Shown: piece after piece, positions 1-33,488 of the stretch
Layout of the letters: each line of letters begins with the position of its first letter
How positions within the stretch are numbered: the first letter of the stretch is position 1
Source of the DNA: a virus
Length of the DNA: 33,488 bases
Reading direction: 5' to 3' (one strand)
Virus record (IMG/VR): IMGVR_UViG_3300041409_001206
Location: 1 to 33,488 of that record
The notes under the pieces: model-generated
The model's database searches: none
What the model was told of the DNA's origin: nothing
Seen by the model: the letters and a program-made list of their open reading frames with translations, nothing else
Position numbers and translations under genes: made by a program

Positions 1-810
1 ATGCCCACAGTAATAGACGAAAATATCCGCAAACAAGCGTTTTGGCTTTATGGAGTTATTGTCGGTCTTGCTGTTAAAGAAGCCCTAACGCACGTTCTGC
101 CACATATCTTTAAAGAACAAATAAACCTATTAGAACGGCATATACCCGAAATGATTCGTTTATTTGTCTTTCTGGTTTTGTGCGTTAGATTTTATCTTGG
201 TGCAGCGCAATATTTTGATGAAGCCTACGAAAAAAAGCATCCGGCCACTGTAATACCATTTGACCCTCCAGCCGAAAATATAGGAACTGCACAAGTCAAT
301 GAAGCACCGCCAGTCCTGGAAAACAAATATAAGAAAAAAAGTTTCGGGCTTGATTTCTTGGTCGGTTTTTTTCATTTTCTTATCTTTTCCGCTCTGGCTC
401 TTTCAATTTGTTATGACGAATCGGGATGGAATAATGAAATAAGTATTTATTTGTTTCCGTCAGTTCTATTAACGATTTTGCTATATGACGTGGTTTGGCT
501 TTTAGTAAACATAAAAAAACATACATTTGCCCTTATTAAATTGTGGACATTCTTAAACGTGGTTACGGTTGTAGTGTGTGCTGCTACTTTTGGCGCGGTT
601 TGGGTTGTTTATCATATGAAAGAGGCAAAATTCCAGTATTTTGTAGCTGAGGCCATTGCATTTATTCCATTACTTTTACTCAGTGCGCTTGATATAGCTG
701 AACTTATTGCCGGAACATCTATTATTCGCCGTATGTTGAGTTGGATTGCTGGAAATTTAGGTTCCCTAGCCAGTAGCAGGCAAGGTGATGCCACGACTGA
801 CGCTACTTAA
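1..810 (+). CDS. Multi-pass membrane protein of unknown function
   Basis: I do not recognise the family. The 269-residue product shows about six hydrophobic segments at roughly residues 14-37, 51-72, 119-138, 149-169, 182-205 and 215-239. A polar, proline-rich loop lies between the second and third segments and a short polar tail ends the protein. No catalytic motif is evident. The ATG is the first base of the window, so a start further upstream cannot be excluded. Base composition is clearly more AT-rich than the phage late genes and the strand is opposite to them, so I infer it belongs to the host flank or an accessory island. It is followed by a decayed SRAP gene on the other strand and, further on, by a TIR protein. 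A role in membrane-associated defence is possible but unsupported. Confidence 0.6.
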   Translation: MPTVIDENIRKQAFWLYGVIVGLAVKEALTHVLPHIFKEQINLLERHIPEMIRLFVFLVLCVRFYLGAAQYFDEAYEKKHPATVIPFDPPAENIGTAQVNEAPPVLENKYKKKSFGLDFLVGFFHFLIFSALALSICYDESGWNNEISIYLFPSVLLTILLYDVVWLLVNIKKHTFALIKLWTFLNVVTVVVCAATFGAVWVVYHMKEAKFQYFVAEAIAFIPLLLLSALDIAELIAGTSIIRRMLSWIAGNLGSLASSRQGDATTDAT

Positions 811-864
811 TGATTTTCATACGAGATCCTCTTATCTCATAATTTTAACCAGATTAAAGACTAT

Positions 865-1152
865 TCAGCGGCTTTTGTGGAAAGCATCCTAGAAAGATGC
901 TTTCCCTGCAAGAGTTTCGGCGCGGGCGTTTATCATTCGATTGCCGATTTCTGCGTCTTTCGCCCAGGACGGAACGAGTTCCCATTTGAGAGTAGAAACG
1001 GCGCGGTCATCGCCTTCCACGCGAACGACGTTAATCATCTGCGATAGCGCAATATTATATCTGGGGCCGAAGACCGCCGGATTGAGTTTTCCTACCTTAA
1101 ATTCTCGTTTATACCATTCGGGCTTTGCCGTATTTGAAAATCTTCCGCACAT
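865..1152 (-). pseudogene. SRAP (SOS response-associated peptidase) remnant
   Basis: The first 87 residues match the N-terminal part of the SRAP family (YedK/HMCES), which crosslinks to abasic sites in single-stranded DNA. Visible hallmarks are MCGRFS with the catalytic Cys2, a PRYNIALSQ motif with the active-site Asn, WELVPSWAKD, and NARAET with the conserved Glu. Full-length members are about 200-230 residues. Here an in-frame TAG at 889-891 interrupts the conserved stretch after KASF. The same frame then continues with DAFHKSR, which fits the family, before a TGA at 865-867. No further homology is visible, so the gene lost its C-terminal half, including the later active-site His. A TATAAT-like -10 lies only 7 nt ahead of the ATG. 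I infer a non-functional relic. A truncated but expressed N-terminal protein cannot be excluded. Confidence 0.8.
879..905. repeat. Perfect 10-bp inverted repeat at the SRAP stop codon
   Basis: GGAAAGCATC (879-888) and GATGCTTTCC (896-905) are exact reverse complements separated by 7 nt. The premature TAG of the SRAP remnant (889-891) lies in the loop. There is no T-tract on either side that would make it a clear intrinsic terminator. It may be a local duplication/inversion scar or a weak bidirectional transcription end between convergent genes. Confidence 0.6.
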
Positions 1153-1159
1153 ATTATTG

Positions 1160-1165
1160 ATTATA
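1160..1165 (-). promoter_or_regulatory. Candidate -10 box of the SRAP remnant
   Basis: On the minus strand TATAAT occurs 7 nt upstream of the ATG at 1152, in an AT-rich stretch without a ribosome binding site. A transcript from here would be nearly leaderless. No convincing -35 box is present at the usual distance, so this rests on the hexamer alone. Confidence 0.3.
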
Positions 1166-1388
1166 CATTCGGAATAAAGCCTTAAAATATTTCTTTACAG
1201 TTTTATGCCCTTGTGCTAATTTTTATCCAATTCAAATATTGAGATGGAAAAGTGAATCTTCTGCCCTTTCTTATATCTTATTTCAAAAGTGAAAAGTTTT
1301 TGTTTTGCTAATCTATCTCTCTTCAAAAAGTTTAAATTCAGATGCAGTAATGAAGTTCAATTCAGATAGATTTTATTTCAAACAAAAT

Positions 1389-2753
1389 ATGAAAAAAATT
1401 TTCATCAGGACTAACTGTCATAATTCTGGTTCATTCGAGGAACGCCTTGCCAATGACCTCAAAGCAGCCCTTGAACACAAAGTTATCATAAACGATGATT
1501 ATTCCATTTTGCCTGGAACTGATTTGCATAGTGAAATAAAAAGACAAATCTTTGAGTCAAACGTTACGCTTTTTGTCGTCCGTAGATTTCAGACTGACCT
1601 CAATTCTCTTTTTCTAGATGAAGTGAAATTTGCCTTGCAAAGTTACAAACGGGTTATTTTGGTTCTGGTTGATGATGTTCAAATACAATACGAAGATTTT
1701 GATTTGTTAGCTAGTCCTTTAAGGACTTTAATCCTTTTTGGGGACTTTCGTTTTCGAACGTTATATTGGCACGACGACATTAAAAGTTTAGCCCAAAAAA
1801 TTGTGCTGGCGCTAGAACGAAGCTCCTCTGGAATTCACAGAGTTGCTTCCGCTAGGGGTGATCGACTTATGGAAGAACCCAAATTAGCGGCCGCTAGGAG
1901 GACCTTCAAACCTGAGGGTGATCCAGTTAAATGCACGGTTTTCGCATCTCCTGAGGTAAGACAAGGAGGCGAACTGCTGATACAATGCTTCGCGCATTTT
2001 TCTACAGACGACGCACGCGTGCGTCGTCTGGCTATCGAATACGATGAAAATGCCAAGGCCCGAGGATCCCGAACTTTTGAGGTAGAGACTGAACGCGGAT
2101 CCAGAATTACGTTTAACTTATTTATGCCGAAAGGCGTCGAAAATACTGAACCGGTTCAAAACTTAGTGTGGCAGGGCTATCCTGAAGCAGTTCAATTTGC
2201 CATAAAATTTCCAAAAAACTTCGAAACGGGCGATTACACCGGCACTGTATATGTCAGTCGGGAAGGCGTTCCATGCGGGCATATTAAATTTAAGATAACG
2301 GTTATCGCTAAATGCTTCACTCCGTCAACTAAAAAATCCAAACAGATTGAACAATGGACGCCTTATAAAAAAGCCTTTATTTCATATGCGTCGGCCGACC
2401 GCAATGAAGTACTTAAAAGAGTGCAGATGCTCGCCAGACTCGATATTGAATACTTCCAAGACGTACTCAACCTCGAACCGGGGGAATTATGGGAAAACGA
2501 ATTGTATAAAAACATCGATAAAAGCGACGTTTTCTTTCTCTTTTGGTCGAATGCCGCGAGAAACTCCAAGTGGGTTATGAAAGAAGTGCATTATGCATTA
2601 AAAAGAAAAGTTGGAGACGATTTAGCTTTGCCGGAAATTATTCCGATCATCATTGAGGGACCGCCCCCAGCCTACGTTCCGCGAGAGCTGAGTCATCTTC
2701 ATTTTAACGACAAGATTGTATATTTTGTTGAGGATGAAAATCTCAAGACGTAA
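1389..2753 (+). CDS. Double-TIR domain protein with central beta-sandwich-like domain
   Basis: Predicted cytosolic protein of 454 residues with three parts. Residues about 1-145 form a divergent TIR-like domain (starts MKKIFIRTN; helix LFLDEVKFAL with Glu at about 78). Residues about 175-308 form a beta-rich domain (PVKCTVFASPEV ... GHIKFKITVIA) that I associate with bacterial TIR proteins. Residues about 325-454 form a canonical TIR domain (KKAFISYASADR, FFLFWSNAARNSKWVMKEV). In TIR NADases such as SARM1 the catalytic Glu sits in the helix matching SKWVMKEV (Glu at about 399). The reading frame is open back to a TTG at 1305, with another ATG at 1350. I chose the ATG at 1389 because the TIR fold begins there; none has a good ribosome binding site. 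TIR proteins commonly act in anti-phage defence by NAD depletion. That role is inferred here. No partner gene (STAND, SIR2, Thoeris ThsA) is adjacent. Confidence 0.75.
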   Translation: MKKIFIRTNCHNSGSFEERLANDLKAALEHKVIINDDYSILPGTDLHSEIKRQIFESNVTLFVVRRFQTDLNSLFLDEVKFALQSYKRVILVLVDDVQIQYEDFDLLASPLRTLILFGDFRFRTLYWHDDIKSLAQKIVLALERSSSGIHRVASARGDRLMEEPKLAAARRTFKPEGDPVKCTVFASPEVRQGGELLIQCFAHFSTDDARVRRLAIEYDENAKARGSRTFEVETERGSRITFNLFMPKGVENTEPVQNLVWQGYPEAVQFAIKFPKNFETGDYTGTVYVSREGVPCGHIKFKITVIAKCFTPSTKKSKQIEQWTPYKKAFISYASADRNEVLKRVQMLARLDIEYFQDVLNLEPGELWENELYKNIDKSDVFFLFWSNAARNSKWVMKEVHYALKRKVGDDLALPEIIPIIIEGPPPAYVPRELSHLHFNDKIVYFVEDENLKT

Positions 2754-2911
2754 AAATACCATCTTGAGCCTCATTTTTAAGGTTTCCGTAGCTGTGACCG
2801 GCGCGATGCACGAGCAGTTGATTTTCTGGTGAAAGAGGCAGAAGATTTTTGCGGGTTGTTCTTTTTCGTTAAATGCCATTGGTGAGTTTTGATATTTTTA
2901 AGACAAAAATA

Positions 2912-2971
2912 TCGGAAGTGGTCTCAATCCGCCGGGCTACAATTGCCCATGGATGCACTCCGCACTTCCGA
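2912..2971. repeat. Intergenic palindromic repeat, copy A
   Basis: Nine-bp arms TCGGAAGTG (2912-2920) and CACTTCCGA (2963-2971) enclose about 42 nt that include GGCTACAATTGCCCAT (2935-2950). That 16-mer occurs again exactly 143 nt away at 3078-3093, with similar flanks. This looks like a REP-like mobile intergenic repeat or a pair of boundary sequences. The segment 2754-2911 before it holds nothing I can call with confidence. Confidence 0.6.
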
Positions 2972-3011
2972 CACCAAATAGAATACAATCGATTCTTTGT
3001 TTTTTGCAAAT

Positions 3012-3051
3012 AAAAAGGCCGGCCGCAGATGTCCATCGTAAAGCCCGGCCT
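3012..3051 (-). terminator. Intrinsic terminator of the phage tail operon
   Basis: On the minus strand AGGCCGG (complement of 3045-3051) pairs with CCGGCCT (complement of 3016-3022) and is followed directly by TTTT and an AT-rich stretch. It lies about 105 nt beyond the stop of the tail spike gene, as expected for the end of a long right-to-left late transcript. The plus strand lacks a T-tract after the hairpin. Confidence 0.65.
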
Positions 3052-3060
3052 CATTAAATA

Positions 3061-3108
3061 CGCGGCTCAATTTGCCAGGCTACAATTGCCCATAAATGAA
3101 CTTCCGCG
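3061..3108. repeat. Intergenic palindromic repeat, copy B
   Basis: Second copy of the element at 2912-2971. It shares the exact 16-mer GGCTACAATTGCCCAT (3078-3093), the flanking CTCAAT and the distal ACTTCCG, with several substitutions between. Only a short CGCGG/CCGCG outer stem remains. The terminator of the tail operon lies between the two copies. Confidence 0.55.
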
Positions 3109-3156
3109 CTTTTTCACTTTTTTAAGATACAACGAAACTTTTCTGAAAATCAATTA

Positions 3157-4863
3157 TTAGATTTTCGTCAGCTGCAAACTAGAGCCGTGAAAGATAATCG
3201 AACCGGTCGCGCTCGACGTTTGCTGCGACCAGCACAAACCGAACGTGCCGCCCGCCGAGAACGTAACTACGCCGTCGATTCTGACGATGCCGTCGAAACC
3301 GCCGCCGGCATCAGAATAAGCGCTCGTCGCGCTCGTCTTTCGCGCGCCGGTCGGCCACGCTCCCGAATCGTGAGTTCTCAAATACTGCGCCATAAAACTT
3401 GAAACGACCGCCGTTCCCTGAAAATCCATATCCATACCGGGCGTGTCCATCCCGACGTGCAGAATTCCGTGAATCAAATATGTTCCGGGCTCGACGAGCG
3501 GGTGACGTATATCGCTGCCGTCGAACTTCAAATGCGTATCGACCGTTCTGGTCGTCGTCAAAGCGCGGTTCGTGTCTCCGGTTTTGAAGACGTTAAAAAC
3601 CGTCTGGCCGGGCGAAGTGCGAATGTATGAGCCGGCTTCGTTTCGAATGCCATCGGGGTATGTGCCGCTCCCGTTTAAGCTGTTGCCGCCGCCCAATTCG
3701 ACGATGCCCGGATTGCCGAGCAGGTGAATATGATTGACGTTGACCTCGTTTGTGAAACCTTCCAGTTTCAGGAAATCGACGTTGTTTGCGATGATGCCCG
3801 GAATTTCGCCGCTTTCGGCAAGGCCGACAATCGTTTGCTTGATGTGCGCGTATTTTACATCGGCCAAATTAAAACCGCCGCCGCTCGTTCCTGAATTATC
3901 CGAGCAGTTTTCAATGATAACCGATGCGGTTTTTCCGCCCGCGCCATCTCCGGCGACGACAACCGCATAAGTCGCGCCTTCGTCAAAATCGACGTTTTCA
4001 AGATGTATTCTCGTCCGACTTCCGAATACCACATCATCGTCGTCTACCTCCTGAAGCGGCGCGTGTGTATAAATCCAGCCGTAAGGCGAATTGACGAGCG
4101 TCCATTCAGGATTGCCGTCGAGCTGAATGTAATCGAGAAACTGCGAGTTTTTGACCATCAGTGACAGCCAATGCTCGCAGGTCACAAAGCCCTTTGTCGG
4201 TGCAGCGCATCCGCCCGCAATTACGCGGTCAAGCGATAAATTGCAGTTGTAAGCGTAAATCGCGCCGCTCGACGGCGAATCTCCGTTAGCCATCCGGATG
4301 CCTGCGAAAATCACGTTTTCAAAATGAACCCGGTCGCAGAAACCGAAAGCGAAAAGCTTGCGGTAAAAATGATTTGGAATGTCGGCGTAAAGCGAACCGA
4401 GAATCAGCAAATCCTTGACCGTCACCGAAAGCGTATTATTGATTTCGATTTTGTTCGTTGTATTTCCGCGAATTTTCAGGCGCGAGTTGGCCCCCGCGCC
4501 CATCAAGATGACCGAGCCTTTCATACCGCTGAAATTCTTGACGATGCCGCCTTCGTCAATTAAAGTTTCTCCGCGCGGGAAAATTATAGCGCCGCCGCCT
4601 GCATCGCCAACTGCGTCGAGCGCGTCAGAAAGCGGGTCTGTCGCGTCTTCGCCCTCCATCGCTCCGAATGCTGCCAGCGGAAAAACCGGTATCGAGCTGA
4701 CCAAATCCCATCCGTCGTCTGCGGCGTTTCGTAATTGCATCAGGCCGGTCGCCGGATTAAACCATCCCTGGTTAAAACCGACTGCGCCAGGGTCGGTCTC
4801 CGAGTTATGAGCAAAAGGATGCACGTCTTCTATTGGAATTACTTTATGTTCTAAATCACCCAT
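3157..4863 (-). CDS. Tail spike / receptor-binding protein, beta-helix type
   Basis: The 568-residue product has a short N-terminal attachment segment (about 1-60), a segment LSDALDAVGDAGGGAIIFPRG (about 78-100) typical of the start of pectate-lyase-like right-handed beta-helix tail spikes, and then many short repeating beta-strand turns rich in Asn, Gly and Val (about 100-400). The C-terminal part (about 415-568; begins near GQTVFNVF) resembles the jelly-roll receptor-binding or trimerisation caps of tail fibres. It is the last gene of the late operon, starts behind a good ribosome binding site (GGAAGGAAT), and is followed by a terminator. Role: trimeric host-surface recognition, possibly with polysaccharide depolymerase activity. 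No specific catalytic residues can be assigned. Confidence 0.8.
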   Translation of the reverse strand: MGDLEHKVIPIEDVHPFAHNSETDPGAVGFNQGWFNPATGLMQLRNAADDGWDLVSSIPVFPLAAFGAMEGEDATDPLSDALDAVGDAGGGAIIFPRGETLIDEGGIVKNFSGMKGSVILMGAGANSRLKIRGNTTNKIEINNTLSVTVKDLLILGSLYADIPNHFYRKLFAFGFCDRVHFENVIFAGIRMANGDSPSSGAIYAYNCNLSLDRVIAGGCAAPTKGFVTCEHWLSLMVKNSQFLDYIQLDGNPEWTLVNSPYGWIYTHAPLQEVDDDDVVFGSRTRIHLENVDFDEGATYAVVVAGDGAGGKTASVIIENCSDNSGTSGGGFNLADVKYAHIKQTIVGLAESGEIPGIIANNVDFLKLEGFTNEVNVNHIHLLGNPGIVELGGGNSLNGSGTYPDGIRNEAGSYIRTSPGQTVFNVFKTGDTNRALTTTRTVDTHLKFDGSDIRHPLVEPGTYLIHGILHVGMDTPGMDMDFQGTAVVSSFMAQYLRTHDSGAWPTGARKTSATSAYSDAGGGFDGIVRIDGVVTFSAGGTFGLCWSQQTSSATGSIIFHGSSLQLTKI

Positions 4864-4878
4864 TTTTTTATTCCTTCC

Positions 4879-5976
4879 TTATATAAGTATTTTGTAACCG
4901 CCAGCCGTTATCACGTCGCTTCCGACCTTTATCATGTCATCGACGACGATAACCGTATCCGCGCCGGCGATTGTAGTTTCGGGCAGGCTCGCCGGAATTG
5001 CTCCCGGCGATAAAATCGAAGTTTCTACACCCGAAAAGCCGTAATTTTTCCTGACCGTGGCGTCGCCGCTTCCCCTGTCTTCAAACTCCGTGTTCTCCGG
5101 GATGCGCGTAATCGTATCTTCGGGCGGAGTCGTGTTGTAATCGCGAAAAAGAAAGCTTTTCGCCGGATAATATTCGTTCCAGAAGCTGCGCGCGGTCCGG
5201 AACTCGCGAGTCGAGCGCGAAGTGAAATTCAAATCGAACGATTTCCGGATGCCCCGCTTGACGCGTAGAACCGGCTCGTTTTGACCGTCCGACAAGACTT
5301 TTTTCGAATAAGCGGCGTTGTCGGTCTTCGAGCCGAGAAACGGGAAAACGTTTGCAATCGGAAGCTGGTAAGCATAAGCGATTGATTGGAACATATTTCT
5401 GATTTCCCGCTCGCACCATCCCCGGTCATAAAGCGCCATCATCGCGACTTTGCCGTTCAATTTTCTTCCCGAAAATCCGCGGTCGCTCCCGAGCTGGATG
5501 CCGTCGCACTGCAAGGCGCGCCAGAATCTAAAAAAGATAATTCCCCAGCTGCCGATTGGCGCGGGCGCGGCGCTGTCGGGATAGATTCGGTCATTGAGCC
5601 GCACTTCGTAATCTTCGTAGCCGAAATCGAACCAGTTCGGCGAATCGTGATGATTTCCGACCAAGATGCCGAAATCCGAAAGCGTCGTCAGAAGCCCGTT
5701 GTAATTCGTAAACGAGGCGATTTCGGCGACGATGAAGCCGCTCGTAATCTGGAAATTTCCCGAATACGAGAGCGCGTTTTTCGAGCCGTCCCAGACAACG
5801 GCCTTTTTGCCGTTTACCGCTCCGGTTTCGATGACGGGCCGCGCCGCATCCTGCGTCAGATGCCTGCCGTTTCCGCTCAAATCGGTAAACGAAGAAACGG
5901 CCGCGCCGCTCGCGCCGGAAAGCTCGTCGGCCTCGACGAAAAGCTGTAATTTATTGTTATAAATCGGTGTTCTCAT
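4879..5976 (-). CDS. Tail protein with LamG/concanavalin-like domain
   Basis: The frame is open upstream to 6261, but the start is the ATG at 5976. It follows GGAGGG by 8 nt, shares a base with the stop of the upstream gene (TGATG), and gives a natural N-terminus (MRTPIYNNKLQLF). The 365-residue product has a LamG-like beta-sandwich at about 10-195: FTDLSGNGRHL, KKAVVWDG, NGKVAMMALYDR, and a closing EIRNMFQSIAYAYQ. A C-terminal part (about 215-320: RKSFDLNFTSRSTREFRTAR, NEYYPAKSFLFRDY) resembles short baseplate/distal tail proteins of GTA-like phages. I infer a tail-tip component that displays a carbohydrate-binding domain, next to the tail spike gene. The exact family was not identified. Confidence 0.7.
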   Translation of the reverse strand: MRTPIYNNKLQLFVEADELSGASGAAVSSFTDLSGNGRHLTQDAARPVIETGAVNGKKAVVWDGSKNALSYSGNFQITSGFIVAEIASFTNYNGLLTTLSDFGILVGNHHDSPNWFDFGYEDYEVRLNDRIYPDSAAPAPIGSWGIIFFRFWRALQCDGIQLGSDRGFSGRKLNGKVAMMALYDRGWCEREIRNMFQSIAYAYQLPIANVFPFLGSKTDNAAYSKKVLSDGQNEPVLRVKRGIRKSFDLNFTSRSTREFRTARSFWNEYYPAKSFLFRDYNTTPPEDTITRIPENTEFEDRGSGDATVRKNYGFSGVETSILSPGAIPASLPETTIAGADTVIVVDDMIKVGSDVITAGGYKILI

Positions 5977-7757
5977 CAAGCTATTCCCTCCGAAACGAGA
6001 CTGACGCGCTCGAAAATTTCGGGCAAAGTAAGCCACTCCTGAAGCCGAAATATGCGCGTGTCGGCCGTATCTTCCGGGCTGTTGTCGGTCGCTTCCAGAA
6101 CCGCGAAAGCCTTCGCGTCGAAATCGCCGAGCGCGTGCGAAACTTCGATTATGTCCTGCGCGATGACCTGGTAAGTGCGCGCCGTGCAGCTCGTATCGAT
6201 AAAGACGTCGGCGAGAATCGTGCGGCTGATGATATAGGCGAGAACCTTGCGCGCCTGCCATCTCGTCATATTGCCTAAATCGACCGGCTCGCCGTAAATT
6301 TTCCGGTTTCCGGCCGCTCGAATCAGTTCGGGAATTTCGAGCATCACCGGCGAAATCGGCTCTTCGAGAAAGCGCGAATCTAGGTCGTTGAATTTCGCTT
6401 CCCAGACGTTTCGCAGCTCCTGCACGCGGCGGTCTGCGCGGGAAAATGAAAATATGTCGCGGCCGCTGTCATCCTGCAGAATTTGTCGCTCGTTTTCCGG
6501 CAAATCGTCCTGAAGATGAAACGAGGCCGCGAGCTGCTCGATGCAGTAAAATTCCATCTTTCCGTCAACGTCCTGGCGAATCGAGTTTGAAACGAGCAGA
6601 ACGCGGTCAATCATCTGGTCCGTGGTCGTCGGAACGGAAAACTCGACGTTTGCTTCGTAAAGCGCCTGCTCGACCGGCAGCGGATATAAAGCTTCGGGCG
6701 GAATGATTTCTTCCGTCTGCGATTCAGACGACCATTTCAAATGAAACTCGCCCGTTACGGTGCTGTCGTTCCATTCCACCTTTATGTCGTAAAACTGACC
6801 GGCAACGAGGTCAATCGTCCCGGAATGCGTGCCGGGCGTCGTGCCGTCGTCCGTCCACTCATTGATAATTTCGTGGCCGTCGACCCAAAGCCGAGCGCCG
6901 TTGTCGTGAACGATTTTGAAAGTGTATGTTTCCGAAAAAAGCGCCAGAATCCTGCCTTCCCATCTGACGCTGAAATTATCCGCGTCCTGGCCTACCGCCG
7001 GAGCGTTCGCACTGGACGTGAAATCTATTACCGGGTCAATGCGCGACGAAAGAAACGTCTCGAAATTCGTGCCGTTGTAAAATGACCCGGTCAGGCCGAA
7101 GCCGTTAAAGCCCGCAATCGATGTGTAATCGACCATCTCGGTCTGAGCGTGAAAATCCCGGAACGCCGTCCAGACCGGCCAGTTAATGTCGTCGATTGAA
7201 GCGGCGGCGCTATAAATCAAATACCAGTCCGCGATGACGCGCGCCGGGTTGACCGAATATGTAAAATACGTTTCGTCCAAACTTACGCCGGCGCGCAGAG
7301 TTGCAACCGTGACGACGATTTCGCCATCTTCGTCGATTTGATTGCCTTCGTCGTCGAAATCGGGAAATTTGTCGCCTTTGAAAATGCCGCGAAAATCCGT
7401 CGGCGGCGTTGCTTCAGTATCGGCCGCGCCGATTCCGGTCGGGCATTTCACGTCGCAGATGACAGTCCGGTAGTGCGGAACGTCGGTGTCGAACCAGTCG
7501 GTCGTTTCGGTTTGATTGCCGTCGAGAAAATGATAATCGGCAGCCGGAACATTCAGACCTTTGAAAAATATTGCTTCGGCTTCGGTCCACCCGCCGCGCG
7601 TGTCGGCGAGCGCCTGCCGCAAATAAATATTGTGCGTCGGCGAAACACCGACCGAATACGACCAGAGCAAATGCCCTTCGACCGAATGACGCCCGGCAGC
7701 CGCCGCCAGCACTTTGCGCTGCGCGTCCGCGTTTTTCAGATGATTGACTAAGCCCAT
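5976..7757 (-). CDS. Tail-tip/baseplate protein with inserted PA14 domain
   Basis: The frame runs open to 7928, but the ATG at 7757 (MGLVNHLKNADAQRK) lies 2 nt after the upstream stop and gives a sensible N-terminus; the upstream extension is out-of-frame noise. Of 593 residues, the N-terminal third resembles tail-tip J/hub proteins (THNIYLRQALADTRGGWTEAE, later WYLIYSAAASIDDINW). A PA14 domain occupies about residues 290-420: FSVRWEGRILALFSETYTF, DNGARLWVDGHEIINEW, GQFYDIKVEWNDS, FHLKWSS. PA14 domains bind sugars in adhesins and glycosidases. The rest (about 425-593) is a further tail-tip region. It is translationally coupled to the LamG-like gene (TGATG). I infer a hub or central tip protein carrying an extra glycan-binding module. 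Confidence 0.8.
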   Translation of the reverse strand: MGLVNHLKNADAQRKVLAAAAGRHSVEGHLLWSYSVGVSPTHNIYLRQALADTRGGWTEAEAIFFKGLNVPAADYHFLDGNQTETTDWFDTDVPHYRTVICDVKCPTGIGAADTEATPPTDFRGIFKGDKFPDFDDEGNQIDEDGEIVVTVATLRAGVSLDETYFTYSVNPARVIADWYLIYSAAASIDDINWPVWTAFRDFHAQTEMVDYTSIAGFNGFGLTGSFYNGTNFETFLSSRIDPVIDFTSSANAPAVGQDADNFSVRWEGRILALFSETYTFKIVHDNGARLWVDGHEIINEWTDDGTTPGTHSGTIDLVAGQFYDIKVEWNDSTVTGEFHLKWSSESQTEEIIPPEALYPLPVEQALYEANVEFSVPTTTDQMIDRVLLVSNSIRQDVDGKMEFYCIEQLAASFHLQDDLPENERQILQDDSGRDIFSFSRADRRVQELRNVWEAKFNDLDSRFLEEPISPVMLEIPELIRAAGNRKIYGEPVDLGNMTRWQARKVLAYIISRTILADVFIDTSCTARTYQVIAQDIIEVSHALGDFDAKAFAVLEATDNSPEDTADTRIFRLQEWLTLPEIFERVSLVSEGIA

Positions 7758-7759
7758 AA

Positions 7760-8863
7760 TTATGTCAGAACTCCCGGGTCCTGCTCTTTGTTGTGAAAAG
7801 CGAAACCATTCGCAAAAAGCGTTTTGTTTCGCAACGTTTCGAAGTTGTAAACCTTCCAGACTTCGCCCGAGAAACGCTTCGCCGATTTGAGAGAAGCTTT
7901 GCGCCAGTCGCCGCCCACGAATCTCCAAACGACGGTCGGCGCGGAATCGAACCGCAGCGCGTGCGCAGGAATAAAATTACCGGCTTCATCGAAAAACGGC
8001 TCTTCGGAAGTCGTCCTGATTTTCGAATTATCGCTGAAGACGAACTCGAAATATTCGGAAACGAAATTCACAAAGGTCTCGCTGACCGTATCTGATTCGA
8101 CGGCCATCGTCGCCGGATTAAAATTCCAGACGCGCCAGAATTTCTTTATCGTCTCGACCGGCTGCGTGCCGCGCGCCGTCAGAATCGGCTCGCCTTCGAA
8201 AAAACAATGTCCCGCGCCGACGCCCGTTGCCGGATTGCCGCCCGAGCCCGGCGCCGACTGAGTCGGGTTTTCGGGAAAAGCGAAGCCGCCGTTATTCGGC
8301 TCATTAAGGCGGCCTCGGCATCCTCCGCGCGACTTACGTACAAGATTGCAGAATGTTTCCAAACCGAAATACTGGCAATTATGGTCTTTGAAAATCCACG
8401 CGCAGAGCGCCGAAAGCGTTCTAATCGACAATGAAGAGCCTGCCGCCGTCGATTTCGGAACAATATCGAAAACGATTTGCTGCTCGTCCGCCTCGACGTT
8501 GACCACCTTTCCCGAAAAGAAATGCTTATGCTGAAAAATGCTCGCATCGGTCAAACTACGAAACAGGCGCTTGACGACGACATCGGCCAGCTCCAAATCG
8601 CGAAGCTCGGAGGCTAGTTTTATTCCCCATTCTAAATCTGTGTTCGATAAAACTACCTGCACGCGATTCGTGGCCGGCGTTCCGGTTTCTTTCACGACGC
8701 CGACTTTAAGAATCCGCGGTATATAGGTTTCATCAAGGTCGAGCCGCACATTCGTCGAAAAGAATTTAGGCGGCCCGATTAGCAGGCGTATATCGACCGT
8801 CGATTGTGATTCACAACGGTTAAAAACGAGCGATAAGAGTTCTTCGTTTCGTGTTCTCGGCAT
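7760..8863 (-). CDS. Tail-tip protein (lambda L / GTA DUF2163-like) with C-terminal Hint domain
   Basis: Of 367 residues, positions 1-200 resemble tail-tip proteins of the lambda gpL and phage_BR0599/DUF2163 type. A cysteine cluster (C154, C163, C172, C182) precedes NNGGFAFP and could bind an iron-sulfur cluster, as in lambda gpL. From C220 onward comes a Hint (Hedgehog/intein) fold: CFFEGEPILTARGTQPVETI, then TTSEEPFF in place of block B, and the C-terminal NKTLFANGFAFHN (H357-N358). Only nine residues follow, the first being Lys rather than Cys, Ser or Thr. The block B His is replaced by Glu (E288). These features fit a bacterial intein-like (BIL) domain able to cleave or transfer rather than splice. 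The start ATG overlaps the previous stop (TAATG), with AGGAAA before it. Confidence 0.75.
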   Translation of the reverse strand: MPRTRNEELLSLVFNRCESQSTVDIRLLIGPPKFFSTNVRLDLDETYIPRILKVGVVKETGTPATNRVQVVLSNTDLEWGIKLASELRDLELADVVVKRLFRSLTDASIFQHKHFFSGKVVNVEADEQQIVFDIVPKSTAAGSSLSIRTLSALCAWIFKDHNCQYFGLETFCNLVRKSRGGCRGRLNEPNNGGFAFPENPTQSAPGSGGNPATGVGAGHCFFEGEPILTARGTQPVETIKKFWRVWNFNPATMAVESDTVSETFVNFVSEYFEFVFSDNSKIRTTSEEPFFDEAGNFIPAHALRFDSAPTVVWRFVGGDWRKASLKSAKRFSGEVWKVYNFETLRNKTLFANGFAFHNKEQDPGVLT

Positions 8864-9093
8864 TATGAAATTTCCTTTCTTTTCTTCAAAACCCTGATAT
8901 TTTTCAGCGTAAGTTCCTGACCTTCCTCGCTGTCATGAGCTTTAATCGAAACCGACTTGATTCGCGCCTCGTCGATTTCGCCTTCGACGACGATTGTAAT
9001 TTGCGGAGCGAAAGTGACAGCCGGCGTTTCCGCTCGCGGCGCGCGCGTCGACGTCGGCACGGAAACCGAAGGCGCGAACGATATTCCGGTCGA
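8863..9093 (-). CDS. Probable C-terminal extension of the tape measure beyond an amber codon
   Basis: These 76 codons plus TAA are in the same frame as the tape measure and begin right after its TAG (9094-9096). There is no ATG; the only usual start is a GTG at 9060 with no ribosome binding site. The sequence looks like a real protein (PQITIVVEGEIDEARIKS, ELTLKNIRVLKKRKEIS) and resembles the end of many tape measures, where a Pro-rich linker leads to a short beta/alpha segment. Its TAA overlaps the next ATG (TAATG), as expected for a translated frame. It is either made by stop-codon readthrough, is a separate GTG-initiated small protein, or was cut off by a recent nonsense mutation. TAG is a normal stop elsewhere here (for example at 17592, 21563, 25805), so general recoding is unlikely. 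Confidence 0.6.
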   Translation of the reverse strand, partial: STGISFAPSVSVPTSTRAPRAETPAVTFAPQITIVVEGEIDEARIKSVSIKAHDSEEGQELTLKNIRVLKKRKEIS

Positions 9094-12000
9094 CTAATTC
9101 GGGATTCGACCGAATTTGAACGGGTCATAACCGACAGCGTCTTTAATCCGCTCAATCTGCGCAGGATTCAGCACCATTTCGCCCGGCGCAAGCATTGACG
9201 GCAGCGTGTCTCGGCCCGTAAATGCTCCGGCCAGCATTCCGTTCCGGCGTTTGAAATCGCTGTACTGGCGCATAAAGCCGGAGTCCCTATAAACGCCGCC
9301 CGCGAATTCCGGTTTTAATTTACCTTGGACAATATTTGCCTGTGCCGCGACGCCCGCGAATTCCTTGATTTGTTTAATCAGCAAATCGGCTTCGACAAGT
9401 TTTTGGTCAATTTGAGTCTTGGCGATATTCCGGTATTTTTTGCTTTGAAAATCGATTCCGAAGCCCGAGGCGATTTGCGCGCGAAGCTCATCGGCGCGCG
9501 CCGATGAGCCGGTCGGGTCGCCCAGAATCGCATTTTTGTCGGCGGCGAGCGAACGCAGCTCTTCAAAGGCTTTGGCAAAGCCTTCCTGCAGCTTCGGCAT
9601 ATTTTCCTTTTTGTCGATTTTTCGTTTCGGGTCGCCCATAAACAAACCGGCAATCGCGCCGGCCGCCGCGCCGATTGCCGCGCCCCACGGACCGCCGACC
9701 ATCATTCCGATCGACATTCCCGTTCCGGCCATCGAAATGACGTTTCCGACGAGCCCGCCAATCATTCCGCCGATAATATTCGCGGCCATTCCGGCAATCG
9801 CAACGCCGCCGGCCAGCGCTCCGCCGCCGCTTCCGCTTGAGCCGCGAGCCGATTCCGGCGTAGCTGCGCCCGGTGCCGATGAACTGCCGCCGCCCAGACC
9901 GAAGAGACTGCGAATATTGCTGAAATTAAACGAACCGCTGCTGCTGCTGCTTGAGCCGAGCCTTGGTCCGGCGACGCCGCCGGAGCCCGACGAATTCGGA
10001 TTAAAATTAGGCGTTGCGGTGACGTTGCTGCCGCCGCCTAAAATTTGATTGATTATGTTTCCGAAACTGAAACCGCCGCCCGAAGAGCTCGAACTCTGCC
10101 CGGTCAGGAATTTCATTATTTTCGACGTAATCAGCTCGGCCGCCATATCGAGCAGCATCTTTTTGAAACGGTCGAGAATGCTCTTGAAGAAACCGCCCCA
10201 GCCGTCGTCGAGAAGCGTTTGCAGCGAATCGCGGACGACGCCGTAAACATCGTTATATGATTTCTGCCATTGACGCTGAGCGTCGATTTCGGCCGCCAGA
10301 TTCAAAAGATATTGTTTCTGCGCCGGGTCGAGATTTTTATAATCCTTCTCGATCGTTCGCAGCATTTTTTCATATTCGGTCAGCTGGCGGCCGCCGCGCT
10401 GAAGCTCGTCAAGCTGGCCGCTCAGACCTTCTTTCAGAGTCTTGAAATCGGCGTTTTTCGTCGCTTCCGAAACCTCGTTGTAGCCCTGGGCCGCTTCTTT
10501 CAGCCGTTTGATTACGTCGTCGATTTTGCCCGCGTCGAAGTCGCCGACGACCGAGCGCAGGACGAGCCAGTAGCGGACGTATTTGGCAAATTTCTCCACG
10601 TCGATTTGATTGCCGGCCGTGAACAGTCCTTTCAAACCGTCGAGCGAGCCCACGCCGAGATTTAAATCCTTGATGCCTTCGACCGAGCGCAGAAAATCAT
10701 TGAGCGGCGATTTTTCGCTGGTTAATTCGAGCTGGCGTTTTTTGAAATCGTCCGTCATATTGTCGAACGCGTCCGAGACGGATTTTGCGTCCTGACGAAG
10801 TTTTTTCGCCCATTCGGCGTTCGCGGCTTTTTCCAGCTCTTCGCGAGTTTTGGGAATGACATTATTGAGAATATCGAGCTGCTCGGCGGTCAGCTTGCCG
10901 GATTCTTTTAAGAGCCGAACCTGAAGGTCGAATTTTTGCAGCGACGTCATTCCGTCGTCAAACTCGGCGGAAAGCTCGGCAACTTGCTGGCGCGCCTGTT
11001 CTCCGGTCTGGATAAAGCCGTCGATGGATTTATCGACCAAGTCCCACTGCTCGGCCTGTTTTTTCGCTTCTTCCGGATTGATCGGCGGAACATTGGCAAA
11101 AGTGGTCGAGATGCCCTGGCCGGACAATTTCTCGGTAATACTGCGAATCGACGAGTTAATCGATTCTTTGCGACGGTCGAATTCCTGCAGAACGCGCAAA
11201 GCTTCTTTCCGGTCCTCTTCGGCGACGGGAATCGGCGCGGTAATTTCAAAATTCAATTTCTGGCGAAGCTTTAAGATTTCTTCGGTCTGGCTGACTTCAT
11301 CGGACAATCCCGAAAGCTGAATCTGCTGCTGCAAAGTCGTGTCGCTCAGGCCGGCAGCCTTCAGCTGGTTAAGACGATCCTGTTTTTCCAGTATCTGGTT
11401 GAGAATCGATGCTTCGGCATCAAACGATTTCAACTCCAGAGATTTTCCGCCGCCGGCCGCGCCCATCGTTTTCTGCAAAACACTGTTCGTGTATTCGCGA
11501 AATGACGGATATTCTTTGCCTTTATACATCTGCGGCTTTGCACTGTCATAAAGACCCATTGATTTTTCGCCGCGGCCGTACCACGCCGCCGCCGCCATGC
11601 GAATCGCGATTTTTATATCTCCGCCCGCTTTTTGCAGGGCAGTCTTGAGATATTCGCCCATCTGCCCGTTGAAAACGGCGATTTGCGCTTGAATATCTTT
11701 TCTGAAAGCCTCGACCGACATTGATTTTCCGAGCCACTTTTTAGTCCAGGCAGGAATATTGCCTTCCATAATCTGGAACGCTCCGGTCGCGCCGCTATCG
11801 ATGTTTTTTATATCGCTTCGACCGCCAGACTCCTGCTGTATCGTGCCTTTGCGCATAGCGTCGAGGACAGATGCCAAATCGCCGAGTTCGCTTCGTAAAT
11901 CCTTGACCGCTTTTTTCGCCTCGGTCGCATCTTTTTTGATTCGGCTGACACCGCTTTCTTTCTTCTCGTCCGGACTGACGATATCGGTATAGGTTTTTTC

Positions 12001-14820
12001 GAAATCTTTGAGCTGTTTAACCGCCGCCAGGTCGTTTTTCAAATCTTCCTTGGCTTGTTTGGCTTTTTGAATCAGGTCGTTTTTATCGACGGCCGAGCTG
12101 ATTACATTGAACATTCGATTTTGAATGTTTTGTTGATTTACGCTCGTCAAGCCGTCCAGAGCTTTCCGCAAATTGAAGACTTCGACCGCCGCTCCGGCGG
12201 CTTTGCTGGCCGTATTATCGAGCGTCGTGCCGAGATTATTCTGCGCGGTCGTGGTTTTTTGAGCCGCCGCCGTCAGAATATCGACTTGCTGTGCGGAATA
12301 GCCCGCGTTTGTGAAAAATTGTCTTAACTGTTCATTATTTAAGCCGAGCCCCTGCGTCGCCTGCAGAATCTTCGCGTTATTTTCAATCAGGCTCGTATTA
12401 AAATCTTTCAGCTTATCACCGGCCGCGATATTGGACTGGGTCAGATTTCTGACGCTGGCATCATTTTCATTAATCGCCTGTGTCAGAACCTGCCATTCGT
12501 TCGAGTCGGGCGCGACATTGGCGCGCTGCTCATTGAGCTTTATCCGGTCCGCCGCCAGCTGATTGATTTGCTCACTGTTAGATTTTAAAGCGATATTTTC
12601 GGCCTGAATTTGCCGAATCGCTTCGAGCGAGCCTTCGGCGGCGGTCCGTAATTTTGCTTCGAGAAGAGCTTTCTGAGCTTCGATATTGGCGCCGATGATT
12701 TCATTCAAAACTTCGACTTTCGTTTTCTCATCGACGAGCGTTTTGATGTATTCGGCGGTAACCGGGTCAAGTCGGCCGAGAATATTGTTAAGCCGGTCGT
12801 GGACGTCGCCGCTTTGCGTCTGCGCCTGGCTGACCTCATTTGACGCCGACACCAGGTTCCGAGCCTCGGATTGCAGAGCCTTATAGCTTTGCAGCGAATC
12901 GATGTTAGTTTTAATCGAGTCCAGTGTGACGGCATTTGCTTTACTAATCGCCGATTCCGTGTTGTAAAACGCGTAGATTACGCCGCCGAGAATCGCAATC
13001 AGCGCGGCCCATCCGGCGACAGCCGCGACCGTTACTTCCAGACCGATGAACGCGTTTTGCAGTCCGAACATCGCGCGGGCGACATTCGAAGCGATAAAAA
13101 CCAAACCGCTGAGCGAGCTGCCGTAGGAAATTAAAACCTGGATGCCGGCGGCGATATTTACAGCGTTAAAGGCCACCGCGAGCAGCCCGACGCTGACCGC
13201 CGCGGCCGCGAATGTAACCGGATATTGACCGACTAGGCCGATGAAATTAGCAAAACCGAGAACGATTGTTGTAAGAGCCGGCGCGATGCTGCCAAAGATT
13301 GTCAGACCTAAAGTTTCCGCCTGCGATTTGAGATTTTCCCACGCGCCGCCAAGCCCCTTCGAGCGAGCCGCCGCGAGTTCGGCCGCCGCATTGTGTCGCT
13401 GAACCGCCTGCGACATAGTATCTAAACCGGCTGCGCCCTGGCCGAAGATGATCGTCGCGCCGCGGACTGCATCGGCACCGAAAATCGTATTCAGCGCCTG
13501 GTCTTTTTGTTCCTGAGAAAGTCCCTTCAATCCGCTTTCAAATTGGGCGATAATATCGCGCATCGGACGCATTACGCCGGCCTGGTCGTAAATATCGACG
13601 TTGAGGCCTTTGATTGCCGCCGCCGCGTCGTTTGTCGGCGATTGGAGACGCTGAAGCATTGTTTTGAGAGAAGTTCCGGCGTCAGAGCCTTTAATACCCG
13701 CGTTCGCCATCTCGGCGATTAAGGCGACCGTCGTTTCAATCGGAATATTCGCGTTATGGAAAACCGCGCCCGCCTGCTGAAGCGAAGCGGCGACGTCCAT
13801 GATTTCAGCCGAGGACGCATTCGCAGCGGCCGCCAGTAGGTCAGCCACACGACCCGCTTCCGACGCCTGCAAACCGAACATATTCAGCGAATTTGCGGTA
13901 ATTTCGGCGGCGGCGGCGGCGCTGATATTGGCGGCCGTCGCGAGCTGCAAAGTTCCTTTTGCGGCTGCCATCGCCTGCTCGACCGACATTCCGGCTTTTC
14001 CGAGCTCGGTCATCGCTTCGGCGGCATCGGCAGCGGACATTCCAGGCAGACTCAAGTCGTTTCCTAGCTGTACCGCTATGCCGTCCGCTTTCTGCATTTC
14101 GGCCGCCGTCGCGCCCGTCACGGCCTGAAGCATATTCATCGACGCCTGGTATTTCGCGCCGATATCGAGAATGGCGTACACGCCGGCGACTGCGGTCGAA
14201 CTTGCAATCGCAGTTCCGACGAGCCCGGCAATATCGCCCGCGCCGTATTTACCGGCTTTCGTAATTGCCAGTTGAGCTTTTTGGCGCTCGATGCGCTGGT
14301 ATTCCTGAAACTCGCGCCGTTTCTGAGCTTCGACGCCGCGGGCGGCAATTTCCGCCTGTTTCATCTGGCTTCGCGCGGATATTTCGGCGATTCTTTGTTT
14401 TGATTTTTCGGAATCCTCGAAAACTTTCAGCCCGACTTTCGACGACTGCGTTTGCCGGCGCGCGAGTTCCTCATTGAGACGGGACTGTGTCTGAACGCTT
14501 ATTTCCGTAATTTTCTGTTTGGATTTTTCCGCGCTCTCGAATTGACGCAGTTCGGATTGTTTTGCCTGGGTAATCTGCTTGGCAGTTTCTTCGGCGAGAC
14601 GCGCCTGCGAGCGGGCGTTAACTTCGCTGATGCGGGCGGATTCTTTCGACATCCGGACGAAATCCTGCATCTGCCGCGTGTCGATGCTCGAAGAGCCGCC
14701 CGCTGTGAACTGCCGGGCGGCTCGATTGTTGAGAGCGTCTAAACCTTTGCCTAAAGAGGCGATTTCGGCTTTTGCCTGGCTCCCGTCTAACCTGACGATT
14801 ATTGGTACTAATTTCGCCAT
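9094..14820 (-). CDS. Tail tape measure protein with lytic transglycosylase domain
   Basis: This 1908-residue protein is the longest gene in the window. In order: Gln/Glu/Lys-rich coiled coil (about 40-190); the TIGR01760-type tape measure core (about 190-480: AMTELGKAGMS, SLNMFGLQASEAGRVADLL, NAGIKGSDAGTSLKTMLQRL); hydrophobic membrane-insertion segments (about 500-640); more coiled coil; a soluble lytic transglycosylase-like domain (about 985-1130) with catalytic-type Glu997 in QQESGG, then TGAFQIMEGN and AAAAWYGRGEKS; further helices; and a Gly/Ser-rich region (about 1570-1750). It ends with GEMVLNPAQIERIKD, typical of tape measures. It sets tail length, may locally digest peptidoglycan, and guides DNA entry. 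It follows the tail-assembly chaperone genes by 9 nt. The TAG stop is suspicious because 76 coding-like codons follow in frame. Confidence 0.93.
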   Translation of the reverse strand: MAKLVPIIVRLDGSQAKAEIASLGKGLDALNNRAARQFTAGGSSSIDTRQMQDFVRMSKESARISEVNARSQARLAEETAKQITQAKQSELRQFESAEKSKQKITEISVQTQSRLNEELARRQTQSSKVGLKVFEDSEKSKQRIAEISARSQMKQAEIAARGVEAQKRREFQEYQRIERQKAQLAITKAGKYGAGDIAGLVGTAIASSTAVAGVYAILDIGAKYQASMNMLQAVTGATAAEMQKADGIAVQLGNDLSLPGMSAADAAEAMTELGKAGMSVEQAMAAAKGTLQLATAANISAAAAAEITANSLNMFGLQASEAGRVADLLAAAANASSAEIMDVAASLQQAGAVFHNANIPIETTVALIAEMANAGIKGSDAGTSLKTMLQRLQSPTNDAAAAIKGLNVDIYDQAGVMRPMRDIIAQFESGLKGLSQEQKDQALNTIFGADAVRGATIIFGQGAAGLDTMSQAVQRHNAAAELAAARSKGLGGAWENLKSQAETLGLTIFGSIAPALTTIVLGFANFIGLVGQYPVTFAAAAVSVGLLAVAFNAVNIAAGIQVLISYGSSLSGLVFIASNVARAMFGLQNAFIGLEVTVAAVAGWAALIAILGGVIYAFYNTESAISKANAVTLDSIKTNIDSLQSYKALQSEARNLVSASNEVSQAQTQSGDVHDRLNNILGRLDPVTAEYIKTLVDEKTKVEVLNEIIGANIEAQKALLEAKLRTAAEGSLEAIRQIQAENIALKSNSEQINQLAADRIKLNEQRANVAPDSNEWQVLTQAINENDASVRNLTQSNIAAGDKLKDFNTSLIENNAKILQATQGLGLNNEQLRQFFTNAGYSAQQVDILTAAAQKTTTAQNNLGTTLDNTASKAAGAAVEVFNLRKALDGLTSVNQQNIQNRMFNVISSAVDKNDLIQKAKQAKEDLKNDLAAVKQLKDFEKTYTDIVSPDEKKESGVSRIKKDATEAKKAVKDLRSELGDLASVLDAMRKGTIQQESGGRSDIKNIDSGATGAFQIMEGNIPAWTKKWLGKSMSVEAFRKDIQAQIAVFNGQMGEYLKTALQKAGGDIKIAIRMAAAAWYGRGEKSMGLYDSAKPQMYKGKEYPSFREYTNSVLQKTMGAAGGGKSLELKSFDAEASILNQILEKQDRLNQLKAAGLSDTTLQQQIQLSGLSDEVSQTEEILKLRQKLNFEITAPIPVAEEDRKEALRVLQEFDRRKESINSSIRSITEKLSGQGISTTFANVPPINPEEAKKQAEQWDLVDKSIDGFIQTGEQARQQVAELSAEFDDGMTSLQKFDLQVRLLKESGKLTAEQLDILNNVIPKTREELEKAANAEWAKKLRQDAKSVSDAFDNMTDDFKKRQLELTSEKSPLNDFLRSVEGIKDLNLGVGSLDGLKGLFTAGNQIDVEKFAKYVRYWLVLRSVVGDFDAGKIDDVIKRLKEAAQGYNEVSEATKNADFKTLKEGLSGQLDELQRGGRQLTEYEKMLRTIEKDYKNLDPAQKQYLLNLAAEIDAQRQWQKSYNDVYGVVRDSLQTLLDDGWGGFFKSILDRFKKMLLDMAAELITSKIMKFLTGQSSSSSGGGFSFGNIINQILGGGSNVTATPNFNPNSSGSGGVAGPRLGSSSSSSGSFNFSNIRSLFGLGGGSSSAPGAATPESARGSSGSGGGALAGGVAIAGMAANIIGGMIGGLVGNVISMAGTGMSIGMMVGGPWGAAIGAAAGAIAGLFMGDPKRKIDKKENMPKLQEGFAKAFEELRSLAADKNAILGDPTGSSARADELRAQIASGFGIDFQSKKYRNIAKTQIDQKLVEADLLIKQIKEFAGVAAQANIVQGKLKPEFAGGVYRDSGFMRQYSDFKRRNGMLAGAFTGRDTLPSMLAPGEMVLNPAQIERIKDAVGYDPFKFGRIPN

Positions 14821-14829
14821 AGCGCCGTT

Positions 14830-15273
14830 TTATTGGAGAAAACCACCGGCTACGATGCCGAGCTTGATTTGAATATTTCGTTCGAAATCGCGCTCGATTT
14901 TTCGCCAGTAAACAAATAAATCCCATTTCCAAAGCTCGAAGTCGGAAGGACGAAGTTTTTCTCCGGCGTGAAATTTATCGGCCATCTCTTCAATCTGCCC
15001 GCAGACGAATTCAGATTCCTCATTGGAAACGTTTTCGTGTTCGTCGTCGCCTTCGCTGTTTTCCGGCAAAGGCGGAAGCTGGCAGCGTCGCGAGCATCCG
15101 GGCGACGCTTCCTCGAACATTTCCTCAATCGTCCAGTTCGGCTCGCCCACGCCGTCGATTCGCTCACAAAACTCCGGACCCGGGCAGCGAACCACAATAC
15201 CTGTTCCGCCTTGTAATTGCTCGCCGTAGCGCCGGGCCAGAGTTTCAAAAATCGCCGGCTTTAGTAACTCGAC
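14830..15273 (-). CDS. Tail-assembly chaperone, -1 frameshift extension (gpGT-like T part)
   Basis: This frame has no credible start. It is open from 15301 and overlaps the end of the preceding chaperone gene. A -1 shift on A AAA AAG (15279-15273) joins the two frames, giving a fusion of about 383 residues: 236 codons of the upstream gene plus 147 here. The extension begins VELLKPAIFETLARRYGEQL, continues with VVRCPGPEFCERIDG, a second Cys pair, an acidic stretch and WKWDLFVYWRKIERDFERN. In lambda the equivalent gpGT product recruits the major tail protein to the tape measure. An internal GTG at 15195 could start a 121-residue product, but it would leave the conserved-looking upstream part unexplained. 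Confidence 0.85.
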   Translation of the reverse strand, partial: VELLKPAIFETLARRYGEQLQGGTGIVVRCPGPEFCERIDGVGEPNWTIEEMFEEASPGCSRRCQLPPLPENSEGDDEHENVSNEESEFVCGQIEEMADKFHAGEKLRPSDFELWKWDLFVYWRKIERDFERNIQIKLGIVAGGFLQ

Positions 15274-15980
15274 TTTTTTGTCTGCGATTGCAGATTCGCT
15301 TCAAACCGTTCCCGCATCGCAAGCACTTTCAAATGCGCCGCCGGATTCGCGTCACACTGCACTTTGAGTTCGTCATACAGAGCGCAAATCGCTTCCCACG
15401 TTTCGCGCATAAATCTGCCTTCGCGGCCTTTCTTGAAAATCGCGCCGACGGTTATCGCGCGGAATTTTCCGATCTGGTCGCTGTTTTTCGGCGGAAAATC
15501 GAAGTCTAAAAGCGTTTCCTCGCCGTTGAAAGCTGCTTTGAGCGTGATGAGATTATTCGCTTTTGCTTGGCCGAATTTTCGTTTGCCGAGAATTTTAGTT
15601 TCTTCTTTAACGACGACGTCGCAGTCGAGCAGGGCATTGACCACCGCCGCCCGTTCCTCGTCGTCGAAATCTTCGCGCCAATTGTCGGGAAGCTCGCCGT
15701 CGAAACCGTCAATCAGCTGGATTCGTTCCTCGAAAAACCAGCGCGATGCCGGAATCGCATTCGTTTTGAAAAGCTGGTTGTTTTTGTTCTTGCTGATAAC
15801 CTGCGTTTCGGAAAGCTTATCGTATTCGAATAAATCCGCGTCGGGCAGGCCTTCGACCGCAAATGTTAAGACATAGCGATTCTCGTCGTCCTCGCCCTCG
15901 AACTTAAATTCCTGGCGCGCGTCTTTGTCGTAAGCTGCTTTTGCAGCCGAATTCTGGTCGTTATTTTCAAATTCACTCAT
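15261..15980 (-). CDS. Tail-assembly chaperone (gpG-like)
   Basis: This acidic 239-residue protein lies between the major tail protein and the tape measure, the conserved place of the gpG/gpGT chaperone pair. Sequence features include an Asp/Glu-rich N-terminus, RWFFEERIQLIDGFDGELPDNW in the centre, and a helical end (EAICALYDELKVQCD, LKVLAMRERFEANLQ). No enzymatic motif is present. The ATG at 15980 follows AGGAAA. The last codons carry the -1 slippery heptamer, so most ribosomes should stop here and a minority should make the longer fusion. Assignment rests on position and the frameshift more than on sequence similarity. Its role is to coat the tape measure before tail tube polymerisation. 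Confidence 0.82.
   Translation of the reverse strand: MSEFENNDQNSAAKAAYDKDARQEFKFEGEDDENRYVLTFAVEGLPDADLFEYDKLSETQVISKNKNNQLFKTNAIPASRWFFEERIQLIDGFDGELPDNWREDFDDEERAAVVNALLDCDVVVKEETKILGKRKFGQAKANNLITLKAAFNGEETLLDFDFPPKNSDQIGKFRAITVGAIFKKGREGRFMRETWEAICALYDELKVQCDANPAAHLKVLAMRERFEANLQSQTKKSSY
15273..15279 (-). promoter_or_regulatory. Programmed -1 ribosomal frameshift site A AAA AAG
   Basis: Read in the frame of the upstream chaperone gene, the codons are ACA AAA AAG, which contain the canonical heptamer A AAA AAG. Slipping back one base lets translation continue GTC GAG TTA CTA into the overlapping open frame. Zero-frame translation ends only four codons later at TAA (15263-15261). A GC-rich segment downstream (GCCGG ... 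CCGGC) might form a stimulatory stem. The position between tail tube and tape measure genes is where siphophages conserve this signal. Confidence 0.88.
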
Positions 15981-16071
15981 AAAAATTTTTATTTTCCTGT
16001 GGTATTTAATTTGGTCGGCGACAAATCTTTTTAGACGTGCCGCCGCCGAGAAAAAGAATAAAACTCGGGCA

Positions 16072-17118
16072 TTAGGCCGGAGTCGCGTATTGAGTCGTCA
16101 CGCTGACAATCTTGTTGTCCGCTTCGTTGTAAAACGCGTCGGGCGAGATTTCCAGCGTCGTAAAGCCGTTTTTACTGCCGAGGTCAACGGATTTGTAGAA
16201 GGCGAGATGCATCACGATTTCGAACATATTTTTATATGCGCCGGTGATGGTCTTGCCGTACATACCCATTTTGAGATTGAGTTCGGTCTGCGCCCGCAGA
16301 AGCGCCAGCTCCGGCGCGGAATCTTCGAGCCAGATGACATATTTGCTGCCGTATTTGCGTTTCCCGAAAAGATGGTACGAGCGAATCTGGCCGCTGTCAG
16401 GATCGTTCGCGGTGAAAAAGCGTTTGCATCCGGGGTCGTAGCCGACTTTCTGGTCGGCGGCGTTATCGACGTCGAACATAAACGACTGCAAGCCGCAGGC
16501 GTAAGTTTTGGCCACCGTGTTGGGCGTCGCTGCCAATGCGCGGGCGATTTCGCTCATCGTATTTTTGAGATAATACTTTCCGGTTTCCTTGACTATGTCG
16601 ACATCTTCGCCGAGTAGCTGCTGGCCCGAGCCTCGGAAATTTCCGGCGACGTTCAGCTTGCCGGATTCTTCGCCCTTGAAAGTCGCTTTTTCGAGCATAC
16701 AGGACGGATACAGCGCGTCGTGCCGGTCGCCGCATTGTTCGCCCATCCAGTAAACCGGAAGCTGGCGAGAAGCGGCGTCCTGCGGAGTAAATACGTTTTT
16801 CGTAACTCCCGCAGTCGGCGAAGTCGTAACCTTTTGACCGAACGCGGCCAGAAGTAACCGTGTCAGCATCAACATCGTCGGGTCAATCGAGAACGGGATT
16901 TCGGCGTCGTGACTTTCAATCCACTGCTCGGTCCCCCAATCCGTTCCGGTCGATTGTCCTTCGTTGTTGGCCGTGTTGACGGTGTATTTCGCCGATTGCT
17001 GGTCGGTCGTAACAAATTTAATGAGCTCGGCCGGCGGCGAGCCGTCGTCCGTGTAGTTGGACATCGGCGTATCGCCGATGCCGTAAATCCAATTCGATTG
17101 ATTAAGTGGCGGTGCCAT
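16072..17118 (-). CDS. Major tail (tube) protein
   Basis: The 348-residue protein starts MAPPLNQSNWIYGIGDTPMS behind TAAGGAGA. It is preceded by small tail-completion genes and followed by the chaperone pair and tape measure, the standard place for the tail tube subunit. The composition is beta-rich with few charged helices, e.g. AEIPFSIDPTMLMLTRLLLAAFG, ESGKLNVAGNFRGSGQQLLGE and FTTLEISPDAFYNEADN. It is longer than lambda gpV (246 residues), so an added surface domain is possible. I assign the function by order and general character; no single signature motif proves it. The 91-nt gap to the chaperone gene holds only weak hairpins. Confidence 0.75.
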   Translation of the reverse strand: MAPPLNQSNWIYGIGDTPMSNYTDDGSPPAELIKFVTTDQQSAKYTVNTANNEGQSTGTDWGTEQWIESHDAEIPFSIDPTMLMLTRLLLAAFGQKVTTSPTAGVTKNVFTPQDAASRQLPVYWMGEQCGDRHDALYPSCMLEKATFKGEESGKLNVAGNFRGSGQQLLGEDVDIVKETGKYYLKNTMSEIARALAATPNTVAKTYACGLQSFMFDVDNAADQKVGYDPGCKRFFTANDPDSGQIRSYHLFGKRKYGSKYVIWLEDSAPELALLRAQTELNLKMGMYGKTITGAYKNMFEIVMHLAFYKSVDLGSKNGFTTLEISPDAFYNEADNKIVSVTTQYATPA

Positions 17119-17165
17119 AATTTATCTCCTTAACGAAAAATTTTCCTAAACCACGAACGGATTTT

Positions 17166-17582
17166 TTAACCCTGTTCCTTTTCTTCTGTTTCCTCTCCCG
17201 ATTTTTCGTCAGAGGGTGTTTCCGCAGCATCAGCGCCGTCCGCGGCTTTTGCCGGCAGCTTGGCAGCTTGCAGAATCGCTTCGGCAACGGCTTTTTTATC
17301 GGCGAGTTTTTCCGGCTCGCTGATATTAAATTCCTTCGCCTTGGCATTGAGAACGTCGCGTTTGAGCTTCATCAAGCTGGCTAAAGTCATAGCCTCCGGC
17401 TCGGTTTCTTCAAACTCGACAAAATAATCGTATGAGCGCAAAAGCACGTCGGCCCATTTCTTTTCGATATGGAAAGGCGCGTCTGACGGCTTGAACGTTC
17501 GTGAAAAATCCATCCCGATTTCGATTGTAAAATCGACTTTCGGCGCGTTTGCTGATAAAGCTAAAGTTTTTGTTTTAGACAT
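17166..17582 (-). CDS. Small tail-region protein with HeH/SAP-like motif
   Basis: Unrecognised 138-residue protein. The first 60 residues are beta-rich with a hydrophobic patch (ADVLLRSYDYFVEFEE). Residues about 67-108 (MKLKRDVLNAKAKEF ... KLADKKAVAEAILQAAK) look like a helix-extended-loop-helix (HeH/LEM/SAP-like) motif, which often binds DNA or proteins and recurs in phage head-tail genes. The tail is Ala/Glu-rich and likely disordered. The ATG at 17582 follows TAGGGAGAAAAT, directly behind the stop of the preceding gene, so the two are coupled. The motif is also seen in the protein at 19275-19676. Confidence 0.6.
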   Translation of the reverse strand: MSKTKTLALSANAPKVDFTIEIGMDFSRTFKPSDAPFHIEKKWADVLLRSYDYFVEFEETEPEAMTLASLMKLKRDVLNAKAKEFNISEPEKLADKKAVAEAILQAAKLPAKAADGADAAETPSDEKSGEETEEKEQG

Positions 17583-17591
17583 ATTTTCTCC

Positions 17592-18086
17592 CTAACAACG
17601 ATGAATATTGACGACTAACTGGCCGCCGCCGAAATGCAGAAAACCGCCTGCATCGATTAAACCGATTGGGCGAAACTCGACGTATTCGGTCGTCACCTCG
17701 TCCTCTTCATCTTCAAATTCCCAGACGGGACTTTCCGTATCCAAATCAGCCAGCCGCCGGGCGATTCTCTCAATCGTCAGCTGCCAATCGTCCTCACTAT
17801 TTTCGGCTTCAGTTCCGGCAACGTAGCCTTTGAAGCCGAGAATTTCAAAAATATACTGCTCGAACGGGACGCTCTTGCTCCGCGGCTTGTAACCAGTCCG
17901 GCGTGCGATAAAAGCCAGCGTAACCGGCGTCATTTCGCCGTTGATTTCAACTTCGTGCGTGAAATGTCCCGCCCATTTCGAGCGGTCGCCGGTAAAAGGA
18001 TTGCGGCGGATTTTCCTGGCGGTCGGGCAAATCGCCCAGATTTCCGCGAGAATTTTTTCCCTTACCTTTTTTTCCGTTAACGCCAT
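17592..18086 (-). CDS. Probable tail completion / tail terminator protein
   Basis: A 164-residue protein (MALTEKKVREKILAEIWAICPTA ...) between the gp10-like gene and the tail tube gene. It has a helical N-terminus, a basic middle (RRNPFTGDRSKW, RRTGYKPRSKS), an ERIARRLADLDTESPVWEFED segment and a beta-rich end. Genes in this position commonly encode the tail terminator that caps the tube and joins it to the head. I infer that role from gene order only. It overlaps the upstream gene by 10 nt and ends in TAG just before the next ribosome binding site. Confidence 0.55.
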   Translation of the reverse strand: MALTEKKVREKILAEIWAICPTARKIRRNPFTGDRSKWAGHFTHEVEINGEMTPVTLAFIARRTGYKPRSKSVPFEQYIFEILGFKGYVAGTEAENSEDDWQLTIERIARRLADLDTESPVWEFEDEEDEVTTEYVEFRPIGLIDAGGFLHFGGGQLVVNIHRC

Positions 18087-18478
18087 TCTTCTTCCATCCG
18101 GCCTTCGACTTTTTCAGCGATTTCCGGTATTGCCAGCTCAACAGCGGGCTCGGTAAACGGCCGGTCGCGTTTTTCCTGCAAAATATTGCCGTAATCGATA
18201 TCGGAATTGATTTGCGCTTCGTCCATCGAAAGCGCGATGACATCGAAGGAGCCGACTAAATCTTTCGAGTTAATTCCCGGCGCTTCGCCTTCCTCTGAGG
18301 CCGGTCGAACGGTGTTGTCGCGGTGCTTATACGGATTGCCGTGTTTCGGCTCGTTCATCAAACCGACGATTTTCTCGTGAATAATTTCCGCGCCTTCATA
18401 CGCGACGCCCGCGAGCATCACGTCGACATCGACGACGGCGAAAGGATTAAACTGAACCTCGGCTGAAAAAAAACTCAT
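18077..18478 (-). CDS. HK97 gp10-like tail completion protein
   Basis: The frame is open to 18721, but the start is the ATG at 18478. It comes after CCGGAGTAATAC, 4 nt past the upstream stop, and restores a normal N-terminus (MSFFSAEVQF). The 133-residue product has the layout of HK97 gp10-like proteins: an N-terminal helix (AYEGAEIIHEKIVGLM), a loop with the construct's variable residues, a strand GSFDVIALSMDEAQ, YGNILQEKRDRPFTEPAVE near the position of the family's RPF.PA motif, and a C-terminal helix. Such proteins complete the head-tail junction. Similarity is by pattern, so confidence is moderate. Confidence 0.65.
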   Translation of the reverse strand: MSFFSAEVQFNPFAVVDVDVMLAGVAYEGAEIIHEKIVGLMNEPKHGNPYKHRDNTVRPASEEGEAPGINSKDLVGSFDVIALSMDEAQINSDIDYGNILQEKRDRPFTEPAVELAIPEIAEKVEGRMEEEWR

Positions 18479-18482
18479 CGTA

Positions 18483-18854
18483 TTACTCCGGCGAGAAGCT
18501 CTGGCCTGTGCGTTTGTAGGAAAGTTTCCACCACGGCTCTTCGCCTTCGGGCGGAACTTTGCCGTCGCCGCCTTCGCCGTCATCATCCTGCAGCTCGTAA
18601 ACTCGGCCGCTGACGCTGAAATAGCCGGACAGTTCGAGCTTTTTGGCGAAATCCGTATCCGGCGCGGCAACCAGAAGTTTTTTCTGTTTGGTGTCGAGAT
18701 ACCAGCCGCCGCTGATTTCAAGCTTTACGCTGAAAACTTCTTCGTCGCCGTCGCCGGCGAGCAGATAGCAAACCGGGCTTTCCGGATAGAAAATCTCGCG
18801 CAGGGCGTCGAATTCCAGCTTTTTCGCAGCGATAATTTCACCAAGAATCGACAT
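18483..18854 (-). CDS. Putative head-tail connector/stopper
   Basis: Unrecognised 123-residue acidic protein (MSILGEIIAAKKLEFDALRE ...). A helical N-terminus is followed by two predicted beta-hairpin stretches (FSVKLEISGGWYLDTKQKKLLVAA and LELSGYFSVSGRVYELQDDDG) and a Gly/Glu-rich end closing with WWKLSYKRTGQ. Size, beta content and position between the connector and gp10-like genes suit a head-closure protein. That function is inferred from gene order. The stop at 18483 is 4 nt before the next start. Confidence 0.5.
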   Translation of the reverse strand: MSILGEIIAAKKLEFDALREIFYPESPVCYLLAGDGDEEVFSVKLEISGGWYLDTKQKKLLVAAPDTDFAKKLELSGYFSVSGRVYELQDDDGEGGDGKVPPEGEEPWWKLSYKRTGQSFSPE

Positions 18855-18868
18855 ATTTACCCTGATTT

Positions 18869-19210
18869 TTACCAGCTATAGCCGATTGGAACGCTGCACG
18901 TTTCGCTGCTGCCGGTTTGATTTTCGTCGCCGTATTGTTCGGTCAGCTCGGACAACCCGAGACGAACGCGAACGCGATTGCGAATTTCCATTCGCGTTCT
19001 TCCGGGGTCGATATCGACGCCGCTTCGACCGCCTTTCAGCCGCGTAAATTGATTTTTTACGCTGCTCCAAGCAGTAATATCGGCAAGCATCGCCGCCCAC
19101 TGTTCATCATTCAAAGAACTGATGCGCTCCTGCGCGTCGGCAAAAGAAGAGAGTTTGGCGATTTCCCGCACAGTCTCGGTTTGTTCATTTGTCGGCGTCG
19201 GTGTCGGCAT
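18869..19210 (-). CDS. Putative head-tail connector (gp6-like)
   Basis: A 113-residue, mostly helical protein. It begins with a Thr/Pro-rich tail, then TVREIAKLSSFADAQERISSLNDEQWAAMLADITAWSS, then a basic segment (RSGVDIDPGRTRMEIRNRVRVRLGL). Small helical proteins in this place, after the capsid gene and before the stopper, are usually head-tail adaptors of the gp6/gp15 type. There is no diagnostic motif, so the assignment rests on order and size. The 64-nt gap before it (19211-19274) holds nothing I can name. Confidence 0.5.
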   Translation of the reverse strand: MPTPTPTNEQTETVREIAKLSSFADAQERISSLNDEQWAAMLADITAWSSVKNQFTRLKGGRSGVDIDPGRTRMEIRNRVRVRLGLSELTEQYGDENQTGSSETCSVPIGYSW

Positions 19211-19274
19211 CTAAAATTAAAAAGTTCCGCGGAAAGCGCGAATCGCCTGCACGACCCGCGCCCGCGTAAAAAAA

Positions 19275-19676
19275 CTACTGCTTATTTCCTTCGGCGCTCA
19301 TAATCGCCTGAATGATGGTGGCTTTCGTATCGGCCTGGGCAACCTCGATGCTGAAACCTTTTGTATTCAATTCGTCGACGATGCCGAGCAGATTGGGTTT
19401 GTTTTCTTTCTCCAGGTCGCTTTGCTTGTAGCCGGTCGCCGATTCCGACGGCGGCTCGCTGGTCTGGCTGCCGGTCGAAGCGTCGCCGATTTCAAGAGCC
19501 GCGCTGAGCTTGGCCGACGTCCAATTGCCCGAAAGTATTTCGCGCGTGATGAAGCCGTCCAGCTCTTCCTGCGTGAAATTCGCGGAAATTTCATCGACGT
19601 CGATGTAGGTTTTCTGTTTGCCGTCTTCGCCGACGACGCTCAGGCCTCTAATTACTTCTCGATTATCTTTTGGCAT
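19275..19676 (-). CDS. Head-region protein with C-terminal HeH/LEM-like motif
   Basis: A 133-residue protein directly after the major capsid gene, with AAGGAGAATTTTT before its ATG. The N-terminal part (VIRGLSVVGEDGKQKTYIDVDE, ELDGFITREILSGNW) has no family I recognise. A Ser/Thr-rich linker (about 65-88) leads to NLLGIVDELNTKGFSIEV ... TKATIIQAIMSA (about 94-128), which looks like the short helix-extended-loop-helix found at the C-terminus of small phage head proteins. These are sometimes annotated as head-tail joining or Rho-N-like. It ends in TAG. Confidence 0.55.
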   Translation of the reverse strand: MPKDNREVIRGLSVVGEDGKQKTYIDVDEISANFTQEELDGFITREILSGNWTSAKLSAALEIGDASTGSQTSEPPSESATGYKQSDLEKENKPNLLGIVDELNTKGFSIEVAQADTKATIIQAIMSAEGNKQ

Positions 19677-19689
19677 AAAAATTCTCCTT

Positions 19690-19740
19690 AAAAAATCAGC
19701 TTCAGGGCGGAGGATTTTTACCCGCCGCCCGCCGGCTGAA
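19690..19740 (-). terminator. Hairpin/attenuator after the major capsid gene
   Basis: On the minus strand, TTCA and GGGCGG.GG pair with CC.CCGCCC and TGAA around an AAAAAT-containing loop (arms about 19722-19740 and 19701-19713). Six T residues follow 5 nt beyond the stem. It begins 2 nt past the capsid stop. A partial terminator here would lower transcription of connector and tail genes relative to capsid. Confidence 0.45.
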
Positions 19741-19741
19741 A

Positions 19742-20791
19742 TTAGCTCATGATACCCGTATCGGTCGTGTAGATTTTCTCGTCGGTCGGAATCGGCAGAG
19801 CGTCGAGCTGCGCTTGCAGCTTCAAAGCTTTGTCGTCGTTTTCGGCGAAGTGAAAAACGGATACGCCGCGGACGTCGATTTTCGCGTCGGGAACTAGCGT
19901 GGAAAGGTCCTGCGCGCGCGAGACCGGAGCGAACGGTGTTTTGCCGACCATGCCGCCGACCGGAACAACCGCGATATAGCTTTCGTCGAAATATCGTTTT
20001 TTCTCCGTGCGTGTACCGCCGTCAACGAAAAAGTCGCCCGTTTCGTTGTTTTCGATAAAAACGATATTCAAACCGGTTCGATTACGAATTTCCTTGTAAA
20101 ACTCTTCGTAACCCATACGCTGGCCGTTTGCCAGCGCCGGCGCGTCGTCGAAAATCGCCTGGATGACGGTTGCCGAGCTCATTACGCCGAGAATTCCGCC
20201 TTTGACATATGTTTTCGCGACTTTGAGCCACGCGATGAATTTGCCGAACGCGCCGGAAGTCCAGGGCGAAACGGCGACGGTCTGGCGCGCAACATCGATG
20301 CCGAAAGAAGTCCGGTAAAACTTTTTCGACTGCGCGTCATACTGGTCGATGTAGCCTTTAAGCCACGCGTCCATCGCGTCTTTTTCGAGCGTTCTCCAAG
20401 CCGCCATCGCGAGCGTGTCGCCGCGTTCCGGGATTGTTACCTTGAGCTGCTCGACCATCAACTGCTGGTTGTTCAGAAATCTCTCTCTGAGCGCCACCAG
20501 CTCCTGTTCGTGAATCAGGTCTTCGGTTTCAATCGGGATGATGTTAATTTTCCGCGTGTCCGGCGTGATAATCGGAATGCGCCGGCCGTGAGCGTCCCAT
20601 TCGCGGCGCGCGCCGACCGGGCGGAAATCCTTCGTAATCAAATCGGTCACGTCGTGCGTTTGAACGTCGACGCGCGGGAAAAGCGTCGACCATTTGAGCG
20701 TGCCGTTGTCCGTCGGGTCGAGCATTTGCACTCTGACCGTGAGAGCAGCAGCAGTTAATTTTTTGACTTTTTCAATCCAAGATAACTTCAT
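19742..20791 (-). CDS. Major capsid protein (lambda gpE-like, HK97 fold)
   Basis: The 349-residue product matches the size and layout of the phage capsid E family: an N-terminal arm with PRVDVQTHDVTDLITKDFRPVGARREW, a basic P-loop-like region RRIPIITPDTRKINIIPIET, a long spine helix (LVALRERFLNNQQLMVEQLKV), DTLAMAAWRTLEKDAMDAWLKGYID, a central domain with AYVKGG-type strands and ATVIQAIFDD, then YEEFYKEIRNRTGLNIVFIE, and a C-terminal strand DIRGVSV-like segment (residues about 310-320). It follows the decoration-like gene by 14 nt with TAAGGAGAAC ahead of the ATG. The function is well supported by family features and by the portal-scaffold-decoration-capsid order. Confidence 0.85.
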   Translation of the reverse strand: MKLSWIEKVKKLTAAALTVRVQMLDPTDNGTLKWSTLFPRVDVQTHDVTDLITKDFRPVGARREWDAHGRRIPIITPDTRKINIIPIETEDLIHEQELVALRERFLNNQQLMVEQLKVTIPERGDTLAMAAWRTLEKDAMDAWLKGYIDQYDAQSKKFYRTSFGIDVARQTVAVSPWTSGAFGKFIAWLKVAKTYVKGGILGVMSSATVIQAIFDDAPALANGQRMGYEEFYKEIRNRTGLNIVFIENNETGDFFVDGGTRTEKKRYFDESYIAVVPVGGMVGKTPFAPVSRAQDLSTLVPDAKIDVRGVSVFHFAENDDKALKLQAQLDALPIPTDEKIYTTDTGIMS

Positions 20792-20805
20792 TGCTTTTGT
20801 TCTCC

Positions 20806-21552
20806 TTATAATGCGGTCAGACGCAAGCCGCTGTTTTTAATCGCGGCCAGCTCAACAGCTGTCAACGACCGGCCGAGGTTGTCCTCGACGATCGAACGAT
20901 TCACCGTCGCAATCGTCGCGCACGCCACCAGCGGGTCATTCGTGATGCTGCTCAGTGAAGTGTTCGAGGCGGCGATTTTCGTCGGTGAAATAACCATAAC
21001 TGCGTCATCGGGCGCAACTCCCGCAGTCGAATTGGTTGAATTAGACGCGGCCGTAATTCCGGTAACCGGCGACTGCTGCGCGTGCGCTAAATTCAACGAA
21101 ATGTCATTCGGGCCGATTGTCTTGGCCGTTAAGCTGTAATTCGCGCCCGCGCCGCCGACCGTGTAATAATCGGTAACTCTGGAATCAGCGCCAAGGGCTG
21201 TGCGGATTTTTCCGCCGATAGCCGCGGCATTGTCCGTATCGGCGACGGCGACGAGAATTTCAATCGGTTCTTCATACAACTCGGAAGTAATCGTAACTTT
21301 TACGTTTCCGGCTCCGTTCGCTGTACCGACAACCGTTTGCGTTTCAACCTGCGCTGTTCCGTTCGGAGAACCGAAAGCGCCGCCATGCGATGGCAGCACG
21401 ACACCCGGCTTCAAAATTCCGTCCTCATCAACCTGCGATGTCGAGAGCAGCGAAACATCCACTTTTACGTGAATAACGTTGCCCCCGAGGTTGCTGAGAA
21501 ACGGGGAGGCGTAAGCCGTTCCGCCCGTAGTTTTTTCAATCAAAAGTGGCAT
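20806..21552 (-). CDS. Capsid decoration-like head protein with inserted beta-sandwich
   Basis: A 248-residue protein between scaffold and capsid, the position of lambda gpD. The N-terminal part (SNLGGNVIHVKVDVSLLSTS, DEDGILKPGVVLPSHG) fits the decoration protein theme of setting a payload value after 'LKPG'. A module at about residues 70-150 (GAGNVKVTITSELYEEPIEI, AAAIGGKIRTALGADSRV, YSLTAKTIGPNDISLNLA) is a beta-sandwich-like domain I know from several phage structural proteins. The C-terminal part returns to a head-protein pattern (SIVEDNLGRSLTAVELAAIK). It probably trimerises on the capsid surface to stabilise it. The Thr/Ala/Gly-rich composition suits an exposed structural protein. It starts after TAGGAGAAAT. 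Confidence 0.65.
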   Translation of the reverse strand: MPLLIEKTTGGTAYASPFLSNLGGNVIHVKVDVSLLSTSQVDEDGILKPGVVLPSHGGAFGSPNGTAQVETQTVVGTANGAGNVKVTITSELYEEPIEILVAVADTDNAAAIGGKIRTALGADSRVTDYYTVGGAGANYSLTAKTIGPNDISLNLAHAQQSPVTGITAASNSTNSTAGVAPDDAVMVISPTKIAASNTSLSSITNDPLVACATIATVNRSIVEDNLGRSLTAVELAAIKNSGLRLTAL

Positions 21553-21562
21553 AAAATTTCTC

Positions 21563-22381
21563 CTATTTCGCTGTTGCCGGCGGCGGCGCGACGGGCTGGC
21601 CGCTCAGGGCGGCGAGTACCGACGCGTTGTCCGTTGGCTTCGCGGTATTCTGGTTTTTCATTTCCTCGCGAATTTCGTCGAATTCGTTTGTGCCTTTCGC
21701 CTTTTTGCCCGATTCCTGTTTGACCCACTTCTTACCGCTGCCCTGGCTTTCGCCCGGATCGCCATCGCCATCGCCTGCGTCTTCGGCGGCGAACATATCG
21801 GCGAATTTGCTGAAAAAGTTGTCTTTTTCGAGAAATTCACCCAGCTTTTGCCGTTCCGTTTTGCCGTCTTTTTCCTGAACGACGTACCAGACTTCCGTCT
21901 CGTTTTTGTCGTCGTCCTTTTCCTTTTTGCTTTCGAATTTCAGTTTTTTGTCCTTCGCCAGCTCGACAAATTTATCGTTTAATTTGTTGGCCGCTGCGAC
22001 GGTTTCAACCGTTTTTTCGTAATCGACAGCATCGAGTTTTCCTTGCAGTTCGTCGGCTTTGGTTTTCAAAGTCGGGATTTCACCGGCGGTCAATCCGGCC
22101 GTTTTCGCCGCATTGCCTAGCTCTTCCACGTCAGGGTCGACCGCGATTTTGCCGGTCGGAAGCGTTTTTGCTTCGGCGCGGGTCGCACGGTCCTCGGCTT
22201 TGCGCAAATCTTCTTTCAACGTGCGCTGCGTGTTTTCCAGGCTGACTTTGTTCTGGATAATCGGAACATCATCATCAAGTTCGATAAGCTCCCATCTGCC
22301 GTCTCTTTCCTCGTATGCGTCAACGAGGCCGGCGGGAACGTCTTCTTTTTTCGCGTAAAAATGTTTAAGTTTTTTTGGCAT
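21563..22381 (-). CDS. Capsid scaffolding protein
   Basis: A 272-residue, highly charged protein between portal and capsid genes. The N-terminus MPKKLKHFYAKKEDVPAGLVDAYEE and the following coiled coil (about 50-160: LENTQRTLKEDLRKAEDRATRAEAK ... LKTKADELQGKLDAVDYEKTVE) are typical of phage scaffolds. So are the acidic region at about 195-215 (GDGDGDPGE) and the basic stretch (SGKKWVKQESGKKAKG) near the C-terminus that would bind the capsid. No protease motif is present. Function: it guides capsid shell assembly and is then lost. It is the first gene after the structured terminator element at 22443-22560, so its expression probably needs readthrough or a promoter within that element. Confidence 0.75.
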   Translation of the reverse strand: MPKKLKHFYAKKEDVPAGLVDAYEERDGRWELIELDDDVPIIQNKVSLENTQRTLKEDLRKAEDRATRAEAKTLPTGKIAVDPDVEELGNAAKTAGLTAGEIPTLKTKADELQGKLDAVDYEKTVETVAAANKLNDKFVELAKDKKLKFESKKEKDDDKNETEVWYVVQEKDGKTERQKLGEFLEKDNFFSKFADMFAAEDAGDGDGDPGESQGSGKKWVKQESGKKAKGTNEFDEIREEMKNQNTAKPTDNASVLAALSGQPVAPPPATAK

Positions 22382-22442
22382 ATTCTTTTGAATTGTCCGG
22401 GATAAATTGGCTTTTGCCTGTGGATTTTGCGCTTTTGCGCGG

Positions 22443-22492
22443 AAAATAAAAACGCCGTGTAAGCTCTATTTTTCAAGAGCTTACACGGCGTT
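22443..22492 (-). terminator. Strong intrinsic terminator between portal and scaffold genes
   Basis: On the minus strand AACGCCGTGTAAGCTCT pairs perfectly with AGAGCTTACACGGCGTT (17 bp, 8-nt loop; arms 22476-22492 and 22451-22467), followed by TTTATTTT. It lies inside the late operon, after portal and before scaffold, and is part of an element repeated at 27.5 kb. Confidence 0.8.
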
Positions 22493-22560
22493 ACTCGCGT
22501 TTTCTGCCCGAAATTGTTAGCGGGCAAACCAAATTTTTCAGATTCCAAAGTAAACGATAA
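22443..22560 (-). repeat. Structured regulatory element, copy 1
   Basis: About 110 nt that align with 27486-27600. In minus-strand order: TTACTTTGGA, GAAAA(A)TTT.GGTTTGCCC, a small stem TGCCCG/CGGGCA, then the long terminator hairpin. The two copies share most positions, and both hairpins pair fully as minus-strand RNA. It fills most of the 224-nt space between portal and scaffold genes. I infer an attenuator or antitermination site for head gene transcription. No known riboswitch family was recognised. Confidence 0.65.
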
Positions 22561-22605
22561 ACGGAAAAAAAGCAAGATAAAACGAAATATTTCGTAAAAT
22601 TAGCA

Positions 22606-24369
22606 TCAAGCGCCCGCGCCAGCTCCTGCGCCCTGACCGCTATGACCGCCGCCCGAGTCGACGACGGTCATCTGGTCCAAAATCTGTTTTCGCTCGGCAT
22701 CGTCCCTGTAGCCTGCAATTTTGAGTATCTCGTCATTCGGCAAGCCGACATTTTTCGCGAGATTCGCGACTTCCAATCGTTTTTTCATCAGGCTCAGTTG
22801 ATAAAATTCACTTTCCTGAAGCCGCGCCACTTCCGCGTCAGGGTCTTCGATGCCGCGCCGGGCATGATAGGTTTCGACGGACATATAGCCGCTGTCGACG
22901 TCCTCGCGGTCGACTTTGACCTGTTCAGGGTCAACGGCGCCGGCGTCGACAATAGCATTGAAATCGACACGAAAATTTTCGAATTCTTTCTCGCGCGTCG
23001 CGCCACCGCCGCCGGTCGTGTGAGCCGCCGCAAAGAGCAGGCCGACTTCCAGAATCCATCTGCCGAGCGGGTCGGCCGCGGACTTTGAAGTTTTCAGCGA
23101 TTTTTCGAATTCGGCGCGTCCTTCCTGTTTCGAAATGCCGGAAGCGTCAGTCATATCGTTGAGCTGCACGTGACTCTGTTTGGCGCGGCCGAGCATCGCC
23201 ATTTTCAGCTTGTCGCGCCGCTTATCGAAAACATCCGACTGAACAGGGTCGACGATGACGACATTGGCGGTGGCGTAGCCTACGAGCTTTCTCTGTTCAC
23301 CTTCCGTGCCCTGATAAATCGGCGAGCCGCCCAGAAAAGTCGCCGACGAACCGCCGATTTGAAGCGGAGCGTCTTCGGTCGTTTCGACAGTAGAGCCGTC
23401 CGTTCCGCGTCTTTTAACCGTTTTTTTTGGCCTCTGTGAATTGATAAAATATCGCTCTCGGCTGCCGGCGATGACGATGTTTTTCCCGCCCATCGTCCAA
23501 GTCAAATTCACCTGCTTCTGCTGCGAGCGAACCTGCTCATCAATCAGCGTCGAGCGCGAAAGCTCAAACATTAAAAGATTTCCGTCGAGCTTGAGCGGCT
23601 GAATTTCGGGCGGTGCTTCCTCAGAGTCGGCGGGCGGAATATAAGCCGCAATCGTCGGCAGAGTTTCCTGAGCGAATTCCAGCAAAGTCTGTTCTTCAAA
23701 AACTCTAAGACGAGTGTTGCCCTCTTTATCGAGAAAGGTCAGCTCTACCTTTTTATCGTCGCCGCCAGTCGCGAAGATTCCGAAAGGCTCGTTGCGTTCC
23801 GAATCGTAAAAAATGCCGGCGACGTCTGCGGGCAAAACCTCGAACTGAAGCATTTTCAGCGCGTCCGACAGATTCTTATGCGTTTGAATATTTCCCGATT
23901 CGTCCACAAACCCGGGCGGAACATATGCGCGGACGACGCATTTATCCTGAATCAGCGCGGTGGACAGGGCCTCGCGCAGCGTTCCGAGCATCTTCCGGTC
24001 GTTCCACCATTCGACGAGCGCGGCGACGGTTTCCCGAATCATTCGTTCCTGCGGAGTTTCCCCGTCGCCGGCGTTTCCATCCGGCTCGGCCGCCGCCATA
24101 TCGACCAGATTCCAGTCCGGTTCGCGTGCGATGACGCCGTCCAGGTGTCGCTCCACGATTTCGGCGATTACGTTTTCCGAGGTAAAAGCTTTTTGAATCG
24201 TGTCGATTATCTGCTGGCGATTCTCGACGTATAGCGGAGGCAGCGCCGGAAAGCCTTCGCCTTCCTGCCAGTGGTCTCCGTCGAGAAAAAGTTTATTTGC
24301 CTTGTGTCCCGCTGTGATGCGGTCTTGCAGCAATCGCTGCGCTTCGCCTAAAGTAATGTTTTTATCCAT
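22606..24369 (-). CDS. Portal protein
   Basis: The 587-residue protein lies directly after the large terminase gene (12-nt gap), the standard order. It has an N-terminal clip/wing helix region (MDKNITLGEAQRLLQDRI, ENVIAEIVERHLDGVIARE), a long middle with ALIQDKCVVRAYVPPGF and LQFEVLPADVAGIFYDSERNEPFGIFAT, and a crown/stem signature LKMAMLGRAKQSHVQLNDMTDASGISKQEGRAEFEKSLK, which fits SPP1-type portals. The C-terminal helices (EVARLQESEFYQLSLMKKRLEV) resemble other portals, and a Gly/Ala-rich tail closes the chain. The dodecameric ring forms the DNA entry vertex and docks terminase. The ATG at 24369 is clear. Confidence 0.88.
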   Translation of the reverse strand: MDKNITLGEAQRLLQDRITAGHKANKLFLDGDHWQEGEGFPALPPLYVENRQQIIDTIQKAFTSENVIAEIVERHLDGVIAREPDWNLVDMAAAEPDGNAGDGETPQERMIRETVAALVEWWNDRKMLGTLREALSTALIQDKCVVRAYVPPGFVDESGNIQTHKNLSDALKMLQFEVLPADVAGIFYDSERNEPFGIFATGGDDKKVELTFLDKEGNTRLRVFEEQTLLEFAQETLPTIAAYIPPADSEEAPPEIQPLKLDGNLLMFELSRSTLIDEQVRSQQKQVNLTWTMGGKNIVIAGSRERYFINSQRPKKTVKRRGTDGSTVETTEDAPLQIGGSSATFLGGSPIYQGTEGEQRKLVGYATANVVIVDPVQSDVFDKRRDKLKMAMLGRAKQSHVQLNDMTDASGISKQEGRAEFEKSLKTSKSAADPLGRWILEVGLLFAAAHTTGGGGATREKEFENFRVDFNAIVDAGAVDPEQVKVDREDVDSGYMSVETYHARRGIEDPDAEVARLQESEFYQLSLMKKRLEVANLAKNVGLPNDEILKIAGYRDDAERKQILDQMTVVDSGGGHSGQGAGAGAGA

Positions 24370-24381
24370 AAGTTTTACACC

Positions 24382-25794
24382 TCAAAATTGGTAATAGCTT
24401 TCGGTCGATTCTTCCTCGTAGTCGTCGCCTCTCGGCTTCAAATCGATTTCGGCGACCATATAGCGCATGCAGTCGCATCCGTGGTCATTTTCCTTAACCG
24501 GAGCTTCTTTGTCTTCGTCCCAAACGTATTCTTCAATTTCGTCTTCGGTGCAAAGCGGTTTTTTCGCTTCGACTAGCTCGGGGTCGCGTTCGACCAAAGA
24601 ATCTCTCAGTAAATAAAGACCGGCTTTCCCGTTCGCTTTGACGCGCAGGCGAGACTCGACCTGCTGCAATCCGCTTGAAACGTCTTTGAACGCCGGAACA
24701 GTCGCCATTCCCAAATGTTTTTCCAGCGTTGCGCGGTCTTCGGCGTCGTGGTCGCAAATAATTTTTTGGGGCAAAGGCTCGGCGTCTTCACGGATTTTTG
24801 TTCTTTTCCGCGTTGTCGGGTCGTAGTGCCAGCCGCAAACTTTGAGAATTTCGCGGGCGTGGTCTTCGACCAATCGGTTCGTGAAATAAATCTCGCGAAT
24901 TCGATAAAGATTTCCGTCATTATCCATCGCCCATTCCTGCCAGACGAACGGATTACGATAACCGAAATCGACCACCCAAAACCTGCGCCAATCGCGCGGA
25001 ATGATAAATTCATCGTTCTCGTCATAACGATTTAACAGGTGAATTTTCGGGTCGTAGTTGTCCCAAATCATTCCCTCGGCCTGGACCCAGAGGCCTTTAC
25101 GCAGTCGCAGATATCGCACGCCGGTCAGGTTGTCGAGCTTCGCCAGATACGCAACGCCGCGCGGCGTCATCTCGCGCGTTTGCTGATTAAATAAAACCGG
25201 ATTGTCTTCGTGCCGTGACTGGAACATTTTCAGCACGCCGCGTTTCTGCCGCTGTTTGAGAAAATGTTTCGGGTTTTGCGGGTTGCAGTCGGCGAGCAGC
25301 TGCTGATATGGCATCACGCCGTTACGCAGGCGAGTAGTCAAAGCTTCCCAGTCGTCTTCGGTTGCCTCGGTAGCTTCCTGCATAAAAATCATATCGTATT
25401 CGGACGACATAATTTTCGACGATTTATCCAGACCGCCTACGACCAGAACAGAGCCGTTTTTGTATCGATATTCCTGGTCGGAAGTGAAGAAATGAACCAA
25501 ACGGCCTTTGCCGAGCGCGCCGACCGGCAGAACGTGATTTTCGTAAGTGACCAGCGCGGTTTGACTGATTGACGTACGGGTTTTACGGACGAGTAGGCCG
25601 CGCATACCGGAATATTTCATCGCGCACAGGTGCATCTTTTCGAGACAGCCGCGCGATTTTCCCGTTCCCGCCGGCCCGTCCGTGACCACTTCATCGTCCT
25701 GGCAGTAAAAGACGTCGAGCGCCGCGCCGATGGGTTGGTACGGCCGCTCTTCCGGTCGTGGCGTAATTGTTTTGGAAGACATTACTATCGCCAT
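24382..25794 (-). CDS. terL: Terminase large subunit
   Basis: ATPase/nuclease that packages phage DNA. With the start at ATG 25794 the protein has 470 residues. Visible motifs: Walker A GPAGTGKS (40-47), Walker B-like YDMIFMQE (133-140), coupling motif region LADCNPQNP, and the RNase H-like nuclease acids in WVVDFGYRNP, ICDHDAEDRATLEKHLG and ENDHGCDCMRYM. The frame is open to 25878, but the upstream part lies inside the small terminase gene and lacks a natural start. The ATG at 25782 (MSSKTITPRPEERP) is equally possible; neither has a strong ribosome binding site. It follows small terminase by 10 nt and is followed by portal, the canonical packaging module. Confidence 0.93.
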   Translation of the reverse strand: MAIVMSSKTITPRPEERPYQPIGAALDVFYCQDDEVVTDGPAGTGKSRGCLEKMHLCAMKYSGMRGLLVRKTRTSISQTALVTYENHVLPVGALGKGRLVHFFTSDQEYRYKNGSVLVVGGLDKSSKIMSSEYDMIFMQEATEATEDDWEALTTRLRNGVMPYQQLLADCNPQNPKHFLKQRQKRGVLKMFQSRHEDNPVLFNQQTREMTPRGVAYLAKLDNLTGVRYLRLRKGLWVQAEGMIWDNYDPKIHLLNRYDENDEFIIPRDWRRFWVVDFGYRNPFVWQEWAMDNDGNLYRIREIYFTNRLVEDHAREILKVCGWHYDPTTRKRTKIREDAEPLPQKIICDHDAEDRATLEKHLGMATVPAFKDVSSGLQQVESRLRVKANGKAGLYLLRDSLVERDPELVEAKKPLCTEDEIEEYVWDEDKEAPVKENDHGCDCMRYMVAEIDLKPRGDDYEEESTESYYQF

Positions 25795-25804
25795 AACCAG
25801 AAAA

Positions 25805-26416
25805 CTACACTTTAGAAGGGTCGAAACCTGCATAAACTTTCGGGAACAACGGCTCGCCGCCCGCGCCTGTGTGTTCATGTTTTTCGGTAAATAATTTGTG
25901 ATATTTCCCTAAATCTCTGCGCGCTTCGTGTGCCGAATACAATTCAAACTCGACCTCTTCGTGAAGGATTTCAACGTCTGACTGTAAATCTTCGATTTCA
26001 TCTTCGGCCAGAAAACCGCGCATATCTTCTCTGACTTCCGTTTTTCTCTGTTTGATGGAACGCTTCACTTTGAGTTTTTTTATCAAATGAGTTTTCCTGC
26101 GTTTTTTCGCCAACTCAAAGCTAAAATTTCCGTGCTCGTCGCAAACATCTTCGATATTTCCTTCGGCGTATTCGGTAAGCGTTGCGAGAACAACATTTGA
26201 GGGCATAGTCATTGCCGACAATCTTTCATCGATATAAGTCTTAATCTGAGGTTTTCTAAGGTTTTCGTAAGCCACCGCCGCAAGTGTCGCCCGATTGCCT
26301 TTATACTCTGCCAACTCAGCCGCCTTCGTGCCGTTAAAATGTGCTTCGTGCAAATAATAATCGGCAAACAATTTTTGCTTCGGCGTGAGTTTTATTTCTT
26401 CTCTTTCGTCGCTCAT
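25805..26416 (-). CDS. terS: Terminase small subunit
   Basis: A 203-residue protein of the Terminase_2 type that recognises the packaging site. The N-terminus carries the family hallmark LTPKQKLFADYYLHEAHFNGTKAA followed by helix-turn-helix-like residues (GNRATLAAVAYENLRKPQIKTYIDERL). A central coiled region with many Lys/Arg and Glu (about 105-165) probably drives oligomer formation, and the C-terminus (GGEPLFPKVYAGFDPSKV) would contact the large subunit. Its ATG overlaps the stop of the preceding PAS protein gene (ATGA), so the two are translationally coupled. It lies directly before the large terminase gene. Confidence 0.88.
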   Translation of the reverse strand: MSDEREEIKLTPKQKLFADYYLHEAHFNGTKAAELAEYKGNRATLAAVAYENLRKPQIKTYIDERLSAMTMPSNVVLATLTEYAEGNIEDVCDEHGNFSFELAKKRRKTHLIKKLKVKRSIKQRKTEVREDMRGFLAEDEIEDLQSDVEILHEEVEFELYSAHEARRDLGKYHKLFTEKHEHTGAGGEPLFPKVYAGFDPSKV

Positions 26417-27036
26417 ATCTTCTGCGTAGTTCCCTGCATCTCGACAAACTCGCCTTTGGCATTAAAATAAGGCTGCCACATCGAACGCGCGGGAAAAATG
26501 GTTTTGTCGGGAAGAACGGCGTCAAACTCGATATTGGATTTGGCTCTGCGCTCGCAGGCTCGAATCCAATAAGCGCTTACGCGTTCGAGGTCGTGCTTTG
26601 CTATTACCGAAAACCAGCCGTCGCCGAGCAGATCCTTTTCCTCTTTTTGAAATAATTTGCAGTAGGCTTCGTTCGCTTCGACGCATTCGCCTTTATCGTT
26701 CGCGCGCCAGAAGGGAACGGCCGAAACGTCCAATAAAAGCTCAATGCGTGCCGAGTTATAGCGGTGAAGCTCGGCGGACTCTTCCATTTTTTGATTTATT
26801 ACCGTTTCGATTCGATTCAATGCCGTTTCGACCTGCATCAGCTCTTTGAAAGCTGCGAGCACGCCGACGCCTTTTTTATAGTTGTTCCGGCTCTTGCGGA
26901 TTTTATTTACAATCCAGCCTAAAATAATGCCGCCGATGGTCAGCAATTCCCAGTAATCCTTAACCGTATCAATCCAAGTTTTGCCGTCGTCAATCATATA
27001 AATAGGAGAATGGAAATTTTCAACATCAAAAGCCAT
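26413..27036 (-). CDS. Membrane-anchored PAS domain protein in the packaging operon
   Basis: A 207-residue protein. Residues about 29-46 (WELLTIGGIILGWIVNKI) form one transmembrane helix, preceded by a short acidic segment. A basic stretch (RKSRNNYKKG) suggests the C-terminal part lies in the cytosol. Residues about 55-98 are a predicted coiled coil (FKELMQVETALNRIETVINQKMEE). Residues about 103-207 look like a PAS sensor fold: VPFWRANDKGECVEANEAYCKLF, LLGDGWFSVIAKHDLERV, NIEFDAVLPDKTIFPARSMWQPYFNAKGEFVEMQGT. No kinase or cyclase domain follows. It overlaps small terminase by 4 nt, so it is co-expressed with packaging genes. A sensor-like holin or lysis-timing protein is one idea; the function is unknown. 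Confidence 0.7.
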   Translation of the reverse strand: MAFDVENFHSPIYMIDDGKTWIDTVKDYWELLTIGGIILGWIVNKIRKSRNNYKKGVGVLAAFKELMQVETALNRIETVINQKMEESAELHRYNSARIELLLDVSAVPFWRANDKGECVEANEAYCKLFQKEEKDLLGDGWFSVIAKHDLERVSAYWIRACERRAKSNIEFDAVLPDKTIFPARSMWQPYFNAKGEFVEMQGTTQKI

Positions 27037-27075
27037 TTTGTCTCTCTCGTCCCCGTTTGCTCATCGTTGTTAATA

Positions 27076-27139
27076 TTTGCGGCTCGCCGCTAATGCGTCC
27101 GCGCGAAGCTTCAAAACACGCGAACCGGCGAGCCGCAAA
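27076..27139. repeat. 14-bp perfect inverted repeat
   Basis: TTTGCGGCTCGCCG (27076-27089) and CGGCGAGCCGCAAA (27126-27139) are exact reverse complements around 36 nt. Neither side has a T-tract. It occupies the 106-nt gap between the small gene at 27143 and the PAS protein gene, so it may be an mRNA processing or stability structure, or a protein binding site. Confidence 0.65.
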
Positions 27140-27142
27140 ACT

Positions 27143-27367
27143 TTATCTATAATCAACCCCTGCGTCTTTGAGCATTTCCTGCCCTTCTTCGTCGTCCTCG
27201 TCGCATCTGACTTCCGATGCCCGAAAAGCTGCGTCCTTGAATATCAAAACATTTCGCTCGTCGCCGCCCGTCAGTTCGTATGCCTCGACTTTGTTCCGCG
27301 ACAATATGTGCAGAAGCCGGGTAAACGCTTCTTCAGGAATGTCGTAAATTGGAACGTCGATATTCAT
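27143..27367 (-). CDS. Small hypothetical phage protein
   Basis: I do not recognise this 74-residue acidic protein (MNIDVPIYDIPEEAFTRLLHIL ... DDEEGQEMLKDAGVDYR). It has an alternating strand-helix-strand look (LLHILSRNKVEAYELTGGDERNVLIFKDAAF), which suggests a small alpha/beta fold. No cysteines pair, no membrane segment. It is the first sizeable gene of the packaging transcript, behind the structured element at 27.5 kb. There is no clear ribosome binding site before the ATG at 27367. A translation-coupled start from the short reading frame at 27411-27476 is possible but there is a 43-nt gap. Confidence 0.5.
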   Translation of the reverse strand: MNIDVPIYDIPEEAFTRLLHILSRNKVEAYELTGGDERNVLIFKDAAFRASEVRCDEDDEEGQEMLKDAGVDYR

Positions 27368-27410
27368 AAAATAGAATCGAGCCGAATCACCCTTTTCGTT
27401 CCGAGAAAGC

Positions 27411-27476
27411 CTATAGCTTCAGGAAGCCGCTACGCCCGCCGGTTTCGGATAGTTTTGGCTGTAATTCTTCGTTCAT
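27411..27476 (-). CDS. Possible 21-residue leader peptide
   Basis: A short open frame (MNEELQPKLSETGGRSGFLK, ending Leu-stop) starts at ATG 27476, 6 nt after GGAAG, a better ribosome binding site than that of the next gene. It begins just past the terminator hairpin of element copy 2. It has Lys and Glu at both ends and no hydrophobic segment. It may be a leader peptide or just a chance frame; length alone cannot decide. Confidence 0.3.
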   Translation of the reverse strand: MNEELQPKLSETGGRSGFLKL

Positions 27477-27485
27477 CGTTTACTT

Positions 27486-27609
27486 CCAAAACGAAAACAC
27501 CGCGTAAGCCCTCTTTTTGAAGACTTACACGGCGTTAGTGTGTTGACTGCCCGAGATTAGTGGTGGGCAAACCTAAATTTTCATAGTCCAAAGTAACGGA
27601 AAGTTTCAA
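27486..27609 (-). promoter_or_regulatory. Structured regulatory element, copy 2, with candidate promoter
   Basis: Homologous to 22443-22560. On the minus strand a promoter-like pair TTGAAA (27609-27604) and TATGAA (27585-27580) with 18-nt spacing would start transcription just before GGTTTGCCC, the small stem TGCCC/GGGCA and the terminator hairpin. The arrangement promoter, structured leader, terminator, small frame, late genes is that of an attenuator. What senses it is unknown. The rest of the 27368-27750 gap holds the short frame at 27411 and the divergent promoter of the plus-strand gene. Confidence 0.55.
27489..27536 (-). terminator. Intrinsic terminator ahead of the packaging genes
   Basis: As minus-strand RNA the arms 27519-27536 and 27496-27513 form an 18-bp stem with an AAAAA loop. 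Four of the pairs are G-U, which would be A-C mismatches on the plus strand, so the minus strand is the functional one. TTCGTTTTGG follows. It lies before the packaging genes rather than after a gene. Confidence 0.75.
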
Positions 27610-27667
27610 AAATTGCAATGAAAACTTTACTGAAGCAGTTTATTGATTAATATTGCTCTCTAAATAC

Positions 27668-27696
27668 TTCAATTTTGATGTATATAGTGTTATTAT
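27668..27696 (+). promoter_or_regulatory. Candidate promoter of the plus-strand membrane gene
   Basis: TTCAAT (27668-27673) and TATTAT (27691-27696) are spaced by 17 nt in AT-rich DNA, about 55 nt ahead of the ATG at 27751. The -35 box is weak. A private promoter suits an inserted accessory gene on the opposite strand. Confidence 0.4.
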
Positions 27697-27750
27697 GCGG
27701 AACAATTTAACGAATAACATTATATTTAATCTAATTCATGGGATAAAACT

Positions 27751-28527
27751 ATGGAACAAACTACTCCTACTCCAGATTTGAATGCCTCGGGGAAATTAGA
27801 TGTGCAGGATATAGCTATTACTCTGGGAAAGAGTCCTACAGCTATCGTATACACAACAAAAGATAATCAACTCCGCTGGCGTTATTTCGGCAATAAGGGC
27901 AATCTCCCGAACAGGCTCATTAATGCTGTATCAGAGTTTGACACCATAATGACGAAAATAGGAGTTTCAGTTCCAAAATCTTATAAAAAAGAGGCATACT
28001 ATCAATTAGGCAAATCATTGTTTGCGGCTTTAAATTGTCCTGGAACTACAAAACATGTTAGCTATTTTCGCGATGTAAAATTATTTGTAGCAGCGAAATC
28101 TAAAGAGCGCGGCCGGTTTGTTTACGTTGCTGCAAGCATGGCCTCGATATTAATTTTGGCACTTCTTATAAGTTTTTCCTACTTTGAAACAAATAATATA
28201 CATGCTGATGCTGCACTAATTGAGCTCGGTGGATTGTTTGGCGCTATAGGCGCTTGTATTTCTGTCCTGCAGAGAAATAACTCGTTAAAGATTGATCCAT
28301 TCGTCGGTATTGGTTATATCTCTTTTCAAGGAATCGCTAGAATTTTTCTGGGATTCATTTTTGGATGTATTTTTGTAATCGCCAGTAAGGCTAATTTCAT
28401 TTTAGGAGTTGTTGGAAATACTGTTTATCCATTATTTATCTTATCTATTGTTGCAGGGTTTAGTGAAAGATTTATACCCGAGTTATTAAGCAGATTTGAG
28501 GCTCAAAATTTTAGGGATATTGAGTAG
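27751..28527 (+). CDS. Accessory (moron-like) membrane protein
   Basis: A 258-residue protein of no family I can name with confidence. Residues 1-125 are soluble and polar. Four hydrophobic segments follow at about 128-150, 160-178, 190-212 and 218-240. The closing part (ILSIVAGFSERFIPELLSRFE) contains a GFSER.IP.LL motif that I associate with uncharacterised bacterial membrane proteins. It lies on the plus strand between the packaging and replication blocks, is more AT-rich than both, and has its own promoter-like sequence, so I infer a moron expressed from the prophage, perhaps in superinfection exclusion or host defence. It converges with the Com-like gene, leaving a 22-nt gap. Confidence 0.6.
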   Translation: MEQTTPTPDLNASGKLDVQDIAITLGKSPTAIVYTTKDNQLRWRYFGNKGNLPNRLINAVSEFDTIMTKIGVSVPKSYKKEAYYQLGKSLFAALNCPGTTKHVSYFRDVKLFVAAKSKERGRFVYVAASMASILILALLISFSYFETNNIHADAALIELGGLFGAIGACISVLQRNNSLKIDPFVGIGYISFQGIARIFLGFIFGCIFVIASKANFILGVVGNTVYPLFILSIVAGFSERFIPELLSRFEAQNFRDIE

Positions 28528-28549
28528 CATAAAGTCCTTGAAGTTCTAA

Positions 28550-28765
28550 TTATTTAACTGTAAGTTTTTCATTTCTCTTCCAGGCCATCCTATAACCGCA
28601 TTTATCGCAGATAACGTGTTGAACTTTCAAGTTCGGATTAAGTATCAACCCGAAGATATAGAGATACTGTCCGTCCGATTGATACAAAACGGCATTGCAC
28701 GACTTTCGCGTGTCCGGCATACGTCCTTTGCAGCGAACGTCTTTAATTTCTTTTTTGTTTTTCAT
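28550..28765 (-). CDS. Com-like zinc-ribbon protein
   Basis: A 71-residue protein with four cysteines in the layout of a small zinc ribbon: C12 (VRCKGR), C23 (KSCNAVL), then C53 and C56 (VICDKCGYRMAWK). This resembles the Mu Com family, RNA-binding activators of mom translation, and similar short phage zinc proteins. No mom-like DNA modification gene is in the window, so the actual target is unknown. The ATG at 28765 follows the stop of the primase gene by 2 nt. Confidence 0.6.
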   Translation of the reverse strand: MKNKKEIKDVRCKGRMPDTRKSCNAVLYQSDGQYLYIFGLILNPNLKVQHVICDKCGYRMAWKRNEKLTVK

Positions 28766-28767
28766 TA

Positions 28768-29898
28768 TTAGGCTATAAATTCGACTATCGCCCTTAAGTT
28801 TTCCGGCTTTAACGCTTCCTCTTCCGATTCCATAATCGCTACACGCTCATCGAGCATTTCATTAAATAAATCGAATAAGTATTCATCAGATAAAATTTTA
28901 TTGACCTTCGAGTTGTAAGCATCAGTATAGCCATTGTGCCTCCGGGCTTTGAGTTCTCCGGCAATCAAATAATCCGCCAAATCGAATCCCCCTTTCTTTT
29001 CTTCGACGGTTGCCGCATCTTCGATAATTCTGGAAGTCGTTACGTTGAGTCCGAATCTTTGAGCCTCAATTGCTTCTCTCTGCCAGAGGTCGAAACCGTC
29101 GGCGTCGGGAAAGAGTATGATTTTCCTGCCTCTGAACCGGCGCAGTTTTTCGGCTTTAAGATAAGACTTTCCGCCGATGGCGAGCCAGATGAAATTATCG
29201 AGAAAAATCGACGCGACCGCGGCGGTTTTTTCGGCTTCGACGATTGCCACGGACTTCCTTTTATCCCTTTTCAAAAGATGCTCGCCGAAAAAGCAGATTT
29301 TGTGCTCAAAGGTTTCCGCCAGGACTTTCGTCTTTTTGAGCTCGTAGTGTATCCATGACGGATTTACTCGTTTATCGCGCTTTCCCGTTTTTTCATCGTA
29401 GGAGATAATCTTTCCCGTCCGGGCACGCCCTTTGTCATCAATCTGCCAGAAGACGGTTTTGCCCGTCTTGGTCGTTCCTATCAGATAATCCTTAATCATC
29501 TTTTCGACGAGCTCCGGGTCGACGAAAGACAATAGGAAATTCAGGAAGCGGTTTTTATTTGTGTGTTCGAGCGAGCGGACGACCAGAGAGTTATCGATAG
29601 TGTCGAAGTATTCGGCCTGCTCCTTTCGGCTCGCAGCATTTATCCGTGTCACGACCGCTGCGTTCATTCTGGTTTTGCCGGTAGCGGGGGCGTTTGTGCC
29701 TGACTGGGTGCCGAGCCCGAGGAACTCCTTCGGCGTCAGGTGATAACCGCAGGAGGATTCCCGGTTGCAGCGGCCGACCGACGAGTCAAGATAATCTCCG
29801 AGCTCGTCAATGTATCTGGCGAACTCGTTTTTCTTTCCGCATGACGGGCAGGTGTAGCGAGAACGCGAACCTCTGTATTTTTCCAGTTGATATTTCAT
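28768..29898 (-). CDS. Primase-like protein with zinc ribbon and Toprim domain
   Basis: The frame is open to a TTG at 29985. I chose ATG 29898 because the zinc-ribbon unit starts there and because the upstream stretch contains one of the 11-bp repeats of the noncoding array. The 376-residue protein begins YRGSRSRYTCPSCGKKNEFARYID with C17 and C20, then VGRCNRESSCGYH with C44 and C50. A Toprim-like domain follows: IVEAEKTA with Glu221 and ILFPDADGFD with Asp265 and Asp267. This layout fits DnaG-like or DUF6371-type primases of phages and mobile elements that prime DNA synthesis. The helicase gene lies just upstream across the repeat array. It ends 2 nt before the Com-like gene. Confidence 0.78.
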   Translation of the reverse strand: MKYQLEKYRGSRSRYTCPSCGKKNEFARYIDELGDYLDSSVGRCNRESSCGYHLTPKEFLGLGTQSGTNAPATGKTRMNAAVVTRINAASRKEQAEYFDTIDNSLVVRSLEHTNKNRFLNFLLSFVDPELVEKMIKDYLIGTTKTGKTVFWQIDDKGRARTGKIISYDEKTGKRDKRVNPSWIHYELKKTKVLAETFEHKICFFGEHLLKRDKRKSVAIVEAEKTAAVASIFLDNFIWLAIGGKSYLKAEKLRRFRGRKIILFPDADGFDLWQREAIEAQRFGLNVTTSRIIEDAATVEEKKGGFDLADYLIAGELKARRHNGYTDAYNSKVNKILSDEYLFDLFNEMLDERVAIMESEEEALKPENLRAIVEFIA

Positions 29899-29958
29899 CA
29901 ATGTTTGTAGCTTTTCCAGCCTCGTATCAATAAAAAGGGTATGACGCGATTGGGAAGT

Positions 29959-30340
29959 GTCATCTTCAGTCTTTCCTATCAACAAAACCCTTTATTTATA
30001 GTAGTTCTACTGAAGATGTCGGATAGTGTCATCTTCAGTCTTGATGACATCTTCAAAACGTCATCTTCAGCAAGAAAATACCTGAAAATTTATAGACCTC
30101 TACCTACCCTTATCTTTCTCGCTTTTGAAAAATTCGATTCAAAAACGGTTCCGGCAAAGGTGATTTTCTTCCGATAGGTTTCCAAAGAACTTGTTTGACG
30201 CGCCTGAACTTGACGCTTCCAACCGGCTGAAGATGACACTTGCGTCATCTTCAAGTAAACCGTTAAAATAAAAGAGCTTACGGTAAAAATCCGGCTGAAG
30301 ATGACATCTGCAAACGAGAGTCGCAGGCCGTCATCTTCAA
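29959..30340. repeat. Array of nine 11-bp repeats, candidate replication origin or operator
   Basis: The consensus GTCATCTTCAG or its complement occurs at 29959-29969 (+), 30010-30020 (-, one mismatch), 30028-30038 (+), 30046-30056 (+, imperfect), 30060-30070 (+), 30227-30237 (-), 30244-30254 (+, ends AA), 30295-30305 (-) and 30330-30340 (+, ends AA). Three sets form inverted pairs with spacers of 7, 6 and 24 nt. The last copy overlaps the stop codon of the helicase gene. The array fills a 438-nt gap between helicase and primase genes, and an AT-rich stretch (30071-30180) lies in the middle. I infer an iteron-type origin or a regulator-binding array. Confidence 0.75.
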
Positions 30341-31446
30341 TTCTCGGCTTCGGAGCGGTTGTCCGCCTCGGCTTCCAAAAGCTCGATCGGGAGCTTCCAT
30401 TTCCACTGCACGTCGCCGCCGAAATAACCGCCTGTCTTAAAGACGACGACGCCTAATTTTTGCCGCGCGGTTCTTAAGGAACGCTCGGTAATTCCCAAAT
30501 CGTGAGCTTCCTTTTGAACTTCCTTGGCGCAGCGTTCTCCTTCCTTGAGGGCTTCGCGCAGAAACTTCATCGCTTCGACCCAGCCCGCCTGATTGTCCGA
30601 GGTTTCGGGCTTGAACGAAGTGAGTATCTGCGTTGCGGTCAGATTCGACGCGCCGAGCCAGAACAGGCCTTCGTGCGTTATCTCGTAGCCCAGGGACTCG
30701 CCCTTCATAGCGTAGTTGCATTTGTCGTGAATGAACGCTCCCTTGGTTCTGCTTTGCGGGTCGCGCCCGATGATGATTTCCGAGCGCGCGATGGCGCGCA
30801 GGTCGATGCTCCCCAATCCTGCAGCCCGGCCTTCTCCGCCGCCTTTCGCTTTGCCGATATGGCGGACCAGAATAAAGGAAGCGTTATATTCGACGGCGAT
30901 TTCCGTCAGGCGAGTGGTAATCGGACGGATGGCCGTCGCGAGATTGATATTCGTGTCTTTGGGGACGTAGGAAAAAAACGGGTCGATAAAAACTAAAGCG
31001 GGCTTGATTTTCTCCATCAAGTTCTCGAATCTGAGAAGCCCCATTTCGTCGAAGGTTATCGGCTCGGTGACGGTCGCTATGTTTTCGTGTTTCGCGCCGA
31101 CCTGCGTCAGCCTCGGCTTGAGCGTGTCTTCGGCGTCGTCCTCCTCGGCGAGGAACAGCACTTTTCCCTCTTTGATATATTCCTCCGAGTTCGGAAATTT
31201 CCACCCGTTCGAGACGACGGCTCCGAGAGCGGAGGTGATATAGGATTTTCCGATGCCCTCTTCGCCCGTAAAAAGAGTAATCTTCTTTCGCGGGATATAC
31301 GGAAACCAGAGCCATTCGACGGATTTGGCCTCGACGTCGCTCAGCCAGGCGAACTTCACCCCGCCTCCGTCGTTTTCCGCGAGACGCTCCGCTTCCGCCT
31401 TAATTTCTTCGATATTTATCGCGCTCTTCGAGTCGCTTGAATCCAT
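30337..31446 (-). CDS. RepA-like/AAA_25 replicative helicase
   Basis: A 369-residue RecA-fold ATPase. Walker A is GEEGIGKS (61-68), Walker B is ALVFIDPF (Asp155). ILVRHIGK (about 193-199) followed by the Gly-rich GGGEGRAAGLGSIDLRAIARS fits the H4/arginine part of RepA-type hexameric helicases (RSF1010 RepA, AAA_25). A C-terminal winged-helix-like segment (about 285-355) has ERSLRTARQKLGVVVFKTGG. It probably unwinds phage DNA at the adjacent repeat array and works with the primase-like protein downstream. The ATG at 31446 follows GGGGAA. Confidence 0.82.
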   Translation of the reverse strand: MDSSDSKSAINIEEIKAEAERLAENDGGGVKFAWLSDVEAKSVEWLWFPYIPRKKITLFTGEEGIGKSYITSALGAVVSNGWKFPNSEEYIKEGKVLFLAEEDDAEDTLKPRLTQVGAKHENIATVTEPITFDEMGLLRFENLMEKIKPALVFIDPFFSYVPKDTNINLATAIRPITTRLTEIAVEYNASFILVRHIGKAKGGGEGRAAGLGSIDLRAIARSEIIIGRDPQSRTKGAFIHDKCNYAMKGESLGYEITHEGLFWLGASNLTATQILTSFKPETSDNQAGWVEAMKFLREALKEGERCAKEVQKEAHDLGITERSLRTARQKLGVVVFKTGGYFGGDVQWKWKLPIELLEAEADNRSEAEN

Positions 31447-31489
31447 CTATATTTTCCCCGTCCTTTTTTTTGCTTTCTCCAATTTCGTC

Positions 31490-31849
31490 CTAGCCGATCT
31501 TGACAGTCGACCGCCGTCTGACCGGTTTCGCTTTCGCTCTTTCCTCGGCCGCCTTTTCTTTCGCCGGGCGCGTCTGCTCGCGCCACGCGGCGTCGACGTC
31601 GCGTTTTATCCATTTCAAGGGTTTTTCGGATACGCGCTTCTCTTTGAGCAGATGAGTTCCGGCCCGCCCGCGCACCACGGCTTCTTCAGAGCATCCGAAG
31701 CGATAGGCGACGTAATCTTTGCCGACCGTCGCGTTTTGAGGAAGCGCTTCGAACGCCGCGGCGCGGGTCGGATTGACGGACTTCAGGCGCTCGACCTCGT
31801 TTTCGAGATTCTCGATTCGTTCCAGAATTGTCCGCATCTCGTCGCTCAT
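31490..31849 (-). CDS. Small basic protein with coiled coil, putative DNA-binding
   Basis: A 119-residue protein. Residues 1-27 form a coiled coil (MRTILERIENLENEVERLKS). The middle (VGKDYVAYRFGCSEEAVVRGRAGTHLL ... KPLKWIKRDVDAAW) resembles an excisionase/MerR-type winged helix. A Lys/Arg-rich tail (about 95-119) would bind nucleic acid. No family was identified. It sits between an unrecognised small gene and the helicase, so a role in replication initiation or regulation is possible. It ends in TAG and begins 3 nt before the stop of its upstream neighbour. Confidence 0.55.
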   Translation of the reverse strand: MSDEMRTILERIENLENEVERLKSVNPTRAAAFEALPQNATVGKDYVAYRFGCSEEAVVRGRAGTHLLKEKRVSEKPLKWIKRDVDAAWREQTRPAKEKAAEERAKAKPVRRRSTVKIG

Positions 31850-31852
31850 CGT

Positions 31853-32296
31853 TTATTCGCTCAACTGTTTGATTTTTTCGTAAAAATCCCTGACCGCCTG
31901 AAGGAGCTCGAATCCCTCTTTTTGCAGCTCGGCGCGCGAAGCGCCCTCCTCTCGCGCGCAAACCACGTCGCCGAGCTCCGTGTGAATCCGTCGCATCAGC
32001 TCGGCAAGCTGCGTCACGACCGGCGCGGCCTGAAGCTTTTTGGTTCGCTCGCGCTCCAGAATTTTCCAGATTTCCGCTTCGAGCCCGGGCGAAAACGACA
32101 GCATCGCTTCGTGGATTTCCAGTAGCTCGACGTAAGGATTGTCGCGCTGCTCGTCCGTCGGGTTTATCTGGCGCGAGAACTTGCTCGAATCGTTGCGCTT
32201 CAAATAGCCCGATACGGTGCTGATCGAGCCGGGATGCCGGCGAAAGAGCATGTAAATTTCGAGCGCCGCTTTTTCGTAATCGGGGTTATGCGTCAT
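31853..32296 (-). CDS. Putative regulatory protein with helix-turn-helix-like N-terminus
   Basis: I chose ATG 32296 (MTHNPDYEKAALEIYMLFRR), rejecting a TTG at 32341 that would add an odd 15-residue leader. The 147-residue protein has an N-terminal helical region with GSISTVSGYLKRNDSSKFSRQINPTDEQRDNPY, which looks like a helix-turn-helix placed near the position of phage regulators such as CII. The rest is helical (LEIHEAMLSFSPGLEAEIWKILERER; ELQKEGFELLQAVRDFYEKIKQL). No ribosome binding site is obvious. A regulator of early genes or a replication accessory protein is possible. Not a match I can name. Confidence 0.55.
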   Translation of the reverse strand: MTHNPDYEKAALEIYMLFRRHPGSISTVSGYLKRNDSSKFSRQINPTDEQRDNPYVELLEIHEAMLSFSPGLEAEIWKILERERTKKLQAAPVVTQLAELMRRIHTELGDVVCAREEGASRAELQKEGFELLQAVRDFYEKIKQLSE

Positions 32297-32417
32297 AAAC
32301 AAATCTAAGTGCAAAAATTGCGTGTAAATAAGCCTTTTCAAGTAAGAAATTTTCGTCTAATCTCAATCCGGTTCTTTGAAAATCTACTTCTTTTCTTTAC
32401 GTTTTAGGAATTAATTT

Positions 32418-32846
32418 TTAAGTTTCAGAACTTAGCCCCAATTCGAGAAGCTCGCGGAAATCTTCCGTCTCCACTCGTTCCAGACAATCGCCGCACGCGC
32501 AGATTCCTAAGAAACAGACCGAGCCTTCGGGAAACTCGTCGTAGGGCGCGCGAAAGCCGCAGAAGCTGCACGTCCGGAGCTTTTCTACGGGCAGGCGCCA
32601 GACGCCGCAGTGACTGGCAAAGCCTTCCATCCCGATATACTCGGACGTGCGGAGGGACTTTACGGGGCGTTCGACGCATTCGATGAGCTCCATTTTTTCG
32701 AGCTTTTCGAGATGGCGAATCGTTATCGTTCTATTCGAGCCGATAACTCCGACGGAGCTTATGCCGCCGCGCGAGCGCAGGAAATCGAGTATTTCTTTCC
32801 CGGTCGGGGAAATCCTTAATTTCGGTTTTTGCATAGGGTGATTCAT
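32418..32846 (-). CDS. Winged-helix plus zinc-ribbon protein
   Basis: The protein has 142 residues from ATG 32846 (the frame is open to a TTG at 32864; ATG 32834 is an alternative). The N-terminal half is a winged helix: ISPTGKEILDFLRSRGGISS, then TIRHLEKLEKMELIECVERP, then CGVWRLP. The C-terminal half is a cysteine-rich zinc-binding segment with CSFC and ICACGDC. The winged helix is clearly related to that of the protein at 32904-33479 (EILDYLKENGG, QLEELRLIENVQRP, CGIWKLK), which has its zinc ribbon at the N-terminus instead. The start lies inside the arm of a 24-bp hairpin. Probable DNA-binding regulators, function unknown. Confidence 0.6.
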   Translation of the reverse strand: MNHPMQKPKLRISPTGKEILDFLRSRGGISSVGVIGSNRTITIRHLEKLEKMELIECVERPVKSLRTSEYIGMEGFASHCGVWRLPVEKLRTCSFCGFRAPYDEFPEGSVCFLGICACGDCLERVETEDFRELLELGLSSET

Positions 32847-32900
32847 TGACTCAATCAAGGGCAAGACCGTGAAAGCCTTGCCCTTGATTGAGTCAATGAA
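32842..32900. repeat. 24-bp perfect inverted repeat with 11-nt loop
   Basis: Arms 32842-32865 and 32877-32900 are exact reverse complements; the loop is 32866-32876. It lies between two paralogous regulator genes. The ATG at 32846 of the downstream gene sits within one arm, so a folded transcript would bury it, and no T-tract follows, which argues against a simple terminator. The structure could be an RNase III site, an operator, a translational switch or a small palindromic insertion. Confidence 0.8.
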
Positions 32901-32903
32901 CGT

Positions 32904-33479
32904 TTATGCGGCCACTTTCCTTCCCGCTGCCTTCAACTTCCAAATACCACAATGCAGTTCTTCAGGCGTTAATTTCCCGCGACGTTCCAGCGGGAAATCG
33001 TTCTGGTAAACCGGACGTTGAACATTTTCGATTAAACGTAGCTCTTCAAGCTGTATTAATCTTTTAACGGTTCGCTGTTTGGTGTCGGCGAAGTTTGCGC
33101 CAATCGTAGCCTGACCGCCGTTTTCTTTAAGATAGTCGAGAATTTCCTGTTGGCTTTCGGTAATTTTGGAAGACTTCGCGGGAAGTTGTTTTGCGTTGCC
33201 TTGAACGGCAAGCTGGCGTCTGAAATGAACTGTGCTTTCTTGTTTTAGACAATAACCACACGCGACTAAATTATTGACCGAAGGTGCGTCCGGGCGAACG
33301 GCTGCCTCAACCAGACAAAAGGAACAATCTATCATTCCGTCAATTGCATATTGCGGAACTTCTTTTTCGAACGGATCTTTTTCTTCGGGAACAAATCCGG
33401 AACCGAGCCCACCGGTGGCTTTGATTAAATTGGTTTCGGAAGTAATAAGATTTGCAATAGCGTTTGCGCCTTTATACAT
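32904..33479 (-). CDS. Zinc-ribbon plus winged-helix protein
   Basis: A 191-residue protein. The zinc ribbon comes first (C52, C55, C74, C77: MIDCSFCLVE ... LVACGYCLKQ), reminiscent of the ClpX-type zinc-binding domain. Residues about 107-157 are a winged helix (SQQEILDYLKENGGQATIGA, TKQRTVKRLIQLEELRLIEN), and the chain ends ELHCGIWKLKAAGRKVAA. It is paralogous in its winged helix to the next gene, with the domains in reversed order. The ATG at 33479 is only 9 nt from the window end, so an upstream start is not excluded. Probable early regulator; DNA target unknown. Confidence 0.6.
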   Translation of the reverse strand: MYKGANAIANLITSETNLIKATGGLGSGFVPEEKDPFEKEVPQYAIDGMIDCSFCLVEAAVRPDAPSVNNLVACGYCLKQESTVHFRRQLAVQGNAKQLPAKSSKITESQQEILDYLKENGGQATIGANFADTKQRTVKRLIQLEELRLIENVQRPVYQNDFPLERRGKLTPEELHCGIWKLKAAGRKVAA

Positions 33480-33488
33480 TGTCTCTGC

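What the first reader, a model, noticed from the sequence alone, without database searches (positions are those of the whole stretch)
22443..27609. Two copies of a structured RNA element with a terminator flank the head gene block
Seen: about 110 nt at 22443-22560 and 27486-27600 align over most positions. Each contains GGTTTGCCC, a small stem TGCCC/GGGCA and a 17-18 bp hairpin followed by a T-rich tract, all on the minus strand. In copy 2 four pairs change to G-U on the minus strand (A-C on plus), which preserves the minus-strand helix and shows which strand is transcribed. One copy stands before the packaging genes and one between portal and scaffold, where a plain terminator would shut off capsid genes. 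Inferred: a duplicated attenuator, or a nascent-RNA antitermination site like put of HK022, controlling late operon segments. No known riboswitch was recognised.
Basis: partly seen in the sequence, partly recalled or inferred. Interest (0 to 1): 0.75.

Follow-up and report, generated by a model that had tools for sequence, protein, structure and literature searches.

The report
Paired late-gene promoter–terminator switches in phage
In an unstudied family of temperate phages, each of the two head-gene operons starts with the same short control stretch, a predicted promoter followed about 50 bases later by a predicted transcription stop signal, which probably keeps virion genes off until the phage lets RNA polymerase read through, as lambda does with a different sequence.

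Summary
Two homologous ~135-nt copies (80% identical, E 1e-22) lie on the minus strand, with a 5-bp stem and a 17-18-bp hairpin plus U-tract. The four G-U pairs are exactly as described. Both copies also occur at the same gene positions in a second phage (TerL 86% identical), where compensatory changes keep both helices. No other copy was found in IMG/VR, GTDB genomes, GenBank phages or Rfam.

Each copy is longer than reported. In all four, conservation starts abruptly at a predicted promoter (TTGC.., exactly 17 bp, TAC[T/C]TT), then 7 variable bases, then an invariant GAAAA (predicted +1). The transcript meets the hairpin ~45-50 nt later. Only ~27-73 nt separate hairpin and gene start in three of the four copies, with no promoter-like site, so late mRNA should have to read through.

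Best reading: a duplicated late promoter gated by an intrinsic terminator. It works like lambda pR'-tR' with Q, or AlpA, and probably needs an unidentified phage antiterminator. Nothing was tested for transcription. New variant of a known regulatory kind; moderate interest.

The parts
22547..22575 (-). Copy B promoter: -35 TTGCTT (22575-22570), 17-bp spacer, -10 TACTTT (22552-22547)
   Evidence: TTGN3-N17-TANNNT present in all four copies and nowhere else in the scanned 190-250 nt around each; conservation begins sharply at TTGC. Inference from pattern; not assayed.
22441..22539 (-). Copy B predicted transcript/leader from +1 (22539) to the U-tract
   Evidence: Invariant GAAAA exactly 7 nt after the -10 in all four copies; fold z -6.4.
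22505..22526 (-). Copy B small hairpin hp1 (TGCCC / 12-nt loop / GGGCA)
   Evidence: Present in all four copies; a C-G to U-A double change in relative copy rB.
22451..22492 (-). Copy B intrinsic terminator hairpin, 17 bp, tail TTTATTTT
   Evidence: -30.3 kcal/mol, d-score 39.7; covariation.
27590..27618 (-). Copy A promoter: -35 TTGCAA (27618-27613), 17-bp spacer, -10 TACTTT (27595-27590)
27488..27582 (-). Copy A predicted transcript/leader from +1 (27582) to the U-tract
27548..27569 (-). Copy A small hairpin hp1
27496..27536 (-). Copy A intrinsic terminator hairpin, 18 bp with four G-U pairs, tail TTCGTTTT
   Evidence: -27.5 kcal/mol, d-score 17.4.
21563..22381 (-). Gene directly downstream of copy B (scaffold-like by position, before major capsid)
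   Evidence: 58% identical homologue directly downstream of rB in the relative; no family hit.
19742..20791 (-). Major capsid protein
   Evidence: PHROG phrog_29 E 1.5e-10.
25805..27036 (-). PAS-domain protein (26413-27036) and small terminase (25805-26416) downstream of copy A
   Evidence: Pfam PAS E 2.8e-10; phrog_51 small terminase E 2e-24; homologues follow rA directly in the relative.
24382..25785 (-). Large terminase
   Evidence: phrog_2 E 6e-29.
32421..32846 (-). Candidate trans-acting regulator (winged helix plus Cys-rich C-terminus); role in switching the element is a guess
   Evidence: 72% identical in the relative; weak MarR/Fur-like winged-helix matches of a low-confidence model; no Q-family Pfam hit.

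Best explanation
Each copy is a complete late-operon control unit: a host-type (sigma-70-like) promoter, a ~95-nt leader with one small hairpin, and an intrinsic terminator just before the first late gene. Shown: homology of the copies, conserved position in two phages, conserved promoter geometry, compensatory changes in both helices, and little or no room for another promoter between terminator and gene in three of four copies. Inferred: the promoter fires, most transcripts stop at the hairpin in the lysogen, and late in induction a phage factor loaded at the promoter or leader lets RNA polymerase read through, switching on packaging and capsid operons together. This is the logic of lambda pR'/tR' with Q, or AlpA with its two targets. 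My estimates: regulated readthrough of some kind ~0.65; protein-loaded (Q/AlpA-like) ~0.45.
For: Two copies in the window and two at the same gene positions in IMGVR_UViG_3300000549_000017. All four carry TTGnnn-17 bp-TACnTT, 7 nt, then G(+1)AAAA; this is the only such promoter-like match around each copy, against a background of 0.16 per kb of strand, and conservation starts abruptly at the -35. Terminator: 16-18-bp stems, -26 to -30 kcal/mol, by far the longest in the window. Four pairs show changes on both sides, with 97.8% of cells paired against 33-53% when slid. Terminator-to-start distance is ~27 nt in rA and ~69-73 nt in wB and rB, with no promoter-like site. The gene upstream of copy A is divergent in both phages, so a promoter for the terminase operon must lie in or near copy A. 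The phages encode an XRE repressor, and G001 an ImmA-like peptidase, so are probably temperate, which gives a reason to gate a constitutive promoter. Precedents: PMC7171158, PMC6606751, PMC7969949, PMC11150451.
Against: Only four sequences from two phage types, so conservation and covariation statistics are thin. The -10 is poor (TACTTT/TACCTT), and the generic promoter scan did not flag it. Terminator strength is uneven: d-scores 39.7, 17.4, 9.5 and -10.1. No Q-family protein (PF03589, PF06530, PF06323) was found among the early proteins scanned. No RNA data and no host are known.
Confidence: 0.5

Rival explanations
1. RNA-only switch (attenuator): an alternative hairpin hp2 pairs the linker ACACG with CGUGU in the 5' arm of the terminator. 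If hp1+hp2 are held (by a ligand, a protein, or pausing) the terminator cannot close and transcription continues.
For: Truncated transcripts of all four copies fold as hp1 + hp2. The lower half of the terminator 5' arm is nearly invariant in sequence while the upper half covaries, as expected if it serves two pairings. Combined shuffled-linker p 0.015.
Against: hp2 is only 4-6 bp (-2 to -5 kcal/mol). Single-copy p is 0.03-0.19 and the copies are not independent. There is no compensatory change in hp2, and copy wA loses one pair. The full terminator is far more stable.
Confidence: 0.17
2. put-like antitermination RNA: the nascent leader itself binds RNA polymerase and makes it ignore terminators, as in HK022.
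For: Two copies per phage just downstream of two promoters, with a small structured leader; putL and putR are also a pair (PMC9378689).
Against: put sits at early promoters and is a ~70-nt two-stem-loop RNA (PMC9378689). Here only one small hairpin (5-7 bp) is well supported, and a conserved terminator follows within ~11 nt, which a constitutive antiterminator would simply defeat. No Rfam match.
Confidence: 0.08
3. Stand-alone small RNA or plain insulator: promoter plus terminator makes a ~95-nt sRNA or simply ends the upstream operon, and late genes are expressed by leaky readthrough with no regulation.
For: The promoter-to-terminator unit is self-contained. Weaker U-tracts in rA and rB would leak.
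Against: Nothing needs insulating at copy A, where the upstream neighbour is divergent in both phages. Both copies keep the same place directly before late genes. An sRNA would not need that place.
Confidence: 0.22
4. Scattered mobile or intergenic repeat (MITE/REP-like) with no phage function.
For: Two similar copies in one genome.
Against: Exactly two copies per genome at orthologous places in two phages. None in 257 Gb of bacterial genomes by pattern. Promoter geometry and helices are preserved.
Confidence: 0.03

Closest known systems
Phage lambda/21 late promoter pR' with terminator tR' and antiterminator Q
   Same: Host-type late promoter, short leader, intrinsic terminator before the late genes; the promoter can be constitutive and control is by readthrough (PMC7171158, PMC6606751).
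   Different: Two copies per genome, with a small conserved hairpin in the leader; the predicted transcript is ~95 nt (lambda's is ~194 nt, own knowledge). No Q-family protein found; no sequence similarity found.
AlpA antiterminator of Pseudomonas aeruginosa with its two target promoters
   Same: Two promoters in one genome, each with an intrinsic terminator right before the first gene. The factor is a predicted winged-helix protein acting at a DNA site between -35 and -10 (PMC7969949). Here the spacers share a T-tract and CTTTCGTT-like bases, and a conserved winged-helix protein exists.
   Different: No AlpA homology was shown; no binding or readthrough data; different organism group.
GafYZ control of the Caulobacter gene transfer agent
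   Same: Virion gene cluster gated by a terminator that a dedicated antiterminator bypasses; binding element between -35 and -10 (PMC11150451).
   Different: There the terminator is three 150-bp repeats after the first gene; here it is a single hairpin in the leader.
HK022 put RNA
   Same: Two related structured leaders per phage near promoters (PMC9378689).
   Different: Early operons, larger two-stem structure, and no built-in terminator as part of the conserved unit.

Membership tests
lambda-type pR'/tR'-Q late control | Intrinsic terminator between late promoter and first late gene | tested here: met
   All four copies, by sequence prediction.
lambda-type pR'/tR'-Q late control | Q binding element between -35 and -10 | tested here: inconclusive
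   The spacer is partly conserved (T-tract; CTTTCGTT) in four copies; binding not testable.
lambda-type pR'/tR'-Q late control | -10-like sequence in the initially transcribed region (sigma-dependent pause) | tested here: inconclusive
   TANNTT at about +8 to +14 in wA, rA and rB, not in wB (sequences).
lambda-type pR'/tR'-Q late control | A Q-family protein (PF03589, PF06530 or PF06323) encoded by the phage | tested here: not met
   No such hit among the early-region proteins scanned with Pfam; not every small ORF was scanned.
HK022 put antitermination RNA | ~70-nt RNA with two stem-loops | tested here: inconclusive
   hp1 is well supported; a second hairpin only weakly.
HK022 put antitermination RNA | Located at early promoters | tested here: not met
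   Both copies precede late genes (terminase, capsid).
HK022 put antitermination RNA | Works without a dedicated protein, through the RNA polymerase beta' zinc-binding domain | not testable with these tools
   Needs in vitro transcription.
Known riboswitch or other Rfam family | Match at the gathering score | tested here: not met
   0 matches in the window; only sub-threshold hits, mostly to eukaryotic miRNA families, with permissive search.

The most novel reading that the evidence does not exclude
The leader is itself a co-transcriptional RNA switch: hp1 and the hp2 antiterminator form first and, when stabilised by a phage product or RNA polymerase, keep the terminator open. This would be an RNA-encoded late-gene timer used twice in one phage, unlike Q (DNA-loaded) and unlike put (early, protein-free).
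Probability: 0.15. Interest if true: 0.7.

Novelty: new variant of a known kind. Interest (0 to 1): 0.42.

Why it matters
Late-gene control outside well-studied phages is mostly unknown. A compact unit with predicted start site, leader and terminator, present twice and conserved between two phages, gives a directly testable readthrough switch. It also gives a handle for finding a new antiterminator, because any early gene that raises readthrough of both copies would be the factor.

Tried and rejected
Rfam at gathering and at permissive thresholds: nothing credible. GenBank phages by blastn: none. IMG/VR by three DNA patterns: only the near-identical contig and the one relative, plus chance coding hits. 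GTDB genomes by pattern: 0. GTDB by portal protein: 0. Covariance model over 78 further TerL relatives: none. A fourth pattern used a wrong gap length (20-21 instead of 18) and missed the known copies; its 67 hits served only as a negative control and gave nothing with the model. Comparable promoter-terminator-gene layout in TerL relatives: no convincing case in those looked at. Portal structure model unusable, mean pLDDT 34. Mobile-repeat reading rejected because there are exactly two copies per genome at orthologous places. An inverted ATCGTTTACTT/AAGTAAACGAT pair between the copies was seen in the raw sequence; it is absent downstream of the other copies and treated as chance.

Full report
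WHAT IS THERE. The two copies are real and homologous: 80% identity over 111 nt, E 1.3e-22, and the top direct repeat of the window. Both fold strongly on the minus strand (z -6.4 and -5.0); copy 2 on the plus strand does not (z -0.5), which confirms the strand argument. The hairpins of 17 and 18 bp with T-rich tails are by far the longest terminator-like stems of the window: the next has 10 bp. A simple count of terminator-like sites in the region is, however, not above shuffles, so it is the stem length, not the count, that matters.

RELATIVES. The window is an IMG/VR virus record of 33,488 bases. IMGVR_UViG_3300035097_000032 is a near-identical phage (100% over 13.4 kb). IMGVR_UViG_3300000549_000017 is a true relative (TerL 86%; portal-position protein 61%). 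It carries two copies, at L018:4771-4898 (rA) and L018:10796-10926 (rB), at the same gene positions: before the PAS/TerS/TerL operon, and before the homologue of 21563-22381. rB is followed by the same conserved leader as window copy B (...GCGCAAAAGCGC...GGCAAAAGCC...), which supports orthology. Yet copy B resembles wA and rA (84/110 and 87/110) more than its own orthologue rB (72/110). This may reflect exchange between copies or fast change in rB. A covariance model of the four copies finds exactly these and their reverse-strand shadows in the three records, and nothing in 78 further TerL relatives. Patterns tuned to match all four copies found nothing else in IMG/VR and nothing in 84,980 bacterial and archaeal genomes.

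STRUCTURE. With the four copies, 97.8% of the pair cells are standard pairs, against 33-53% when the partner is slid. Four pairs show changes on both sides: one in the small stem (UGCCC/GGGCA to UGUCC/GGACA) and three in the upper terminator stem. Both helices are therefore probably under selection, although four sequences are few. The lower half of the terminator stem (AACGCCGTGTAA) barely varies.

PROMOTER. In all four copies conservation begins abruptly at TTGC and reads TTGCNN, 17 bp, TAC[T/C]TT, seven variable bases, then invariant GAAAA. TTGnnn-17-TAnnnT keeps the most conserved sigma-70 positions and the preferred spacing (own knowledge). It is the only such match around each copy, while the window holds 11 in 67 kb of strand. 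The predicted +1 is 22539 (copy B) and 27582 (copy A). The generic scan did not report these because the hexamers are weak. This remains a prediction.

WHY READTHROUGH IS NEEDED. From the terminator to the start codon of the next gene there are about 27 nt in rA and 69-73 nt in wB and rB, with no promoter-like site. In wA a 21-codon open frame with a GGAAG ribosome-site-like sequence follows directly (sequence). The gene upstream of copy A is divergent in both phages (window 27751-28527; L018 4066-4584), so the terminase operon cannot be fed from its immediate neighbour. Transcripts for packaging genes should therefore start at the element and pass its terminator. Transcripts from the terminase operon must also pass copy B to reach the capsid genes. 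Estimated terminator strengths are d = 39.7 (wB), 17.4 (wA), 9.5 (rB) and -10.1 (rA) (the scoring formula was applied from memory), so some leak is likely.

MECHANISM. Best reading: a host-type promoter kept silent by termination in the lysogen and opened by a phage antiterminator at induction. An XRE repressor lies in the extended contigs of both phages, and an ImmA-like peptidase in one, so the phages are probably temperate. Precedents are Q at pR' (PMC7171158, PMC6606751), AlpA with two promoters each followed by a terminator right before the first gene (PMC7969949), and GafYZ for a gene transfer agent (PMC11150451). Q, AlpA and GafZ use sites between or near -35 and -10; here the spacers share a T-tract and CTTTCGTT-like bases. 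Q also needs a -10-like element early in the transcript (PMC6606751); TANNTT occurs near +8 to +14 in three of four copies, too weak to count. No Q family member was found. The protein at 32421-32846, 72% identical in the relative, has a predicted winged helix and a Cys-rich end. It is a candidate by conservation only.

ALTERNATIVES. A linker-to-5'-arm hairpin (ACACG:CGUGU) would be an antiterminator. It forms in the truncated transcripts of all four copies, but the shuffled-linker p is 0.03-0.19 per copy and 0.015 combined, with non-independent copies and no compensatory change. put-like action is not excluded, but put sits at early promoters and has two large stems (PMC9378689). A stand-alone sRNA or unregulated leak cannot be excluded without RNA data.

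VERDICT. The interpretation as duplicated late-operon attenuator is supported in outline, and the put comparison is weak. It is a new, narrowly distributed regulatory element of a known logic.

Noticed in passing
window 32842-32900 (-); relative L121 ~7155-7212: A perfect 24-bp inverted repeat with an 11-nt loop overlaps the ATG (32846) of the winged-helix/Zn gene. The relative keeps the 3' arm and an altered but still largely pairing 5' arm. It could hide the start codon or be an operator.
   Followed up: partly
window 26413-27036 (-); L018:4912-5535: A PAS-domain protein with a hydrophobic N-terminal stretch sits directly upstream of the small terminase gene in both phages; an odd partner for packaging genes.
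   Followed up: no
window 27751-28527 (+); L018:3065-4584 (-): Different cargo genes, divergent from the late operon, occupy the same slot between the primase module and copy A: a membrane protein here; an epimerase-like protein plus a membrane protein in the relative.
   Followed up: no
window 1305-2753 (+): TIR-domain protein (Pfam TIR_2 E 4.7e-26, weak ThsB-like hit) near the left end, a possible defence gene or host DNA.
   Followed up: no
window 889-1152 (-): SRAP protein matched over only 90 of 214 profile positions, apparently truncated; may mark host DNA or a prophage edge.
   Followed up: no
window 32904-33479 (-) and 32421-32846 (-): Adjacent paralogous winged-helix-like proteins (27-28% identity) in the early region; only the second has the Cys-rich tail at its C-terminus.
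   Followed up: partly
downstream of copy B: window 22382-22440 (-); L018:10927-10986: Readthrough leader conserved between phages with two tiny hairpins, GCGCAAAAGCGC and GGCAAAAGCC, before the start codon.
   Followed up: no
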